In this document: positions 1 through 64,000 of the stretch, one piece after another
Position numbering within the stretch: the stretch's first letter is position 1
Layout of the letters: every line of letters begins with the position of its first letter
Source: an uncultured Eggerthellaceae bacterium
GTDB lineage: Bacteria; Actinomycetota; Coriobacteriia; Coriobacteriales; Eggerthellaceae
NCBI GenBank assembly: GCA_944321455.1
Contig: CALULI010000003.1
Span: 1 to 64,000, forward strand
Direction of reading: 5' to 3'
DNA length: 64,000 nucleotides
Notes under the pieces: generated by a model
What the model saw: the letters and a program-made list of their open reading frames with translations, nothing else
What the model was told of the DNA's origin: nothing
Database searches by the model: none
Translations under genes and position numbers: made by a program

Positions 1-98
1 TAGAGAGAGGGATCACCCGATCCCATTCCGAACTCGGTAGTTAAGCCTCTCATCGCCGAAAGTACTGCGGTGTAGTCCGTGGGAGGATAGGACGTTCT
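1..98 (+). rRNA. rrf: 5S ribosomal RNA, 3' part
   Basis: The first bases match the conserved 5S core: CCATTCCGAACTCGG, then GTTAAGCC, then a TACTGCGG loop E/helix IV segment and a GGGAGGATAGG 3' strand. The 5' end lies before the window, so the gene is partial. It implies that an rRNA operon ends here. The 3' end is estimated from where helix I should close. A short CTGC-TCAT-GCAG hairpin follows at 97-108, without a convincing T run. Confidence 0.93.
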
Positions 99-123
99 GC
101 TCATGCAGGGCATTTCTGCGTTT

Positions 124-147
124 GTAGTACTATTACATGTGTACTAC
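124..147. promoter_or_regulatory. 7-bp inverted repeat upstream of thioesterase
   Basis: GTAGTAC at 124-130 is repeated inverted as GTACTAC at 141-147, with 10 bases between. It sits between the 5S rRNA and the ribosome binding site of the thioesterase gene. It could be a dimeric regulator site or a transcript hairpin. No -10/-35 pair could be assigned around it, so the function is unknown. Confidence 0.35.
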
Positions 148-170
148 CAACAACAGAGGAGATGGTTTTC

Positions 171-683
171 ATGCTTCAAGATCTCTATAAGAGTGACGAT
201 TCTTGGATGGATGAAATTGACCTTTCTGATAAAGATCAAGTTTCACGTACTTTAGATGTTCGCGACGCAGCAGCGTTTAATGGTTTAGTTGGCATTCATT
301 TTCTTCAGGTTGATCCTGATTGCACAATTGGCTATTTAGATATTACCGATAAGCATTTCCAGCCATTTGGCGTTGTTCACGGTGGCGTTACGCTCAGTCT
401 TATCGAAGCGGTGGCAAGTCGTGCTGTTGATGCGCGTGTTGATTTAACTAAGGAGCGCCCCTTTGGTGTTCATGTTGAAGTGGACCACAAAAAGCCTGGT
501 AAGGTAGGACGTCTTCGTTGTAGCGCTACCTTTGATTACCAGGAAAAGAACAAGCAATTCTGGAAGGTGCAAGTAAAAGACGACGAAGATGACGTTGTTT
601 CAGAAGGCATCTTCGTTACTAAGATTGTTTCTCTTGAGCGCTTGGCTCAAAAGGATCGTGAACGCAGAATGCGCTCTCAATAG
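171..683 (+). CDS. PaaI-type hotdog-fold thioesterase
   Basis: Predicted 170-residue acyl-CoA thioesterase. The hotdog core carries the family signature FGVVHGGV with HGG at about residues 70-72, followed by the helix with an acidic residue near 80 expected in PaaI/MenI-like enzymes. I chose ATG 171 over the in-frame ATG at 162 because the AGAGGAG ribosome site at 155-161 directly abuts 162 but is spaced correctly for 171. Hydrolysis of an aromatic or dihydroxynaphthoyl-CoA in menaquinone synthesis is a family-based possibility; no men genes are nearby to support it. The C-terminus is basic (RERRMRSQ). Confidence 0.85.
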   Translation: MLQDLYKSDDSWMDEIDLSDKDQVSRTLDVRDAAAFNGLVGIHFLQVDPDCTIGYLDITDKHFQPFGVVHGGVTLSLIEAVASRAVDARVDLTKERPFGVHVEVDHKKPGKVGRLRCSATFDYQEKNKQFWKVQVKDDEDDVVSEGIFVTKIVSLERLAQKDRERRMRSQ

Positions 684-689
684 CGCGCA

Positions 690-728
690 TTCTTGGTGAG
701 TACAGAGGTTCTTGGTGACGCGTGCGCA
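690..728. repeat. 19-bp direct repeat after thioesterase stop
   Basis: TTCTTGGTGA occurs at 690-699 and again at 709-718, a period of 19 bases. The array begins 6 bases after the TAG stop, in the convergent gap with the racemase gene. Only two copies are clear. It belongs to the pattern of degenerate repeats seen after several genes here. Confidence 0.5.
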
Positions 729-786
729 TTAGTGTGGTCGCGCAAAACGCAGGGGCGCTTAATAGCCCTCTTGATGTTTGATAGCT

Positions 787-1512
787 CTATTGAGTAAAGA
801 GATCACGGAGATTCTTCGCTGGTGCACCACACTCAACAACGCAGCGCCACGCCTGGACATCTAGCGCATCAATCATGAAGCGTCCACGGTAGCGGCGCGG
901 AATATCAAGAAGCGAAAGCTCGGTACAGCCTAAAATGAAGCCATCGCACTCAAGTTCATCAACTGCTTGATCCAAGACATGGTTAAGGTGGTCTTTGGGA
1001 ACGGTCTTTCCTGCTTTTACGTAGTTGTAAATAATGTCCATGATGCTTTGCTGCAGCGAGCTGTTAGGGATACAAGTGTCTAAACCAAGCTCTTCTGCAT
1101 ACGTTTGATAGATGCGCGTTTCAATAGTCCCTGTTGTTGCAAGGATGCCAACGCGATTGCAACTAAGCTCCTGAGAAAATTTAATAGCCTCACGAGGAAT
1201 GTTGACGAAGGTAACAGAAGGCAGTCCTTCGCTTATTTCGTCGATCTTTGCGTGCGCGGTATTGCAGGGAATTGCAATGACATTGCACCCTGCATCTGCC
1301 AACGATTGCGCAAGAGGCTTGATAACAGGAACAAAAGGTTCAGATGAAGCTCCCAAGAGATAGGCTGTTCTATCGGGAATGGTTGGCTTGTTGAGGATGG
1401 CGATATCAATATGGTCTTGATCTCGCTCAACATCGGTGAACGCGACAATCTGCTCGAAGAGGCGCGCCGTTGCCGCAGGTCCCATACCGCCGATTATGCC
1501 AAGTTTTTTCAT
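787..1512 (-). CDS. Aspartate/glutamate racemase family protein
   Basis: A 241-residue cofactor-independent racemase. The two catalytic cysteines are visible: Cys83 in PCNTAH and Cys196 in GCTEL; the N-terminus has the usual GIIGGMGP. The family interconverts L- and D-aspartate or glutamate in the cytoplasm for peptidoglycan. The ATG at 1512 follows an AGGAG site. It is the last gene of a minus-strand operon murJ-murE-like-racemase, only 20 bases from the MurE homologue. That placement suggests it supplies a D-amino acid for the stem peptide or cross-bridge (inference). Substrate, Asp or Glu, cannot be decided by eye. Confidence 0.88.
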   Translation of the reverse strand: MKKLGIIGGMGPAATARLFEQIVAFTDVERDQDHIDIAILNKPTIPDRTAYLLGASSEPFVPVIKPLAQSLADAGCNVIAIPCNTAHAKIDEISEGLPSVTFVNIPREAIKFSQELSCNRVGILATTGTIETRIYQTYAEELGLDTCIPNSSLQQSIMDIIYNYVKAGKTVPKDHLNHVLDQAVDELECDGFILGCTELSLLDIPRRYRGRFMIDALDVQAWRCVVECGAPAKNLRDLFTQ

Positions 1513-1532
1513 AAGACCTACTCCTGTCAGGA

Positions 1533-3038
1533 TTAGTGAGTGCGATCGTATTCGGCAAGAAATTCTTTTACGTATTCCACATCAGACGGGCAGTCAATGT
1601 ATTCGTTGCCGCGCTTCTGGCGCGTTTCGTTGCCCTTGCCGCAAATAAGCAAAACGGAATTGTTCTCAACGTTCTCTATGGCAGTTTTGATAGCAAGGCC
1701 ACGATCGTTGATGATTTCATAGGGGCAATTCTGCGCTTCAACATATTGGGCGATTTCGCGCGAAATATCTTCAACGGGTTCAGTTCCTGCATCCTCTTCC
1801 GTTAAATACACAACTTTCGAATACTGACCTGCGATTGTGCCCAAGTCGCGCCTTCTCAGGTAGGCCTTCTTTCCAGGGCAACCAAAGAGAGCAACAATGT
1901 CGTAATCGGGATACTCTTCCTTGGTCGAAGAGAAAAGTTTTTCGTAGCTCAATTTATTGTGAGCGTAGTCCACGATAGCAACAACGCGGTTATCCTTGCT
2001 GGTATAGACTTCCATGCGTCCGCTGGAACGAGCGCGTCGCAAGCCGCTGTGGATATATTCTTTGGGGATGCCAACAAGAAGGGATGTTGCAATAACGGCA
2101 AGCGCATTTTCAACGTTGAAGAATCCTGGCATCGTAAGCAAGAATTCTTCATCAAAATCAGCGGTGCGCACCATAAAAGACGTTCCCTCGTTGGTTTTCT
2201 TGATGTTGTAGCCATACACATCAGCTGAGCTGTCCTTTGTGCTAAAGGTCAGGACGCGCTGGCATTGCTGCGCTTCTTCCAGGGCGCGATCAGCGTAATC
2301 CATGTCAAGGTTGACAACAGCATTGTCAGAAAGCTCAAAAATCTTGAGTTTAGAAGAAAAGTAATCTTCAAAATCTTTGTGTTCGATAGGGCTAATGTGG
2401 TCTTCCGAGATATTCAAAAAGATACCAACGGTAAACCTCATGTTGCTAACGCGGTCATACTTAAGTGCCTGAGAAGAAACTTCCATTTCGGCAAAGGTGA
2501 TGCCGCTTTCGTACGCATTTCTAAAATGCTCCTGAAGCTCTACTGCTTCAGGGGTAGTAATGTGGGATTCAAATTTTGTCTTGCCATCGTACATGTCAAT
2601 GGAAGAGAAAATGGCGCTTTCGGCACCCCCGATAGCGCTCATGTAGTCATCAACAATTGCCTTTGCATAATAGGCAGAGGTCGATTTTCCCTTAGTACCT
2701 CCAACACCAATAACCGTCAGGTGTTTCCAGGGGCTGTTGTTAAACATATCAGCAAGAAGTGGCATTGCTTTGCGGATGTCGGTGGTAAGAATGCAGGGAA
2801 GCGAAGAGTCTTCGTAGTGTTGCTCGCTCACATACGCACAGGCACCGCGGTTTTGGGCTTCTTCAAGGTAGTCTTTTTTGAAGTTTTTACCCTTGCAGAT
2901 AAACAGCGTTCCTGGTGTTACCTGCTTAGAATTAAAGGTGAGGTAGGAAACAACCTCATCCGTGTTGTTGTGAACATCAGCTAAAAGATTATGTTCTTTA
3001 AGAAGTTCTGCGTAATCGGAAAAATGGTAGTAGTTCAC
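1533..3038 (-). CDS. murE: MurE-type Mur ligase, streptococcal L-lysine-like
   Basis: A 501-residue Mur ligase that adds the third stem-peptide residue to UDP-MurNAc-L-Ala-D-Glu, or acts in a similar reaction. The P-loop is GTKGKST (114-120), not the common GTNGKT, and the central domain has ITTPEA, MEVSSQAL, FLNISEDHI and PIEHKDFEDYF. This pattern resembles the L-lysine MurE of streptococci. The C-terminal domain keeps GKGNETRQ (about 467). Where DAP enzymes carry DNPR there is TEEDAGTEP. Start is GTG at 3038 with a weak GAAAGAAG site. It lies between murJ and the racemase and is one of two MurE homologues in the window, the other being in the dcw cluster. Lys or Orn specificity is inference. 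Confidence 0.85.
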   Translation of the reverse strand: MNYYHFSDYAELLKEHNLLADVHNNTDEVVSYLTFNSKQVTPGTLFICKGKNFKKDYLEEAQNRGACAYVSEQHYEDSSLPCILTTDIRKAMPLLADMFNNSPWKHLTVIGVGGTKGKSTSAYYAKAIVDDYMSAIGGAESAIFSSIDMYDGKTKFESHITTPEAVELQEHFRNAYESGITFAEMEVSSQALKYDRVSNMRFTVGIFLNISEDHISPIEHKDFEDYFSSKLKIFELSDNAVVNLDMDYADRALEEAQQCQRVLTFSTKDSSADVYGYNIKKTNEGTSFMVRTADFDEEFLLTMPGFFNVENALAVIATSLLVGIPKEYIHSGLRRARSSGRMEVYTSKDNRVVAIVDYAHNKLSYEKLFSSTKEEYPDYDIVALFGCPGKKAYLRRRDLGTIAGQYSKVVYLTEEDAGTEPVEDISREIAQYVEAQNCPYEIINDRGLAIKTAIENVENNSVLLICGKGNETRQKRGNEYIDCPSDVEYVKEFLAEYDRTH

Positions 3039-3089
3039 GGTAGTTCTTCTTTCTGAATAAAAAGGACAAATCTATTGTAATAAATCTCT

Positions 3090-4769
3090 TTACAAGCTTC
3101 GTCTCAAGATTTTCCGCTTAAACGTATCAACAAACGAGCGTGCCATTGCCGCTTCAGCAACGTTGAACTTAAGAGCAAGTCCGAAGGTAACAAAGAGGCT
3201 TGCCAGGCCGCCAATTACCACATAGACAAGCGCCTGCGGAATAGATCCGTTGAGTGGCGAGAAAACAAACTGCAAACCGAACATGATTGCTCCACCAACG
3301 ATGGCGCCAAGGCCGCCTAATACAAGACCAAGACCAATTGATTTCGCCAAATGGAGCAGAGAAAGCGTTTGATAGTGACGCTTCAGATAGAGAATTGAAA
3401 GCAGGTCAACAACAACGTAGTAAATTGCTGAAGCTAAAGCGATGCTTTCCATGGTCACGCCAACGCCTGCTTGAACAGCTGATGCGGCACCCATGGTTAA
3501 AATTACTTGAATCACGCTGGCAATAGTGTTCACTATGGCAAAACTGCCCATCTTGCGCAGCGAGCTAAACACTTTTTGCATGTAGGCGCTCATGCCGTAG
3601 AAGGGCAGTGCCAGCGCAAGGGCGGAAAGGAACAGTGCGATTTGAGAGATGTTTTCAATCGTAAACGCGCCCGTGTGATACAGCGTGACAAGGGGCTGAG
3701 AAAACACGATCAAATAGAGCATAAACGGCATCAGGATAAAGAGAATCTGCGCGGTGCCCTCTTCGATAGTCTTCACCACGCCTTCTTTATTGTTGTCAGC
3801 CTGCATTTCCGACAGCTCGGTGAAAAGCGCGGTTGTCAGCGGAATTGCCAAGAACGAATAGGGAAGCGTATACCAAAGACGAGCATAGGCAATAACGGCA
3901 GGACCGTTGTCGGCAAAGCAATACGATGCGGCGTTCATGACGGAAACCGTGATGAAGGAAAAGATGACAATCAAAATAGTCGGAGCGCCAATTTTGAAGG
4001 TGTCTTTAAGGGCAGGATCCTTCAGGTTGATGCGCGGGCGAAGGCGAATGCCGTTGCGCTTAAGGGCAGGTAGCTGAATAGCCATCTGCAAGAATACGCC
4101 GAGTGGATTGCCAATAGCGATGATATAGAGAGCAAGTTCGCCATTGTAGGGTGCTACCACGGCATACATAACAAAGGTGGCAATAACAACAAGGTTATTG
4201 AAAACAGGCGCAATCGAAGACCAGAAATACTCTCGATTTGCATTGAGCATGCCTGAGAAAATCGATGACGCGCCATAAAAGACGGTTTGAATAGCAAAAA
4301 ATTGGAAGAGCATAATGGCAACCGTCATCTCGCTCTGGTCCGAGTAGAACGATTGCGTATAGACAATTGCTTGCGGGAAAAGAATGCCAATAAGCGAAAC
4401 AACGCCCAGAATAATGACGACCAACGTTAAAAGGTTCGAAGCATAGTCATTGCTGGCATCTTTGCCAAGTTTGCGCTTGACCGATACGTAGACGGGCAAA
4501 AAGGCCGTAACCAGCATGCCGCCCATAACTAATTCGTAGAGCTGGTTAGGTAAGTTGTTAGCTACTTGGTAAGAACTGGAAAGAAAGGTTGCGCCTAATG
4601 CAAATGCCATAGCCCATGTGCGGGCAAATCCTGTGATGCGCGAAATCATCACGCAAACACTCATAAGGTTTGCTGACTGAGCGATGGATTTTCTGCTGGA
4701 TTGTTCTGAGGTTTCAGAAGGAGAGGCAGACGTTGACGAGGCGTTTTGTTGTTCTTCTTTTTCAGGCAA
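3090..4769 (-). CDS. murJ: Lipid II flippase MurJ (MviN)
   Basis: A 559-residue polytopic membrane protein of the MVF/MurJ family that moves lipid II to the outer face. A Ser/Glu-rich cytoplasmic leader of about 30 residues precedes the conserved first helix with SRITGFART and the following NLPNQLYELVMGG. About 14 hydrophobic segments follow, ending with a basic tail. The start is TTG 4769, preceded on the minus strand by AGGAAGG. It is the first gene of the operon with the lysine-type MurE homologue and the racemase, so export and precursor building may be co-expressed. The long leader is typical of actinobacterial members. Confidence 0.92.
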   Translation of the reverse strand: MPEKEEQQNASSTSASPSETSEQSSRKSIAQSANLMSVCVMISRITGFARTWAMAFALGATFLSSSYQVANNLPNQLYELVMGGMLVTAFLPVYVSVKRKLGKDASNDYASNLLTLVVIILGVVSLIGILFPQAIVYTQSFYSDQSEMTVAIMLFQFFAIQTVFYGASSIFSGMLNANREYFWSSIAPVFNNLVVIATFVMYAVVAPYNGELALYIIAIGNPLGVFLQMAIQLPALKRNGIRLRPRINLKDPALKDTFKIGAPTILIVIFSFITVSVMNAASYCFADNGPAVIAYARLWYTLPYSFLAIPLTTALFTELSEMQADNNKEGVVKTIEEGTAQILFILMPFMLYLIVFSQPLVTLYHTGAFTIENISQIALFLSALALALPFYGMSAYMQKVFSSLRKMGSFAIVNTIASVIQVILTMGAASAVQAGVGVTMESIALASAIYYVVVDLLSILYLKRHYQTLSLLHLAKSIGLGLVLGGLGAIVGGAIMFGLQFVFSPLNGSIPQALVYVVIGGLASLFVTFGLALKFNVAEAAMARSFVDTFKRKILRRSL

Positions 4770-5221
4770 AGATCTAGAGTACCTTCCTGGGTTCTTCCCT
4801 TGTCTTTTTGTAATGTGCTGAAGTATTTCTTAGTATGATAGCGAAAACTATGCAGGTCGTTTCAAATCTTGTTCATCCGTGGTCATTTTGTGTGGAGCGC
4901 TGCGTTTTATTTTGCAGGCGGCATGTTGCGAATGGAGCGGTTTTGCGGACAGAGTGTTGTTAGTGGAGCAGTTTTTGCGGATAGCGCGTTGTGAATGAAA
5001 CGCATTCAAACAACAGGAGAAACAACAGGAAAGAAAGCAGGAGAGACCGTATTCTTGCAGGCAGCCGTACGGGCTAGTTGGTAGTATTATGTTCAGTGAT
5101 TTTGTAAATAAGGGCATTTGTTGTTTACCGTTGCTGTTTAGCAAAGTGGCAGCACATAATAAGCAGTAAACAAGCGCGCATGTTTGTGAAGTACCATGGT
5201 TGCGATGTAAGGAATATATGT
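4770..5221. other. Divergent spacer murJ/nadK
   Basis: A 452-base gap between divergently transcribed murJ and nadK. It must contain both promoters, but I found no -35/-10 pair of normal spacing that I trust. A minus-strand -10-like CATACT lies about 60 bases upstream of murJ. The middle holds degenerate repeats of about 32 bases, listed separately. An open frame of 98 codons on the minus strand here lacks a ribosome site and family features and is probably not a gene. Confidence 0.6.
4889..5007. repeat. Degenerate tandem repeat, period about 32
   Basis: Two clear units, 4925-4955 and 4956-4987, share GTTG, a TGGAGC core and TTTTGCGGA at about three quarters identity. A weaker copy precedes them (from about 4889) and a partial one follows from 4988 (GTTGTGAATGAAACG). 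They sit in the divergent gap and not at a gene end, unlike most other arrays in the window. Confidence 0.6.
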
Positions 5222-6151
5222 ATGCGTATCTTGATTGTTCGAAATACCTACAACACTAAAGCGGTCGAAGCTTCGCTGCTTTTGGAAACCTATTTAGCAA
5301 CTCAAGACATTTCGTACGTTTGCTTTGATTCGGACGAAATTGAAGCAAGTGCTGCGCTGATTGATGATGGCGCCGTTGCTGACAACGCTGCTGCTGATGG
5401 GCAAGAAGTCGCAACTGACCAGGCTGCACTGTTTGATATGGCGGTGGCACTTGGCGGTGATGGTACCATTTTAAGAACAGCCGCTTTTATCAAGCATCAT
5501 CGCGTTCCCATTCTGGGAATTAACTTCGGAAACTTAGGATTCATGGCTAACCCCAGCGAAGAGGGCGTTATTCCTATTGTTTCAGCCGCGCTTGCAGGAG
5601 ATGTCACGATAGAAAAGCGCGCGAATCTGCTGGTCGATGCTTACTGCGCTCCGCTTGAAGAGTCGCAAGCTTCTTTGGATGATGACCTTGCTGAAGAACC
5701 TACGAAGCGCTTTTTCGCTCTTAACGAAGTGGTTATTGCACGTGGTACCGAAGGTCGCATGATTGATTTTTCTTACGCCGTCGATGGTTCTTCAATGGGA
5801 TCTATGCGTGGTGATGGTGTGGTTGTAGCCACTGCAACAGGCTCTACCGCCTATGCGCTTTCTGCGGGTGGACCGCTCATTGCTCCTGGATTTACGGGAC
5901 TTGAGATTGTGCCTATTGCGCCGCATTCGCTTCATTCGCGTGCGGTTGTAACCGATCCTTCGGCCGTTGTTGAAGTGGTGCTCAATTCGTCTTTAGGCAA
6001 CCGCCAAGCAACGATGTTTGTGGATGGCGAACTGATCGAAAGCGATCTTCCTATTCGCCGCATTGTGGTAAGGACAAGCGAAGAACCTACTCTTCTTTTG
6101 CGCTACAAGTCAGAATCGTTCTACGATCATGCAGCGCGCGTGTTCTTCTAG
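5222..6151 (+). CDS. nadK: NAD kinase
   Basis: A 309-residue cytoplasmic NAD kinase making NADP from NAD and ATP or polyphosphate. It has LGGDGT near residue 78, NFGNLGFMA, and the conserved TATGSTAYALSAGGP that forms the nucleotide pocket. ATG 5222 is preferred over the ATG at 5180 because TAAGGA lies 8 bases before it and the family N-terminus is MRILIVRN. It has an acidic Ala-rich insert at about residues 40-70 between the first strand and the GGDGT motif. It is not obviously in an operon; degenerate 15-bp repeats begin at its stop codon. Confidence 0.95.
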   Translation: MRILIVRNTYNTKAVEASLLLETYLATQDISYVCFDSDEIEASAALIDDGAVADNAAADGQEVATDQAALFDMAVALGGDGTILRTAAFIKHHRVPILGINFGNLGFMANPSEEGVIPIVSAALAGDVTIEKRANLLVDAYCAPLEESQASLDDDLAEEPTKRFFALNEVVIARGTEGRMIDFSYAVDGSSMGSMRGDGVVVATATGSTAYALSAGGPLIAPGFTGLEIVPIAPHSLHSRAVVTDPSAVVEVVLNSSLGNRQATMFVDGELIESDLPIRRIVVRTSEEPTLLLRYKSESFYDHAARVFF

Positions 6152-6228
6152 GCGCGTGTTTTTCTGGCATGCGGTCTTCAGGCGAGTGCTTTCTAGGCGC
6201 GTGTTTTCTGGCGTGTTCTTCTAACACG
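6136..6228. repeat. Degenerate 15-bp tandem repeat at nadK 3' end
   Basis: About five to six copies of a unit close to GGCGCGTGTTTTCTA. The first copy overlaps the last codons and the TAG stop of nadK. The clearest units are 6151-6166, 6181-6195 and 6196-6210, followed by a shortened copy to about 6222. The gap to the next gene (6282) shows no T-run terminator. Confidence 0.7.
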
Positions 6229-6281
6229 CTTGATGGTTTCGTATAACGTTGTGTTGAAAACACCATTTTGAAAGGGCCGTA

Positions 6282-8072
6282 ATGGCAACTGCAACCCCTT
6301 CGACAACTCGACGAACGCTTCACTATTATTGGCTGGTAACGAAGCGCCATAAGGGCTACTTCTTCGGGCTGATGCTTTCTACCTTTGCGTTTGTTGCGTT
6401 GCTAACCTATGGCAATCCATATGTGATGAGCTTGATCGTAGACCGCGTAAGCGCTGACCCTGTTAGCGCCGATCAGGTGTTTGCCGTGTTTATGCCCTAC
6501 ATTGTGGCGCTCATTGCCATCAATGTTTTAGGGCAGGCGGCAAGTAAGCTGCAAGACTACACCATGTATAAGCTTGAGATTGCTGCGGCCTATGATCTGG
6601 CGCGTATGTCGTTTGATGCGCTGTGCAATCAGTCAATGTCGTTTCACTCCAACCGTTTTGGTGGCACGCTGGTCAGCCAAACAAGTAAATTTATGAGCGG
6701 CTATCAGCAGCTTATTGAAACGGTAACCTTTCCCTTTTTGCCTGTTGTCTGCTCGGTCATTTTTACCTGTGGTATTTTGGCGCCGCGAGTGCCACTTTAC
6801 GTGCTTATCTTGATGATCTTGCTGGTGATTTACGCTTCAATTTCCTACTACATGTACAAGCGAATTCTTCATTTGAACGAACAGGCGGCCAGCGCTCAAA
6901 ACCAGCTTTCGGGCGAATTGTCGGATTCGGTGGCTAACATTTTGTCCGTTAAAACCTACGGTCGTGAAGATTACGAACGTTCTCTGTTTGATCAGGCGAA
7001 CCGCGAAGTGGTGGCAAAAGATTCCAAGCGCATGTGGTCATCGCTTATTCGTGGCATTATTACTGCCTCCATTACGGTTGTTATCATGGCGGTGGTTACT
7101 ATCTTTATTGCAGGCGGCAATGCATGGTACGGCATTACGCCTGGCACGCTGGTGGTTATGTTTACCTACACCTATACCATCACCAACCAATTCAACTTCA
7201 TTAATAACGGCCTTCAGCGCTTTAATCGCGCGTTTGGTGATGCAAGCGGCATGACCACCATTCTTGATGAACCGCGCCTGGTGGACGATAAGCCTGATGC
7301 TACGGAGATGGTGGTTAAAAAGGGAGATATTGACTTTAAGGACATTAGCTTTTCCTACTTTGATGGCAACACGAAAACGCAGGTGTTTGATCACTTCAAT
7401 CTGCATATTCCTGCAGGACAGCGCGTTGGCTTGGTTGGCATGAGTGGCGCGGGCAAGACCACCCTTACGAAACTTTTGTTGCGCCTTTCCGATATTCAGC
7501 AGGGAAGCATTTTGATTGATGGGCAAAATGTAGCGGATACGACCCAACAGTCTCTTCGCCGCCAGATTGCCTATGTGCCACAAGAGGCCTTGCTGTTCCA
7601 TCGTACGATTGCAGAAAACATTGCGTATGGCAGACCTGATGCCACCATGGATGAAATTCGCGAAGCAGCACGTCAGGCAAACGCGCTTGAATTTATCGAG
7701 CGGCTTCCCCAAGGCTTTGACACCATAACGGGAGAGCGTGGCGTTAAGCTTTCGGGCGGTCAGCGCCAGCGCATTGCTATTGCACGCGCCATGTTGGCGG
7801 ATTGTCCTGTTCTGGTATTAGATGAAGCCACAAGCGCGCTTGACTCTGAAAGTGAACACCTGGTGCAGGATGCCCTTAAAACATTGATGCAGGGCAGAAC
7901 ATCCTTGGTGGTTGCTCATCGTTTGTCTACCGTGGCAAGCCTTGATCGCATTGTGGTGCTGGCAGATGGCAAGATTGTTGAAGACGGTCCGCATGAACAA
8001 TTGATTGAAGCGGGCGGAGAATATGCGCACTTGTGGGGTCGCCAAACTGGTGCTTATCTTGAAGAGGAATAA
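6282..8072 (+). CDS. ABC transporter, fused permease and ATPase
   Basis: A 596-residue half-transporter of the exporter type. The N-terminal half has six hydrophobic segments of the ABC_membrane fold, and the C-terminal half is the ATPase: Walker A GMSGAGKTT (about 386), signature LSGGQRQR (about 489), Walker B VLVLDEATS (about 508) and a switch histidine in VVAHRLS. Such proteins work as dimers exporting lipids, peptides or drugs. No partner half-transporter is adjacent, so a homodimer is likely. The ATG follows GAAAGGG. A strong terminator follows, so it seems to be transcribed alone. The substrate is unknown. Confidence 0.9.
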   Translation: MATATPSTTRRTLHYYWLVTKRHKGYFFGLMLSTFAFVALLTYGNPYVMSLIVDRVSADPVSADQVFAVFMPYIVALIAINVLGQAASKLQDYTMYKLEIAAAYDLARMSFDALCNQSMSFHSNRFGGTLVSQTSKFMSGYQQLIETVTFPFLPVVCSVIFTCGILAPRVPLYVLILMILLVIYASISYYMYKRILHLNEQAASAQNQLSGELSDSVANILSVKTYGREDYERSLFDQANREVVAKDSKRMWSSLIRGIITASITVVIMAVVTIFIAGGNAWYGITPGTLVVMFTYTYTITNQFNFINNGLQRFNRAFGDASGMTTILDEPRLVDDKPDATEMVVKKGDIDFKDISFSYFDGNTKTQVFDHFNLHIPAGQRVGLVGMSGAGKTTLTKLLLRLSDIQQGSILIDGQNVADTTQQSLRRQIAYVPQEALLFHRTIAENIAYGRPDATMDEIREAARQANALEFIERLPQGFDTITGERGVKLSGGQRQRIAIARAMLADCPVLVLDEATSALDSESEHLVQDALKTLMQGRTSLVVAHRLSTVASLDRIVVLADGKIVEDGPHEQLIEAGGEYAHLWGRQTGAYLEEE

Positions 8073-8140
8073 GACAATTTCCTGTTCTTGATAAAAATAT
8101 ATAAACGCCCCTACATTGTTCGATTTTTCGGGTAATATTA

Positions 8141-8184
8141 AAAAGCGTTTGAAAGTAAATCTTCCAAGCGCTTTTTTATTTTGA
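8141..8184 (+). terminator. Intrinsic terminator after ABC transporter
   Basis: AAAAGCGTTTG at 8141-8151 pairs with CAAGCGCTTTT at 8165-8175 (11 pairs with one G-T), followed by TTTATTTTG. It ends the ABC transporter transcript. It also lies 34 bases before pyrG, so a leader role for pyrG cannot be excluded. Confidence 0.85.
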
Positions 8185-8217
8185 TAAGCGTGGATCGTCC
8201 TAGTGCGAAGGAGAATC

Positions 8218-9831
8218 ATGGCTAAGCATATTTTTGTAACGGGCGGCGTTGTATCTTCTCTTGGTAAGGGTATTACGGCTGCTTCGTTAGGTCACCTGCT
8301 GAAGGCTCGCGGCTACAAGGTAACCATGCAAAAAATGGATCCGTATCTCAACGTTGATCCTGGTACCATGTCTCCTTTCCAGCACGGCGAAGTGTTTGTT
8401 ACTGATGATGGCCACGAAGGTGACCTTGACCTGGGACATTATGAGCGCTTTATTGATGAAAACCTCTCCCGTGAATCTAACTTCACGCAGGGCTCCATCT
8501 ATAAAAGCCTGATTGCGCGTGAGCGCCGTGGTGACTTTTTAGGTGGTACGGTGCAGGTTATTCCTCACGTAACGGAAGCTATTAAAGAACGCCTTCGCCG
8601 TATTGCTGATCAATCTAATGCTGATATTGTTATTTCGGAAATCGGCGGTACCATTGGCGACATTGAATCTCAGCCCTTTATCGAAGCGGCTCGTCAGTTC
8701 AACAAAGAACGCGCCGTTGATGATGTGTGCTTTGTTCATGTAACGCTGGTTCCTTATATTGCAGCTGCTCATGAGGTTAAAACAAAGCCTACCCAGCACA
8801 GCGTTAAAGAGCTGCGCTCAATTGGCGTTCAGCCAGACTTTATTGTGTGCCGCTCTGACCATGAAATTGCTGATAACGTGCGTGAAAAGATTGCGCTGTT
8901 CTGTGACGTTGCACCAGAAAATGTTTTGGCTTGCATGGACTCGCCTTCCATCTATCAGGTGCCTATCAACCTTTACGACCAGGGCTTTGACGTTCAGGTT
9001 CTTGAGCGCTTAGGTCTTGAAGTTCCTGAAATCAACCTTGATCCACTTCGTTCCTTCTTGCGCGCCGCTGATTCGTGCGAAGGCAGCGTTGATATTGCCA
9101 TCGTTGGCAAATATGTCAGCTTGCCTGATGCGTACTTGTCCGTTATTGAAGCGCTTGGTCATGCAGGTGTTGCTAATGGGGTACACGTTGATGTTCACCT
9201 GGTAGACGGTGAAGAATTGAATGCCTCTAATGTGGAAGAAACGCTTGGTTCCATGGATGGCATTTTGGTTCCAGGTGGTTTTGGTCAGCGTGCGTTTGAG
9301 GGCAAGATTGAAGCTGCTCACTTTGCGCGTGAAAACAAGATTCCGTTCTTGGGTATTTGCCTTGGTTTGCAGGCAGCGGTTTGCGAATATGCGCGCAACG
9401 TTGCAGGTCTGACGGGTGCTACGTCAGCTGAATTTGAAGAAGACACCGAATATCCTGTGATTGACTTGATGCCCGAACAGGAAGACGTTGAGGACAAGGG
9501 TGGCACCATGCGTCTTGGCGCTTATCCTTGCAAGCTTGATAAAGAATCACTGGCATATCAGGTCTATGGCGAAGAAATTATCTATGAGCGCCATCGCCAT
9601 CGTTATGAGGTTAATAACACCTATCGTGACACGTTGGTGAAGGCTGGCTTGCGCATTTCAGGTCTTTCACCTGATGGTCGCTTGACGGAAATGGTTGAAG
9701 TTCCTGAGCATCCTTACTACATTGCAAGCCAGGGTCATCCTGAATTCAAGAGCCGCCCAACGAAGCCTCATCCATTGTTTATGGGTTTGGTTCATGCGGC
9801 AGTTGAACGCAAGAACGAAGCATCTGCCTAA
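8218..9831 (+). CDS. pyrG: CTP synthase
   Basis: A 537-residue enzyme converting UTP to CTP with ATP and glutamine. The N-terminal synthetase domain begins KHIFVTGGVVSSLGKG and includes DPYLNVDPGTM and the GTIGDIES motif. The C-terminal class I glutaminase domain has the nucleophile Cys in GICLGLQ (about residue 380) and the His-Glu pair in GHPEF. ATG 8218 has AAGGAG 5 bases upstream; the earlier in-frame ATG at 8203 does not. An acidic insert, EEDTEYPVIDLMPEQEDVED, is normal for the family. It is followed by 15-bp repeats rather than a terminator. Confidence 0.97.
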   Translation: MAKHIFVTGGVVSSLGKGITAASLGHLLKARGYKVTMQKMDPYLNVDPGTMSPFQHGEVFVTDDGHEGDLDLGHYERFIDENLSRESNFTQGSIYKSLIARERRGDFLGGTVQVIPHVTEAIKERLRRIADQSNADIVISEIGGTIGDIESQPFIEAARQFNKERAVDDVCFVHVTLVPYIAAAHEVKTKPTQHSVKELRSIGVQPDFIVCRSDHEIADNVREKIALFCDVAPENVLACMDSPSIYQVPINLYDQGFDVQVLERLGLEVPEINLDPLRSFLRAADSCEGSVDIAIVGKYVSLPDAYLSVIEALGHAGVANGVHVDVHLVDGEELNASNVEETLGSMDGILVPGGFGQRAFEGKIEAAHFARENKIPFLGICLGLQAAVCEYARNVAGLTGATSAEFEEDTEYPVIDLMPEQEDVEDKGGTMRLGAYPCKLDKESLAYQVYGEEIIYERHRHRYEVNNTYRDTLVKAGLRISGLSPDGRLTEMVEVPEHPYYIASQGHPEFKSRPTKPHPLFMGLVHAAVERKNEASA

Positions 9832-9874
9832 GGTGTTTCGGACCAAGGTATTTTGGTCCAAGGTGTTTCGGCTT
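9830..9874. repeat. 15-bp tandem repeat at pyrG 3' end
   Basis: Three 15-base units: 9830-9844 (AAGGTGTTTCGGACC), 9845-9859 (AAGGTATTTTGGTCC) and 9860-9874. The first starts inside the pyrG stop codon. GGACCAA at 9840-9846 and TTGGTCC at 9853-9859 can pair across units one and two, but no T run follows. Confidence 0.8.
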
Positions 9875-9899
9875 AAGACGGTCTAGGTAGTTTCTTATT

Positions 9900-10793
9900 G
9901 TGGAAACGTATATTGATGAATACAGTGCATATTTAGTAGTTGAGCGGGGTTCGTCCCCGCTCACTATTTCTGCCTACGAAAAAGACCTGCAGGAATACTG
10001 TGAGTATCTGCAAAAAAAGCGCGGTATTGATGCGCTTGAGCAGGTGACGCGCGAAGATATTGTGGCCTACGAATCTGTGCTGTTAAAACGCTTTGCTGTT
10101 TCATCAATTGAGCGCAAGATATCTGCCATAAAAGGGTTTCATCGCTTTCTTGTTCGCGATAATTACGTCACCCATGACCCTGCACAAGCAATTCCGCTTC
10201 CTAAAAAACCACAGCGTTTGCCTGATGTGCTGACCATTGATCAGGTAAGCACCATGCTTGATGCCATGGATACCGCAACGCCACGGTCCTTGCGCGACGC
10301 AACAATTGTTGAAGTGCTGTATGGCTGCGGTTTGCGCGTGAGCGAGCTGGTGGGCCTAGATTTGTCGCGGGTCAATTTCGAAGAAGGCATTGTTCGCGTT
10401 GTGGGTAAAGGAAGCAAAGAGCGTGTTGTTCCTCTTTCGGGTATGGCACGCAAGCGTTTGGAAGAGTACTTGGCATCAGGACGTCCTGAGCTTATTCCGC
10501 CATATGCCAGTCCCTGTGCCGCTGTCTTTTTGAATGCTCGCGGCAGACGTCTATCGCGGCAGAGTGTTCATGCTATTGTGCAAAAGGCAGGAATGCTTAT
10601 TGGCGTGAAAGACTTGTATCCTCATACGCTGCGTCACTCCTTCGCAACCCACATGCTTGAAGGCGGCGCGGATTTACGCGCTATTCAAGAAATGTTGGGA
10701 CACTCTGATATTTCAACGACGCAAATTTATACTCACGTTCATCTTTCAACCATGCGCTCGCAGTATCTTGCTGCGCATCCGCGTGCCTATTAA
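9900..10793 (+). CDS. xerD: Tyrosine recombinase XerD
   Basis: A 297-residue site-specific recombinase that resolves chromosome dimers at dif with XerC. The N-terminal SAM-like domain begins YLVVERGSSPLTISAY. The catalytic domain shows Arg in GCGLRVSEL (about 146), HTLRHSFATHML (His and Arg, about 242-245), LGH and the nucleophile Tyr in TQIYTHV (about 276). Length matches XerD. GTG 9900 is the likely start although its ribosome site is weak. The final 27 or so bases of the gene, with the stop, are duplicated 65 bases downstream. Confidence 0.92.
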   Translation: METYIDEYSAYLVVERGSSPLTISAYEKDLQEYCEYLQKKRGIDALEQVTREDIVAYESVLLKRFAVSSIERKISAIKGFHRFLVRDNYVTHDPAQAIPLPKKPQRLPDVLTIDQVSTMLDAMDTATPRSLRDATIVEVLYGCGLRVSELVGLDLSRVNFEEGIVRVVGKGSKERVVPLSGMARKRLEEYLASGRPELIPPYASPCAAVFLNARGRRLSRQSVHAIVQKAGMLIGVKDLYPHTLRHSFATHMLEGGADLRAIQEMLGHSDISTTQIYTHVHLSTMRSQYLAAHPRAY

Positions 10794-10859
10794 TCAAGAT
10801 CGAGCACAGAGCTTTCGCGCGCCAGCACTATTTTGCTGCGCATCCGCGTGCCCACTAAT
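10768..10859. repeat. Duplicated 3' end of xerD
   Basis: The last coding bases of xerD with its stop (10768-10794) recur at 10833-10859 with two mismatches; the shared core is TTGCTGCGCATCCGCGTGCC. Similarity extends less clearly upstream of both copies, for a total of about 40 bases. The copy is not translated in a gene of its own. It looks like a recent local duplication anchored on the stop codon. Confidence 0.85.
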
Positions 10860-10862
10860 ACA

Positions 10863-11034
10863 CTGAAAAACAAGGACCAAAAGCCCTCCCACTTTGTGCC
10901 CCCTGGTGTCCCTTTTTGCCCCACAAGGCAGCGTTTAAGTCAAAAACAAGCACCCAAAAGAGCTTTTTTGTGCTCAAAAAAGGGTCGATTCAAATCTTTT
11001 TCACGTTTTCTCCCATTTTGCCCCACCTATGTCC
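10863..11034. repeat. Two copies of an intergenic element, one with insertion
   Basis: Copy B (10863-10911) and copy A (10939-11034) share both ends: an AAAAACAAG..ACC..AAAAG segment at the left and CTCCCA..TTTG..CCCC..TGTCC at the right. Copy A has about 45 extra bases in the middle, including a terminator-like hairpin. Together they fill most of the 443-base gap between xerD and mraZ. No protein gene is evident in the gap. Confidence 0.6.
10942..10974 (-). terminator. Terminator-like hairpin, minus strand, xerD-mraZ gap
   Basis: AGCAC at 10949-10953 pairs with GTGCT at 10970-10974, and AAAA inside pairs with TTTT. Read on the minus strand the hairpin is followed by TTGTTTTTG. On the plus strand only A residues follow. 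No minus-strand gene ends here, so if real it terminates a short antisense or small RNA. Confidence 0.35.
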
Positions 11035-11120
11035 ATCAGCATAAATTGTGGTTTGTAATACCAAAACATCTATATGTTGTAGATGCTGAAAAAAGCACTT
11101 GACAAAGCCGCCCAATTGAG

Positions 11121-11177
11121 AGGGAGAAGAGGGGTGAGAGTGGGATAAATTCCCATATTTTGTTGCAATGTGGGAAT
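11121..11177 (+). promoter_or_regulatory. MraZ-type operator array
   Basis: GGG-containing pentamer boxes start at 11121 (AGGGA), 11131 (GGGGT) and 11141 (TGGGA), exactly 10 bases apart. A fourth, TGGGA at 11171, is three further turns downstream, between the -35 and -10 of the likely mraZ promoter. MraZ is known to bind such directly repeated TGGGN boxes. ATTCCCA at 11149-11155 and TGGGAAT at 11171-11177 also form an inverted pair. Autorepression of the dcw operon by MraZ is the likely role. Confidence 0.75.
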
Positions 11178-11191
11178 CCTTAGCATAAAAT
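11163..11191 (+). promoter_or_regulatory. Promoter of mraZ and the dcw cluster
   Basis: TTGCAA (11163-11168), a 17-base spacer and TAAAAT (11186-11191) form a good housekeeping promoter 45 bases before mraZ. A MraZ-type box lies in the spacer and three more lie upstream. Confidence 0.65.
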
Positions 11192-11236
11192 TACTACTAC
11201 GCGAAGTGTCTTGACGGAAGGAAAAGGAGGAAACGC

Positions 11237-11662
11237 GTGAGCGAGCTTATTGGCGAATACCGTCACAAGCTTGATGCTAAAGGCCGCTTGTCTCTTCCTG
11301 CTGATTTCCGCAAGGTACTTAAACAGGATCTTATGGTCACGCCTGATCCAAAAGACCAGTGCTTGTACGTGTTTGAAACCGAAGCATTTACGGCATGGGT
11401 TGACAGCCTGTTTGAAAGCAAGGGTGGTTGGTCACCAAGCAATTCAGTCATGGTTGCTCAGCGCAAGGTTTTGAACTCGCGTGCGAAGAAGTGCGATATA
11501 GATAACTCGGGTCGCATTCATCTTTCGCAGGTATTGCGCGAACAGGTTGGTTTGGACAAGGCCGTTGCCATTATTGGTGATACTGACCACTTTGAGATCT
11601 GGGATGCACAGCGTTGGGATGACTTCTGCGCTGAAGTCGATGTGGCTTCGCTGGTTAGTTAA
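11237..11662 (+). CDS. mraZ: Transcriptional regulator MraZ
   Basis: A 141-residue protein with two SpoVT/AbrB-like MraZ repeats. It opens GEYRHKLDAKGRLSLPADFR, and the second repeat has KKCDIDNSGRIHLSQVLRE; both contain the DxxGR signature. MraZ forms ring-shaped oligomers that bind repeats in front of the dcw operon and represses it. GTG 11237 follows a strong AAAAGGAGG. It is the first gene of the dcw cluster, 19 bases before rsmH, and the operator array is directly upstream. Confidence 0.95.
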   Translation: MSELIGEYRHKLDAKGRLSLPADFRKVLKQDLMVTPDPKDQCLYVFETEAFTAWVDSLFESKGGWSPSNSVMVAQRKVLNSRAKKCDIDNSGRIHLSQVLREQVGLDKAVAIIGDTDHFEIWDAQRWDDFCAEVDVASLVS

Positions 11663-11681
11663 TCCAGATGGTGTGCGCACT

Positions 11682-12650
11682 ATGACAAGTGAATATCGGC
11701 ATATCCCTGTTCTCCTCTCCGAGTGCCTCGAATATTTGCACTTAGAATCGAACTACACATTCGTGGACGCAACACTCGGAGGAGCTGGGCATTCTCTTGA
11801 GGTTGCAAAACGCATTGGACCTACGGGGACATTGATTGGCATTGATCAAGATGACGTAGCACGAGCTGCTGCAACGCAGCGCTTGCAAGCGCTTCCTGAT
11901 GATGTGCGTCCTGAAATTAAAGTTCTTGCCGGCAACTTCGGTGAAATGGATTCACTTCTTGTTCAGGCAGAAATTCCAGCAGCGAATGGATTTCTTTTTG
12001 ACCTGGGTGTTTCATCAGTTCAGATAGATACGCCTTCCCGTGGCTTCTCCTTTAAGGAAGATGGCCCTCTTGATATGCGGATGAGCCCGAGTACACAAAC
12101 TTTAACCGCAGCAGAGATCGTCAACACCTATAACGCAGCAGATCTCACTCGGATCATCCGCCAGTATTCAGATGAAAAATGGGCAAGTCGTATTGCTGAA
12201 TTCATTGTTGAGGCACGTCAGGGTCAGCCGCTTACCACAAGCAGTCAGCTGGTAGACGTTATCAAGGCTGCTGTTCCTGCTTCGGCGCGACGCAGTGGCG
12301 GTCATCCTGCCAAGCGAACCTTTCAGGCTCTGCGCATAGAAGTGAATGGCGAATTGCAGGTTTTGCGCACTGGACTTGAATCGGCTATTCGTTGGCTGGC
12401 GCCAGGAGGATATTTAGCAGTTATCAGCTATCACTCCTTGGAAGATCGCATAGTCAAAGATATGTTCAAGGAATACGCGCAAGGCTGTACCTGTCCGCCT
12501 GATTTACCCGTTTGCGTTTGTGGGAATAAGCCGATACTAAAGCAAATTACGCGCAAGCCTATTTTGCCGACACCAGAAGAAATAGCGCGGAATCCTCGAT
12601 CGCGCAGTGCAAAGCTTCGTGTTGCACAGCGTCTCGATGAAACCGCCTGA
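11682..12650 (+). CDS. rsmH: 16S rRNA m4C1402 methyltransferase RsmH (MraW)
   Basis: A 322-residue SAM-dependent methyltransferase acting on C1402 of 16S rRNA. Motifs in order: HIPVLLSEC at the N-terminus, the SAM loop TLGGAGHS, DLGVSSVQ, GPLDMRM, YSDEKWASRIA, HPAKRTFQALRIEVN and ISYHSLEDRIVK. A Cys-rich patch (CTCPPDLPVCVC) near the C-terminus is common in the family. ATG 11682 matches the family N-terminus; a longer in-frame start exists inside mraZ and is rejected. The ribosome site is weak, suggesting coupling to mraZ translation. Confidence 0.95.
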   Translation: MTSEYRHIPVLLSECLEYLHLESNYTFVDATLGGAGHSLEVAKRIGPTGTLIGIDQDDVARAAATQRLQALPDDVRPEIKVLAGNFGEMDSLLVQAEIPAANGFLFDLGVSSVQIDTPSRGFSFKEDGPLDMRMSPSTQTLTAAEIVNTYNAADLTRIIRQYSDEKWASRIAEFIVEARQGQPLTTSSQLVDVIKAAVPASARRSGGHPAKRTFQALRIEVNGELQVLRTGLESAIRWLAPGGYLAVISYHSLEDRIVKDMFKEYAQGCTCPPDLPVCVCGNKPILKQITRKPILPTPEEIARNPRSRSAKLRVAQRLDETA

Positions 12651-12698
12651 AATATAGAAAACGCCCAAACAGACTAAACACACACCAGGGGAGGATTC

Positions 12699-13169
12699 AT
12701 GGCAGGCGCGTCAGCATATCGTTATGACCACAGTGCGCAGCCCGCTCGCCGTCCTCAAGCAACGCCTAATGTTCGGGTTGTTCGCGGAACAAAACAATCT
12801 TCACATCCCGTTCTTTCCGATGCTGCTGTTACGCTGGTAAAAGCGGTCATTGTTTGCATGGTAGTCTTTTTGGCTATCAGCTTTGTTCGTGTTTGGCTGG
12901 CTTCTGAAGCTTACGGCATTGCGTCCACCGCAACAGAACTTTCTGCTGAAGTTGCTGATGCCCGTTCTGCGAGCGAATCGCTGACGGTACAAAAAAGTCT
13001 TATTTCAAGTCCTTCCAATATACGTAATCAGGCGGCGGCTGAAAATTTGAATATGTCTGCTCCTGCCGCAACGACAACCTTGACCTTGCCTGTTGATGTC
13101 GTGGTTACTGACGAAGCAGGCAATCTTTCCTTTGCTCAAAGTATTTCAGCTCTGGCTTCACAAGGATGA
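12699..13169 (+). CDS. ftsL: FtsL-like cell division protein
   Basis: A 156-residue bitopic protein: a basic N-terminal cytoplasmic stretch of about 45 residues, one membrane helix (AVIVCMVVFLAISFVRVW, about 50-67), then an Ala/Ser-rich probable coiled coil. This layout and the position between rsmH and ftsI identify an FtsL-type divisome protein, which pairs with FtsB/DivIC and FtsQ. Sequence conservation in the family is too low for a firm call. ATG 12699 follows GGGGAGG. Its stop overlaps the ftsI start. Confidence 0.75.
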   Translation: MAGASAYRYDHSAQPARRPQATPNVRVVRGTKQSSHPVLSDAAVTLVKAVIVCMVVFLAISFVRVWLASEAYGIASTATELSAEVADARSASESLTVQKSLISSPSNIRNQAAAENLNMSAPAATTTLTLPVDVVVTDEAGNLSFAQSISALASQG

Positions 13170-14932
13170 TGAACGTGCCTGATAGATCGTCTCGGCATAC
13201 CGATGAGAGGAGACGAGCTTCCCGTGATGGACGGAAAGCTCGTTTTTCTAGTTCTATAGCCCATTCACTTGATCCGTCAGAAGCGCGCGGCCGCATGTAT
13301 GTCGTGCTTATCTTTTTTGCCATTATTGCGGTCATTATTGCGGGGCGCTTGATTTGGCTTCAGGTCATAGATGCGCAAAATATTCTCAACAGCGACGAAT
13401 CAGGACGAACGGTTAGCGTTGAAGTTCAGCCACGTCGTGGCACCATCTATGACCGCAATGGTGTGGTTCTTGCTACTACCGTTGATGCGCTGAATGTTTA
13501 CTGTCATCCCCACGTTGTTGATTCGGGCCGTGTTGACGAACTGGCCAAGGCGCTTGCAGATACCTTTGGTGGGGAAGAGCAGGACTATAAAGACAAAATT
13601 ACGCAGGATACTAACTTCGTCTATCTCTATCGAGCTGCTGAAGTTGATGCTGCAGAAGCTATTCGCAGCCTTGATATTGAGGGCGTGGGTTTTGAGGAGA
13701 CATCAAAGCGCGTCTATCCGTGTGGCAGCGTTGCAAGTCAGGTCATTGGTATTACCAACACCGACGGTGATGCCGTTTCTGGTTTGGAGCTGTATTACGA
13801 CGACATCTTGGGGGGACAACCTGGCGAACGCACGACTGAATATAGCGCCGAAGGCGTTCCGCTGCCTGGTACCGATCATGTCACTGCAGAAGTGGTAAAC
13901 GGCAAAGACGTTGTTGTTTCAATTGACGTTGAAATGCAAGCGCGTCTTGAAGAAGCGCTTCTGGTGCGCGTAGAGGCCGTTGAAGGAAAAACGGGTTCAG
14001 CGATTCTGATGGATTCTGCAACAGGGGAAATCTATGCCTGCGCTTCTTCGCCCACCTTCGATATTACGGACTTGAGCGAAATTGAAGAGGGAGCCACCAA
14101 CTTAACGGGTATTTCATCAGGCTTTGAGCCTGGATCAATCTTCAAGCCAGTTACCATGTTGGCTGCTCTTGAAGCGGGCACAACACAGGCAGGCCAGACC
14201 TACTGGTGTCCAGCAGTGCTCACCGTTGATGACTATGACATTTCTGACTCTCATGAGCGCCCTGATCAAGAGATGGACACGTCAACTATCATGGCGGAAT
14301 CGTCCAATGTTGGTATGTCATTGGTTGCTGAAGATTTAGGTGCTGAAAACCTCTATAACTACATCAAGCAGTATCAAGTTACCGATTTAACCAATGTTGA
14401 TTATCCTGGCGAAGTGGGCGGCTACATCAGCGATTGGCACGAGTGGTCAACCGTCCAGCAGTACAACATTGCCTTTGGTCAAGGCCTTGAGGTAAGCCCT
14501 ATTGAAATGGTGCGTTTCTATGGCGCTCTTGCCAACAACGGCACTGCGGTAACGCCGCACTTCTTAGTGGATGTTCCAACTGACGAAGGTGAAACAACGT
14601 ATCCAACCTCTTCCATAACATCTAACCAAGAGGCAATTGATAATGTTGAAGCCATGATGGAAGCAGTTGTTGATCACGGTACCGGTACGCAAGCGCAAAT
14701 CGAAGGATATCGTGTTGTTGGCAAGACGGGTACGGCAGAAATCGCCGATGACCAGGGTGGTTATCACAGCAGCCTCTATAACATTTCCTTCATTGGCTAC
14801 CTTCCCGATTCTTCAACAAACCTGGTCTGTTTTGTTGGCGCCACCGATGTTCCTGCCGAAAGGAAAACAGTAGCAGCATTTCAAGATATAATGTCTTTTG
14901 CTATTGAGCGTTATGACATCACTCAGAATTGA
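13166..14932 (+). CDS. ftsI: Division transpeptidase FtsI (PBP3)
   Basis: A 588-residue class B penicillin-binding protein making septal cross-links. It has a basic N-terminus, one membrane anchor (VVLIFFAIIAVIIAGRLIW, about 51-69), a PBP dimerisation domain with PRRGTIYDRNG, and a transpeptidase domain with SxxK in PGSIFKP, SxN in ESSNVGMS and KTG in VVGKTGTAE. No PASTA domain follows. The start overlaps ftsL (ATGA). Frame and order fit dcw genes. Confidence 0.95.
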   Translation: MMNVPDRSSRHTDERRRASRDGRKARFSSSIAHSLDPSEARGRMYVVLIFFAIIAVIIAGRLIWLQVIDAQNILNSDESGRTVSVEVQPRRGTIYDRNGVVLATTVDALNVYCHPHVVDSGRVDELAKALADTFGGEEQDYKDKITQDTNFVYLYRAAEVDAAEAIRSLDIEGVGFEETSKRVYPCGSVASQVIGITNTDGDAVSGLELYYDDILGGQPGERTTEYSAEGVPLPGTDHVTAEVVNGKDVVVSIDVEMQARLEEALLVRVEAVEGKTGSAILMDSATGEIYACASSPTFDITDLSEIEEGATNLTGISSGFEPGSIFKPVTMLAALEAGTTQAGQTYWCPAVLTVDDYDISDSHERPDQEMDTSTIMAESSNVGMSLVAEDLGAENLYNYIKQYQVTDLTNVDYPGEVGGYISDWHEWSTVQQYNIAFGQGLEVSPIEMVRFYGALANNGTAVTPHFLVDVPTDEGETTYPTSSITSNQEAIDNVEAMMEAVVDHGTGTQAQIEGYRVVGKTGTAEIADDQGGYHSSLYNISFIGYLPDSSTNLVCFVGATDVPAERKTVAAFQDIMSFAIERYDITQN

Positions 14933-14939
14933 GGTTCGT

Positions 14940-16421
14940 ATGGCAAAGACGTGTAAAGAATTATTTGAGGGCATACCCTGCACCATTATGGGCAATGCCG
15001 ATGAAGTGATTGAGGGCATTGCGTATCGCAGCGATTGCGTTCGTCCTGGTGATGTTTTTTGCTGCATCGTCGGTTCTCAGGTAGACGGTCACTCGTTTGC
15101 TCAAGAAGCAATTGATAGGGGAGCGCGCGTCTTGGTGGTGGAACGCAAGATGTATCTTGCTGACGCTACCGATGTCACCGAAGTTATGGTGCGTGATTCG
15201 CGCAAAGCGATGGCGCTTATAGCGGCGCGTTTCTACGACAATCCCTATCAAAACTTTGATGTGGTAGGTATTACGGGCACCAGCGGAAAATCAACAACAA
15301 CGTATTTGGTTGATCATATGATTGCCAGCTTTGGGTATCGCACCGGTCTTATCAATTCGTTTGGTGTTTCAATTGCAGATGATCATTTCCCTTCTGCTAA
15401 TACCACGCCTGAATCGGCAGATCTTCAACGTTTGTTCGCGCAAATGCGCGATGCTCATACCAAGGTAGTCACGATGGAAGTTAGTTCTCATGCGCTTGAT
15501 CAAAGGCGCACGTGGGGAACGGCATTTACGGTGACTGCCTTTACTAATTTGACCCAAGAACACCTTGATTATCACAAGAGCTTTGAGTCATATTTCGAAG
15601 CGAAGGCGCAGCTGTTTTCGCAAGACTATCCTTCCAAGCGCGTCATTAATATAGATAGTTCGTGGGGCAAAGAAATTCTGCGCCGCATATCAGCCCAAGG
15701 AGATGACATCGTTACAACTGGTTTTGATCAGTCAGCTCAAATTCATCCCGTTCATGTTGAGTATGGCGCTGATGAAACCCACGTTGTTCTTGATGTGCAA
15801 GGATCTTCTATCGAATTTTCCTACCCTCTGGTAGGGCGCTTTAACGTGGAAAACGTTATGACAGCATTCGGTATTGGGCTAACCCTTGGCTATCCTGCGT
15901 CAGCTATAGCTCAATCCTTTGAGGATGCCCCTTTGATTCATGGTCGTCTTGAGCATGTGAAGAGTGATTTTTCTTCTGGTAGGGATGTGTATCTTGATTA
16001 TGCGCACACACCTGATGTGCTGGAAAAAGTCATTGATTCAGTTAAAGAACTGACGTCCGGCAAAACGATTGTGGTGTTTGGCTGCGCCGACAACCTTGAA
16101 CAGGGCAAGCGCCCTCTTATGGGCAAGGCAGCCCTTAAGGCAGACTACGCATTCGTGACTTCTGCTGATTTTGAGGGATTAGCGTCCGAAGAGGTACTTG
16201 ACGCATGTCTTTCTGGCAAGATTGAAGATTCTGATCGCGTGATAGCAGAACCTGATCGGCGTCGTGCAATCGCGCGAGCGTTTTCGCGCGCCAATGAGGG
16301 AGATGCTATATTAATTGCTGGTGGTAACGTAAAACGAGATCGATTGCAAAAAGATGCTGAACTTCTTGCTCAAGATCGCAGCGTTGCCCTTGTTGAATTA
16401 GAGAAGGTGTTCAACTCGTAA
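14940..16421 (+). CDS. murE: MurE homologue of the dcw cluster, divergent C-terminus
   Basis: A 493-residue Mur ligase in the usual murE slot between ftsI and murF. The N-terminal domain (DSR-like YRSDCVRPGDVF) and central domain (GTSGKSTTTYL, NTTPES, TMEVSSHALDQ, FTNLTQEHLDYH) are MurE-like. The C-terminal domain is altered: the substrate motif DNPR reads ADFEG in TSADFEGLAS, and GKGHE reads AGGNVKRDR. It still has FGCADNLEQGKRPLMG. It may accept a different diamino acid or be partly degenerate, given the second MurE at 1533-3038. ATG 14940 is 7 bases after the ftsI stop; its stop overlaps the murF start. Confidence 0.87.
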   Translation: MAKTCKELFEGIPCTIMGNADEVIEGIAYRSDCVRPGDVFCCIVGSQVDGHSFAQEAIDRGARVLVVERKMYLADATDVTEVMVRDSRKAMALIAARFYDNPYQNFDVVGITGTSGKSTTTYLVDHMIASFGYRTGLINSFGVSIADDHFPSANTTPESADLQRLFAQMRDAHTKVVTMEVSSHALDQRRTWGTAFTVTAFTNLTQEHLDYHKSFESYFEAKAQLFSQDYPSKRVINIDSSWGKEILRRISAQGDDIVTTGFDQSAQIHPVHVEYGADETHVVLDVQGSSIEFSYPLVGRFNVENVMTAFGIGLTLGYPASAIAQSFEDAPLIHGRLEHVKSDFSSGRDVYLDYAHTPDVLEKVIDSVKELTSGKTIVVFGCADNLEQGKRPLMGKAALKADYAFVTSADFEGLASEEVLDACLSGKIEDSDRVIAEPDRRRAIARAFSRANEGDAILIAGGNVKRDRLQKDAELLAQDRSVALVELEKVFNS

Positions 16422-17851
16422 TGCGTTTAAATACTAAGCAGATTGCTGAATACTGTGCTGCGACTGTTTTGGTCGACGCGCTTGATCCTTCGAAGTTGGC
16501 CGAAGGAATTACCTGGGATTCGCGTGAAGTGAAACCTGGAATGGTCTACGTTGCGTTTCCAGGCAACAAGGTAGACGGGCACAGCTTTGTTGATGACGTA
16601 CTCCGTGCAGGTGCGGCTGTCGTTTTGGTTATGCAGCCGCCATCGCAGGCAACGCGTCTTTTGGCTAAGGAAATGGGAGCAGCTATTTTAGAGGTTGCTT
16701 CGACGTTTACCGCATTTACCGATCTTGCGCGCGAATGGCGCAAGCATCTTCGTGCAACGATTGTTGCTATCACGGGTTCAACGGGAAAGACAACAACCAA
16801 AAATTTGGTTCGCGATGTGCTTTCAACAACGTATTCAGTTGTTGCCACGCGCGGCAATCAAAATAACGAATTAGGCGTTCCTCGTACGCTTTTAGAGGCA
16901 AATCCTGAAAACGAATATGTTGTTCTTGAAATGGGCATGCAAGGATTTGGGGAGCTTGAAGATCTCTGCGAATTTGCCAAGCCTGATATTACGCTGGTAA
17001 CTAATGTGGGCGAATCGCACATTGAATTGCTTGGTTCGCGTGACAACATCGCGCGAGCTAAAGCTGAAGCGGTTGCCGCTCTTCCTGTTGGTAATGGCAA
17101 GGCAATTCTTAATGCCGCTGATGAACGCACGCCGCTCATCTGTGAAACGGCACAGGTTGATAAGCGCGGCATTGCTCTTTACTACTATGACGGCTCTGGC
17201 AATGCTTCGCCTGATACGTATGCGTATGCAACTGATATTGAACTTGATTCGCAGGGTAGGCCATCGTTTACCCTTCACCTTGATGGACGCACCCACGCGT
17301 GCCATCTTTCCTTGCGCGGCATTCACAACGTAAGTAATTCATGTGCTGCGGCAGCACTGGGAAGCATTTGTCACGTTCCTGATGAAAGCATTCTTGAAGG
17401 CATCGATAATTGCTTGCCTGAAGTTGGTCGTCAGGATGTTCAGACAAGTCCTCAGGGAGTTGTTGTTATCAACGATGCATACAACGCAAGCCCTGACTCC
17501 ATGCGTGCTTCTCTTGCAATGTTTAGCTCGCTTTCGGTTAAAGGGAAGCGCTATGCTGTTTTGGGTGATATGGGAGAGCTGGGTGATTTTGCTCAGTCAT
17601 GCCACGAAGGCATTGGTGAAATTATCCCAACCTTTTCTCTTGACTATCTTATTTGCGTGGGAGAATTGGCTCAGTATATTGCTCAAGCAGCACAGAAGGC
17701 AGGTTTCCCGCAAGATCGCATCTTTACAACCAATTCTCGCGTTGATGCGTTGGCAGAACTTGAGGCACGCCTGGTAAAAGGCGATGCTGTTTTAGTGAAG
17801 GCTTCTCATTCTATGGAGCTTGATCGTGTGGTAAGGGGGCTTTTGAACTAA
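16421..17851 (+). CDS. murF: MurF, D-Ala-D-Ala adding ligase
   Basis: A 476-residue UDP-MurNAc-tripeptide:D-Ala-D-Ala ligase, the last cytoplasmic stem-peptide step. It has DSREVKPGMVYVAF at the N-terminus, the P-loop ITGSTGKTTTKN, TRGNQNNELGVP, VLEMGMQGFGEL, NVGESHIELLG and NDAYNASPDSMRASL, all typical of MurF. The start ATG shares its A with the TAA stop of murE. mraY starts at the next base after the stop, so translation is likely coupled. Confidence 0.95.
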   Translation: MRLNTKQIAEYCAATVLVDALDPSKLAEGITWDSREVKPGMVYVAFPGNKVDGHSFVDDVLRAGAAVVLVMQPPSQATRLLAKEMGAAILEVASTFTAFTDLAREWRKHLRATIVAITGSTGKTTTKNLVRDVLSTTYSVVATRGNQNNELGVPRTLLEANPENEYVVLEMGMQGFGELEDLCEFAKPDITLVTNVGESHIELLGSRDNIARAKAEAVAALPVGNGKAILNAADERTPLICETAQVDKRGIALYYYDGSGNASPDTYAYATDIELDSQGRPSFTLHLDGRTHACHLSLRGIHNVSNSCAAAALGSICHVPDESILEGIDNCLPEVGRQDVQTSPQGVVVINDAYNASPDSMRASLAMFSSLSVKGKRYAVLGDMGELGDFAQSCHEGIGEIIPTFSLDYLICVGELAQYIAQAAQKAGFPQDRIFTTNSRVDALAELEARLVKGDAVLVKASHSMELDRVVRGLLN

Positions 17852-18901
17852 ATGCTTTCCGTTTTTACACAATACCCAACATTTACCGTTTTTTTGGCTG
17901 TTGCCTTAGGCGCACTGTTTACGATGGTCCTGATGCCGTTTTGGATCAAGGTGCTTCGTTCACATTTGATTGGTCAGCAAGTGCGCGCTGATGGCCCAGA
18001 AAGCCATTTAGTCAAGCAAGGCACCCCTACGATGGGTGGCGTTATCATGATGATCGCCTTGCTGCTGACGGTTATCTTGCTGGCGGGACCTACGCTTGAG
18101 ACGCTCTTCATGGTTGTTGCTATTTTGCTGACGGGCGCGCTTGGTCTTTTTGACGACGCGACCAAAGTTATTGAAGAACGCTCCCTTGGTTTGACGCCAA
18201 AGGCAAAACTGATCGGCCAGTTTCTTATTTCAACTGCCTTTGTGTTGGCAGCGGTCAACTGGCTTGGCGTTGCACCTACGGTAGAAATTCCGTTTGTGTA
18301 CACCTTTGATCTGGGTATTCTTACCACCACGCTTCCTCTGGCTACGCCAAACGGAGATTTCCAAATTCCTTGGCTCTATATCCTGTTCGCTGACATCTTG
18401 TTGATGGGTATGTCGAACGCCACCAACTTGACTGACGGTCTTGACGGATTGGCATCTGGTACGGTGCTGGTTGTTATGGTGGTTATGGCTGCTATTGCGT
18501 TTCATTGCGGCCTTCTTGATTCAGCTATTATTGCCGCAGCGCTGGCAGGGTGCTGCATTGGCTTTTTGTGGTACAACTCGTTTCCAGCTGACATTTTCAT
18601 GGGTGATACCGGATCGCTTGCGTTAGGTACGGCGCTTGGCTGCTTGGCTATTGTTACCAAGACAGAAGTTGTTGTTCTGATTATTGGCGGTCTTTTTGTT
18701 ATTGAGGCTCTCTCCGTTATGATCCAGGTGTTCTACTTCAAGCGCACCCGCAAGCGTCTGTTCTTGATGGCGCCTCTGCATCATCATTTCGAAAAGAAGG
18801 GCTGGAGCGAAGTAAAGGTTGTTGTAAGGTTCTGGATTATTTCGGGTGCCTTAGCAGCCATTGGTTTCTGCATCTATTTCGCTCAGGCGATGGGGGCATA
18901 A
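17852..18901 (+). CDS. mraY: MraY, lipid I synthase
   Basis: A 349-residue integral membrane phospho-MurNAc-pentapeptide transferase making lipid I from undecaprenyl phosphate. About ten hydrophobic segments are visible. Conserved loops include GTPTMGG, the Asp pair in GLFDDATKV, the NATNLTDGLDGLA motif, FMGDTGSLALG and the APLHHHFEKKGW histidine motif. No base separates it from the murF stop. Length is close to the actinobacterial norm. Confidence 0.96.
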   Translation: MLSVFTQYPTFTVFLAVALGALFTMVLMPFWIKVLRSHLIGQQVRADGPESHLVKQGTPTMGGVIMMIALLLTVILLAGPTLETLFMVVAILLTGALGLFDDATKVIEERSLGLTPKAKLIGQFLISTAFVLAAVNWLGVAPTVEIPFVYTFDLGILTTTLPLATPNGDFQIPWLYILFADILLMGMSNATNLTDGLDGLASGTVLVVMVVMAAIAFHCGLLDSAIIAAALAGCCIGFLWYNSFPADIFMGDTGSLALGTALGCLAIVTKTEVVVLIIGGLFVIEALSVMIQVFYFKRTRKRLFLMAPLHHHFEKKGWSEVKVVVRFWIISGALAAIGFCIYFAQAMGA

Positions 18902-18902
18902 C

Positions 18903-20390
18903 ATGAACGAACAGAAGCGGGATAAACAGAAGTGGGACGAACAGAGAAAGCACGCACCCCTCAATTTGGGCGATGTCCTGGTTTTAGGATTAGGCAAATC
19001 AGGCCGTGCTGTTTGTGACTACTGTGTCAATCTTTTAGGTACGCGCGTAGCTTCCTTAACCATTGCAGCAGGAGCAAAAAACGATGATGCTCTTGTTTGC
19101 GCGCAGGCATACGTTGACAGGGGCGCGCGCGTCTATTTCGACTCAACGGATGTTGAGGGTGCCTATGACGTGTGCATTGCAAGCCCGGGCATTTCAGAAT
19201 TTTCAGAGTTCTATCAAAATGCTGCTGCTCACAGCACGGAAGTAATCAGCGAAGTTGAATTTGCCTGGCGCGAAAGTGCTAAGGATTCCCGCTGGATTGC
19301 CATTACGGGCACCAACGGAAAAACCACCACAACGGCCTTGATTACCCATCTTCTCAATGTGGCGGGTGTTGATGCGCGTGCGGTAGGCAACATTGGCAAT
19401 ACCTGCATTGATGAAGTAGCAAAACATGACACGTCTTGCTACGTGGCAGAGGTGTCTTCCTATCAGTTGGCTTCGACGCGCTATTTCAAACCCAGCGTTG
19501 CTGTTCTTCTGAATATCACGCCCGATCATATTTCGTGGCATAAAACCTTTGAGGCCTACGCTCAGGCAAAGCAAAAAATCTACGCTAACTGCGGAAGCGG
19601 CGATGCGGTTGTTTTGGATGCAACCAATGATGTGGTTCGCTCCATGGTTCGCGAAATTAAGGCGGCCCAGCACGAAAAGCGCACCTTTGCATATCTACCT
19701 ATGGGAACGCAGCAGGGTCTGCGCTCAAGCATGATCGAAGCGTGCGGATCCGAAAATGCTGTCTATCTTGATGGCGATGTTTTGACTGTTGAATACGAAG
19801 GCGTCTGCCATCGTTTAATCCCTGCATCTGAATTGCAGATCAAAGGCGAACACAACGCCTCCAATGCACTTGCTGCTGCATCAGCAGTGATTGCACTGGG
19901 TGTGTGCAGTGACGAAGTACTCTGCGAAGGCCTTCGTTCCTTTGAGCCTATTGAGCATCGCATTGAGCCCTGCGGTAGCGTTGCGGGCGTTCGCTGCTAT
20001 AACGACTCCAAGGCAACCAACGTGGATGCCACCCTTAAAGCGCTAGCTGCCTTCGGTGACGAAAAGCCGCTCGTTCTTTTGGGTGGCCACGATAAGGGGA
20101 CTGACTTAAGTGAGCTGGTCGCTGTGTCTGAACAGCACGTTAAGGCTGTTGTGTGCTTCGGTGCGGCCGGGCAGCGTTTCTTTGATGCGTTTGAGCCTTC
20201 CTCGGTTCCAACCTATAGAGCAGACCATTTAGAGGATGCCCTTGATTGTGCGCTTGATCATGCGCAGTCGGGCGATATTGTTATTTTGTCACCTGCCTGT
20301 GCATCGTTTGATGAATTCAGTGGATTCCCCGAGCGCGGCAGGGTATTTAAGAGCTTAGTCGCTACCAGATCTCAAGAAAGAGGTAAGTAA
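18903..20390 (+). CDS. murD: MurD, D-glutamate ligase
   Basis: A 495-residue UDP-MurNAc-L-Ala:D-Glu ligase. Motifs: VLGLGKSGRAVCDY (N-terminal Rossmann), SPGISEF, the P-loop ITGTNGKTTTTAL, GNIGNTCID, AEVSSYQL, LNITPDHISWH, EHRIEPCG, NDSKATN and LLGGHDKGTDL. ATG 18903 starts one base after the mraY stop. A hydrophilic Lys/Glu leader of about 17 residues precedes the core. Confidence 0.95.
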   Translation: MNEQKRDKQKWDEQRKHAPLNLGDVLVLGLGKSGRAVCDYCVNLLGTRVASLTIAAGAKNDDALVCAQAYVDRGARVYFDSTDVEGAYDVCIASPGISEFSEFYQNAAAHSTEVISEVEFAWRESAKDSRWIAITGTNGKTTTTALITHLLNVAGVDARAVGNIGNTCIDEVAKHDTSCYVAEVSSYQLASTRYFKPSVAVLLNITPDHISWHKTFEAYAQAKQKIYANCGSGDAVVLDATNDVVRSMVREIKAAQHEKRTFAYLPMGTQQGLRSSMIEACGSENAVYLDGDVLTVEYEGVCHRLIPASELQIKGEHNASNALAAASAVIALGVCSDEVLCEGLRSFEPIEHRIEPCGSVAGVRCYNDSKATNVDATLKALAAFGDEKPLVLLGGHDKGTDLSELVAVSEQHVKAVVCFGAAGQRFFDAFEPSSVPTYRADHLEDALDCALDHAQSGDIVILSPACASFDEFSGFPERGRVFKSLVATRSQERGK

Positions 20391-20398
20391 CAAGACGC

Positions 20399-21871
20399 AT
20401 GAAGCGGGCGAGTGAAACACAACAAAACCGCAGCAGATCGCCCAAACAATCAATCTTTCAACGGGTACCAAAAGAAATTATGGTCCCGCGTTTGATGGTT
20501 ATTTTGTCGGCTGCTGCTTTGCTGGCCATTGGTCTGGTGATGGTGTATTCCGCATCGTCTATTTTTGCGCTCGTTGAACAGGGCAACGCTTTTGAAGAAG
20601 GTATTAAGCAGCTGATGTTTGCTTCGGCGGGTATTGCGCTATGCGTTCTCTTAATTATCTTTGCCAATGAAGATGTATACCGCGGAACATGGGGCCTTGT
20701 CTATTGGGGAGTCTGTATTGGCTTGCTGTTGATGACGGCCCTTATGGGTACCGTTGGCTTGGGTGCTAAGCGCTGGCTTGTTATTGGTGGTGTTGGTATT
20801 CAGGGCTCTGAGTTTGCCAAGATTGCGTTTGCGCTTATTACGGCGCGCGTGTTCGCTGAATTTACGGAAGGGACTATCACCGCACAGCAGGCAATCGTTC
20901 GATTCTGCGGAATGGTTTTAGTGCCGCTCGTTTTTCTCTTTTTCACCCAATCGGACTTAGGCACAACGGTCATTTGCTTTATCGCAATTTTGGCGGTTTT
21001 GTGGCTGGGTGGTTTTGATATTCGCGTGACCATTGGCATCTGCGTGGTCTTGGTTGTGTTTGGCATCATGGCTATTGCTATGCAGGGCTACCGTTCAGAC
21101 CGCATGATCTTTTTAGATCCGTGGTCCGATGCCCAAGGGGCAGGCTATCAGCTCATCCATTCATTTAAGGCGCTTGCTTCAGGTGGCATTTTAGGCGCAG
21201 GTATTGGTAATTCGTACGAAAAAATGCTCTATCTGCCTGAAGCGGAAACCGACTTCATTTTTGCTATTTTGGGCGAAGAGTTGGGCCTTGTCGGTACGGT
21301 GGGCGTGATTGTGTTGTTCTTGATCTTCTTGGTTGGTGGACTTGAAATTGCGCGCCAGGCGTCAACATCTTTTGGCATGATGTTGGCTGGATCGCTCACC
21401 ATTATGTTGGTCTTTCAGGCGTTTTTGAACATCATGTGTGTTATTGGGTGCGCGCCCACAACGGGTAAACCGCTTCCTTTTATTTCTTCAGGTGGTTCAT
21501 CGCTTATTTCGTCGCTTGTGATTGTGGGCGTTATTCTGTCCATTTCCTTTAGTTCGCACAAAGAGCAGGACTACGAAAAGCGCCGCGAAAACCTTCACGT
21601 TGTTTCGTCGTACGATCGCAGACGCGAAGGTCCTTCGCAAAAAGCCCCTTCGCGGCCTAACCCTTCAGGCAATGCGCGACGCCCCCACAACCCCAGCAGA
21701 TCTCATCGTCAAGTTGACAGATCTCGGTATAATCAAACGTATCCATCTTCTCGTGTGCAGAGAATGGATGCGGGTCGCTCTTCTAGAGCACAGACACCAA
21801 TTATTTCGCTTACGCAGGCACAACGGCACACGCCATCTCGTCGCGGCGAGACATTCGGTCCAAGGAGGTAG
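20399..21871 (+). CDS. ftsW: FtsW, septal peptidoglycan polymerase
   Basis: A 490-residue SEDS-family glycosyltransferase that polymerises lipid II at the septum with FtsI. Ten hydrophobic segments span roughly residues 30-380; family motifs include GAKRWL, QSDLGTT, the Glu-rich loop LPEAETDFIFAILGEELG and TGKPLPFISSGGSSL. After the last helix a basic Arg/Ser/Pro-rich cytoplasmic tail of about 100 residues follows, longer than in model FtsW proteins. It is 8 bases after murD and 3 before murG. Confidence 0.95.
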   Translation: MKRASETQQNRSRSPKQSIFQRVPKEIMVPRLMVILSAAALLAIGLVMVYSASSIFALVEQGNAFEEGIKQLMFASAGIALCVLLIIFANEDVYRGTWGLVYWGVCIGLLLMTALMGTVGLGAKRWLVIGGVGIQGSEFAKIAFALITARVFAEFTEGTITAQQAIVRFCGMVLVPLVFLFFTQSDLGTTVICFIAILAVLWLGGFDIRVTIGICVVLVVFGIMAIAMQGYRSDRMIFLDPWSDAQGAGYQLIHSFKALASGGILGAGIGNSYEKMLYLPEAETDFIFAILGEELGLVGTVGVIVLFLIFLVGGLEIARQASTSFGMMLAGSLTIMLVFQAFLNIMCVIGCAPTTGKPLPFISSGGSSLISSLVIVGVILSISFSSHKEQDYEKRRENLHVVSSYDRRREGPSQKAPSRPNPSGNARRPHNPSRSHRQVDRSRYNQTYPSSRVQRMDAGRSSRAQTPIISLTQAQRHTPSRRGETFGPRR

Positions 21872-21874
21872 CGC

Positions 21875-22993
21875 ATGAGGGTTGTTCTTTCTGGCGGAGG
21901 AACTGCTGGACATATCAATCCCGCTCTTGCTTTAGCGGAAACGCTGCAGGCATCAGGACACGAAGTTTTCTATGCGGGAACCCCTCAAGGGGTAGAGGCG
22001 CGTCTGGTTTCGCAGGCGGGCTTGCCGTTTAAGGCCTTTGAAGCACAGGGGTTTGATCGCTCCCGTCCATGGACGCTGCTAACGGGTATTGCCAAAATTT
22101 CTCACAGCACGGGCAAGGCTGTTTCATGGTTTAAGGAAATAAAGCCCGATGTTGTTGTGGTCTTTGGCGGCTATGTGTGCATTCCTGTGGGCAGGGCAGC
22201 TGTTAAGCTCAATATTCCTCTGGTGGTTCATGAACAAAATTCCATCATGGGTCTTGCTAATGACTATCTTAGTCGCCATGCCCGTGCGGTCGCACTTACG
22301 TATGCGCATACCAAAACAGCGAAAGGTGCTATTTCTGCAGGCGAATCAACCAAGATGGTAGTAACGGGCAATCCTGTTCGTTCGTCCATCTTCGACTCAA
22401 CGCGCCAAGAGGGCCGTACCATGTTAGGTATTCCTGACGATGCGTTGATGTTGCTGGTGTTTGGTGGTAGTCTTGGTGCGCGCCATGTCAACACGGCGAT
22501 CGCTCAGCTTAAAAGCCGTCTTCTGGCAGTTCCTAACCTCTATGTTGTCCACATCACGGGCCCTAAAGAACTCGAAACAGTTGAAGCGCAACTTTCTCTG
22601 ACCGAAGAAGAGCAAAAGCGCTATATTGTCATGGGCTATCAAAATCGCATGGGGGAAACCATGGCGGCAACGGATTTGGTTGTCTCGCGTGCAGGAGCAA
22701 CGTCGCTCGCAGAAATTTCAGCACGGTGCATTCCTGCCATTCTGGTTCCGTTTCCCTATGCAACAGCTGACCATCAAACTACCAACGCCCAGGCCTATGT
22801 AGAGGCGGGCGCTGCTGCCATGATTTCCGATGATCGCGTTGAATCGGAAGAATTTGCAAGCATGCTGTTTTCGCTCATTGATGATGAAGCTGCGCGCGAA
22901 GCCATGAAAGAAGCAGCATCAAGCTTTGAAACGGGCGACGCAGCAGGCAAATTGGCGGCAATCGTAGAAGAAATTGGTCTGAATCGCTCTTAA
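21875..22993 (+). CDS. murG: MurG, lipid II synthase
   Basis: A 372-residue GT28 glycosyltransferase adding GlcNAc to lipid I on the inner membrane face. The N-terminal loop GGGTAGHINPALA and GGYVCIPVGRAA are typical, as are VHEQNSIMGLAN, VTGNPVR, VFGGSLGARHVN, and the acceptor/donor region SRAGATSLAEI and PFPYATADHQTTNA. ATG 21875 has AAGGAGG upstream. Confidence 0.96.
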   Translation: MRVVLSGGGTAGHINPALALAETLQASGHEVFYAGTPQGVEARLVSQAGLPFKAFEAQGFDRSRPWTLLTGIAKISHSTGKAVSWFKEIKPDVVVVFGGYVCIPVGRAAVKLNIPLVVHEQNSIMGLANDYLSRHARAVALTYAHTKTAKGAISAGESTKMVVTGNPVRSSIFDSTRQEGRTMLGIPDDALMLLVFGGSLGARHVNTAIAQLKSRLLAVPNLYVVHITGPKELETVEAQLSLTEEEQKRYIVMGYQNRMGETMAATDLVVSRAGATSLAEISARCIPAILVPFPYATADHQTTNAQAYVEAGAAAMISDDRVESEEFASMLFSLIDDEAAREAMKEAASSFETGDAAGKLAAIVEEIGLNRS

Positions 22994-23030
22994 TCGCTAC
23001 AATAAGTGCGAATTTATGAAAGGTATAACC

Positions 23031-24461
23031 GTGAGTGATAATCGGATTCAAAAAGTACATTTTATTGGTATCGGCGGCGTAGGCATGAGCGGCATTGCGC
23101 ATGTGGCTCATGATCAAGGTATGCGCGTCAGCGGATCAGACCTGCGAGAAAGTGGCTACACGCGTCAGCTCCGTGAAGCAGGCATTGATATCTATATTGG
23201 CCAAAAGGCTGAAAATATTTCTGACGATAGTCCTGATGTAGTGGTTGTTTCTACCGCTATTCGTGATGATAATCCTGAATTACAAGAAGCGAAGCGCCGC
23301 AACATTCCTATTTGGCATCGTGCCAAGATGCTTGCTGAACTTGGGCGCGATCGCGTAACGCTTGCTGTTGCGGGCACTCATGGCAAGACCACGTCTTCGT
23401 CTATGCTTGCATCAATTATTGACTCCATGGGCTATGACCCAACGTTTTTGATTGGTGGCATCGTACGCTCCTATGGTTCTAATGCGCATAGCGGCAAAGG
23501 TGAATACTACGTAGTAGAAGCAGACGAAAGCGATAAGTCATTTACCTACCTTGATCCTGTAGCAGTGCTGGTAACCAATGTGGAAGCTGACCACCTTGAC
23601 CACTATAGCGATCTTGATGAAATCTATTCGCTTTTCTACGATTTCATGGCATCAGTTCCTGAAGATGGCTGCTGCGTTGTCTGTGGTGAAGATGAGCCGT
23701 TGGTGGATGTTGCCCGCAAGACTGGACGCCGCGTGTACACCTACGGTTTTGGTGATGCATACGACACGGTTATTTCCAACTATCAGACAAAGGGTGTTTC
23801 AACATCGTTTGATGTCACGCTTCCTTCAGGGGACGTGTTGCCCTGCCGCATCAAACAGAACCCTGGCCGCCACAACGCGCTCAATGCAGCAGGTGTGCTT
23901 ACCTTGCTGTGGACGCGCGGCTTTGATTGCCAAAAGGCAGCAGAGGCGCTCGCTGAATTTGCAGGCGTTAAGCGTCGCTTCGATTTGGTTGGCGAAGAAA
24001 TGGGCATCACCATTGTTGATGACTATGCACATCATCCTACCGAAATTGAAGCAACCATCGTTGCGGCAAAGGCCCTTGATTTCAAGCGCGTTCATGTACT
24101 GTTCCAGCCTCATCGCTATTCGCGCGTGAAGCTTTTTACCGATGTCCTTCATGACGAATTCGGTCGTGCGTTTGACCAGGCAGACCAGGTTACGTTTATG
24201 GACGTATTCCCTGCAGGTGAAACCCCCATACCAGGTGTTTCAGGCGCGACCTTTATGCAGGTTGTGCTTGACCACGAAGGTCATCCTGAAAACGTCACCT
24301 ACATTCCACGCCGTATGGAAGTGGTTTCGTACTTGGTTGATCAGCTGCAAGAGGGCGATCTGCTTATCACCATGGGCGCAGGCGACGTAACGGCAATTGG
24401 TCCTGTTATTCTTTCCGACTTACGCGACATTGCAAAGCGCAAGGCAAAAGGTATGAACTAA
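23031..24461 (+). CDS. murC: MurC, L-alanine ligase
   Basis: A 476-residue UDP-MurNAc:L-Ala ligase. It has HFIGIGGVGMSGIA, SGSDLRES, the P-loop AGTHGKTTSSSML, EADESDKSF, NVEADHLDHY and DDYAHHPTEI with LFQPHRYSR. GTG 23031 is preferred to the ATG at 23016 because AAAGG is 7 bases before the GTG and nothing similar precedes the ATG. The stop overlaps the murB start (TAATG). Confidence 0.95.
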   Translation: MSDNRIQKVHFIGIGGVGMSGIAHVAHDQGMRVSGSDLRESGYTRQLREAGIDIYIGQKAENISDDSPDVVVVSTAIRDDNPELQEAKRRNIPIWHRAKMLAELGRDRVTLAVAGTHGKTTSSSMLASIIDSMGYDPTFLIGGIVRSYGSNAHSGKGEYYVVEADESDKSFTYLDPVAVLVTNVEADHLDHYSDLDEIYSLFYDFMASVPEDGCCVVCGEDEPLVDVARKTGRRVYTYGFGDAYDTVISNYQTKGVSTSFDVTLPSGDVLPCRIKQNPGRHNALNAAGVLTLLWTRGFDCQKAAEALAEFAGVKRRFDLVGEEMGITIVDDYAHHPTEIEATIVAAKALDFKRVHVLFQPHRYSRVKLFTDVLHDEFGRAFDQADQVTFMDVFPAGETPIPGVSGATFMQVVLDHEGHPENVTYIPRRMEVVSYLVDQLQEGDLLITMGAGDVTAIGPVILSDLRDIAKRKAKGMN

Positions 24462-25390
24462 TGGCGGCGCGTCATTGTTCCGAACTGGAATTGCTCCAGT
24501 TTGATGATTCGTTTCCTGCTGACGTTCGCCTTAACGAACCTATGTCTCGCCATACGACGTATCGCATTGGCGGACCTGCCCATGCGTATGTGGAGGCACA
24601 GTCAGTAGGTGCGCTCAACACCATTCTCAGGATCTGTCGCGATGAAAATCTTGCATGGTGTGCGGTTGGCAAGGGATCAAACTTGCTGGTAAGCGACGAA
24701 GGCTACGACGGCGTTGTTATTGTGCTGGCAGGTGAATTCCGCAATTGGCGCTTCGATGAAGAGCACTGCCGTGTGACGGTGGGCGCGGGCACTATCTTGT
24801 CGCGTTTGGTGCAAGAGGTTTTTCATCGTGGCTATTCTGGCATGGAATTTGCGGTTGGCACGCCGGGTACCGTTGGTGGTGCGCTTCGCATGAATGCTGG
24901 TACGCGCGATGACTGGATTGGTAATCGCGTTGTTTCGGTAACGGTTATGTCGCCTGAAAAAGGCTTGGTGCGCTACGCTGGTGAGGATATTCAATGGGGG
25001 TATCGCTCAACGTCTTTTCTGCCGAATGAAATTATTGTTGAATGTGAATTGCAGCTTGAGCGTGCTCTTTCGGGTAACATCAACGAAAAGATGCGCGCGC
25101 TGCTTGAGCGTCGCAAAGCAAGTCAGCCGCTTAACTATCCATCGTGCGGAAGCGTGTTTCGCAATCCTGAGGGACATTCCGCAGGTGCACTGATTGAAGA
25201 GGTTGGCTTGAAGGGCCACACGCACGGTGGCGCTCAAATTTCAACAAAACATGCTAATTTTATTGTTAATGTAGATAATGCGACTGCCGAAGATGTACGG
25301 CAGCTTATTGCTTTGGCGCAAAGTAAGGTGAACGAACGTTATGGCATCGAATTACAGACGGAGGTCAAGTTCCTCGGGTTCGAGGACTAA
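24461..25390 (+). CDS. murB: MurB, UDP-MurNAc dehydrogenase
   Basis: A 309-residue FAD enzyme reducing enolpyruvyl-UDP-GlcNAc with NADPH. Motifs: TTYRIGGPAHA, VGKGSNLLVSDEG, GTPGTVGGALRMNAG, GYRSTSF, the catalytic Ser region NYPSCGSVFRNPEG and GALIEEVGLKG. The pattern fits a MurB with the YRIGGPA-type FAD domain. Its last 50 bases overlap ftsQ in another frame. Confidence 0.95.
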   Translation: MAARHCSELELLQFDDSFPADVRLNEPMSRHTTYRIGGPAHAYVEAQSVGALNTILRICRDENLAWCAVGKGSNLLVSDEGYDGVVIVLAGEFRNWRFDEEHCRVTVGAGTILSRLVQEVFHRGYSGMEFAVGTPGTVGGALRMNAGTRDDWIGNRVVSVTVMSPEKGLVRYAGEDIQWGYRSTSFLPNEIIVECELQLERALSGNINEKMRALLERRKASQPLNYPSCGSVFRNPEGHSAGALIEEVGLKGHTHGGAQISTKHANFIVNVDNATAEDVRQLIALAQSKVNERYGIELQTEVKFLGFED

Positions 25391-26432
25391 CTCTTCACGC
25401 CATACTTCATCATCGCGCAGCTCTCGTGCGGTCAAAGGGCGCCCTAACCAGGGCAGCTCTCTTCGCATGTCGTCGTCTCGTTCCCGTTCGCAATCGCGCA
25501 CTCCTTCACGCTCCCAGGGTGTATCGCATACAGCATGGCGTGAAGTGCAGCCTGTATCACGTTCTGCTCAGGCGCGATCTTCTGCGCGCACGCAGCAGGG
25601 TGAACCGCTTCGATCGGTAAGCGTTTCACAAGTTCGCAGTGCCAACAAACGCCAGCGAAGAGGATGCTCCGTTCCTGTTCTGATTGTAGTATTGCTTATT
25701 GTTTTGGCAGTCTTGGGCATTGGCGGTGTTGTTCTGTATAACTCCAATGTGTTTACGGTTACTAAGGTCACCGTTTCAGGTGCTGAGCATATAACTGCTG
25801 AAGAAATGACCGAACTGGCCGCCGTTCCTGATGGAACAACGCTTCTTCGTGTTGATGCCGATGGTATTAGCAATCGGTTGAAGTCCAACGCATGGGTAAA
25901 AGACGCAACAGTTGAGCGCGTTTTTCCCGATACGCTTAATCTCAAGGTTACTGAGCGCAGTATTTCAGCTGTTGTTGATGTCACGCTTGATGACGGCAGC
26001 ACCACGCAGCGTTGGGCGCTTGCCTCTGATGGTACCTGGCTTATGGCTATTCCTGATCCTAACAGCGAAGAAGGCCAAAAGTTGGCAGGGAAGGTCTACG
26101 AAGACGCCAATAACGCCTTGGCTATTTCGCACGTTCCCTATGGTACGGTGCCTGAAGCGGGCAAGCAGTGCACGGACGCGAACATTCAAAATGCGCTTTC
26201 AATTATTGATGGCCTGTCAACCGAATTAGCAGACCAGGTTAAAGCGGTGACGGCATCCAGCAGTGAATCAACAACCTTGACGCTTGATAATGGCATCGAA
26301 ATTGCTTTCGGTAATTCCGATGATCTTCGTGACAAAGAGCGCATCTGCTTGGAGTTGATGGAGCAATATCCTGGTCAGATTGCCTACATCAACGTTCGTG
26401 ATGTCAATTCGCCTGTGTGGCGCTCTCTCTAA
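25341..26432 (+). CDS. ftsQ: FtsQ/DivIB division protein
   Basis: A 363-residue bitopic division protein. A long Ser/Arg-rich cytoplasmic N-terminus (about 110 residues) precedes one membrane helix (VLIVVLLIVLAVLGIGGVVL), then a POTRA domain beginning VFTVTKVTVSGAEHI with ERVFPDTLNLKVTER, and the FtsQ beta domain. FtsQ bridges FtsL/FtsB in the divisome. ATG 25341 has TAAGGTG upstream but makes the gene overlap murB by 50 bases; ATG 25467 is a shorter alternative. The basic N-terminus may bind DNA or membrane (inference). Confidence 0.88.
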   Translation: MASNYRRRSSSSGSRTNSSRHTSSSRSSRAVKGRPNQGSSLRMSSSRSRSQSRTPSRSQGVSHTAWREVQPVSRSAQARSSARTQQGEPLRSVSVSQVRSANKRQRRGCSVPVLIVVLLIVLAVLGIGGVVLYNSNVFTVTKVTVSGAEHITAEEMTELAAVPDGTTLLRVDADGISNRLKSNAWVKDATVERVFPDTLNLKVTERSISAVVDVTLDDGSTTQRWALASDGTWLMAIPDPNSEEGQKLAGKVYEDANNALAISHVPYGTVPEAGKQCTDANIQNALSIIDGLSTELADQVKAVTASSSESTTLTLDNGIEIAFGNSDDLRDKERICLELMEQYPGQIAYINVRDVNSPVWRSL

Positions 26433-26481
26433 TTCGTCGTTTCTCTCATTTCTCACAGCAACAGGGATTTTGTGTTGCAAG

Positions 26482-26511
26482 TTGTGCAAACAGCCGTGCT
26501 TTGTGTACAAT
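26482..26511 (+). promoter_or_regulatory. Candidate promoter of ftsZ
   Basis: TTGTGC (26482-26487), an 18-base spacer and TACAAT (26506-26511) lie about 70 bases before ftsZ in a 151-base gap after ftsQ. The same two hexamer types recur at other candidate promoters here. It would give ftsZ a supply independent of the mraZ promoter. Confidence 0.5.
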
Positions 26512-26583
26512 GATCAAAATGCCTTAATGAGGGGCCTGTCTCGTCATGGGCAAAGACTGAAAACTATTTGAAAGCGAGCAAAA

Positions 26584-27711
26584 ATGCAACAGATACTTGG
26601 CTCTGATAATCTCGCAGTCATTAAAGTCGTCGGTGTTGGTGGCGGCGGTACCAACGCGGTAAACCGCATGGTCGAAGCGGGTATTAAGGGTGTTGAATTT
26701 ATTGCAGTCAACACCGACCGTCAAGCTCTCCTTCTTTCCGATGCTGATAAAACCATTCATATTGGTGAAGAAATCACGCGCGGCCTGGGTGCAGGCGCAA
26801 ATCCTGAAGTAGGTTGCCAGGCAGCCGAAGAATCGCGCAGCGAAATTCGCGAAGCACTTGCTGATGCAGATATGGTATTTGTAACGGCAGGTGAAGGCGG
26901 CGGCACGGGTACTGGCGCTGCTCCTATTGTTGCTGAAATTGCTCGTGAAGAAATTGGCGCTTTGACCGTAGGCATTGTAACGAAGCCCTTTAGCTTTGAA
27001 GGTCGCCTTCGTCGCAACCAGGCTGAGCAGGGCATTGATTTTCTGTCTCAGAAGGTTGATACGCTCATTGTTATTCCAAATGATCGTCTCTTGGAGATTG
27101 TTGATAAGAAGACCAGCATGCTTGATGCATTCCGCATTGCTGATGATACGCTGCGCCAGGGCATCCAAGGTGTAACGGATCTTATTACCGTTCCTGGCTT
27201 GATTAACCTTGACTTTGCAGATATCCGTACCGTTATGAAGGATGCAGGCACTGCCATGATGGGCATTGGCGTTGCAAGCGGTGATTCTCGTGCTCTTGAT
27301 GCTGCTCAGCAGGCAATCAACTCTAACTTGCTTGAGACTTCTATCGCTGGTGCTTCACGCATTCTGTTCTCTATTGCAGGCGGTCCTGATTTGGCGCTGT
27401 CTGAAGTTGACGAAGCAGCGCGCGTTGTTGAAGCAGTTGCTGATGAAAACGCCAACATTATTTACGGCCAAATTGTTGATCCTGAACTGGGTGACACCAT
27501 TCGCATCACCGTTATTGCAACGGGCTTCAGCCCTAACAACGCACAGGAAACCATGGACTTCTCGCGCCGTGACAATCTCTTTGCTTCCACAACGCAGCAG
27601 GCAGCTGCTCCTGTACAGCCCGTAGCAACTCAGCCTGTGCGTCAAACGCACGCAACTACACCCCGCTTCGCTGACGAGGACTACATTCCAGACTTCTTGA
27701 AGCGTCAATAA
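26584..27711 (+). CDS. ftsZ: Cell division GTPase FtsZ
   Basis: A 375-residue tubulin homologue forming the Z ring. It has [12 protein letters not shown] (about 17-28), the tubulin signature [10 protein letters not shown] (about 104-113), NNRDR-equivalent [10 protein letters not shown] and a T7 loop with [10 protein letters not shown] short linker of about 45 residues leads to the conserved C-terminal peptide [12 protein letters not shown], which binds SepF and other partners. No ftsA is adjacent, as expected for Actinobacteria, which use SepF as membrane anchor. Confidence 0.98.
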
Positions 27712-27729
27712 GTGAATCGGTGATTTTTC

Positions 27730-28578
27730 ATGACGACCCTCGCTTTGCCAGCACCTTCTTTGGCCGAGGGTCGTTTTGCGTCTTTAACCGTCTTTACTGA
27801 CGAAGCACTCTTCGATCAAACGGGCATCCGCATTGCTTTCACGACGCGCAACGGTGGCGTTAGCACGCAGCCTTACGCATCACTTAACTTAGGCGACCAT
27901 GTTAACGACGACTCTGATTGTGTGGCAGAAAATAGGCGCCGTGTTGTTTCGGCTCTTGCTGAAGCAAAATACCCGCTGGTTGTCCCACATCAGGTGCATA
28001 AAGATACGATTGTTGAGATTGCATCAAATGCACCAGAGGCGGTTGCCCAAGCACAAGAAGAAGCACAACGTGGCGCTGATGCGCTTATGCTTACTACCAC
28101 CAAGGTTGCCGCATTGCTGTGCTACGCCGACTGTGTTCCTGTGATTTTGGTGGGACCTGATTGTCAGGTGGCAGTCGTACATGCGGGATGGCGCGGCGTA
28201 GACAACGGCATTTGCGTCAAGGCAGCTAAACAGATGGCCGCTCAGTCACGTGCAGCGTCTGCGCTGGATGAGGGCACCTACCTTGCATCCATGAACGCCT
28301 ACCTTGGTCCCTACATTCACGAAGAATGTTTTGAGACAAGCGAGGATCTGGCCTGTCAGTTTGAGCAAAAATTTGGACCAACGTGTCGTTTTGATAATCG
28401 TCACGTCAATTTAGGCAATGCATTACGCAGCCAGTTAACGCACGAAGGCATTAGTCTTGATCGTATTGCTGATCTTGATATGTGTACGGTTTGCAACACT
28501 GATCTCTTTTTCTCGTATCGTGCCGAACAGGGCGTTACGGGGCGTCACGGTGCGTTTGCAATACGAACTTCTTACTAA
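27730..28578 (+). CDS. pgeF: PgeF/YfiH multicopper polyphenol oxidase family
   Basis: A 282-residue protein of the YfiH (DUF152) family, described both as purine nucleoside phosphorylase-like and as a peptidoglycan editing factor that removes wrongly made UDP-MurNAc-L-Ser. The family metal-site residues are visible in VVPHQVHKD, CYADCVPV and VVHAGWRGV, with GPYIHEECFE. It is a standard neighbour of ftsZ and yggS. No good ribosome site precedes ATG 27730. Codons 2-15 are part of a perfect 10-pair hairpin followed by T residues, listed separately. Confidence 0.9.
   Translation: MTTLALPAPSLAEGRFASLTVFTDEALFDQTGIRIAFTTRNGGVSTQPYASLNLGDHVNDDSDCVAENRRRVVSALAEAKYPLVVPHQVHKDTIVEIASNAPEAVAQAQEEAQRGADALMLTTTKVAALLCYADCVPVILVGPDCQVAVVHAGWRGVDNGICVKAAKQMAAQSRAASALDEGTYLASMNAYLGPYIHEECFETSEDLACQFEQKFGPTCRFDNRHVNLGNALRSQLTHEGISLDRIADLDMCTVCNTDLFFSYRAEQGVTGRHGAFAIRTSY
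27733..27785 (+). terminator. Terminator-like hairpin within pgeF start
   Basis: ACGACCCTCG at 27733-27742 pairs perfectly with CGAGGGTCGT at 27765-27774; inside it GCCA pairs with TGGC. TTTTGCGTCTTT begins at the end of the stem. It begins 22 bases after the ftsZ stop and overlaps the first codons of pgeF. It may end part of the ftsZ transcripts and so lower expression of the downstream genes. Confidence 0.55.
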
Positions 28579-28599
28579 AAGCACAAGGGGGCTTACATT

Positions 28600-29292
28600 A
28601 TGAGCACTGCTACGCGTTATGCGCGTTTACGTCAAACGCTCGATGAAACATGCAAAAAGTGTGGTCGCGATCCTAAAGAAGTAAAGCTTCTTGCGGTATC
28701 AAAAACCGTTGACCTTAATCAGGTTGAATTGGCAATGTCGGCAGGCGCGCGCTGCTTTGGCGAAAATCGTCCTGATGAACTGCTGCGCAAACAAGCAGCC
28801 TTTCCTGAATGTGAGTGGCATTTTATTGGTAATATTCAATCACGTCGTATTAAAGATATTGTTTCGGCTGCCACGCTCATTCATTCGGTGTGTAAGCGCG
28901 AACACCTTCACAAAATAGATCAAGCAGCCAAAGAGCAAGGCAAAATTCAGCCCGTGCTGCTTGAGGTGAATGTTTCAGGCGAAGAAAGCAAAAGCGGCTT
29001 TACCCCTGATGAGGTCTATGATGCGCTCTGTGAAGCAGCACGCTATGAAAACATCGAAGTAAAAGGCCTTATGACCATGGCCCCTCGCGCCGATAAAGAT
29101 GCTATAGAATATACTTTTTCAGGTTTAGAGCAGCTCAAAGCACAATTACAGGCTAAACTTGATGAAGATAAGCAAGGTGTAACGCTTTCTGAGGTTTCTA
29201 TGGGTATGACAGAAGACTGGCCCGAAGCAATACCTCATGGCGCTACTATTGTGAGAGTTGGAAGGGCAATCTTTGACGATTCGTTCGAATAA
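28600..29292 (+). CDS. yggS: YggS/PLPBP family PLP-binding protein
   Basis: A 230-residue pyridoxal phosphate homeostasis protein with an alanine-racemase-like TIM barrel and no known catalytic activity. The PLP lysine lies in VKLLAVSKTV; other family motifs are FGENRPDELL, WHFIGNIQSRR, LEVNVSGEESKSGF and LSMGMT-like VSMGMTEDWPEAI. It lies in the usual ftsZ-yggS-sepF order of Gram-positive bacteria. ATG 28600 follows AAGGGGG. Confidence 0.93.
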   Translation: MSTATRYARLRQTLDETCKKCGRDPKEVKLLAVSKTVDLNQVELAMSAGARCFGENRPDELLRKQAAFPECEWHFIGNIQSRRIKDIVSAATLIHSVCKREHLHKIDQAAKEQGKIQPVLLEVNVSGEESKSGFTPDEVYDALCEAARYENIEVKGLMTMAPRADKDAIEYTFSGLEQLKAQLQAKLDEDKQGVTLSEVSMGMTEDWPEAIPHGATIVRVGRAIFDDSFE

Positions 29293-29324
29293 GATGTGCT
29301 TGTTCTATATTGGAAGGGATACCT

Positions 29325-30209
29325 ATGGATTTTCCGCGCCCCTCTCAGTCCGCGGGTTCTTTGATAGGCGGCATTAAAGATCGCCTAGGCTTTAATAAGA
29401 AAAATGACCGTGATGAATACTACGATGAAGCCTACTATGACGAAGGCTTCGATGACTTTTCTGATGACTATGATTCGTATGCGTATGCCGCTGATGATGG
29501 TCTTGAATACACCACGCGTCCAACTTCACGCTATCGCGATGCCTCATCGCCTCACTTGGTAAGCGCCGAAGACGTGCGCGCTACGACGTCCGCTTTTGGG
29601 GTAACACCACGTGAGACTTCTTCGGCATCGTCCTATACGCGCAGCACTTCGAGCATTTCTCCTGCGCACCGCAGCAGCGTTTCGCACATCTCTGACGTGG
29701 ATATTGATGGTCTTGATAAGCCAGCAACGGATTATCGCGATTTCGTGTCTCCGTATCAAACCCACGATACGCAAACACGCACGTCAAGTGTTGCACCCGC
29801 TTCATCAACAACTCATTCGGCAGGGCTTGATTCGCTGTTTACGCCCAGCACGTCCGCATCTACAACGTCTACCACTTCAACTTCTGCTGTGAATGATCCT
29901 TACACCGCCTACGAAACGGGATCATCGTTCACCATGAAAGCGCAGCGAGAATTCCACGTAATTAGGCCCGCCGTCTATCAGGACGTGCAGTCAATTGCGC
30001 GCATTGTACGCTCAGGTGATGTGGTTGTTCTTGCTCTTCGCTCAACTAATGATGCACTTGCTAAACGCGTCCTTGATTTTTCGTTTGGTGTTGCATCAGC
30101 CCTTGATGCTTCGGTTGAATGCATCGCTGACAAGATGTTTACCATCACGCAAGGTAGCGAACTTACCTTAGATGAAAAACATCGCGCCCGCCAACAGGCC
30201 CAACGATAG
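29325..30209 (+). CDS. sepF: SepF, FtsZ membrane anchor
   Basis: A 294-residue cell division protein. The N-terminus MDFPRPSQSAGSLIGGIKDR can form the membrane-binding amphipathic helix. A long acidic Tyr/Asp region and a Ser/Thr-rich linker (about 40-200) follow, then the SepF domain from about residue 208 (REFHVIRPAVYQDVQSIARI) to GVASALDASVE. SepF binds the FtsZ C-terminus and replaces FtsA. The linker is unusually long and low in complexity. ATG 29325 has GGAAGGGAT 4-6 bases before it; a TTG at 29310 is in frame but unlikely. Confidence 0.92.
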   Translation: MDFPRPSQSAGSLIGGIKDRLGFNKKNDRDEYYDEAYYDEGFDDFSDDYDSYAYAADDGLEYTTRPTSRYRDASSPHLVSAEDVRATTSAFGVTPRETSSASSYTRSTSSISPAHRSSVSHISDVDIDGLDKPATDYRDFVSPYQTHDTQTRTSSVAPASSTTHSAGLDSLFTPSTSASTTSTTSTSAVNDPYTAYETGSSFTMKAQREFHVIRPAVYQDVQSIARIVRSGDVVVLALRSTNDALAKRVLDFSFGVASALDASVECIADKMFTITQGSELTLDEKHRARQQAQR

Positions 30210-30231
30210 TGCCGAAGGTAAGGAGAGCAGA

Positions 30232-30486
30232 GTGATTTCTGGTATTGTTATTGCGCTGGTAAACACGTATTCGATGATCATTTTCGTCTACGTTTTGATG
30301 TCGTGGTTTCCCTTTGGCGAAGGGGTGCTGCGCGATATCTACCGAGCATTGGGAACAATTTGTGATCCCTACCTCGACCTGTTCAGACGTTTCATTCCTC
30401 CGATTGGAGGAATGGTGGACATATCTCCAATCGTGGCATTGCTTGTGCTACAGTTTGGAGGAAGACTTATAGTAGCAATTCTGTAA
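30232..30486 (+). CDS. yggT: YggT family membrane protein
   Basis: An 84-residue membrane protein with two hydrophobic segments around the family core SWFPFGEG...YLDLFRRFIPPIGGMVDISP. YggT proteins accompany sepF and divIVA in many Gram-positive bacteria; their role is unclear but may concern membrane organisation or osmotic response. GTG 30232 with AAGGAGAG 6 bases upstream is chosen; the ATG at 30172 lies inside sepF in another frame and would add a non-conserved stretch. Confidence 0.88.
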   Translation: MISGIVIALVNTYSMIIFVYVLMSWFPFGEGVLRDIYRALGTICDPYLDLFRRFIPPIGGMVDISPIVALLVLQFGGRLIVAIL

Positions 30487-30504
30487 CTACCTTAAGGGGA
30501 AATC

Positions 30505-31290
30505 ATGGCTATTACTTCTGAAGACATTCACAATCAAAGCTTTAATACGGAGCGTCGCGGTTACGACGTGGACGAAGTTGATGTTTTTTTAGAGCGCGTT
30601 GCTGACGAAATTGATGATCTCAATGCGGAGATTGCTCATTTGCGTCGAGAGCTTGAAGACGCACAAAGCATCTCAAGCCGTGGTGCTGGCTTTGAGGACG
30701 ATTCAGAATTGGCAGCTAAGGACGCACGCATCGCTGATCTTGAAGCTCGTTTGCGCGATCGCAAGAACGAAGACAGCGCTATTGCTCAGGCTCTGATTGT
30801 TGCTCAGCGCACGGGTGATGAAATTATTTCTAAGTCCAAGGCTGAAGCAGAGCATACGCGTCAAAACGCTGAAGAAGAAGCTCGTCGTATTCTTGACAAG
30901 GCAGGCGACGAAAAGCAGAAGGTTCTTGATCAGATTGCTGAGCTTAACGAAAGCCGCGAAGCAATTCGTACTCACTATCAGGAACTGCTTAAGGACTTTA
31001 TTGGTTCTGCAACCAAGCGCCTTTCTGAAATTGGTGGCGAAGTGACGAGCGACTTTGAAATGCCTAGCGAATATCGCACTCCTAAGCATGGTGTTTCTGC
31101 TGCAACCGATAGCGAACCTGCAACGGAGCATGCTAAGTGGGAACCAAGCCCTATGACGGCAACGTATACCACGCCAACGGTATCTCCCGTTGTTTCTGCT
31201 CCTGCAACCCCTAAGCCATCTGCTCCTTCTAAGGACCTTTCTGGCTACGGTGATGCTGACGACTCCTTCGTCTTTGACGACTTGGATTAA
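30505..31290 (+). CDS. divIVA: DivIVA/Wag31 polar scaffold protein
   Basis: A 261-residue coiled-coil protein that marks curved membrane at poles and septa. The N-terminal lipid-binding domain carries SEDIHNQSF and RRGYDVDEVDVFLERV; a long coiled coil with Glu/Ala heptads follows (about 30-180) and a Pro/Ser/Thr-rich tail ends in SFVFDDLD. In Actinobacteria it directs apical growth. It closes the dcw-division cluster and is followed by an intrinsic terminator. Confidence 0.95.
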   Translation: MAITSEDIHNQSFNTERRGYDVDEVDVFLERVADEIDDLNAEIAHLRRELEDAQSISSRGAGFEDDSELAAKDARIADLEARLRDRKNEDSAIAQALIVAQRTGDEIISKSKAEAEHTRQNAEEEARRILDKAGDEKQKVLDQIAELNESREAIRTHYQELLKDFIGSATKRLSEIGGEVTSDFEMPSEYRTPKHGVSAATDSEPATEHAKWEPSPMTATYTTPTVSPVVSAPATPKPSAPSKDLSGYGDADDSFVFDDLD

Positions 31291-31394
31291 GTTAGCGGTT
31301 TAGGCGCGGCTTACAAACTGCGTTTTCGATAACAACGCTAGGGGTCAGTTTGGCTGGTCGTTGACAATCGGAGCGCTTGTTAATCATGATTGAT

Positions 31395-31428
31395 AAGGCA
31401 TCGCTTAGGCGGTGCCTTTTGCTCTTTA
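31395..31428 (+). terminator. Intrinsic terminator after divIVA
   Basis: AAGGCATCGC (31395-31404) pairs with GCGGTGCCTT (31409-31418), ten pairs around a TTAG loop, followed by TTTGCTCTTT. The roughly 105 bases between the divIVA stop and this hairpin hold no gene that I can see. Confidence 0.85.
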
Positions 31429-31481
31429 CGCCTACAAAGATACTTGCGAAAACCAGCGTTGAGATAGGGCATGGCTGACAG

Positions 31482-31520
31482 AGAAAAGCGGGCTTATAGG
31501 ACAAAAGCGCTAGCCCGCTT
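31482..31520 (-). terminator. Intrinsic terminator of rnpB
   Basis: On the minus strand AAGCGGGCT (31520-31512) pairs with AGCCCGCTT (31494-31486), nine pairs, followed by TTCTC. It lies about 28 bases after the estimated 3' end of the RNase P RNA. Confidence 0.8.
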
Positions 31521-31547
31521 GCGCAGACCAGCGCTTGTGTTGCAACA

Positions 31548-31886
31548 GATGAGTGGGTCTATAAGCCGGGTTCTGTAATCGACAACCATTTATCTCGATT
31601 CCGCGTCGCCGCGAAACTCTAGCACGTAACCCGAACGCACGGAAAGGCAGCCGTATGGCGCTCCTATTTACGCTTGCTTCAGATGGGGTTTACCAAGCTA
31701 CGTTGTTGCCAACGCACTGGTGCGCTCTTACCGCACCGTTTCAGCTTTTCTCCTACAAGAGGGGAGTTTTCTTTTCTGTGGCACTATCCGTCGAGTCACC
31801 CCGCCCAGCCGTTAGCTGGCATCTTGCCTTTTGAAGCCCGGACTTTCCTCACATTGCTGCGCGGTTGTCCGACCCACTCAGGAGTA
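31548..31886 (-). ncRNA. rnpB: RNase P RNA, bacterial type A
   Basis: Read on the minus strand it starts with GAGTGGGTCGGACAACCGC and GAGGAAAGTCCGGGC (the conserved P4 5' strand) and ends with ACAGAACCCGGCTTATAG followed by ACCCACTC, which pairs with the 5' end (P1). These are diagnostic of RNase P RNA, the ribozyme that matures tRNA 5' ends. It is about 339 nt. It lies antiparallel between divIVA and the thiamine genes. Open frames over this stretch are not genes. Ends are accurate to a few bases only. Confidence 0.95.
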
Positions 31887-31895
31887 TTCTAGCGT

Positions 31896-31925
31896 AGTAT
31901 ACGACTAAACAATATAACCGCACAA
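31896..31925 (-). promoter_or_regulatory. Promoter of rnpB
   Basis: On the minus strand TTGTGC, an 18-base spacer and TATACT (31901-31896) place the transcription start near 31889, just before the RNase P RNA. The hexamers resemble those before ftsZ. Confidence 0.55.
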
Positions 31926-31991
31926 AATGCGCAAGCCAAAATGCAAGCCGTACAAGATACCATCCAACCCGTCTGAGAGAAGGGAACACCT

Positions 31992-32675
31992 ATGACGCGC
32001 GCACTGTTAGTGGGAGCTGCTCCCTGTGAACATAAAGCTTTAACGTTTCTGCTTGAGCAGGTAGCGTTTGATTATGTCATTGCAGTAGATGGAGGATACC
32101 AAACCCTTCTTGAAAAGAAGGTTTATCCTGACGTGGTGTTTGGCGATTTTGATTCTCTGGGGTTTGTGCCTGATCAGCAAAATGTAGAAGCATTTGATCC
32201 CCATAAAGATTTTACCGACATGGATTTGGCGCTTAAATTTGCTGCTGAACAAAACTTCGATGACCTTGTTATGTGTGATGCGTTCGTAGGGCGCCTTGAT
32301 CATACGCTCGGAAATTTGCAGTTGCTTATTTCTGCTGCTTCTCGTGGCATGCGCGTATGGGGCTTTACCGAAGAAGAAGGAATTTTGGCGCTCTATGCTC
32401 CTGGAAACCTTTCGGTAATTCGTTTTGATGAAGGTGCCTTTGGAACCTTTTCACTCATTTCCCATGCAGATGTATGTGAAGGAGTTAATGAAGCGGGATT
32501 CGAGTGGAGCTTAAGCGACGCAACGGTACTCAATCGCGCGGTATGGGGTGTTTCTAATGAACTGATTGGAACTCCTGCACTTGCTTCCTGCGAGCAGGGA
32601 AGCCTCTGGGCGTTTTACCCCTTGGCGGAATTTTCGCGCGTCCTTTACGGCAAAGACGGCCATCGCCTGATCTAG
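31992..32675 (+). CDS. thiN: Thiamine pyrophosphokinase
   Basis: A 227-residue enzyme transferring pyrophosphate from ATP to thiamine. The catalytic domain has AVDGGYQTLL, VFGDFDSLG, HKDFTDMDLAL and GRLDHTLGNLQLL, matching the TPK family Asp-rich sites. A C-terminal beta-rich thiamine-binding domain follows. It lies upstream of the TPP riboswitch and thiC, so salvage and synthesis genes are neighbours, but it is not itself behind the riboswitch. Confidence 0.9.
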   Translation: MTRALLVGAAPCEHKALTFLLEQVAFDYVIAVDGGYQTLLEKKVYPDVVFGDFDSLGFVPDQQNVEAFDPHKDFTDMDLALKFAAEQNFDDLVMCDAFVGRLDHTLGNLQLLISAASRGMRVWGFTEEEGILALYAPGNLSVIRFDEGAFGTFSLISHADVCEGVNEAGFEWSLSDATVLNRAVWGVSNELIGTPALASCEQGSLWAFYPLAEFSRVLYGKDGHRLI

Positions 32676-32692
32676 ATACGGGCACAAAGCGC

Positions 32693-32698
32693 TACAAT
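32693..32698 (+). promoter_or_regulatory. Likely -10 box of the thiC leader
   Basis: TACAAT lies about 20 bases before the TPP aptamer, where the leader transcript would start near 32705. No convincing -35 is present at normal spacing. Confidence 0.4.
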
Positions 32699-32717
32699 TG
32701 TTTTCTTGAAAACATCA

Positions 32718-32821
32718 TAGCTTGGGGAGCTTGATGGCGCGCGGTTGCGCCGCTTGAAGGCTGAGAGGGAGTTTTGGCTCCGACCCATAGAACCTGACAT
32801 GGATAATGCCAACGAAGGGAG
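32718..32821 (+). promoter_or_regulatory. TPP riboswitch (THI element)
   Basis: The conserved aptamer pieces are all present in order: GGGGAGC, the pyrimidine-sensor core GGCTGAGAGGG, GACCCATAGAACCTGA, and GGATAATGCCAACGAAGGGA. It folds TPP and represses downstream thiC. The final GAAGGGAG is also the ribosome site, 5 bases before the thiC ATG at 32826, so the aptamer 3' strand itself can hide it. No separate terminator was seen. This points to translational control. Confidence 0.95.
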
Positions 32822-32825
32822 AATT

Positions 32826-34130
32826 ATGACTCAAATTGACGCTGCACGCGCAGGCATTATTACTGAAGAAATGAAGAAAGTTGCTGCGAAGGAATATCGC
32901 GATCCTGAAGATATTCGCGCAGGTGTTGCTCGGGGCGTTATCGCTATTCCTGCTAACGTTAACCATCCATCGCTTGATCCTGAAGGGGTGGGCGACAATC
33001 TCCGCACCAAAGTCAATGTCAACTTAGGCATTTCGGGCGACCTGATTGATGAAGATCTGGAATGGAACAAGGTGGATATTGCGCTTCGCTATGGTGCCGA
33101 AGCCATTATGGACCTTTCTAATCACGGCAAGACGCGCGAGTTTCGTCGTGCGTTAATTGAGCGATCAACCGCTATGGTGGGCACGGTTCCTATGTATGAC
33201 GCCATTGGGTATCTTGAAAAACCGCTCATTGCTATTACGGCACAAGACTTTCTTGATGTGGTGCGTGCGCATGCCGAAGATGGCGTTGACTTCGTTACCA
33301 TCCATGCAGGCATGAACCGTCGCACGCTGGAATCGTTCAAGGAAACGGGCCGTCTTACCAATATCGTTAGCCGCGGCGGTTCGCTTATTTTTGCCTGGAT
33401 GGAAGCAACGGGAAACGAAAACCCCTTCTACGAATACTACGATGACGTTCTTGAGATTCTTCACGAATACGATGTAACTATCAGTATTGGAGATGCGATG
33501 CGTCCTGGTTCTACCTATGATGCAACCGATGCAAGCCAAATTGCGGAACTGATTGAGATTGGCAAGCTGACAAAGCGTGCTTGGGATGCGGGCGTTCAGG
33601 TTATGGTTGAAGGGCCAGGACACATGGCGCTTGACGAAATTGCGGCAAATATGAAACTGCAAAAGCGCTTGTGTCATAATGCCCCGTTTTATGTGTTGGG
33701 CCCTCTGGTAAGTGATATTGCGCCAGGGTATGACCACATCACGGCTGCTATTGGTGGCGCTGTTGCGGCAAGCTCAGGTGCTGATTTCTTGTGTTATGTC
33801 ACGCCCGCAGAGCATCTTCGTCTTCCTGATGCTGATGATGTTAAAGAGGGCCTTATTGCAACAAAAATTGCTGCCCATGCTGCTGATATTGCAAAGAATG
33901 TTCCGCATGCACGCGACATTGATAATAAAATGAGTGATGCGCGTCGTCGTGTGGATTGGGATGAAATGTTTTCACTGGCGCTTGATCCTGATAAGCCACG
34001 CGAATATCTTAAGAGCGCTCCGCCATCAACGGATGGAACGTGTACCATGTGCGGCAAAATGTGTGCTATGCGTACGGTTAACACCATGATGGATGGACTG
34101 ACAATTGATTTAGGTATGGACGAACACTAG
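32826..34130 (+). CDS. thiC: HMP-P synthase ThiC
   Basis: A 434-residue radical SAM enzyme converting aminoimidazole ribotide to hydroxymethylpyrimidine phosphate for thiamine. Motifs include [29 protein letters not shown] and [15 protein letters not shown]. The C-terminal cluster ligands read CTMCGKMC, i.e. CX2CX3C; the better-known form is CX2CX4C. The short length without the N-terminal extension is the anaerobe type. It is under the TPP riboswitch and followed by thiD. thiE, thiM and thiazole genes are not in the window. Confidence 0.96.
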
Positions 34131-34177
34131 ACTTGTTGTTCCAGGTCAAGGGAAATCCTTTTATGTAGGAGGAAAGA

Positions 34178-34978
34178 ATGAAGAGCGTATTGACCATTGC
34201 TGGTTCAGACTCAAGTGGCGGAGCAGGCATTCAGGCCGACATTAAAACCATGACGGTTCATGGTGTGTTCGCTCAGTCAGCTATTACTGCACTGACGGCT
34301 CAAAACACGCTGGGTGTTTATGGCGTTATGGAGGTTGATCCTGAATTTTTAAAGCAGCAAATCGATTGCGTGTTTGAAGATATTCGCCCTGATGCGGTCA
34401 AAATTGGCATGGTTTCTTCGGCTGAACTGGTAGATGTTATTGCCGAACGTTTGCAGCACTATGAAGCAATCAATGTTGTAGTTGACCCTGTAATGGTTGC
34501 TACCAGCGGCGCTCAGCTTTCTTCCTCAGATGCTGCTCAAGCTATGATTGAAAAGCTGGTTCCTTTAGCAGATATCGTAACGCCTAACATTCCTGAAGCA
34601 GAAGAGCTGGCAGGAATGAAGATTGCTAACGTAAAAGACATGTCTCATGCAGCGCGCCTGATTAAACAGCGTGGATGCCGTTCGGTTTTGATCAAGGGCG
34701 GACACCTTGAAAATAACGCAACGGATGTGTTTTTGACCGAACATGACAGACTGGTTGAACTAACTCAGCGTCGCGTTAAAACGCTCAACACTCACGGTAC
34801 GGGCTGCACCTTGTCTTCGGCTATTGCTTCTAACCTTGCCTTAGGTAACGATCTTCAAGCTGCGGTTCAGAAAGCTAAGCAATACATTACGGGTGCCCTT
34901 AAGCATGATATTGGTTTGGGTAAGGGAACAGGTCCGCTCAATCATATGTGGGATATCACGCCTGAAGAATTGTTCTAG
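34178..34978 (+). CDS. thiD: HMP/HMP-P kinase ThiD
   Basis: A 266-residue ribokinase-fold kinase making HMP pyrophosphate. It has TIAGSDSSGGAGIQAD at the N-terminus, ITALTAQNT, VDPVMVATSG, TPNIPEAEEL, VLIKGGH and the GTGCTLSSAIAS anion-hole motif near the C-terminus. AGGAGG precedes the ATG. It shares the thiC transcript, 47 bases behind it. Its stop is only 7 bases from the convergent cca stop. Confidence 0.95.
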   Translation: MKSVLTIAGSDSSGGAGIQADIKTMTVHGVFAQSAITALTAQNTLGVYGVMEVDPEFLKQQIDCVFEDIRPDAVKIGMVSSAELVDVIAERLQHYEAINVVVDPVMVATSGAQLSSSDAAQAMIEKLVPLADIVTPNIPEAEELAGMKIANVKDMSHAARLIKQRGCRSVLIKGGHLENNATDVFLTEHDRLVELTQRRVKTLNTHGTGCTLSSAIASNLALGNDLQAAVQKAKQYITGALKHDIGLGKGTGPLNHMWDITPEELF

Positions 34979-34985
34979 AGCGGTT

Positions 34986-36383
34986 TTAGTACGTTTGCAT
35001 CAACTCACGCGTGCGTGCCAACAAGGCATCACGCGTGTTTTTTAGTGCTTCTTCTTCCACTTCGTGCATCAGTTGATCAAGAATAGCGCCAACCTTTGGC
35101 CCTGCAGGAATGCCGCAGCCTATAACGTCGTTACCGTTAATCGCTAAATCTTTGACGGAGAAAAATTCCTCTTCTTCGCGCATGCGAGTAAAGCACTGCT
35201 CAATGCTATCGATGGTGGCAAGACGTGTTTGGGTCCAGGGGGCTTGGCTGCGCGAATCGGCTCTCATCAAATTGCACATAGCATAGAACAGGTCATCGCT
35301 GTAATTAAGACGACGGTAGAGTTTGCGCACGCTTTTCTTTGTTGGTGCGGGGAAGGTGTCATGATAGCGGATCAAAAGTGCAGCGTTGTTGGTGAGCTGA
35401 CGAGGAAGGCGAAGCCGCTTGGCAGCCTGCAGAAACAGCGTTTCGCTTACCTCAGGGTGACCATACATGTGGCCAATCCCTTTTTCGTCAACGCTAAACG
35501 TTGCTGGTTTTCCTGCGTCATGAAAAAGAGCCGCCCATCTGATGGTTGGTTGTGGTCTGCTGTACGACACCACATGAGCGGTGTGCTCCAACACGTCGTA
35601 AATATGGTAGGGCGTGCGCTGGTCAAAACCTTTCATGGGTAAAAGTTCAGGCAGAATCAGCCCGATAACATCAAGGTAGCGCATCAAAACGTCTTTGATG
35701 AAGTCTCCACAGATCATTTTTTCAAGCTCAGTTGTTATGCGTTCAACCGCAACAACGCCCAGCAAATCCTGCTTATCGTAGAGAGCTGCTTCTGTGGTGG
35801 GTTCAAGTGCAAAGCCGAGCTGCGCGGCAAAGCGAAGGGCGCGCACAATACGAAGCGCATCTTCATCAAAGCGTGTGGGCGCATCGCCCACGCAGCGAAT
35901 GGTGCCGTGCGCTAAATCTGTTCTGCCATCAAACGGATCGTAAAGACCCCGTGTGGGGTGGTAGGCCATAGCGTTTATGGTGAAATCACGCCGCGCAAGG
36001 TCGGTGGTAATTGAATCAACAAATTCAACGCTGTCAGGGTGGCGGTGGTCGCTATAGAATCCTTCTTTGCGAAAGGTTGTTACTTCAATGATGGATCCCT
36101 CAACATTGACAGAAAGCGTGCCGTGTTTAATGCCTGTTTGGTAGGTGGGAAACCCTGCTTGTTGGCACAGCGTTTCAGTTTGCTGCCAGGGGGCTTGGGT
36201 AGCAATATCGCAGTCGTGTGGGGTAGTGTTGCGCAGGCTATCGCGCACAAAGCCACCCACCAACCAGCTTTCAAAGTGTGCGCTCTCAAGTACTGAGAGC
36301 AGTTTTTGAGCAGCTGCAGGCACCTCAAACGTCACCGATGGATCGCTTGAGGCAACACGCGCGGTATGTTCTTCATGCTTCAT
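34986..36383 (-). CDS. cca: CCA-adding tRNA nucleotidyltransferase
   Basis: A 465-residue class II nucleotidyltransferase that builds or repairs the tRNA 3' CCA. The head domain has LVGGFVRDSL and the metal-binding DCD in PHDCDIAT, then RRDFTINAMAYHP, DPFDGRTDL and EDALRIVRALRFAAQLGF. An HD domain follows (ALFHDAGKP and GHPEVSE), as in many bacterial CCA enzymes. Start ATG 36383. The gene converges on thiD, and a plus-strand terminator lies within its 3' coding end. Confidence 0.92.
   Translation of the reverse strand: MKHEEHTARVASSDPSVTFEVPAAAQKLLSVLESAHFESWLVGGFVRDSLRNTTPHDCDIATQAPWQQTETLCQQAGFPTYQTGIKHGTLSVNVEGSIIEVTTFRKEGFYSDHRHPDSVEFVDSITTDLARRDFTINAMAYHPTRGLYDPFDGRTDLAHGTIRCVGDAPTRFDEDALRIVRALRFAAQLGFALEPTTEAALYDKQDLLGVVAVERITTELEKMICGDFIKDVLMRYLDVIGLILPELLPMKGFDQRTPYHIYDVLEHTAHVVSYSRPQPTIRWAALFHDAGKPATFSVDEKGIGHMYGHPEVSETLFLQAAKRLRLPRQLTNNAALLIRYHDTFPAPTKKSVRKLYRRLNYSDDLFYAMCNLMRADSRSQAPWTQTRLATIDSIEQCFTRMREEEEFFSVKDLAINGNDVIGCGIPAGPKVGAILDQLMHEVEEEALKNTRDALLARTRELMQTY
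35006..35043 (+). terminator. Terminator of thiC-thiD inside cca
   Basis: CACGCGTG (35006-35013) pairs with CACGCGTG (35030-35037), and GTGCC inside pairs with GGCAT around an AACAA loop: 13 pairs with one bulge. TTTTTT follows at 35038-35043. It is oriented for the thiC-thiD transcript and lies in the antisense of the last cca codons. There is no T run in the other direction. Confidence 0.75.
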
Positions 36384-36414
36384 CTGCAGCTACTCTTTTG
36401 GAGCTCACACTAAA

Positions 36415-37203
36415 TTAGCGACCCTGCCATTGGGGAGCGCGCTTTTCGGCAAACGCCGTAGACCCTTCATGGGCATCTTCGCTGTTCTTGGTAATCTTTT
36501 CGTATTCTTCAAGGATCTCCCAACCATGGGAAGGATAGACCGTGCTTTCGCTCATGGTTTCGGCCATGGTCTTCTTGGAATACTTGATAGCAAGGGGAGC
36601 GCCAAGTGCAATCTTGTCAGCTAATTCAAGGGCGGTTGACAGTACGTCTTCATCGGCAACAATGCGATTGATAATGCCCCATTCAAGTGCTTTTTCGGCA
36701 GAAATAGGCTCGGCAAGTAAAACGAGTTCGTTAGCGAACTTTGCAGGGATTTGCTGCGCTACGCGAAGCAGTGCGCCACCGCCTGCAGCGGTAAGGCCAA
36801 CGCGTGGCTCAGGGAATCCAAAGAGTGCATCTTCGCTTGCAACGGCTAAGTCACAGGCAAGAACCATTTCTAAGCCACCACCAAGTGCTTTGCCATGAAC
36901 GGCAGCAATAAGAGGCTTGTCAAACCAGCGCTTGGTCATGCCAGCAAAGCCCCAGTCCTGTTTATCTTCGGGAAGATTCCAACATCCTTGCGAAATTTCT
37001 TTGAGGTCAGCACCAGCACAAAATACGCGACCAACGTTGGTGATAACGCAGGCACGCAGGTTGTCGTTGGTGTCCCAATAATCAAGGGCATCGCACATTT
37101 CTGCCATCATTTGGCTGCTCATAGCATTGCGTGCTTCATAGCGATTAAGGGTGATGACAAAGGTTGAGCCTACTTCCTCTGTCTTAATGGTTTCAAAATT
37201 CAT
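36415..37203 (-). CDS. Enoyl-CoA hydratase/isomerase, CaiD-like
   Basis: A 262-residue crotonase-fold enzyme. Oxyanion-hole segments are FCAGADLKE and HGKALGGGLEM, followed by ACDLAVASEDALFGFPEP and VGLTAAGG. The C-terminus FAEKRAPQWQGR resembles crotonobetainyl-CoA hydratase (CaiD). No CoA transferase, dehydrogenase or carnitine gene is near, so the substrate is open; a general short-chain enoyl-CoA hydratase is an alternative. ATG 37203 is chosen because GGGAGG lies 8 bases before it; an upstream ATG at 37242 lacks one. A minus-strand -10 TATACT lies at 37236-37231. Confidence 0.85.
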   Translation of the reverse strand: MNFETIKTEEVGSTFVITLNRYEARNAMSSQMMAEMCDALDYWDTNDNLRACVITNVGRVFCAGADLKEISQGCWNLPEDKQDWGFAGMTKRWFDKPLIAAVHGKALGGGLEMVLACDLAVASEDALFGFPEPRVGLTAAGGGALLRVAQQIPAKFANELVLLAEPISAEKALEWGIINRIVADEDVLSTALELADKIALGAPLAIKYSKKTMAETMSESTVYPSHGWEILEEYEKITKNSEDAHEGSTAFAEKRAPQWQGR

Positions 37204-37230
37204 AAGCTTGCCTCCCAGTCGTTTTTTCTC

Positions 37231-37259
37231 AGTATAATTCACCTTATTTATAAATAGGT
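37231..37259 (-). promoter_or_regulatory. Promoter and palindrome before CaiD-like gene
   Basis: A minus-strand TATACT (37236-37231) is the probable -10. The perfect palindrome TATTTATAAATA (37245-37256) with flanking ACC and GGT covers the -35 region, where no consensus hexamer is seen. It could be the site of a repressor or activator, unidentified. Confidence 0.4.
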
Positions 37260-37308
37260 ATTCCGATATCTTTTAGAGAGTGTTCAAAGTAATTTTAAGT
37301 TCTTGGCG

Positions 37309-37429
37309 TACAATTTTTTGCGATAGAGGTGTAGCCTGACGTGGTGGCGCACGGACGCGGCGTTTGTGCCGCGCGAAGGTGACGCACATCACGAAAGGCA
37401 AGCAAAATGCTACAAAAACGCTGCTACAC
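37309..37429 (+). promoter_or_regulatory. Structured leader of recN
   Basis: TACAAT (37309-37314) is a likely -10; the transcript would start near 37321. Three nested helices follow: GTGTAGC (37329-37335) with GCTACAC (37423-37429); CGTGGTGGCG (37340-37349) with CGC-A-CATCACG (37383-37393); and CGCGGC (37356-37361) with GCCGCG (37368-37373). An unpaired purine-rich stretch lies between the outer helices at 37394-37422. It ends 14 bases before the recN ATG. It does not match any riboswitch consensus I know. Confidence 0.5.
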
Positions 37430-37443
37430 AGAAAGGGGTCATC

Positions 37444-39075
37444 ATGATTGATGAAGTGCATATTTCAAATGTTGCACTAATTCGTGATGCTACCTTTGAG
37501 CCTTCTTCTCACTTGACGGTTATTACGGGAGAAACAGGCTCAGGCAAAACGGCTCTTCTCAATGCCCTGAGGCTTTTAATTGGCGATAGAGCGGAAAGTT
37601 CCTTGGTGCGCGAAGGCGAAGAAGAACTGCGTGTTGAAGGACGCTTCTTTGGTCCTGATAGCCCTGAGGATGGCGATATTGTGGTGCGCCGCATGGGTGT
37701 GCGCGGTCGTTCGCGCGTCACGCTTAATGGCTCCATGGCTTCAGTCAAGCAGCTGACAGAAGGTATTGGGCAAAGCGTTGATCTGTGTGGTCAGCATGAA
37801 CATCAGCGCTTGTTAAAGCCAGCAAACCAGCGTGAACTGTTTGACCTGTGGGGTACTCAAGACATTGATGAGCCCTTGCAGGCGTATCAGGCAGCGCTTG
37901 CGCACGCCAATGAATGCGCGCAGGAAGTGGCACGCCTCCAAGAGCTGGAAGCGGCTGATGATGTGGCCCTTGATCGTGCCCGATTCACGATTGACCAAAT
38001 TGATGCCGTTGGTCCTACTGAAGGCGAATACGAAGCGCTTCTTGAAGAAATGCCACGCTATGAGCATGCTGAAACCCTCATGATGCAGGCTTCGTTTGCT
38101 CAGCAAACCCTTGCTGGTTCAGATGGCGTTATGGATCAGTTAGATCAGGTGCGTATGGCGCTTGATAAAATTGTGAAGCTTGACTCTACGCTTTCGGATA
38201 CCGCAGCGCAGGTAAGCGATGCCTACTACACGCTTGAAGAAGCAGCTCGTATGCTTTCAAGCTACCGTGACTCTATTGAATTTTCTCCTGAAGAATTGGA
38301 AGCAAAACAGGAACGCCTGTCGGCGCTTCAGGGGCTTATGCGCGGGTTTGGTCCACGTATGGAAGATGTCTTTTCCAAGCGCGAGCAGGCCTATACCAAG
38401 CTTCATGAGTATTCTGCTCGTGATGAATTAATTGCGCAGGCACGCGCCCAGTATGACCAAGCCGAGCATACCTTAGCCGCTTGTGCCGAAGCACTAGCGC
38501 AGGCTCGATCGCGCGTCTTTCCGCGTTTTGCAGAAGCCGTTAACGCTCAGATCAAGCGTCTGGAAATGGGAACGGCAACTTTAAGCGGTGTGTTCGAGAC
38601 GCTCCCGCGTGAAAAATGGAGCAATTGGGGCTCACAATCCTTTGAATTTACCTTTTCGCCTGGCGAAGGCTTGCGCGCGCAACCGCTTACCGCTATTGCT
38701 TCAGGTGGCGAACTGAGCCGCGTCATGCTTGCCCTGAAGGTGGTTTTGGGCGATGTTGACGCAGGAGAGACGCTTGTCTTTGACGAAATTGATGCAGGGG
38801 TAGGCGGACAGACGGCGGTGGCCCTTGCTCACGTTCTTGCTGATCTGGCGCGTACCCACCAAGTAATTGTGGTAACCCACTTGGCTCAAGTAGCAGTTAT
38901 GGGGGATGTCCATTACGTGGTAACTAAGACCGATGAGGCTAATCCCGAAACACACGTAGAGCGTATTGAAGGCTCTGCTAAAGAACAAGAAATTGCCCGT
39001 ATGCTGTCAGGAGAAATGACGGATGTGTCTCTTGAGCATGCACGTGAAATGATTAGCGCGGTAACCAATGACTAA
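37444..39075 (+). CDS. recN: DNA repair protein RecN
   Basis: A 543-residue SMC-like ATPase for double-strand break repair. Walker A GETGSGKTALL is near the N-terminus (about 30), a coiled-coil middle region follows, and the C-terminal half has the signature SGGELSRVMLALK and Walker B TLVFDEIDAGVGG. ATG 37444, with GAAAGGGG upstream, is the family start; an earlier in-frame ATG at 37366 lies inside the structured leader. The last 8 bases overlap nfo. No LexA-type box was recognised. Confidence 0.95.
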   Translation: MIDEVHISNVALIRDATFEPSSHLTVITGETGSGKTALLNALRLLIGDRAESSLVREGEEELRVEGRFFGPDSPEDGDIVVRRMGVRGRSRVTLNGSMASVKQLTEGIGQSVDLCGQHEHQRLLKPANQRELFDLWGTQDIDEPLQAYQAALAHANECAQEVARLQELEAADDVALDRARFTIDQIDAVGPTEGEYEALLEEMPRYEHAETLMMQASFAQQTLAGSDGVMDQLDQVRMALDKIVKLDSTLSDTAAQVSDAYYTLEEAARMLSSYRDSIEFSPEELEAKQERLSALQGLMRGFGPRMEDVFSKREQAYTKLHEYSARDELIAQARAQYDQAEHTLAACAEALAQARSRVFPRFAEAVNAQIKRLEMGTATLSGVFETLPREKWSNWGSQSFEFTFSPGEGLRAQPLTAIASGGELSRVMLALKVVLGDVDAGETLVFDEIDAGVGGQTAVALAHVLADLARTHQVIVVTHLAQVAVMGDVHYVVTKTDEANPETHVERIEGSAKEQEIARMLSGEMTDVSLEHAREMISAVTND

Positions 39076-39904
39076 CATCACGCGTATCGGTTGCCATCTT
39101 TCGTCGGCAAAAGGCTATACCGCAATGGCCGAAACAGCCCATTCCATTGGTGCAAATACCTTTGCTTTTTTCACGCGTAATCCTCGTGGTGGCAAAGCCA
39201 AGGACATTGATCCTTGTGATATTGAAACCTTTCATGAGGCGTGCAAGCGCTACGGCATTGATACGGTGGTTGCGCATGGATCGTATACGGTCAATCCCTG
39301 TTCGGCCAAGCCCCAGGTGCGCGAATTTGCCTTTCAAGCCCTTGAGCAAGATTTGGAGCGAATGGAATATACGCCTCATCAGCTATTCAATATGCATCCT
39401 GGCTCCCATGTGGGGCAGGGTGTAGACAAGGGCATTGAGCTTATCGCAGAGGTGCTGAACACCGTGCTTAAACCTGGGCAGACCACAACGCTGTTGCTTG
39501 AAACCATGGCGGGTAAGGGCAGCGAAGTGGGCTCGTCGTTTGAAGAGCTGGCGCGTATTATTGAGCGGCTTGATTGTGCTGATCAGGTAGGTGTGTGTCT
39601 TGATACGTGCCATGTGTGGGATGCAGGCTATGACATTGTCAATCATTTGGATGAGGTGCTTGACGAATTCGACCGTATCATTGGTCTATCACGCCTGCGA
39701 GCACTTCATATTAACGATTCGCTCAATGATTGCGGCTCCCATAAAGACCGCCATGCGCGCATTGGCGAAGGCAGTCTTGGCCTTGAGGCTTTGCGCAGGG
39801 TGGTTCACCATCCAGCTCTGCACGGTTTGCCCTGCATCCTTGAAACGCCTAACGACCTTGATGGTTACGCGGCTGAAATTGCCCTTTTGCGCAGTGACGC
39901 ATAA
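39068..39904 (+). CDS. nfo: Endonuclease IV
   Basis: A 278-residue zinc-dependent AP endonuclease of the xylose-isomerase-like TIM barrel. It has GCHLSSAKGY, NMHPGSHVG, LLETMAGKGSEVG, CLDTCHVWDAGYD, HINDSLNDCGSHKDRHARIG and a terminal ETPND, giving all metal ligands. It overlaps recN by 8 bases, linking two repair functions in one operon. 21-bp repeats start 16 bases after its stop. Confidence 0.95.
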   Translation: MTNITRIGCHLSSAKGYTAMAETAHSIGANTFAFFTRNPRGGKAKDIDPCDIETFHEACKRYGIDTVVAHGSYTVNPCSAKPQVREFAFQALEQDLERMEYTPHQLFNMHPGSHVGQGVDKGIELIAEVLNTVLKPGQTTTLLLETMAGKGSEVGSSFEELARIIERLDCADQVGVCLDTCHVWDAGYDIVNHLDEVLDEFDRIIGLSRLRALHINDSLNDCGSHKDRHARIGEGSLGLEALRRVVHHPALHGLPCILETPNDLDGYAAEIALLRSDA

Positions 39905-39919
39905 GACAATCAGGTAGAA

Positions 39920-39982
39920 ATCATTACTCGAAAGATGGGCATCATTACCCGAAAGACAGCAATTATTGCCCGAAAAAACTCA
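39920..39982. repeat. Three 21-bp tandem repeats after nfo
   Basis: Units at 39920-39940, 39941-39961 and 39962-39982 share an AT(C/T)ATTAC(C/T)CGAAAGA-like core, with the third most diverged. They lie directly downstream of nfo in a 239-base gap without a T-run terminator. The unit length is a multiple of three but no gene reads through it. Confidence 0.85.
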
Positions 39983-40017
39983 ACCAAGACCGCTGTTCAA
40001 ATTATCCAAAACGGTTC

Positions 40018-40046
40018 TTGCGCAGAGTGAAGCTATTGTTTATGCT
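40018..40046 (+). promoter_or_regulatory. Candidate promoter of transaldolase-rho
   Basis: TTGCGC (40018-40023), 17 bases, then TATGCT (40041-40046), about 100 bases before the transaldolase gene. The match is modest. The rest of the gap to 40143 shows no other feature. Confidence 0.4.
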
Positions 40047-40143
40047 AAACAAATCCAAGTAATTTCCCCCGCATGACATATGAGCAGGATTCCTGTGCCC
40101 ATTCAGGCTGCCCTATGTTCTTAATCAGTCTAAGGAGGACCCG

Positions 40144-40806
40144 GTGAAATTCTTTTTGGACACTGCTGATCTCGCAGAAATTGAAGAGGCCGCTAGTTGG
40201 GGTGCTTTAGCAGGTGTTACCACTAATCCATCTCTCTATGCTCGCATTGGCGGTAAGTTGGATGACTTCCATGATCACATCAAGCGCATCTGCGACATTG
40301 TTGATGGTCCTGTCAGCGCAGAAAGCGTTGCTATGACGCGCGATGAAATTATTGCTGACGGCCGTGAACTGGCTCGCATCGCTGACAACGTGGTTGTTAA
40401 AGTTCCAACCATGGTAGAAGGTCTTGCTGCAACAAAGGTTTTGGCAGCAGAAGGCATTCCTGTCAACATGACGCTGTGCTTTACGGTTCCTCAGGCAATT
40501 TTGGCTGCACGCGCAGGTGCTCGTTACATTTCGCCTTTCATTGGCCGTTTTGATGATATTTCCGAAGATGGCTTAACGCAGTTGGAGCAGGTAGTAACCG
40601 CTATCAACAACTATGATTTTGGCCATGATGTAGAAATTATTGCTGCTTCAGTTCGCAGCGCTAATCATGTAACCCAGGCAGCGCTCATGGGTGCAGATAT
40701 CGCAACGGTACCATTCAACGTATTGAAGAAATGCGTTGAGCATCCTCTGACTGATCGCGGCCTTGATGCTTTCCTGAAGGACTGGGAGAAGGTTCAAAAC
40801 GCATGA
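40144..40806 (+). CDS. tal: Transaldolase / fructose-6-phosphate aldolase family
   Basis: A 220-residue small transaldolase (TalC/Fsa type). It begins MKFFLDTADLAEIEE with GVTTNPSL, has the Schiff-base lysine in NVVVKVPT (about residue 86), and RAGARYISPFIGR. It acts in the pentose phosphate pathway or as a fructose 6-phosphate aldolase; which one cannot be read by eye. GTG 40144 follows TAAGGAGG. The stop overlaps the rho start (ATGA), so rho is translationally coupled to it. Confidence 0.92.
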   Translation: MKFFLDTADLAEIEEAASWGALAGVTTNPSLYARIGGKLDDFHDHIKRICDIVDGPVSAESVAMTRDEIIADGRELARIADNVVVKVPTMVEGLAATKVLAAEGIPVNMTLCFTVPQAILAARAGARYISPFIGRFDDISEDGLTQLEQVVTAINNYDFGHDVEIIAASVRSANHVTQAALMGADIATVPFNVLKKCVEHPLTDRGLDAFLKDWEKVQNA

Positions 40807-42479
40807 GCGAACAGACCGAAGAATCATTAAAAGAGGAAGCGGCATCCGCTGCTTCCTCTTCCGCACACGATGGAGCAGAAGAAGCTGCTCATGAAGAGAA
40901 GCCCACATCAACAGATGCGAAGCTTGCTCGTAAGCCGCGCCGCAGCACCAAGAAAAAAGAAGCTGACGCGAAAAGCCCTGAAGAACATGCAGATACAGCA
41001 GGTGAAGAAGAAAAAAAGCCTGCTGAAAAGCGTAAGTCAACACGTCGAAGCGCTGACAAGAAAGCATCTGCAGGAAATCAAAACTCACAACGAAAGGGCT
41101 CTCAAATCAAACAGAACGCTGCACAAAAGAACAACCATCGTCGTCAACGCCGTCCTCACAACAATTCGTATCAACATAGGGACCCCGTTGTTCCTCAGAC
41201 GTCGCATGAAGAACTCGAGAAGCTCAAGGTTGCTGAATTGCGCGTAAAGGCAGAAGAGCTAGGCGTTGAATTCAAGGGCCTTAAAAAAGCTGAACTGGTT
41301 GAGGCAGTTTACGAAGCAAGCATTAAAGCTGAAGGCTTCGTTGACAAGGAAGGTATCCTTGACATTCTTTCCGATGGATACGGCTTCTTGCGCACCAAGG
41401 GTTATCTGCCAAGCGAAGACGATGTCTATGTAAGCCTTGCAACTATTCGCCGCAACGGCTTGCGCCGCGGTGATTACGTCCAAGGACAGGTTCGTCCTGC
41501 GCGCGATAACGAAAAGTATTCGGCGCTCCAAAAGATCAATACCATCAATGGTATTCCTTTTGAAGAGGTTGGTCACCGTCCTCGCTTTGCTGACTTAACA
41601 CCAGTATTCCCTGATGAGCGTCTTATTATGGAGCATGGTCGCTCTACCATCACGGCTCGCGTTATTGATCTGTGCGCGCCTATTGGTAAGGGTCAGCGTG
41701 GTTTGATTGTTTCGCCTCCTAAGGCGGGCAAGACCACCATCTTGAAAAACATTGCCGCTGCTATTTCGGTTAACAACCCAGAAGTTCATCTGATGTGTTT
41801 GCTGGTTGATGAACGCCCTGAAGAAGTAACCGATATGGAGCGCTCCATCAAAGGTGAAGTTATTTCATCCACCTTCGATATGCCAAGCGAAAATCACGTT
41901 GCTGTTTCTGAGTTGGTTATTGAGCGCGCAAAGCGCCTGGTTGAAAACGGCGAAGACGTTGTTATTCTGCTTGACTCGCTGACGCGTTTGGCACGTGCCT
42001 ACAACTTGGCACAACCTGCCTCGGGACGCATTTTGTCAGGCGGTGTTGATTCAACTGCCCTGTATCCACCAAAGAAGTTTTTGGGTGCTGCCCGCAACAT
42101 TGAAGGTGGCGGCAGTTTGACCATCTTGGCTTCGGCTCTGATTGAAACAGGCTCAAAGATGGACGAAGTTATCTTTGAGGAATTCAAGGGCACGGGCAAT
42201 ATGGAAGTTAAGCTTGACCGCAGTCTTGCTGACAGGCGTATTTTCCCTGCTATTGATCCTATTGCGTCAGGCACGCGTCGTGAAGATCTGTTGCTTGATC
42301 CTCAGGAAGCGCCTCTTATTTGGGCGGTTCGAAGGATTCTTGCCAGTCGCAACAACCTTGAACGTGCGATGGAGTCTTTGATCAAGGCCTTGCAGCAGAC
42401 GAAAAATAATCAGGAGTTTTTGTTGCGAGCCGCAAAAAAAGCACACGGCAGACAGATCGACGAGACAACTGAGTTTTAA
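40803..42479 (+). CDS. rho: Transcription termination factor Rho
   Basis: A 558-residue RNA-dependent hexameric ATPase. The first 140 or so residues are a Lys/Glu/Ser/Ala-rich disordered extension typical of Actinobacteria; then come the Rho N domain ([15 protein letters not shown]), the cold-shock-like RNA-binding domain ([20 protein letters not shown]) and the ATPase with P-loop [10 protein letters not shown] (about 302-311), [10 protein letters not shown] and [13 protein letters not shown]. The extension in other actinobacteria binds RNA and widens site choice. It is followed by an intrinsic terminator. Confidence 0.97.
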
Positions 42480-42485
42480 TATTAA

Positions 42486-42520
42486 AGATGCATCCTGCGA
42501 AAGGATGCATCTTATCTTTG
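42486..42520 (+). terminator. Intrinsic terminator after rho
   Basis: AGATGCATCCT (42486-42496) and AGGATGCATCT (42502-42512) form 11 perfect pairs around GCGAA, 6 bases after the rho stop, followed by TATCTTTG. The T run is short. The sppA ribosome site comes about 25 bases later. Confidence 0.75.
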
Positions 42521-42547
42521 CTAACTACTTTGTGCTAAGGAGTAACC

Positions 42548-43522
42548 ATGAGTACCACGAAAGGCGGAGCTCCCGTTCCTCCCCCTATCATGCCTCCCAT
42601 TTATTCGCAGCCACCAGTCTATCCTGCTCCTCAAAAAACAGGGAAGGGCATCATTGCCCTTATTGTGGTTCTGGTGGTTATTCTTTTGATTGCTATGGCA
42701 ACAACGTTTTCATCGTTGGGCCAAGGATCGCTGCCGTGGAGCAAACAAATTGCGGTCATTTCTCTTGATGGCACCATCGGCGAAGATCCGGGTGCTAATT
42801 CGCCCGAAGGATTGTTGTCCCAGCTCAACGAAGCAGAACAAGACGACTCCATTGTAGCTGTTGTCATGCGCGTTGATTCAGGCGGCGGACTTTCTGCCGC
42901 AGGTGAAGAAATGGCTACCATGGTCAAGAATTTCTCAAAGCCCATTGTGGTTTCAACGGGATCTTCAAACGCATCGGCTGCCTATTTGATTTCATCTCAG
43001 ACGGACTGGATCTATGCAAGCAACTCGTCTTCAGTTGGCTCTATTGGATCAGCCATGCAGTCCTATGACTATTCAGGTTTGCTGGATATGCTGGGCATTG
43101 AAGTAACCAACATTACCTCTTCGGAAGGCAAGGACTCCAGTTATGGCACCCGTGCGATGACTGATGAGGAAAAGGCCCACTACCAAGAAATGGTTGATGA
43201 AGTTAACAACTACTTCATCAAGGCGGTAGCTGAAGGCCGCGGTATGTCGGAAGAAGATGTGCGTGCATTAGCAAACGGCCTTGTGTTTACGGGCGCTGAT
43301 GGTATCAACTATGGTTTGATTGACGAAATTGGCACCTTTGAAGATGCCTGCGACAAGGCAGCTGAGCTTGCCGGTGTTTCATCATATGATGTGATATATC
43401 TTGATTCGGGCGATGACCAAATTGACGAATTGCTTTCCTTGCTTGCATCGTCTAACACATCAACAGAACTTAAAGAATTAGTAACTGAAGGAATTACACA
43501 CAATGACTCCGTTTCGCAATGA
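42548..43522 (+). CDS. sppA: Signal peptide peptidase SppA, short form
   Basis: A 324-residue S49 serine peptidase degrading released signal peptides in the membrane. A Pro-rich cytoplasmic start is followed by one membrane helix (IIALIVVLVVILLIAM, about 37-52), then the peptidase: DSGGGLSAAGEE, the nucleophile Ser in SSSVGSIGSAM and the general-base Lys in SSEGKDSSYG. One S49 domain only, as in Bacillus SppA. CTAAGGAG precedes the ATG. It overlaps metG by 20 bases. Confidence 0.9.
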   Translation: MSTTKGGAPVPPPIMPPIYSQPPVYPAPQKTGKGIIALIVVLVVILLIAMATTFSSLGQGSLPWSKQIAVISLDGTIGEDPGANSPEGLLSQLNEAEQDDSIVAVVMRVDSGGGLSAAGEEMATMVKNFSKPIVVSTGSSNASAAYLISSQTDWIYASNSSSVGSIGSAMQSYDYSGLLDMLGIEVTNITSSEGKDSSYGTRAMTDEEKAHYQEMVDEVNNYFIKAVAEGRGMSEEDVRALANGLVFTGADGINYGLIDEIGTFEDACDKAAELAGVSSYDVIYLDSGDDQIDELLSLLASSNTSTELKELVTEGITHNDSVSQ

Positions 43523-45536
43523 TCAGATAACGTGGCCTAAGCGAGCCGTTGTAACGGCAGGCATGCCGTATGGCAACAAGTCGCTTCACTTCGGTCATGT
43601 TGGTGGCGTTTTTGTTCCCGCTGACTGTTTTGCTCGTTTTTTGCGTGACCGTATTGGCGCGGAAAACGTGCGTTTTGTTTCGGGAACTGACTGCTTTGGG
43701 TCTCCCATTGAAGAAGGGTACCGCAAAGAAGTTGAATCAGGTGACTTTGAGGGAACCATCGAAGATTACGTACAGCGCAATCATGACCGTCAGAAAAAGA
43801 CGCTTGATAGCTATGACATCAGCTTAGACATTTATGAGGGAAGCGGTCTTGGCCACTGTGCTCAAACGCATAAGGATGTTACGGATCGGGTTATTCGCCG
43901 TCTTTACGAAAAGGGATACTTGCAACTGGAAAGCACTCTGCAGTTCTATGACACGCAGGAGCACATGTTCTTGAACGGCCGTCAGGTTGTTGGTCATTGT
44001 CCTGTTCAGGGCTGCAAAAGTGACAAAGCCTATGCTGATGAATGCGACTTGGGCCATCAGTATGATTCGGTGGATCTTATCAATCCCATTTCATCAGTTT
44101 CTGGCACCGTGCCAGAAATGCGCGAAGTAAAGAACTGGTATTTTGACCTGCCCGGTTTGGCTTCGGTGGTGCGTGACTATACCGCGCGCATGGAAGCTGA
44201 TCCTCAGGTACGTCCTATTGTGACAAAGACTATCAGCGAATTTTTGGTTCCGCCTATCATCTACATCAAGGTGGAGCTGTTTGATCACTATAAAGAAATT
44301 GCCGCTACGCTTCCTGAACATGAATATCGTGAGCCAGCGAAGGGTAAGCAGAGCTTCGAGCTTGAGTTTGCTTCCATTGATCAGCGCGATCAGGCGCGTG
44401 ATATTTTGAGCCAGGCGGGCATTCGTTTCCGCACGGGCAAGGCGCTGGTGCCGTTCCGTATTTCAGGCAATGTTGAATGGGGCGTTCCCGTTCCTGAAAT
44501 TGAAGGTGTGGAAGGCTTGACGGTATGGGTTTGGCCTGAAAGCTTGTGGGCTCCTATTTCGTTTACTGTTGCGTGCAACGATGCGCTGGGGCTTTCGCGT
44601 CCTGAGTGGCGCTCGTTTTGGTGCAACAAAGAGGCAATGGTGTACCAGTTTATTGGCCAGGACAATCTCTATTTTTATGGCGTGGCCCAGCCTGCGCTGT
44701 TTGCAGCGCTGAGTAAGGGTGACGGCGCTCCGTCTGATCCTGAAGAGGGCAGCCTACAGCAGACAAAGCTGATTGCAAACCACCATATTCTCTTTGGCGA
44801 CAAAAAGGCTTCATCGTCAAGTGACGTTAAGCCTCCTTCGGCTGATGAGCTGCTTGACTACTACACGGCAGAACAGCTTCGCGCACACTTCTTAGCGCTT
44901 GCTCTTGATCAGAAGTCAGTTGGTTTTAAGCCAAAGGTATTTGATCCTGATCCTGAAAAGCGCGCCGATACCCGCGTGGCTGACCCTGTGCTTAAAGAGG
45001 GAGCCCTGTTAACCAAGGTATTTAACCGCTTGGCACGCAGCTGCTTGTATGAGGCGAAGAACAACTTTGAAGGCTACATGCCTTTAGGTGCCGTCAGCAC
45101 CGAAGTTGCCAAGCAGGTGCGCACAACCATGATGAAGTATGACGAGCTGATGTATCGCGTTGATTTGCATTCAGTTATGTCGTTGATGGATGACTTTATT
45201 CGCTATGCCAACAAGTATTGGTCAAGCAATATTAAAGTTGCCCAGCAAAACGAAGACGAAGATGCGCGCCGTCAGACGCTTGTTGATAGCTTCTACCTGT
45301 TGCGCATTGCAACGCTGTTGATGCATCCTGTTGTTCCGTGTGGTACTGAAAAAATTTGCGATTATATGAACTTTGATTTCGAAGAGTTTTTCAGCTGGAA
45401 TTATGACTTCGAAAGTATGGAAGAGCTGTGCAGTGCAAATGAAATCAACGAGCAGCGTCACCGCGTTCGCGATTTGCCGCCTCGTACGGACTTCTTCAAG
45501 TTCCATCCTTCTCAAGTAAAGAATAAGGAGAAGTAA
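43503..45536 (+). CDS. metG: Methionyl-tRNA synthetase, divergent
   Basis: A 677-residue class I tRNA synthetase of the MetRS family. The HIGH box is HFGH in PYGNKSLHFGHVGG, and the zinc-knuckle region is GHCPVQGCKSDKAYADECD. The catalytic core continues GNVEWGVPVP and YQFIGQDNLYFY. The KMSKS loop reads KKASSS in FGDKKASSSSD, which lacks the usual second lysine. An insertion of about 40-50 residues precedes GNVEWG. No C-terminal tRNA-binding domain is obvious. A normal second MetRS elsewhere cannot be excluded. ATG 43503 has AAGGA upstream and overlaps sppA. Confidence 0.85.
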   Translation: MTPFRNDQITWPKRAVVTAGMPYGNKSLHFGHVGGVFVPADCFARFLRDRIGAENVRFVSGTDCFGSPIEEGYRKEVESGDFEGTIEDYVQRNHDRQKKTLDSYDISLDIYEGSGLGHCAQTHKDVTDRVIRRLYEKGYLQLESTLQFYDTQEHMFLNGRQVVGHCPVQGCKSDKAYADECDLGHQYDSVDLINPISSVSGTVPEMREVKNWYFDLPGLASVVRDYTARMEADPQVRPIVTKTISEFLVPPIIYIKVELFDHYKEIAATLPEHEYREPAKGKQSFELEFASIDQRDQARDILSQAGIRFRTGKALVPFRISGNVEWGVPVPEIEGVEGLTVWVWPESLWAPISFTVACNDALGLSRPEWRSFWCNKEAMVYQFIGQDNLYFYGVAQPALFAALSKGDGAPSDPEEGSLQQTKLIANHHILFGDKKASSSSDVKPPSADELLDYYTAEQLRAHFLALALDQKSVGFKPKVFDPDPEKRADTRVADPVLKEGALLTKVFNRLARSCLYEAKNNFEGYMPLGAVSTEVAKQVRTTMMKYDELMYRVDLHSVMSLMDDFIRYANKYWSSNIKVAQQNEDEDARRQTLVDSFYLLRIATLLMHPVVPCGTEKICDYMNFDFEEFFSWNYDFESMEELCSANEINEQRHRVRDLPPRTDFFKFHPSQVKNKEK

Positions 45537-45557
45537 TAGGAGAGACGCTATAAGTTC

Positions 45558-45585
45558 TTGCAAGGTGCGAAGAATGTGCTATTCT
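45558..45585 (+). promoter_or_regulatory. Promoter of rpmE
   Basis: TTGCAA (45558-45563), 16 bases, then an extended -10, TGCTATTCT, with the hexamer at 45580-45585. Transcription would start near 45592, ten bases before the leader hairpin. Confidence 0.65.
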
Positions 45586-45601
45586 AGATAAGCTTGTCTT
45601 C

Positions 45602-45622
45602 GCCTTGGTCGGAAACCAAGGC
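45602..45622 (+). promoter_or_regulatory. Leader hairpin of rpmE
   Basis: GCCTTGGT (45602-45609) and ACCAAGGC (45615-45622) form eight perfect pairs around CGGAA, just before the ribosome site TAAGGAG. There is no T run. Ribosomal protein L31 leaders, including a coriobacterial class, have been proposed as autoregulatory RNAs; this hairpin is a candidate member. Confidence 0.5.
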
Positions 45623-45638
45623 TTACTAAGGAGAAACC

Positions 45639-46085
45639 ATGAAAAAAGATATCCATCCGGAATACGTTGATTGCACCGTTACGTGCACCTGCGGCAACAC
45701 GTTCCAGACTCGTTCTACGAAGCCTGAAATTCGTGTTGACATCTGCAGCGCTTGCCACCCATTCTTCACGGGTACCCAGAAGCTTATTGACTCTGGCGGG
45801 CGTGTACAGCGCTTTGCAGACAAGTTTGGTTCTGCTCGTGAAACCGTTGCTGCTCGCGAAGCTGCTAAGAAGGCAGAGCGTGCTGCTGCTGTAGAAGCTG
45901 CAGAAGCTAAGCGCCGCGAAGAGCGTGCTGCAAAGGCTGCTGCTAAGGCAGAGCGTGCTGCTGAATACGCTAAGAAGGCAGAAGAAGAAGCTGCAAAGGC
46001 TGCTGCTGAAGCACCTGCAGAAGAAGCTGTTGAGGCAACCGCTGAAGCTGCTGAGGCTCCTGCAGAGGAAACGGCTGCAGAATAA
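45639..46085 (+). CDS. rpmE: Ribosomal protein L31 with long Ala/Glu tail
   Basis: A 148-residue protein. Residues 1-65 are zinc-type L31 ([20 protein letters not shown]) with ligands at about Cys16, Cys18, Cys36 and Cys39 and the HPFFTGTQK motif. Residues 66-148 are an Ala/Glu/Lys/Arg-rich extension with repeated KAERAA, likely a charged helix, ending in acidic Ala/Pro-rich sequence. Normal L31 is about 70 residues. The extension is in frame with the same codon style, so it is not a sequencing frameshift. It has its own promoter, leader and terminator. Confidence 0.92.
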
Positions 46086-46107
46086 ACAATCGGTATACCG
46101 AATTGGG

Positions 46108-46144
46108 AGCGTCTGTGTTTTTGCACAGGCGCTTTTTTATTTTG
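46108..46144 (+). terminator. Intrinsic terminator after rpmE
   Basis: AGCGTCTGTG (46108-46117) pairs with CACAGGCGCT (46124-46133), ten pairs with one G-T, followed by TTTTTATTTTG. Confidence 0.9.
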
Positions 46145-46178
46145 GGCTATACTGTCAGAAATATTGAAGGGAGTTTTC

Positions 46179-46853
46179 ATGATTGATCCAACAGCGCTGT
46201 TTAGCTTAAGCTACGGACTTTATCTGGTATCTTCGAAAAAAGATGGACGCAATGTCGGTTGTACAGTCAACACGTTTGCGCAGGTCACGTCTGATCCGCT
46301 GCAGGTAAGCATTGCTATTAATAAAGACAATTTCACTACCCAGGGCATTCAGGAAACGGGACAATTTGAAGTGGTTGTCTTGTCTGAAAATGCTCCGATG
46401 GACTTGATTGGGGGCTTCGGTTTTCATTCAAGCAAGACGGTTGATAAGTTTGAAGGTTGGTCAACCCAGGTTGCTGAATCAGGCATTGAGTACGTCAACG
46501 AATACATCTGTGCTCATGTTTCCGTTAAGGTAGTTAACTCACTTGATTTGGGCTCTCACATTTTCTTTGTTGGCGAAGTAACCGCAGCAGAAAAGGGGCC
46601 AGAGACTGCTCCAATGACCTATGCCTACTATCATCAGGTAAAAGGTGGCAAGACGCCTCCCAAGGCATCAAGCTACATTGCTGAAGATGCTGCTCCAGCT
46701 ACTCAGGAAGCTACTCAGGGCAAGCCTGCCGCAAAGTACGCATGGCGCTGCACCGTGTGTGGTCACATTGAGTATGCTGATGAGCTCCCTGATGATTTTG
46801 TCTGCCCAATCTGTGGGGTAGGAAAAGACAAATTTGAACGCGTAGAACTTTAA
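46179..46853 (+). CDS. hrb: High-molecular-weight rubredoxin (flavin reductase-rubredoxin)
   Basis: A 224-residue fusion: an N-terminal FMN-binding flavin reductase-like domain (about 1-165; GRNVGCTVNTFAQVTSDP) and a C-terminal rubredoxin with CTVCGH and CPICGVG as the iron ligands. Hrb proteins of anaerobes pass electrons from NAD(P)H to flavodiiron proteins that remove oxygen or nitric oxide. No flavodiiron gene is adjacent. ATG 46179 follows AAGGGAG; the earlier TTG in frame is rejected. Confidence 0.9.
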   Translation: MIDPTALFSLSYGLYLVSSKKDGRNVGCTVNTFAQVTSDPLQVSIAINKDNFTTQGIQETGQFEVVVLSENAPMDLIGGFGFHSSKTVDKFEGWSTQVAESGIEYVNEYICAHVSVKVVNSLDLGSHIFFVGEVTAAEKGPETAPMTYAYYHQVKGGKTPPKASSYIAEDAAPATQEATQGKPAAKYAWRCTVCGHIEYADELPDDFVCPICGVGKDKFERVEL

Positions 46854-46866
46854 AGGAGTACCTTCT

Positions 46867-47547
46867 GTGAACGTAGAACTTCTCCAATATCCTGAAAATC
46901 CCGAGCGCGCGGTAGCAACCGCCGCTCGTCTTTGTTATGCCCCTGTTGGTGCAAAAGAACTGATGGAAACCATGCCTGAAGAACGCGTGAAAAGTGTTCT
47001 TTCGACCATCATGTCGTCAGGTCATTTTTCAACCCTAGAGCACGTGAGCTACACGTTCGCGGTTGATGGTGTTTCACGCGCATTGACCCACCAGCTGGTT
47101 CGTCATCGCTTGGCAAGCTTTAACCAGCAATCACAGCGCTACGTTAAATTCACTGATGATCTCAACGTGGTAAAGCCTGAAACGGTTGCTCAAAACGAAG
47201 AGACCAATCGTGTGTTTGATGAAGCCGTTGATGCGGTAGTAGATGCCTACCATAAGCTTCTTGAAGCAGGTGTTCCTGCCGAAGATGCACGTTACTTGCT
47301 TCCTAACGCAGCGGAAACGAAGATTGTTATTACCATGAACATTCGTGAGTTGTTGCATTTCTTCAGCTTGCGTTGCTGCAATCGCGCTCAGTGGGAAATT
47401 CGTGAACTTGCCAACAAGATGCTTGAGCTGGTTCGTCCAACGGCGTCCTTTATCTTTATGGATGCAGGCGCTCCGTGCGTGCGCGGTGCTTGCCCGGAAG
47501 GCAAGATGACCTGTGGTCGTCCGTATCCGCGCGTAACACGCGAATAA
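46867..47547 (+). CDS. thyX: Flavin-dependent thymidylate synthase ThyX
   Basis: A 226-residue FAD enzyme making dTMP from dUMP with methylenetetrahydrofolate and NADPH. The ThyX signature RHRxxSxNxxSxR is present as RHRLASFNQQSQR (about 79-91). The C-terminal ELLHFFSLRCCNRAQWEIR is also typical. GTG 46867 follows AAAGGAG. It lies 13 bases after hrb; co-transcription is likely. Confidence 0.96.
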   Translation: MNVELLQYPENPERAVATAARLCYAPVGAKELMETMPEERVKSVLSTIMSSGHFSTLEHVSYTFAVDGVSRALTHQLVRHRLASFNQQSQRYVKFTDDLNVVKPETVAQNEETNRVFDEAVDAVVDAYHKLLEAGVPAEDARYLLPNAAETKIVITMNIRELLHFFSLRCCNRAQWEIRELANKMLELVRPTASFIFMDAGAPCVRGACPEGKMTCGRPYPRVTRE

Positions 47548-47591
47548 GACGTGTGATAGCGGTTTGAGCTGGTTGGATCCGTAAGACACCT

Positions 47592-48668
47592 ATGCAAAAG
47601 AATCCCTCAGAATTACGACGCGCCTTCGATGAAGACGGAGTCCACAAAACACACATTGGTGGGCAAGCGCTTATCGAAGGCGTTATGATGCGCGGCAAGA
47701 CGCACTGGGCGGTTGCCGTGCGTACCGATGATGGCTCCATCTATCAGGAAGAGCACGCGCTCAAGGCGAAGGGGCGCACTTCCTGGATGAAGTTGCCTTT
47801 GGTACGCGGGTGCGTTGCGTTTGTTGATTCGCTTTTGTTGGGGTTTAAGGCCTTGGAGGTTTCGGCATCGCACGCGGCGCTGTTCGATGACGACCAGGAT
47901 GACCACGACGCCGCCAGCCAAACTAGCCAGAGCAATCAAGTCGATCAGGCTCAACAACCTGACCACGCCGACACCAATAAAATCAACCAAGTCGACCAAG
48001 CCGCAGCTGATGACGAAGGCTTATCGCGCGGCGAAATAGCAATCTCGTTCGTTATTGGCATCGTGCTTGCGCTTGCTCTGTTTATGTTGGCGCCTGCAGC
48101 CCTGTCTAATCTGGTCGTGGGTGACTACGACGTTAATCCTTTTGCCTGGAATATGGTGGATGGTATTTCGCGCGTTGCCATCTTTATCTTTTATGTTTGG
48201 CTTATTGGACGCATGAAAGACATTAAGCGCATGTTTGCCTACCATGGTGCCGAGCACAAAACAATTCATTGCTATGAGCATGGGCTTGAACTCACACCTG
48301 AAAATGCGCGCCGCTTTCCTCGGCTGCACGTGCGCTGTGGCACGGCTTTCATGATTATGGTCATGATTATTGCTCTGTTGCTCTATACCATTATTCCGCT
48401 CGATCAGCTCATCGGTTTCTTAGGTGTTAAGGAAAGTCTTCCCAAATTTTTACTGGTGTTGGTGGTTCGCATAGCGCTTCTTCCTGCAATTGCGGGTATT
48501 TCGTATGAAATTACGGTTAAATGGGCAGGCTCTCATCCCGACAATCCGTTGGTGAAAGTATTGCTCTGGCCCGGCATGCAAATGCAGCGCTTAACTACCA
48601 ATGAGCCTGATGATAGTCAACTTGAATGCGCAATTGCCGCCATGAAGCAGGTTTTGGCTCACGAATAA
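47592..48668 (+). CDS. yqhQ: YqhQ-type DUF1385 membrane protein
   Basis: A 358-residue protein of the DUF1385 family, widespread in Gram-positive bacteria and of uncertain function. The family core GGQALIEGVMMRG is near the N-terminus, and YHGAEHKTIHCYE with RLHVRCGTAF lies in the second half. Several hydrophobic segments flank these. Between about residues 100 and 140 is a low-complexity Gln/Asp/Asn stretch with repeated QVDQA. The ribosome site before ATG 47592 is weak. Confidence 0.88.
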   Translation: MQKNPSELRRAFDEDGVHKTHIGGQALIEGVMMRGKTHWAVAVRTDDGSIYQEEHALKAKGRTSWMKLPLVRGCVAFVDSLLLGFKALEVSASHAALFDDDQDDHDAASQTSQSNQVDQAQQPDHADTNKINQVDQAAADDEGLSRGEIAISFVIGIVLALALFMLAPAALSNLVVGDYDVNPFAWNMVDGISRVAIFIFYVWLIGRMKDIKRMFAYHGAEHKTIHCYEHGLELTPENARRFPRLHVRCGTAFMIMVMIIALLLYTIIPLDQLIGFLGVKESLPKFLLVLVVRIALLPAIAGISYEITVKWAGSHPDNPLVKVLLWPGMQMQRLTTNEPDDSQLECAIAAMKQVLAHE

Positions 48669-48807
48669 CAAGGGTAAGAACTTTAAATGAACCTGAATTT
48701 TACGAACGTTTTTTCCGAAGATCGCTCTGTTCGTGTATGCTAACTATTCGTAGAACCCGCGCAGCGGGAATCCCCACGCACGTAAAATCACGAAAGAGGG
48801 GTATCGT

Positions 48808-51306
48808 GTGAAATTAGTAGTAACTGAGAAAAATATAGCTGCTCAAAAAATTGCTGAGCTGCTCGGGACGGGCAAGCCGAAGGCAGACAAGGTGTATTCC
48901 ACACCTATCTATCGCTTTACGCGCGATGGTGAAGATTGGGTAACCATTGGTTTGCGCGGCCACATCTTAGCGCCTGATTTTGTTCCGCATCTTGTGTACA
49001 AAAAACGCGGCGGCTGGATTGGCGTTGATGCTAATGGTGAAGCGGTTCCCGCCGATGTTCCTAAAGATCTTCCCAAACCACCATTCAAAAAGAAAAAGCC
49101 CTTTCTGGAAGATGGGGTAGATCTGGGTGCTTGGAAAATGGATGCGCTTCCTTATTTGGTCTATGCGCCCATAGAGAAGCTCCCCAAAGAAAAGGACATC
49201 ATTCGCTCTCTTAAAAATCTTGCGAAAAAGTCAGATGAAATTATTATCGCGACCGACTTCGACCGTGAAGGCGAATTGATTGGCTCTGATGCGCTGTCGT
49301 GCATTAAAGAGGTAAATGATACGGCTCCCGTATCACGTGCACGCTATTCGGCCATCACCAAAGAAGAAATTACGCATGCGTTCAACAATTTAGTAGATTT
49401 GGACGTCAACCTAGCCCAAGCAGGCGAATCGCGCCAAGACATTGACCTTATTTGGGGTGCGGTTCTAACGCGCTTTTTGACCATTGTAAAGTTTGCTGGA
49501 TATGGCAATGTTCGTAGCTCTGGTCGTGTGCAAACGCCAACGCTTGCCTTGATTGTTGCGCGTGAGCGCGAACGTATGGCGTTTATCCCTGAAGACTACT
49601 GGGTTATCAAAGGATCCTTTGTCCACGATAACTTTGAATTCAAGGCGCCTCATGCTACGGCACGCTTCAAAAAGGAAGCGGATGCCGACAAAGTTATGCA
49701 GGATGTGGAAGGGCAGACAAGCGCACGTGTGGCTGCTATTGAAAAGAAGCACCGTCGCGTTCAGCCTCCCGTGCCGTTTAATACCACGTCGCTGATGGCA
49801 GCGGCTTCGGCAGAAGGATTGAGTCCTGCTCGCACCATGCGCCTTGCAGAAAGCCTCTACATGGATGGCTATATTTCGTATCCGCGTGTTGACAATACGG
49901 TCTATCCGTCGTCCCTTAACTACGCCGATATCTTAAAGCGCATTTCGGCAAATCCAGCGTATCGCCCCTACGCTCAGGAGCTGTTGGCTAAAAAGACGCT
50001 CAAAGCCACCCGTGGCAAAACGGAAACCACTGACCATCCACCAATTCATCCAACTAACGTGGCAACGCCTGAAGACTTGCCGCCTGCTGAATACAAGCTC
50101 TACAACCTGATCGCGCGCCGTTTTATGGCAACGCTTTCAGACCCTGCAGAAATTGAGGGCACGAAGGTTACGCTTGATGTCAACGGCCAACCTTTCGTTG
50201 TTAAAGGTGACGTTCTGGTTGTACCTGGTTTTCGCGCAATCTATCCCTACGGCTTGAAAAAAGACGAACAGCTTCCTGCGCTTACAGAAGGCGAAGAAGT
50301 GGTGTTTGAGGGAGCAGAAAAAACGAAAAAGCAGACCGAACCACCTGCGCGCTATTCGCAAGGCAAGCTGATCCAAGAAATGGAAAAGCTTGGTCTTGGT
50401 ACCAAATCAACGCGCCATTCCATTATTGAGCGTCTCTATACGGTGAAATACATTCAAAATGATCCTATTGAGCCGTCTCAGCTTGGCATTGCGGTTATTG
50501 ATGCGCTCGGTAAATTTGCCCCGCATGTTACCAGCCCTGACATGACAGCTAACCTTGAAAACGAAATGACCGCTATTGCATCAGGCGGATCAGCAAAGAT
50601 TGATGTGGTGGGCCACTCCCGCAAACTGTTGGCAGGAGAGCTTGCTAATTTGATCCCTCATTCTGAAGAGGTTAAAGATGCGCTTGCTGATGCGGTTGCG
50701 GCTGATGCATATGTGGGCCCTTGCCCTAAGTGCGGCAAAGACCTGCAGCTGCGTACGTCGCAAAAGACGCGATCTATGTTTATCGGATGTTCAGGATGGC
50801 CTGACTGTGATGTGACCTATCCGCTTCCGAAGGGCAAGATTGAAACGCTTGATGAGCCGTGCCCTAAGTGCGGCATGCCTCAGATTAAGGTAACGGCATT
50901 TCGCTCAAAGCCGCGTACGCTCTGTATTGATCCTGAGTGCGAAACCAACAAAGAGCCTGATCTTGAAGTGGGCACGTGTCCTACGTGTGCCGCACAAGGC
51001 AAGCACGCTAAGTTGATCGCGCACAAAAATCCGCGCACACTCAAGCGCTTTATTCGTTGCGAAAACTACGATGAATGCCAGACGGGATATCCGCTGCCTC
51101 AATATGGTGCACTTACAGCAACCGATGAGGTGTGTGAACACTGCGGCGCTCCGTTGGTGATAGTGACCACCAATAGGGGTCCTTGGAAGCTCTGTCCTAA
51201 TTTCAAGTGTCCTGGTAAAGAAGAAGACGCGAAGAAAAAGGCAACAAAATCCAAGGGAGCATCACGCTCAAAGAAAACAGCTAACAAAAAGGCTAATAAA
51301 AAGTAA
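48808..51306 (+). CDS. topA: DNA topoisomerase I, archaeal-like type IA
   Basis: An 832-residue type IA topoisomerase relaxing negative supercoils. The Toprim domain starts MKLVVTEKNIAAQKIAELL and has TDFDREGELIG (about 149-159); the active-site Tyr is in SYPRVDNTVYP (about 357). Four C-terminal zinc ribbons (CPKCG, CPKCG, CPTC, CEHCG pairs) start near 641 and a Lys-rich tail follows. The N-terminus and the long insertion before the Toprim Asp motif resemble archaeal TopA rather than the usual bacterial VESPAKAKTI type. GTG 48808 follows GAAAGAGGGG. Confidence 0.9.
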   Translation: MKLVVTEKNIAAQKIAELLGTGKPKADKVYSTPIYRFTRDGEDWVTIGLRGHILAPDFVPHLVYKKRGGWIGVDANGEAVPADVPKDLPKPPFKKKKPFLEDGVDLGAWKMDALPYLVYAPIEKLPKEKDIIRSLKNLAKKSDEIIIATDFDREGELIGSDALSCIKEVNDTAPVSRARYSAITKEEITHAFNNLVDLDVNLAQAGESRQDIDLIWGAVLTRFLTIVKFAGYGNVRSSGRVQTPTLALIVARERERMAFIPEDYWVIKGSFVHDNFEFKAPHATARFKKEADADKVMQDVEGQTSARVAAIEKKHRRVQPPVPFNTTSLMAAASAEGLSPARTMRLAESLYMDGYISYPRVDNTVYPSSLNYADILKRISANPAYRPYAQELLAKKTLKATRGKTETTDHPPIHPTNVATPEDLPPAEYKLYNLIARRFMATLSDPAEIEGTKVTLDVNGQPFVVKGDVLVVPGFRAIYPYGLKKDEQLPALTEGEEVVFEGAEKTKKQTEPPARYSQGKLIQEMEKLGLGTKSTRHSIIERLYTVKYIQNDPIEPSQLGIAVIDALGKFAPHVTSPDMTANLENEMTAIASGGSAKIDVVGHSRKLLAGELANLIPHSEEVKDALADAVAADAYVGPCPKCGKDLQLRTSQKTRSMFIGCSGWPDCDVTYPLPKGKIETLDEPCPKCGMPQIKVTAFRSKPRTLCIDPECETNKEPDLEVGTCPTCAAQGKHAKLIAHKNPRTLKRFIRCENYDECQTGYPLPQYGALTATDEVCEHCGAPLVIVTTNRGPWKLCPNFKCPGKEEDAKKKATKSKGASRSKKTANKKANKK

Positions 51307-51356
51307 GATAATACAAGGTAATCAAAACTATAAGCTCGTTTATATCGGGAGGAATT

Positions 51357-52280
51357 ATGAGTAAAGTAACCATTGTTGGTGCAGGTAATGTTGGAGCAAC
51401 GGCTGCCCATATTATTGCTTCTAAGAACTTGGCAGATGTTGTTTTGGTTGACGTTGCTGATGGTTTGCCTCAGGGTAAAGCACTCGACATGATGCACATG
51501 CGTTCGGTTGAAAAATTTACCGTTTCCGTTACGGGCTCTAATGATTATGAACCAACGAAAGATTCTGACGTTGTGGTTATCACGGCAGGCATTGCCCGCA
51601 AGCCTGGCATGACGCGCGAAGACTTGCTGGGTGTTAACTCAGGCATTATGACTTCTGTAATTGACCAGGCAATGGAGGCTTCTCCTAACGCAATTTATAT
51701 CTGCGTTACCAATCCGCTTGACGTTATGACCTACCTTGCCTTCAAGAAGTCAGGTCTTCCTTCTAACCGCTTGATGGGTATGGGCGGCGTTTTGGATTCG
51801 TCCCGTCTCTCTTTCGCGGTATGCGAAAAGCTTGGTTGCGATCCAGAAGATGTTGAGGCATGGGCATTGGGTGCTCATGGTGAAGGTATGGTTTGCTGGC
51901 CACGCTACACCAAGGTTAAGGGCACTCCTATCACCGAGCTTATGAGCGCAGAGGATATTGAAGAAGTTACCAAGCGTTGCACCAAGGGTGGCGCTGAAGT
52001 AGTTGCCTTCTTAAAGACGGGTTCTGCTTACTATGCTCCTGGTGCTTCCATTGCAAAAATGGTAGAGGCTATTCTTACCGACTCCAAGGAAGTCATGAGT
52101 GTGTGCGCCTATATTGATGGCGAATATGGCCTGAATGATCTGTATATGAACATTCCTTGTCGTCTGGGTAAGGATGGCGTTGAAGAAATTGTTGAATTTG
52201 ATTTGACCGACGAAGAAATGAAAGCCTTGCACGAATCAGCAGCAAGCGTAAAAGCAGGTCTTGAAAATCTTCCTGAATAG
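51357..52280 (+). CDS. mdh: Malate dehydrogenase (LDH-like type)
   Basis: A 307-residue NAD-dependent enzyme interconverting malate and oxaloacetate. GAGNVGATAA begins the Rossmann fold, and an Asp in VDVADG indicates NAD preference. The substrate loop ARKPGMTR carries Arg where lactate dehydrogenases have Gln, favouring malate. VTNPLDVMTYLA and GAHGEGMV (catalytic His) follow. GGGAGG precedes the ATG. With the fumarase genes next door it forms the oxaloacetate-malate-fumarate branch, likely run reductively in an anaerobe (inference). Confidence 0.93.
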   Translation: MSKVTIVGAGNVGATAAHIIASKNLADVVLVDVADGLPQGKALDMMHMRSVEKFTVSVTGSNDYEPTKDSDVVVITAGIARKPGMTREDLLGVNSGIMTSVIDQAMEASPNAIYICVTNPLDVMTYLAFKKSGLPSNRLMGMGGVLDSSRLSFAVCEKLGCDPEDVEAWALGAHGEGMVCWPRYTKVKGTPITELMSAEDIEEVTKRCTKGGAEVVAFLKTGSAYYAPGASIAKMVEAILTDSKEVMSVCAYIDGEYGLNDLYMNIPCRLGKDGVEEIVEFDLTDEEMKALHESAASVKAGLENLPE

Positions 52281-52295
52281 GCTGGATATTTGACG

Positions 52296-53141
52296 ATGAA
52301 AGTTGTTTCTTCTAATACCGTAGCCGATGCGCTTTTGCTCTATATTCCTCGTTTGGCAACCATTTTGCCTCACGACGTCTTTGATGAATTGGTAGCAGCG
52401 CGTGATCGCGAAACGCACGAGCGTGCGCGCATTGTACTTGATCAGCTGGTTAAGAATGCACAAATTGCTGATGCGGACCGTGTTCCTATCTGCCAAGATA
52501 CGGGATCGGTATGGGTCTGCTTAGAGGTTGGCCCTGATGTTGCTATTAATGGCAATGTATTCTCTAAGGTTGACGATGCTGTTGGTGATGCGTACCGCAA
52601 TGCAAAGCTGCGCAAATCAATGGTGCATGATGCACTTTTTGATCGCACTAACACTGAAACAAACGCACCTGCCTTCTGTGAGATTCATTTTTCACCAACG
52701 CCTGGTGTTGCCCGCCTTCACATCATGTTAAAGGGTGGCGGTTCGGACAACGCAAGCCGTGTGGTTATGCTCACACCTAATGCAGGCAAGCAAGGTGTCA
52801 TTGATACGGTTTTGCAGTGCGTTAAAGAAAAGGCTGCTAATGCATGCCCACCATTAGTTGTTGGCGTAGGCGTTGGTTCCACCTTCGATAAGGTTGGTGG
52901 CATGGCTAAGCGTGCGCTTATGCGTCCGTTAAACAAGCCAACCGAAGATCCACAAGTTCGTGCATTCGAACAGGAATTGCTGGAAGCTATTAATGCAACA
53001 GGTATTGGTGCAGGTGCACTCGGTGGCGACACAACGGCGTTAGGTGTCCGCGTGGCTACCGCACCGTGCCATATTGCTGCACTGCCCGTGGCTGTCAATA
53101 TGGGTTGTTCTGCTATGAGGAGGGTTACCGTTGAACTATAA
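52296..53141 (+). CDS. Class I fumarate hydratase, alpha subunit
   Basis: A 281-residue iron-sulfur hydratase subunit (FumA N-terminal/TtdA family). Cluster-ligand cysteines are expected in ICQDTGSVWVC, APAFCEIHFSPTPG and GCSAMRR; GVGVGSTFDKVGGMAKRAL is another family block. ATG 52296 is preferred to a TTG two codons earlier. It lies 15 bases after mdh and overlaps the beta-subunit start by 11 bases. Tartrate dehydratase is a related alternative, but the mdh neighbour favours fumarase. Confidence 0.9.
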   Translation: MKVVSSNTVADALLLYIPRLATILPHDVFDELVAARDRETHERARIVLDQLVKNAQIADADRVPICQDTGSVWVCLEVGPDVAINGNVFSKVDDAVGDAYRNAKLRKSMVHDALFDRTNTETNAPAFCEIHFSPTPGVARLHIMLKGGGSDNASRVVMLTPNAGKQGVIDTVLQCVKEKAANACPPLVVGVGVGSTFDKVGGMAKRALMRPLNKPTEDPQVRAFEQELLEAINATGIGAGALGGDTTALGVRVATAPCHIAALPVAVNMGCSAMRRVTVEL

Positions 53142-53667
53142 AGACATTACGCTGCCTCTTTCAAAAGTAGATGCACGATCGTTGCGTGCAGGTGAAGCCT
53201 GCCGTCTTACTGGTCCTCTTTTCACGCTGCGTGATGCAGGCCATCAGCGCTTGCTTGAAGAGCTGGGTAAATCAACGGTCTTGCCCTATGGCTTGTCAGG
53301 TCAACTTATTTTCTATGCGGGCCCAACTCCTGAAAAGGCGGGTCGTCCTTTCGGCGCTATTGGTCCAACTACTGCTTCTCGTATGGATTTTGCAACACCG
53401 ACGCTTCTGTCCCGCGGATTGACAGGTACGATTGGCAAGGGTGTTCGTTCCGAAGAAGTGCGTCAGGCATGCATTGATTATTCGTCAGTGTATTTTGTTG
53501 CAACTGGTGGGGCAGCAGCACTGCTGGCTCAGCATGTTGAATCATGCGAAACGCTTGCCTATGATGATTTAGGAACGGAAGCATTGCGAAAGATTACCGT
53601 TCGCGATTTCCCTGTGTTTGTAGGAATTGATACGTTGGGTCAGTGCATCTATTCTTTGGATGAGTAG
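53131..53667 (+). CDS. Class I fumarate hydratase, beta subunit
   Basis: A 178-residue subunit of the FumA C-terminal/TtdB family, the swivel domain partner of the alpha subunit. It has LTGPLFTLRDAGHQR, YAGPTPEKAGRPFGAIGPTTASRMD and GKGVRSEEV. TTG 53131 is the start: AGGAGGG lies 8 bases upstream, and no ATG or GTG is available before the conserved core. It overlaps the alpha gene. Confidence 0.92.
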   Translation: MNYKDITLPLSKVDARSLRAGEACRLTGPLFTLRDAGHQRLLEELGKSTVLPYGLSGQLIFYAGPTPEKAGRPFGAIGPTTASRMDFATPTLLSRGLTGTIGKGVRSEEVRQACIDYSSVYFVATGGAAALLAQHVESCETLAYDDLGTEALRKITVRDFPVFVGIDTLGQCIYSLDE

Positions 53668-53681
53668 TGATAGGACAACAC

Positions 53682-54422
53682 GTGAGCGATACCGTTAAAG
53701 ATAGCGTAGGACCAGGAATCTTCATTACCTTTGAAGGTGGCGAAGGTGCAGGTAAGACTACCCATATTACCTTTCTTGCTTCCTGTCTTCGCTCTTTAGG
53801 ATATGAAGTCTTATGTCTGCGCGAACCAGGCGGCACGGTTATTGGCGAAGATCTGCGCAAGATTGTGCTTGATCCTCAAAATGCGGGCATGACCGACCAA
53901 ACTGAATTGCTTATTTATGAAGCCGCTCGTGCTCAAATTGTACGTGAGGTTATTATTCCAGCGCTGGCACGGGGCACCGTTGTCTTGCTCGACCGTTTTT
54001 ATGATTCCACCATTGCCTATCAGGTATATGGTCGCGGCCTTCCTGAGTCATTTGTGCGTCAAGCAAATAGCTTTGCATGCCAAGGCGTTCATCCGTGTAG
54101 GACTATTCTGCTTACCACCGAACAAACGGCTGAAGAAAGCCTGGAGCGCGCAACGCATCATGGCTCTGCTGACCGCCTTGAGCAGGCAGGCGCCGATTTT
54201 CATGCGCGTGTAAATGGTGCGTTTATGCGCATTGCTGCAGAAAATCCCGAGCGTATTCGCGTTATTTCATCAGCTGCCCCCAAAGATGTTACAGCAGCAA
54301 GAATCTTTCATGAGTTAAGCGATGTGTTTGGTTGGGACGAATCGTCGTTTACGAAAGAGTTTTTCCAAACCATCCTGACGCGCAGCACCGATGAAAAAGC
54401 GCAAATCTCTCTTGAGGAATAG
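53682..54422 (+). CDS. tmk: Thymidylate kinase
   Basis: A 246-residue dTMP kinase. P-loop FEGGEGAGKTTHI, the DR motif in VLLDRFYDSTIAYQ, and LREPGGTVIGE are visible. It is some 35 residues longer than usual because of a C-terminal tail. GTG 53682 has TAGGA 6 bases upstream; a GTG at 53667, overlapping the fumarase stop, is an alternative. It starts a tmk-holB-ricT run found in many Gram-positive bacteria. Confidence 0.93.
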   Translation: MSDTVKDSVGPGIFITFEGGEGAGKTTHITFLASCLRSLGYEVLCLREPGGTVIGEDLRKIVLDPQNAGMTDQTELLIYEAARAQIVREVIIPALARGTVVLLDRFYDSTIAYQVYGRGLPESFVRQANSFACQGVHPCRTILLTTEQTAEESLERATHHGSADRLEQAGADFHARVNGAFMRIAAENPERIRVISSAAPKDVTAARIFHELSDVFGWDESSFTKEFFQTILTRSTDEKAQISLEE

Positions 54423-54427
54423 CTGAC

Positions 54428-55558
54428 ATGGCTGATGTTTTCGATGGAATTCTTGGTCAACCGCGCGTAAGAAAATTCTTTCGCGCGGTTATTGCATCAG
54501 GGCGCGTTACGCACGCGTATCTGTTCACGGGTCCTGCTGGTTCCAACAAGACGTCAGCTGCCTATGCCTTTGCTCAGGCAATTATCTGCAAGGATAAAGG
54601 CTGCGGTACCTGTGATGATTGCCGTCGCATCATGCGCCACAATCACCCCGATGTTCACTACTATGCTCCCGAAGGTGCGCAGGGGTATTTGATTGATCAG
54701 ATTCGCGACATTGTTGCAGATGTTTCGCTTGCTCCTATTCGCGCATCAAAAAAGGTCTACATCTTAGATCGCGTTGATCTTTTAGGGGTCAGCGCGGCTA
54801 ATGCGTTTTTGAAAACGCTTGAAGAACCAACCGACCAGGTTGTTTTCATCTTGCTGGGGCGCACGCGCGAAGCTATTTTGCCAACCATTGTGTCTCGCTG
54901 CCAGGTGGTGCCATTCCGCCACATTCCTGCCACCGAAGCGGCGGGAATTTTGTCCCAACATACGGGCGTATCCGCCCAGCAGGCACGAATTGCTATTGAG
55001 GCGTGCGATGGGTCGCTTACGAAGGCAATTCGCTTTGCAAAAAGCAATGAGCGCTCCGAATTTCGGGCGCGTGTGCTGGATGTATTGGAACGTCTTGAGG
55101 TAGCTGATGGGCTTGATATTCTTGATTATGCGCGCGAGCTTATTGAGCGTTCGAAAGCTCCTCTTGATAATGTGAAAACAAAGCAAGCCGAAGAACTGAA
55201 TGATTCGGCTGAATTCTTAACGCAGACTGCACTCAAGCAAATCGAAGCGCGCCACAAGCGGGCGCTCAGTGCAGCAACGTCAGATTCGCTTCGTCAGATG
55301 ACCGCCATTATTCGTTCGTGGCTGCGTGATGTTATGGTGGTTGCGGGGCAGAGTCCTGATTTGGTGGTAAATGTTGATCGCCAAGAAGGCATTGAAAAGG
55401 CAGCACGGCGCTGTGATCTTGCGCGCTTGGTGCAGGCCTTAGATGAGGCATATAAGACTGACGAAGCCATCGCGTATAATGTATCTCCAGAAACGTGTCT
55501 TGACACGCTTCTTTTTACGATAAGTGAGGTTGTCTATGGTTCGGGTAGCTCCCATTAA
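54428..55558 (+). CDS. holB: DNA polymerase III delta' subunit
   Basis: A 376-residue AAA+ clamp-loader subunit. The zinc module KGCGTCDDCRRI and HPDVHYY are typical, as are LEEPTDQVVFILL and SRCQVVPF. The P-loop reads GPAGSNKTS, with Asn where functional ATPases have Gly, consistent with a delta' subunit that does not hydrolyse ATP. It lies 5 bases after tmk and overlaps ricT by 23 bases. Confidence 0.9.
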   Translation: MADVFDGILGQPRVRKFFRAVIASGRVTHAYLFTGPAGSNKTSAAYAFAQAIICKDKGCGTCDDCRRIMRHNHPDVHYYAPEGAQGYLIDQIRDIVADVSLAPIRASKKVYILDRVDLLGVSAANAFLKTLEEPTDQVVFILLGRTREAILPTIVSRCQVVPFRHIPATEAAGILSQHTGVSAQQARIAIEACDGSLTKAIRFAKSNERSEFRARVLDVLERLEVADGLDILDYARELIERSKAPLDNVKTKQAEELNDSAEFLTQTALKQIEARHKRALSAATSDSLRQMTAIIRSWLRDVMVVAGQSPDLVVNVDRQEGIEKAARRCDLARLVQALDEAYKTDEAIAYNVSPETCLDTLLFTISEVVYGSGSSH

Positions 55559-56948
55559 GCTCCAGGTTGGATCAAAAGTACTATGGTTCGACCCTAACGA
55601 TAAAGATATACACAAAGGCGATTACGTCATTGTTTCTACGGAACGAGGCACCGAATACGGTTGTGCCTCATCCGATATTATGGAGGTCAGCGACGAGCTG
55701 ATCGAACAACTCAAGTCTCCTTTGAAGCCCGTTTTGCGTGTTGCAACGGAAGAGGACAAAGAACAGGCTAAAGTCCTCGCCCAAAAGGGTGCCGAAGCGC
55801 TGCCTATTTTTAAGGAAATGGCGGCGCAGACAAACGAAGACATGCATCCAGTGTTTGTGGAATTTCTCTTCGACGGTGACAAAGCAGTCTTTTATTTTGA
55901 GGCGGAAGATCGCGTTGATTTTCGCGAGTTGGTGCGCAAGTTGGCAGCTCAGTTTGGAGTGCGTGTTGACATGCGCCAAATTGGCGTGCGCGACGGTGCG
56001 CGTATCGTTGGCGGCTTGGGTCATTGCGGTCAAGAGTTATGCTGCAAACGTCTTGGTGGAGAATTTTCTCCCGTGTCTATCAAGATGGCAAAAGAGCAGA
56101 ATCTTTCGCTTAATCCGCAAAAAATTTCTGGCGTATGTGGCCGCTTGATGTGCTGTTTGCGCTATGAGTATGAAACGTATAAGGAATTCAATGCGAAAGC
56201 GCCAAAGCTCAATGCGAAAATTGCAGTTCCTGAAGGCGTTGCTAAGGCAACGGAAATCAACATGCCGCTTGAGCGCATAACCTTGCAGCTTGAAGACGGC
56301 CGCTCCATCAAGGTTCCCCTTGCAGAAATGGAAACGCTAGAAGAAGGTAAGCGCCCCAACGCTATCTCTGAAGAAGTGTTTGATCGCTACGCCAATACCG
56401 ACAAATATGCGGTAACGGAAAGCGTAGCTGCAGCTGATGTTGCCACCTTTACGGCAGAAGATAAGCTGGCTGATCCTTCGAAGAAACCTGACACGCGTAC
56501 GGCTGAACAGCGTCACGAAGAAAGCGCCAAGCAGCATTCGTCCCGTCGTTCACGCAGGCGCAAAAACACCTCTTCTGATGCAGCGCAAGAAAGCCGTTCG
56601 CAAAATGGCACCAAATCAAACAAGAAAAATCAGCGCAGTAAAACCGATGCGTCTTCGGGCAGCCGTTCCCGCTCTCAGGCTTCTACTCGGAGCGAACAGC
56701 GCAAGCCGCGCAAGCGCACGCGCATCAGTGGACCTTCTGAAGGTACGAGCGCTCAGAAAGATACCGCAAAGCAGCAGAGTAGTGCACGCTCAGCACGTCG
56801 CCCTGGCCAAAAATCAAGTGGCCTTCGCAATCCTGCGCCACGCAGTGGCTCAGCGAATCGTCAACAGTCATCATCTCGCGATGGTGTAGCACATCGTAAA
56901 TCGAGACAGCGTCGTCATCATGCGGGAGGGAGTTCTCATGAAAACTGA
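55536..56948 (+). CDS. ricT: PSP1 domain protein RicT (YaaT)
   Basis: A 470-residue protein. Residues 1-270 hold the PSP1 domain with a cysteine cluster: LGHCGQELCCKRLGG and VCGRLMCCLRYEYE, which in Bacillus RicT bind an Fe-S cluster in the RicAFT complex that steers RNase Y. The C-terminal 170 residues are a Ser/Arg/Lys-rich disordered tail, absent from Bacillus RicT. ATG 55536 has GTGAGG upstream. The holB-ricT order is widely conserved. The tail may bind RNA (inference). Confidence 0.9.
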   Translation: MVRVAPIKLQVGSKVLWFDPNDKDIHKGDYVIVSTERGTEYGCASSDIMEVSDELIEQLKSPLKPVLRVATEEDKEQAKVLAQKGAEALPIFKEMAAQTNEDMHPVFVEFLFDGDKAVFYFEAEDRVDFRELVRKLAAQFGVRVDMRQIGVRDGARIVGGLGHCGQELCCKRLGGEFSPVSIKMAKEQNLSLNPQKISGVCGRLMCCLRYEYETYKEFNAKAPKLNAKIAVPEGVAKATEINMPLERITLQLEDGRSIKVPLAEMETLEEGKRPNAISEEVFDRYANTDKYAVTESVAAADVATFTAEDKLADPSKKPDTRTAEQRHEESAKQHSSRRSRRRKNTSSDAAQESRSQNGTKSNKKNQRSKTDASSGSRSRSQASTRSEQRKPRKRTRISGPSEGTSAQKDTAKQQSSARSARRPGQKSSGLRNPAPRSGSANRQQSSSRDGVAHRKSRQRRHHAGGSSHEN

Positions 56949-58392
56949 TGATTATGCGCTTCTGACCGACCTCTATCAGCTCACGATGGCTCAAGGCTAT
57001 TGGGAGTGCGACAAGCTTAATGAGCAGGCTTGCTTCTACATGTTCTTCCGCGAAAACCCGTTTCATGGCGGATATGCGGTTGCGTGTGGCATGGCTCATC
57101 TTGCCGAAATTCTTGAAAAGCTAACCTTTACCGAAGAGGATATTGCTTACTTGGCAAGTCTTGAAGCTCCTGGTGGCGGCAAGCTTTTTAATCCTGGTTT
57201 TCTTGACTACCTGCTCAACATGAAATTTGATGTTGATGTTATGGCAGTGCGCGAAGGAACGGTTGTTTTCCCTAACGACCCGCTTGTTCGTGTTACGGGG
57301 TCTATCCTGCAGTGTCAGCTATTAGAAACGGCGCTGCTTAACTGCGTGAACTTTGAAACGTTGGTAGCCACGAAGGCTGCTCGTGTTTGCAGGGAAGCAG
57401 GATCGCCTGTTGCCGAATTCGGTCTTCGCCGTGCTCAGGGTGAAGCGGGCGGCATCTATGCTTCACGCGCTTCCATTGTGGGCGGCTGTGCTTCAACATC
57501 TAACGTGCTTGCGGGCAGGCTGTTTAACATTCCTGTTTCGGGTACGCACGCTCATTCCTGGGTTATGTCATTTGAAACAGAGCTGGAGGCGTTTCGCGCT
57601 TATGCACGCATCATGCCTAAGAACTGCGTGCTGCTTGTTGATACCTATGACATTACGCAAGGTCTCAAAAACGCCATCACCGTTGGTCTTGAAATGAAAG
57701 AGCGCGGCGAACACTTAAGCGCTATTCGCATTGATTCAGGTGACTTGGCATGGCATGCAAAACAGGCACGCTACATGCTTGATAAAGCAGGACTCACTGA
57801 TACGGGCATTGTTTTGTCTAACGATCTTGACGAATACACCATCAAGTCTATTCGCGATGCGGGTGCTCCTGTTACCTCTTGGGGTGTTGGCACCAAGTTG
57901 GCAACGGCGTATGACCAGCCTGCATTGGGCGGCGTTTACAAGCTTGCCGCTAAAAAGACAGGCGATGGCCCTTGGGAAGACTGCCTGAAGGTTTCAGGCC
58001 AGTCAACGAAGTTGACGGTTCCTGGTGTTCTTGATGTTCGTCGTTACTATCACGATTCGGGCAAGATTGCTGGGGATATGGTATTTGATATCAACACGGG
58101 CGTGCAATCAGAGCGCATTGTTGATCCTGCGGACGAACTACGTCAGAAGAACTTGGCGGGCAAGCGTTTTGTGACCTTGCTTGAGCCTTTGTGCATCAAG
58201 GGCAAGGTTGTACTGTCTGAAGAGCATCGCGATGCGCTGGTTGCGCAGAAGCGTTGCCGCGAACAGCTTAAAACGCTTGATGAAAGCCAAAAGCGTATGC
58301 TTAATCCTCATTCGTATCCTGTTGGCTTGGAGCAAACGCTCTTTAACCGCCGCCATGATTTAGTATCCCGCTTGTTGGGTCTTAACGATTAA
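56938..58392 (+). CDS. pncB: Nicotinate phosphoribosyltransferase
   Basis: A 484-residue enzyme making nicotinate mononucleotide in NAD salvage. It starts with LLTDLYQLTMAQGYW, and has FRENPFHGGYAV, EFGLRRAQG, GGCASTSNVLAG, GTHAHSWVMSFE, LLVDTYDI, RIDSGDLAWHA and VSNDLDEY-like VLSNDLDEYTI. This matches the pncB type 2 family. ATG 56938 is preceded by GGGAGGGAG and overlaps the ricT stop by 11 bases. A strong terminator follows, closing the tmk operon. Confidence 0.94.
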   Translation: MKTDDYALLTDLYQLTMAQGYWECDKLNEQACFYMFFRENPFHGGYAVACGMAHLAEILEKLTFTEEDIAYLASLEAPGGGKLFNPGFLDYLLNMKFDVDVMAVREGTVVFPNDPLVRVTGSILQCQLLETALLNCVNFETLVATKAARVCREAGSPVAEFGLRRAQGEAGGIYASRASIVGGCASTSNVLAGRLFNIPVSGTHAHSWVMSFETELEAFRAYARIMPKNCVLLVDTYDITQGLKNAITVGLEMKERGEHLSAIRIDSGDLAWHAKQARYMLDKAGLTDTGIVLSNDLDEYTIKSIRDAGAPVTSWGVGTKLATAYDQPALGGVYKLAAKKTGDGPWEDCLKVSGQSTKLTVPGVLDVRRYYHDSGKIAGDMVFDINTGVQSERIVDPADELRQKNLAGKRFVTLLEPLCIKGKVVLSEEHRDALVAQKRCREQLKTLDESQKRMLNPHSYPVGLEQTLFNRRHDLVSRLLGLND

Positions 58393-58397
58393 CCGCC

Positions 58398-58440
58398 AAA
58401 AGCAAGGGGTGTTTCGTTGAAGCATCCCTTGCTTTTGTTA
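58398..58440 (+). terminator. Intrinsic terminator after pncB
   Basis: AAAAGCAAGGG (58398-58408) pairs with CCCTTGCTTTT (58426-58436), 11 perfect pairs, with further partial pairing inside; TTTTGTTA completes the T run. It ends the tmk-holB-ricT-pncB transcript. Confidence 0.9.
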
Positions 58441-58522
58441 TGAGCCTTGTGTTCAATAACCCTGATATAAACCAATGCATACCAACACAATGCGTAACAA
58501 AGCTACATAAGGAGAAGCGTTT

Positions 58523-59557
58523 ATGTCCAAACAACAAGAGACCTTTGTTTTTATTGGTGATACCGAAGTGGGCAGCGTGCTTAGCGACCGCCTAGCGCTT
58601 GCAGGTTATGCAGCAGCCTTCGATCTTGATCAGGCCGACATCGTATTTACCTATAGTCCCGTTGTTTCCAAGCTGGAAGATCTCTATTTCGAAACCAACG
58701 GCATCATGGAGAAAAGCAAAAGCGGCGCGATCTATGTTGACTTAAGTCCTGCAACGCCTGCGTTTGCTCGTGAGTTGTATGCGCTTGCTCGCGTTAATGA
58801 ACGCTTTGCCCTTGATGCGCCTCTTGTTGTCCATGACATGGTTGATGAAGAGGCGTTTTCCCGCCCTGAAAACCTCACCTGCCTTGTTGGTGGTGACGAA
58901 GACGATTTCAAGCGCGTTGAAGCTCTACTTAACACCCTTGCCCAAAACGTTGTCTTTTTGGGTGGGGCAGGAGCAGGTCAGAGCGCAAAGACGGCTGCAA
59001 CATTGCAGACCGCCGCTTCGTTAATTGCAGCGGTTGAAGCGCGCACTGCGCTTTCATTAAGCGAAACACCGGTCAACGAAACAGACGTATTTGACCTGCT
59101 GACAAAAACGGGTTTAGTGGCTCCTTCGCTTGCCCGTGTTGTTGAAGCAATGCAACATGAATCATTCAAGGGTTCCTTTACCGTTGGTCTGTTGTTAGGT
59201 GAGGTTGCGGCTGCTCTTGAAGCGGTCGATGATCATGATCTTATCTTGCCTCAGGCAGAGGCAGGGTTTCGCTTGATTGAGCTTTTGGCTTTTGTTGGAG
59301 GGGTTGATTACAATCCTGCAGCAATGACGCTTGCCTTTACCGATGACGAAACGTGCAAGCGTTTCAATCTTGATTGGAATCGTGCGGAGGGCTTGTATGA
59401 GCACGATCATGACCATGATCACGATCACGAGCATGACCACAGCCACGGTCACAGCCATGATCATGCAAGCGACTTCGATGATGATTATAACTACGATGAT
59501 GGCTACGAATCGTACGAAGATTATGACTTTGATGACGACCGTGACAGGGACTACTAG
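58523..59557 (+). CDS. 6PGDH/HIBADH-like protein with His-rich tail
   Basis: A 344-residue protein. Residues 1-275 resemble 3-hydroxyisobutyrate dehydrogenases: a Rossmann-like start, DLSPATPAFA, LDAPLVVHDM, CLVGGDEDDF and GAGAGQSAKTAATL, the last near the catalytic Lys region. The dinucleotide motif is degenerate (FIGDTEVGSV in place of GxGxxG). Residues 293-314 are alternating His and Asp (HDHDHDHEHDHSHGHSHDH), followed by an acidic Asp/Tyr tail. The His stretch should bind nickel or zinc. It overlaps the radical SAM gene, so the products may act together. Substrate and activity are unknown. Confidence 0.8.
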   Translation: MSKQQETFVFIGDTEVGSVLSDRLALAGYAAAFDLDQADIVFTYSPVVSKLEDLYFETNGIMEKSKSGAIYVDLSPATPAFARELYALARVNERFALDAPLVVHDMVDEEAFSRPENLTCLVGGDEDDFKRVEALLNTLAQNVVFLGGAGAGQSAKTAATLQTAASLIAAVEARTALSLSETPVNETDVFDLLTKTGLVAPSLARVVEAMQHESFKGSFTVGLLLGEVAAALEAVDDHDLILPQAEAGFRLIELLAFVGGVDYNPAAMTLAFTDDETCKRFNLDWNRAEGLYEHDHDHDHDHEHDHSHGHSHDHASDFDDDYNYDDGYESYEDYDFDDDRDRDY

Positions 59558-60545
59558 TGCAGATGATGCACCTGTTTGTGTCCCGCATGTGCAGAACACC
59601 GATATTATTGGTGAATTTGATATGAATGCGCTCTACGCATCGTGTCATCTGTGTTCTCGTCATTGTGGCGTCAACCGACTTGAAGGAAAAACGGGCATTT
59701 GCGGTGCTACGGCAACCTTGAAGTTGGGAAGAGCGGCGCTTCATTGGTGGGAAGAGCCGTGTCTTGTGGGGGATAGCGGCAGTGGCGCTGTCTTCTTTTC
59801 GTTCTGTTCGCTTCACTGCTTGTATTGTCAAAACTATGAGCTTTCTCATGGAGCGGGCGCGGAAATCACCCCTGAGCGTTTGAGCGAGATCTTTCTTGAG
59901 CTGCAAAATGATCAGCATGCTGCCAATATCAATTTGGTAACCCCTGGTCATTACCTTCCTTCAATTGTTGTGGCGCTCAATCGCGCGAAGCAAGCAGGGC
60001 TTCATATCCCTGTGGTCTACAACACGTCGGGATATGAATCGGTAGAGGCGCTGCGTCTGTTGGATGGTTTGGTGGATGTGTATTTGACCGACTATAAATA
60101 CGCTGATCCGCAGCTGGCACACGATCTTTCCCAGGCACGCGACTACCCCGAGCGCGCTTTAGAAGCTCTCGAAGAAATGGATAGGCAAATTAAGGGAGAG
60201 TTTGTGCTTGACGATCAAGGATTGCTTCAGCGGGGCATTATTGTTCGCCACTTGATTCTTCCTCATCATCTTCAGGCTTCAAAACAAGCGCTTCGGCTTA
60301 TTCATGAGCGCTTTGGCTCCCGCGTGCGCTTGAGCATCATGAATCAATTTACGCCGCTTGCGCATGATAAACGACTTGATGCGTTAGGGCTTAACGACAC
60401 GGTGAGCAGCCAAGACTACGAAGAAGTGCTCTGCTTTGCCGATGATTTGGGGATTGAAGATTATTTTTGGCAAGAAGAAGCAGCGTGCCAAGAAAGCTTT
60501 ATTCCTGCATTTGATGGTACAGGTGTTGTTTCTTCAGCGAATTGA
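59532..60545 (+). CDS. Radical SAM protein, PflX (COG1313) type
   Basis: A 337-residue iron-sulfur protein related to pyruvate formate-lyase activases. The SAM cluster motif CX3CX2C is CSLHCLYC; before it lies CHLCSRHCGVNRLEGKTGICG, an extra four-cysteine site. VTPGHYLP, YNTSGYES and DVYLTDYKYADP are family blocks. The start is uncertain: ATG 59532 (GAAGA 11 bases before) or GTG 59541; the frame is open for 200 bases upstream but that stretch is a shadow of the His-rich gene. It overlaps the His-rich gene by 26 bases. No glycyl radical enzyme is nearby, so the target is unknown. Confidence 0.85.
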   Translation: MTTVTGTTSADDAPVCVPHVQNTDIIGEFDMNALYASCHLCSRHCGVNRLEGKTGICGATATLKLGRAALHWWEEPCLVGDSGSGAVFFSFCSLHCLYCQNYELSHGAGAEITPERLSEIFLELQNDQHAANINLVTPGHYLPSIVVALNRAKQAGLHIPVVYNTSGYESVEALRLLDGLVDVYLTDYKYADPQLAHDLSQARDYPERALEALEEMDRQIKGEFVLDDQGLLQRGIIVRHLILPHHLQASKQALRLIHERFGSRVRLSIMNQFTPLAHDKRLDALGLNDTVSSQDYEEVLCFADDLGIEDYFWQEEAACQESFIPAFDGTGVVSSAN

Positions 60546-60618
60546 TAGCAGCGCTGATGTCATGTGATGGCATCAGCCCATGTGATGATATCAGCCCCTG
60601 TGATGGCACCAGCGTTTG
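60543..60618. repeat. 18-bp tandem repeat after radical SAM gene
   Basis: Units 60565-60582 (TGATGGCATCAGCCCATG), 60583-60600 and 60601-60618 repeat at 18 bases; a divergent, split copy precedes them from the TGA stop at 60543. No T-run terminator follows the gene. Confidence 0.85.
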
Positions 60619-60664
60619 AACAATCAAGAACGAAAACCACGCGCAACACCAGCAAGAATTTCAC

Positions 60665-60693
60665 AAGACAAAACACAAGCTTTATGCCATAAT
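60665..60693 (+). promoter_or_regulatory. Promoter of tRNA-Thr
   Basis: AAGACA (60665-60670), 17 bases, then CATAAT (60688-60693) preceded by TGC, an extended -10. Transcription would start near 60700, nine bases before the tRNA. Confidence 0.65.
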
Positions 60694-60708
60694 AGTTGCC
60701 GCACAAAA

Positions 60709-60783
60709 GCCAGTGTGGCGCAACGGTAGCGCAACTGATTTGTAATCAGTGGGTTGCAGGTTCGATTCCTGTCACTGGCTCCA
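60709..60783 (+). tRNA. tRNA-Thr (anticodon TGT)
   Basis: A complete cloverleaf of 75 bases: acceptor GCCAGTG/CACTGGC, D arm GGCGCAACGGTAGCGC, anticodon stem ACTGA/TCAGT with loop TTTGTAA (anticodon TGT at 60741-60743, reading ACA), T arm CAGGTTCGATTCCTG and an encoded 3' CCA. It has its own promoter and terminator. Confidence 0.97.
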
Positions 60784-60790
60784 GACAAAA

Positions 60791-60830
60791 ATCAGGCCAT
60801 CGGAATTGTTCCGATGGCCTGTTTGATTTC
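60791..60830. terminator. Bidirectional terminator after tRNA-Thr
   Basis: CAGGCCATCGGAA (60793-60805) and TTCCGATGGCCTG (60809-60821) form 13 perfect pairs. TTTGATTT follows on the plus strand and ATTTTTGTC on the minus strand, so it can end both the tRNA transcript and the convergent ahcY-cupin transcript. Confidence 0.85.
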
Positions 60831-60847
60831 TGTATGTCTGCGCCTTT

Positions 60848-60943
60848 AGATCGGGATGTGCCCAGATTGAGATGTACACGCATCAGGACGTACAAAACTC
60901 AGCAGGTACGCAGATCAAGGTCTCTACAGATTGTCTTTATGCC
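60848..60943. repeat. Six degenerate 16-bp tandem repeats at cupin 3' end
   Basis: Consecutive 16-base units run from 60848 to 60943. On the minus strand most end in (A/G)ATCT, for example GTGTACATCTCAATCT and GGGCACATCCCGATCT. The last unit on the plus strand (60928-60943) overlaps the stop codon of the cupin gene, so on the minus strand the array starts at its 3' end. Individual units are only half to two thirds identical. Confidence 0.7.
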
Positions 60944-61284
60944 GTCTTTTGAATGATAACAACAAAGCTCAGCAGTTCGTCGCCCGTGTTTGCGATAGCG
61001 TGATGTTCGCCATCGTCGCAGAACAGCAGATCGCCCTTTTCAATCTCTACTTCGACGCCGTTGTCGTTATAGAGGCCTTTGCCGTTCGTTACGTAGTAGG
61101 TTTCGGTTTCGCCGTTGTGCTCATGATCGCCAATGCTTGCGCCAGGCTTAAGAGCATTGTGTACCACGTAGGAGCAAATGCCGCCCATTTGTGATTCCTT
61201 CAAGAGACGATCACGAAGCATAGTGCCCGTACCGCCTTCTACGTTTTCTGCTTCTTCGATGTTTCTGTTCTTGTATACCGCCAT
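60937..61284 (-). CDS. Small cupin domain protein
   Basis: A 115-residue single-domain cupin. The two cupin motifs are visible: PGASIGDHEHNGETETYYVTNG (with His-His-Glu ligands) and GDLLFCDDGEHHAIANTG (final His). Such proteins bind a metal and act as isomerases, dioxygenases or sensors; the substrate cannot be inferred. GAGGAG precedes the ATG. It is 15 bases after ahcY and probably co-transcribed, which hints at a link to methyl or sulfur metabolism. Confidence 0.85.
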   Translation of the reverse strand: MAVYKNRNIEEAENVEGGTGTMLRDRLLKESQMGGICSYVVHNALKPGASIGDHEHNGETETYYVTNGKGLYNDNGVEVEIEKGDLLFCDDGEHHAIANTGDELLSFVVIIQKTA

Positions 61285-61299
61285 ATTGGTCTCCTCTCC

Positions 61300-62571
61300 C
61301 TAACCCTCTATGAAACGATACCCATTATCCCAGGTATTGAGATATTTGATTTGCTCGGGCGTGAGTGTGTCAATGTGCACGCCTAAGGTTTCAAGTTTTA
61401 GTTGCGCAAGATTCGTATTAACATCCTCAGGAACATCGTAGCAGTGTTCGGTCAATTCAGAGGCGTGATCAATCAAATAATGAGCGCTTAAAGCAAGATT
61501 GGCGAAGTTCATATCCATAACTGATGCAGGATGACCTTCCGCGCAGCTCAAATTAACCTGTCGTCCTTCCGCAAGCAAAAGAACCGTGCGTCCATCGGGC
61601 AAGGAATATTGCTCCACGTTGTCGCGCAAGGTTGTATGCTCAACAGCATTTTCTTCAAGCCAAGGAATGTTGATTTCCGTATTGAAGTGGCCCGTGTTGC
61701 AAATGATGGCGCCATCTTTTAAGGCTTCAAAGGCAGGAGCATCAATGGCTTTAATGTCACCTGTTGCGGTAATCCAAATATCGCACGCCTTCGCTGCTTC
61801 AGCAGCGGGCATCACACTGAAGCCATCCATAATCGCTTCGAGCGCTTTGAGCGGATCAACTTCGCAGATAATAACGCGACCACCCATGCCACGGGCACGT
61901 TCGGCAAGACCGCGACCGCACCAACCGTAACCTGAAATGACAACCGTGCGTCCTGCGATCAAGCGATTGGTGGCACGCACGATGCCATCAAGGGTTGACT
62001 GGCCTGTGCCGTAGCGATTATCAACAAGGCGCTTGGTTTTCGCTTCGTTAACCGCAATGACGGGATACTTGAGAGCGTTTTGCTTTGCCAGCGAAACTAA
62101 CTTCAGCACGCCCGAAATAGTTTGCTCGGTGCCGCCCACAATGGTTTGAAGTGCATCGGTGCGGCGCTCATGAATGGCACCTGCAAGGTTGGCGCTATCA
62201 TCCATGGTGATGTGGGGCAGGGTGTCAATGACCGCATCAATATGACGATAGAACGTTTGCGAATCTTCGTCCTTGATAGCAAATACGGGAATTTCGTAAT
62301 ACGTGACCAGCGCTGCGGCGGTGTCATCTTGTGTGGAGTGAGGATTGGTAGCGCACAGACTTACTTCCGCGCCACCTGCTTTAAGGGTCCTCATAAGATT
62401 GGCGGTTTCTGCCGTTACATGAAGGCAGGCCGCAATGCGTATTCCTTGGAGCGGTTGTTCTTGTTCGAAACGCGTGCGAATGGAGGCTAAAACAGGCATG
62501 TCTTGGTCTGCCCAACGGATGCGTTCGAGTCCTTCGTCAGCAAGGGATAGGTCTTTAATATCGTAGATCAT
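61300..62571 (-). CDS. ahcY: Adenosylhomocysteinase
   Basis: A 423-residue NAD-containing enzyme splitting S-adenosylhomocysteine into adenosine and homocysteine. It has CLHVTAETANLM, NPHSTQDDTAAALV, the substrate loop NRYGTGQSTLDGI, the NAD-binding ISGYGWCGRGLAERARGMG, TATGDIKAID and NTGHFNTEI. ATG 62571 is preceded by GAGAGGAGG; an upstream ATG at 62613 lacks one. Length fits bacterial enzymes without the plant-type insertion. No SAH or SAM riboswitch motif was recognised upstream. Confidence 0.94.
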   Translation of the reverse strand: MIYDIKDLSLADEGLERIRWADQDMPVLASIRTRFEQEQPLQGIRIAACLHVTAETANLMRTLKAGGAEVSLCATNPHSTQDDTAAALVTYYEIPVFAIKDEDSQTFYRHIDAVIDTLPHITMDDSANLAGAIHERRTDALQTIVGGTEQTISGVLKLVSLAKQNALKYPVIAVNEAKTKRLVDNRYGTGQSTLDGIVRATNRLIAGRTVVISGYGWCGRGLAERARGMGGRVIICEVDPLKALEAIMDGFSVMPAAEAAKACDIWITATGDIKAIDAPAFEALKDGAIICNTGHFNTEINIPWLEENAVEHTTLRDNVEQYSLPDGRTVLLLAEGRQVNLSCAEGHPASVMDMNFANLALSAHYLIDHASELTEHCYDVPEDVNTNLAQLKLETLGVHIDTLTPEQIKYLNTWDNGYRFIEG

Positions 62572-62883
62572 GGAGACCTCCTCTCTACGCTTACTGTGTT
62601 CATAAGCATACACCCTCTGACCGTTTGTGGATGGTTCAAGGGCTCAACATTGAAGCGAAAATGTGAATTTGGTGTGCAGATGACCATCAAAATGGCCGTT
62701 TTGGTAACAATTTCGCCTTAACTAGGGCCAATTGCATAATGAGTGAATCATCTTTGCTCAAGAAGTGACTATAATTTTGCTTTTGAAGAACACTCACGCG
62801 CTCAGATGCGTGATGGTTGAGCGCTGCACCCAAACGTGAAGTACAAAAGACGGATGCAGCGGTAGGGGGATGAAGGAGTTTCC
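62572..62883. other. Divergent spacer ahcY/glycosyltransferase
   Basis: A 312-base gap holding the promoters of two divergent genes. A palindrome-like CAAAATGGCCGTTTTG lies near 62688-62703. A perfect -10 TATAAT at 62770-62775 points to the glycosyltransferase, but its -35 is unclear. Two overlapping hairpins follow in the leader, listed separately. Confidence 0.5.
62794..62824 (+). promoter_or_regulatory. Mutually exclusive hairpins in GT2 leader
   Basis: TCACGC (62794-62799) can pair with GCGTGA (62808-62813), or GCGCTCA (62798-62804) with TGAGCGC (62818-62824). The two stems share bases 62798-62799 and cannot form together. They lie about 25-50 bases after the TATAAT box. This could be a switch, or simply two chance stems. 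Confidence 0.35.
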
Positions 62884-64000
62884 GTGTTAGACGATTTGTT
62901 GGCGTCGCTTTCGTTTGTCGACATATTCAACGTATGCGTGTTTATTGTCTTTACGGTGTGTTATGCCTATCAGATTATCTATGTGTTTGTTTCGCTGACG
63001 CACAAGCCCGTCATTCCTGCTGCTAAGAAAAACCACCGCTATGCCGTTATTATTTCCGCCCGTAATGAAAATGCCGTTATTGGCGACTTGATTCATAGCA
63101 TTCGCGTACAAAACTACCCTCAAGAACTTATTGATATTTTCGTTGTTGCGGACAATTGCACCGACAATACGGCAGCCGTTGCCCAAGAGGCAGGCGCAAT
63201 TGTGTTCCCGCGTTTCAATACAGAAAAGATTGGTAAGGGTTACGCGCTTGACTACGGCTTTACCTGCATTCGTGAACATTATTCTGACAATAACTACGAA
63301 GCCTATTTCGTCTTTGACGCGGACAACGTATTAGACGTTAACTACTTCAGGGAAATGAATAAGGTCTTCGATGGCGGTGCTATTGCATCAACCAGCTATC
63401 GTAATTCTAAAAACTATGGCTCTAACTGGATTACGGCAGGCTATGCCGTTTGGTTCATGCGCGAAGCAAAGTATTTGAACCAGGCGCGTCTGGTTCTTAA
63501 TACCAGCTGTGCTGTTTCAGGTACGGGCTTTTTTATTAGCGCGAAGATTATTGACGAAATGAAGGGCTGGAAATACCACCTGCTTACTGAGGATATTGAA
63601 TTTTCTACCAGCACTATTTCTAAGGGCGGTCGTATTGCATATTGCCCAACCGCTATGCTCTATGACGAACAGCCTCTTACCTTTAAGGATTCGTGGAATC
63701 AGCGCTTCCGCTGGGCTAAGGGCTTCTACCAGGTGTTCTATCACTATGGGGCAAGTTTGGTTAAAGGCATATTTACCAACAAGAAGGGTTATAAGTTTGC
63801 CTGCTATGACATGCTGATGACCATTTCTCCTGCAATGCTTTTGACGGTTATTTCGGTCATCTTCAACGCAACTATTATTGTGTTGGGCTTGACGGGTGCT
63901 ATGTCAACGGGCGTGATGATTACTTCATCGCTTTCGTCCATTTTCTTCTGTCTGTTTAACTATACCGTCTTCATGTTTATGTTTGGTGCGCTGACCACCT
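62884..64000 (+). CDS. Membrane GT2 glycosyltransferase, partial
   Basis: At least 372 residues, cut by the window end. One N-terminal membrane helix (FNVCVFIVFTVCYAYQIIYV) is followed by a GT-A domain: ISARNENAVIGDLI, DNCTDNT, DADN (about 144), GTGFFIS, TEDIEFS (about 236) and QRFRW (about 273). Several C-terminal membrane helices then begin. The D, D, TED and QxxRW set is that of processive synthases for polysaccharides such as poly-GlcNAc, cellulose or hyaluronan; the product is unknown. GTG 62884 follows AAGGAG. Confidence 0.9.
   Translation, partial: MLDDLLASLSFVDIFNVCVFIVFTVCYAYQIIYVFVSLTHKPVIPAAKKNHRYAVIISARNENAVIGDLIHSIRVQNYPQELIDIFVVADNCTDNTAAVAQEAGAIVFPRFNTEKIGKGYALDYGFTCIREHYSDNNYEAYFVFDADNVLDVNYFREMNKVFDGGAIASTSYRNSKNYGSNWITAGYAVWFMREAKYLNQARLVLNTSCAVSGTGFFISAKIIDEMKGWKYHLLTEDIEFSTSTISKGGRIAYCPTAMLYDEQPLTFKDSWNQRFRWAKGFYQVFYHYGASLVKGIFTNKKGYKFACYDMLMTISPAMLLTVISVIFNATIIVLGLTGAMSTGVMITSSLSSIFFCLFNYTVFMFMFGALTT

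Follow-up and report, generated by a model that had tools for sequence, protein, structure and literature searches.

An apparently dead, conserved dehydrogenase-fold protein with a histidine-rich C-terminal tail in the Eggerthellaceae

Results

Two adjacent genes and their surroundings

The window, a 64,000-nucleotide stretch at the start of a contig from an uncultured Eggerthellaceae bacterium, carries two adjacent genes on its forward strand. The first (58523..59557, +) encodes a protein of 344 residues, here called DH, which its sequence and Pfam, AlphaFold2 and PDB matches mark as a putative pseudo-dehydrogenase of 3-hydroxyisobutyrate dehydrogenase (HIBADH) fold with a disordered C-terminal tail. 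The second (59622..60545, +), assigned by Pfam and a structural model, encodes a radical SAM protein of 307 residues when read from its ATG. An alternative GTG start at 59541 would make the genes overlap, as the first-pass annotation had claimed; because matches to relatives mostly begin at residues 26-34 of the GTG reading, that is, at about ATG 59622, this ATG is the likelier start, and it leaves a 64-bp gap after DH. The upstream neighbour, conserved in 99/105 DH loci of the family, is a nicotinate phosphoribosyltransferase-like gene (56920..58392, +), which we take from its sequence to be pncB. A hairpin with a T-rich end (58397..58437, +; -29 kcal/mol, z -6.4), likely a terminator, separates it from the pair. 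On the other side, the space before a cupin-like and adenosylhomocysteinase-like gene of opposite orientation holds tRNA-Thr(TGT) and, after it, a strong hairpin terminator that works both ways (60709-60821).

Both cysteine sites first attributed to the second protein were recovered. Numbered from ATG 59622, they are C8-x2-C11-x3-C15..C27 (59643..59702, +) and the CxxxCxxC radical SAM motif C62/C66/C69 (59805..59828, +), and each is conserved among homologues (alignments of 108 and of 53 sequences). The model is confident (pLDDT 91.9) and, like the motif, places the protein in the radical SAM superfamily; Radical_SAM alone scored above its Pfam cut-off. Although the nearest PDB match, PFL-activating enzyme (3cb8, E 1.5e-9, 16% identity), shares the fold and the CxxxCxxC motif, the window protein has the extra N-terminal four-cysteine site, no glycyl radical enzyme adjoins it, and the NCBIfam models of glycyl radical activases gave at most 24.4 bits against cut-offs of at least 131, nor did any other NCBIfam model score above its threshold. 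The search for a glycyl radical target in the window's genome returned a single, weak Gly_radical match of 26 bits; the ORF concerned resembles an anaerobic ribonucleotide reductase. PflX, the name first applied, corresponds to COG1313; the Pfam and NCBIfam results contained no PflX family model, and our literature search found no paper on PflX with radical SAM, nor on COG1313.

The pairing of the two genes is a family-level arrangement

A DH match was found in 106/138 genomes of the window's family, which includes Eggerthella sinensis, Gordonibacter and Adlercreutzia (one of the genomes, G115, gave a weak partial match only), and a radical SAM match in 128/138; order-wide, the figures were 250/297 and 226/247 genomes, respectively. 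Based on neighbour counts made with named reference proteins, the radical SAM gene lies within the fetched stretch at 97/105 family DH loci, and at 95/105 it starts between -200 and +600 bases from the DH stop. A DegV-family gene lies upstream at 100/105 of these loci; the window belongs to the small remainder that lack it at this place, and its genome has three DegV genes elsewhere. Among 20 loci fetched from sister families of the order, DegV lies upstream of DH in 19 and a radical SAM gene near DH in none. Judged by gene order, DegV is the order-wide neighbour of DH.

In G166, G222 and G259, for instance, the genes stand far apart on one contig. Within the family, the 12 genomes of genus g41 (G098-G109) all have the radical SAM gene and no DH match. 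In 16 loci picked for a radical SAM match without a DH match (L134-L149), a profile search at E 1 recovered no DH. In ten of these, namely all six g41 loci together with L140, L141, L147 and L148, the gene immediately before radical SAM is DegV, so that the cluster lacks its middle member, DH. The six g41 loci (L135-L138, L143 and L144), with DH apparently lost between DegV and radical SAM, constitute a natural knock-out series. As a separate observation, a second conserved pair (clusters c4 and c5, about 500 and 340 residues) often follows the radical SAM gene in loci L031-L133; it is reminiscent of the pairing of a radical SAM protein with a uracil-DNA-glycosylase-like one. Because of the separation in sister families and the DH-less loci, the pair is, on comparative gene order, a family-level arrangement with independent losses and not an obligate system. 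The coupling first proposed for these genes does not survive this separation in relatives, an outcome that the first-pass annotation had itself named as refuting it; the radical SAM gene is both widespread in the order and retained where DH is gone.

A HIBADH fold with degraded cofactor and catalytic features

Window DH scored above the Pfam cut-off for NAD_binding_2, and HIBADH-type NCBIfam models matched it with scores far under their cut-offs. Its AlphaFold2 model (59 aligned sequences; mean pLDDT 88.9) has the Rossmann and helical C-terminal domains of the HIBADH fold, while residues 309-344 fall below 50. The whole fold and two-domain architecture match those of HIBADH family members 3pef, 1vpd and 5je8 (Z 28.6-29.9), the best being 3pef (Z 29.9, rmsd 1.9, 263 residues), and the NPAC structure 2uyy matches as well (Z 28.9). 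Unlike these HIBADHs, window DH lacks the GxGxxG motif, the SGG substrate loop, the catalytic Asn and 24 residues of the Rossmann domain, and it adds a disordered tail.

These losses are shared by the family. We compared full-length sequences in 100 Eggerthellaceae rows, 51 rows from other families of the order (46 genomes) and 18 rows from other orders of the class, the last group being the closest HIBADHs recovered there and not necessarily strict orthologues; five damaged or partial Eggerthellaceae rows (L069, L103, L131, L132 and L133) were left out. The degraded dinucleotide motif that had been noted in the window is GDTEVG at residues 12-17 (58556..58573, +), in place of GxGxxG, which is kept in 4/100 Eggerthellaceae rows versus 48/51 in the rest of the order and 18/18 outside it. 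The stretch from the first helix to the AD(V/I) strand, residues 29-37 of the window protein (58607..58633, +), has 9 residues in 98/100 Eggerthellaceae, the window included, and 8 in the other two, versus 33 in 48/51 order rows outside the family and 18/18 outside the order; the cofactor half of the Rossmann domain is thus shortened by 24 residues in 98 rows and by 25 in two. The SGG loop is lost in Eggerthellaceae DHs, window included, and Asn is not among the commonest family residues at the catalytic Asn position, which retains it in 49/51 order rows and 18/18 rows outside the order. Overall, these features are intact in 48-50/51 rows from the rest of the order and 17-18/18 from outside it. 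The window retains Lys156 (58988..58990, +) at the catalytic Lys position, where Eggerthellaceae have Lys in 33/100 and Arg in 59/100, and other rows have Lys in 50/51 (order) and 18/18 (outside). The window protein therefore lacks what a working HIBADH needs on both counts: GxGxxG with a complete cofactor half, and the SGG loop with Lys and Asn, of which it has the Lys. These alignments suggest that the Eggerthellaceae core is a pseudoenzyme, its cofactor pocket apparently lost.

Eggerthellaceae DHs form one clade in a quick tree (SH-aLRT 99), in which the window and L044 were flagged as long branches. By the Nei-Gojobori method, with gaps left out, 13 close pairs gave core dN/dS values of 0.03-0.32; a tail value was computable for 10 pairs, with a range of 0-0.27. 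By these estimates core and tail are under purifying selection in the Eggerthellaceae, and the DH, as read from its sequences, is a conserved dead enzyme and not a decaying gene.

A His/Cys-rich tail found across the order

The tail of the window protein begins with a His-rich segment (residues 293-314; 59399..59464, +) that has 11 His in 22 residues, one at every second position, followed by 30 Asp/Tyr-rich residues of predicted disorder (residues 315-344; 59465..59554, +). The first-pass annotation had seen both the segment of about 22 residues and the acidic end; its description of alternating His and Asp holds for the spacing of His and in part for the partners, which are six Asp, two Glu, two Ser and one Gly. 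Eleven His in a 59-residue tail are improbable by chance (binomial p = 6e-8 against an assumed background of 2.2%). In the whole 1.55 Mb genome, the codon pattern HxHxHxHxH had seven overlapping matches within the DH gene and three elsewhere, one of which was inspected and is antisense to an FtsH-like ORF; a reversed control had none. Like SlyD, the window protein ends in a C-terminus of predicted disorder, in this case rich in His and devoid of Cys.

Tails of sister families are nearly pure His/Cys/Asp/Glu/Gly and have at least four His in 18/20 loci, often in HECCGGHHHH or CGCGHDH repeats. Among the best 30 sister-family loci of a class search, which have five genomes in common with the 20 fetched loci, 29 have HECCGGHHHH-type or CxCGHDH tails, and all 30 have DegV; L269, one of the 30, has an unreadable C-terminus that runs into a downstream frame. 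In 100 Eggerthellaceae tails, at least four His were found in 42 and neither His nor Cys in 15; L069, L103 and L131 were left out of these counts, and L150 and L120, whose tail boundary could not be read, finish in acidic tails on visual inspection. HECCG motifs occur in 6/20 sister tails and in 5/100 Eggerthellaceae tails, including two from the window's genus. Within the Eggerthellaceae, then, the character of the tail has shifted, as judged by composition.

None of the 18 loci from other orders of the class has a HIBADH with a tail, and the only DegV match in these loci was one weak one (L291). Given this and the order-wide tails, the simplest account, as far as sequence comparison goes, is that the DH tail originated beside DegV, either at the base of the order or inside it. 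In a sister family (f4, genus g80), the nearest dehydrogenase of locus L292, counted among the order rows and not among the 18, has no tail, reflecting either secondary loss or a different paralogue; L293 is a 100-base placeholder stretch.

That the DH tail handles metal is plausible, the more so as SlyD-like tails occur throughout the order. The nickel or zinc function first suggested stands to this extent, and is limited by the 15 family tails devoid of both His and Cys, which show that the role in the family must go beyond metal. These same tails partly bear out the other refutation that the first-pass annotation had set for its proposal, loss of the tail in close strains without effect.

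Discussion

We propose that the first gene encodes a catalytically dead protein of beta-hydroxyacid-dehydrogenase fold, whose folded and probably oligomeric core would display a disordered C-terminal tail that may bind transition metal ions (Zn, Ni or Co) and either buffer them or hand them on, with the radical SAM gene as a conserved neighbour in Eggerthellaceae and not an obligate partner. We regard this as the best reading, with roughly even chances of being correct. The sequences show its foundations: the fold, a family-wide absence of what cofactor binding and catalysis require, a tail predicted to be disordered, purifying selection and, across the order, His/Cys tails where the dehydrogenase is still intact; metal binding, oligomeric display and a client are inferred from these. 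Against this reading, genus g41 dispenses with the gene altogether, and fewer than half of the family tails reach four His. The conserved neighbours recognised around DH include DegV but neither a metal transporter nor a metalloenzyme. In the window's own genome (C9), L243:14043-14939 encodes a possible metal exporter, putatively a membrane permease, with a loop rich in His and Cys (HHKHLHIHDLCEHDHCDCED).

The rival that survives best, although we consider it unlikely, is that the tail serves chiefly as a disordered, acidic linker to a terminal docking peptide, much like the tip at the C-terminus of SSB, with His and Cys secondary and the dead core serving as a partner hub. Eggerthellaceae tails are acidic (Asp+Glu median 31%, minimum 19%), are under purifying selection, and end in Asn in 89/100 and in a [YF]SxN tip in 71/100. 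The tip also ends 4/20 sister-family tails; however, it is absent from the other 16 and from the window protein, and the sister-family composition and the 11 alternating His of the window protein also speak against this rival. The tip was also considered as a glycyl radical peptide, by the likeness of GYSxN to a glycyl loop, and this was rejected, as Gly precedes Tyr/Phe in only 39/100 tails and the window has no tip.

It is quite improbable that the tail acts as a nickel donor for [NiFe] hydrogenase maturation, in substitution for SlyD. HypA is present in 134/137 family genomes, the window's included, where it adjoins a HypB-like GTPase of 216 residues (L243:8656-9306, C9) with Tat-like genes nearby. 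This GTPase lacks the His-rich or CxxCGC N-terminus that HypB has in other species, and SlyD-like motifs occur in DH tails. However, HypA is absent from 11 genomes (G149, G157, G174, G181, G184, G190, G214, G217, G229, G237 and G238), all of which have DH tails that read as His/Cys-rich, so that a hydrogenase role cannot explain the tail in general; conversely, g41 keeps HypA and has no DH. Candidates for the proposed nickel target do exist in the window's genome.

Similarly doubtful, and in our estimate a long shot, is the idea that DH remains catalytically active and has switched cofactor or substrate. Its strong conservation would fit, and retention of Lys or Arg at the catalytic Lys position in 92/100 sequences means that some ligand site may persist, but the shortened cofactor half and the loss of GxGxxG and SGG speak against it. 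A metal-dependent or metallochaperone-linked pair of DH and radical SAM protein, to which their close spacing at most family loci lends some appeal, is strongly disfavoured by their separation in every fetched sister-family locus, by the ten loci with DegV directly before a radical SAM gene and no DH, and by the near-universal occurrence of the latter in the order.

Returning to the dead dehydrogenase-fold scaffold with a metal-handling tail, a more elaborate evolutionary version, which we put forward tentatively and rate as possible although on balance doubtful, is that a SlyD-like tail was grafted onto a dehydrogenase beside DegV, creating a metal handler specific to the Coriobacteriales, and that in the Eggerthellaceae catalysis was later lost and the protein retained solely as an oligomeric scaffold, its several tails carrying metal or docking partners, which would make it a 'pseudo-dehydrogenase metallochaperone'. 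Each half of such a protein has a precedent. The tail of SlyD has CCGGH motifs, as do sister-family tails, and in its disordered C-terminal His/Cys/Asp/Gly character the DH tail also resembles Hpn-like proteins and the UreE tail. Unlike SlyD, window DH has no FKBP prolyl isomerase domain (its core is the HIBADH fold, and Pfam returned no FKBP match), its tail has no Cys, and no link to hydrogenase genes was seen. The SlyD tail matters for hydrogenase maturation and that of UreE is dispensable (PMC7055735), so a His tail alone is no proof of a role. For the core, NPAC/GLYR1 contains a HIBADH-type domain that has lost the catalytic Lys and works as a tetrameric scaffold (PMC13144531). Unlike DH, NPAC/GLYR1 is eukaryotic, still binds NAD(P)H through its Rossmann fold, carries its extra parts at the N-terminus and has no metal tail. 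A search of open-licence papers brought up no description of a tail like this from these bacteria, and as far as this limited search shows, the scaffold principle of NPAC/GLYR1 combined with a metal tail is undescribed.

The relatives of this protein fall into an ordered series, from no tail outside the order, through a metal-type tail on an intact dehydrogenase in the sister families, to an apparently dead core under selection in the Eggerthellaceae, which are common gut bacteria. This series offers a way to test by what route an enzyme turns into a scaffold, and whether its retention can be explained by a metal tail.
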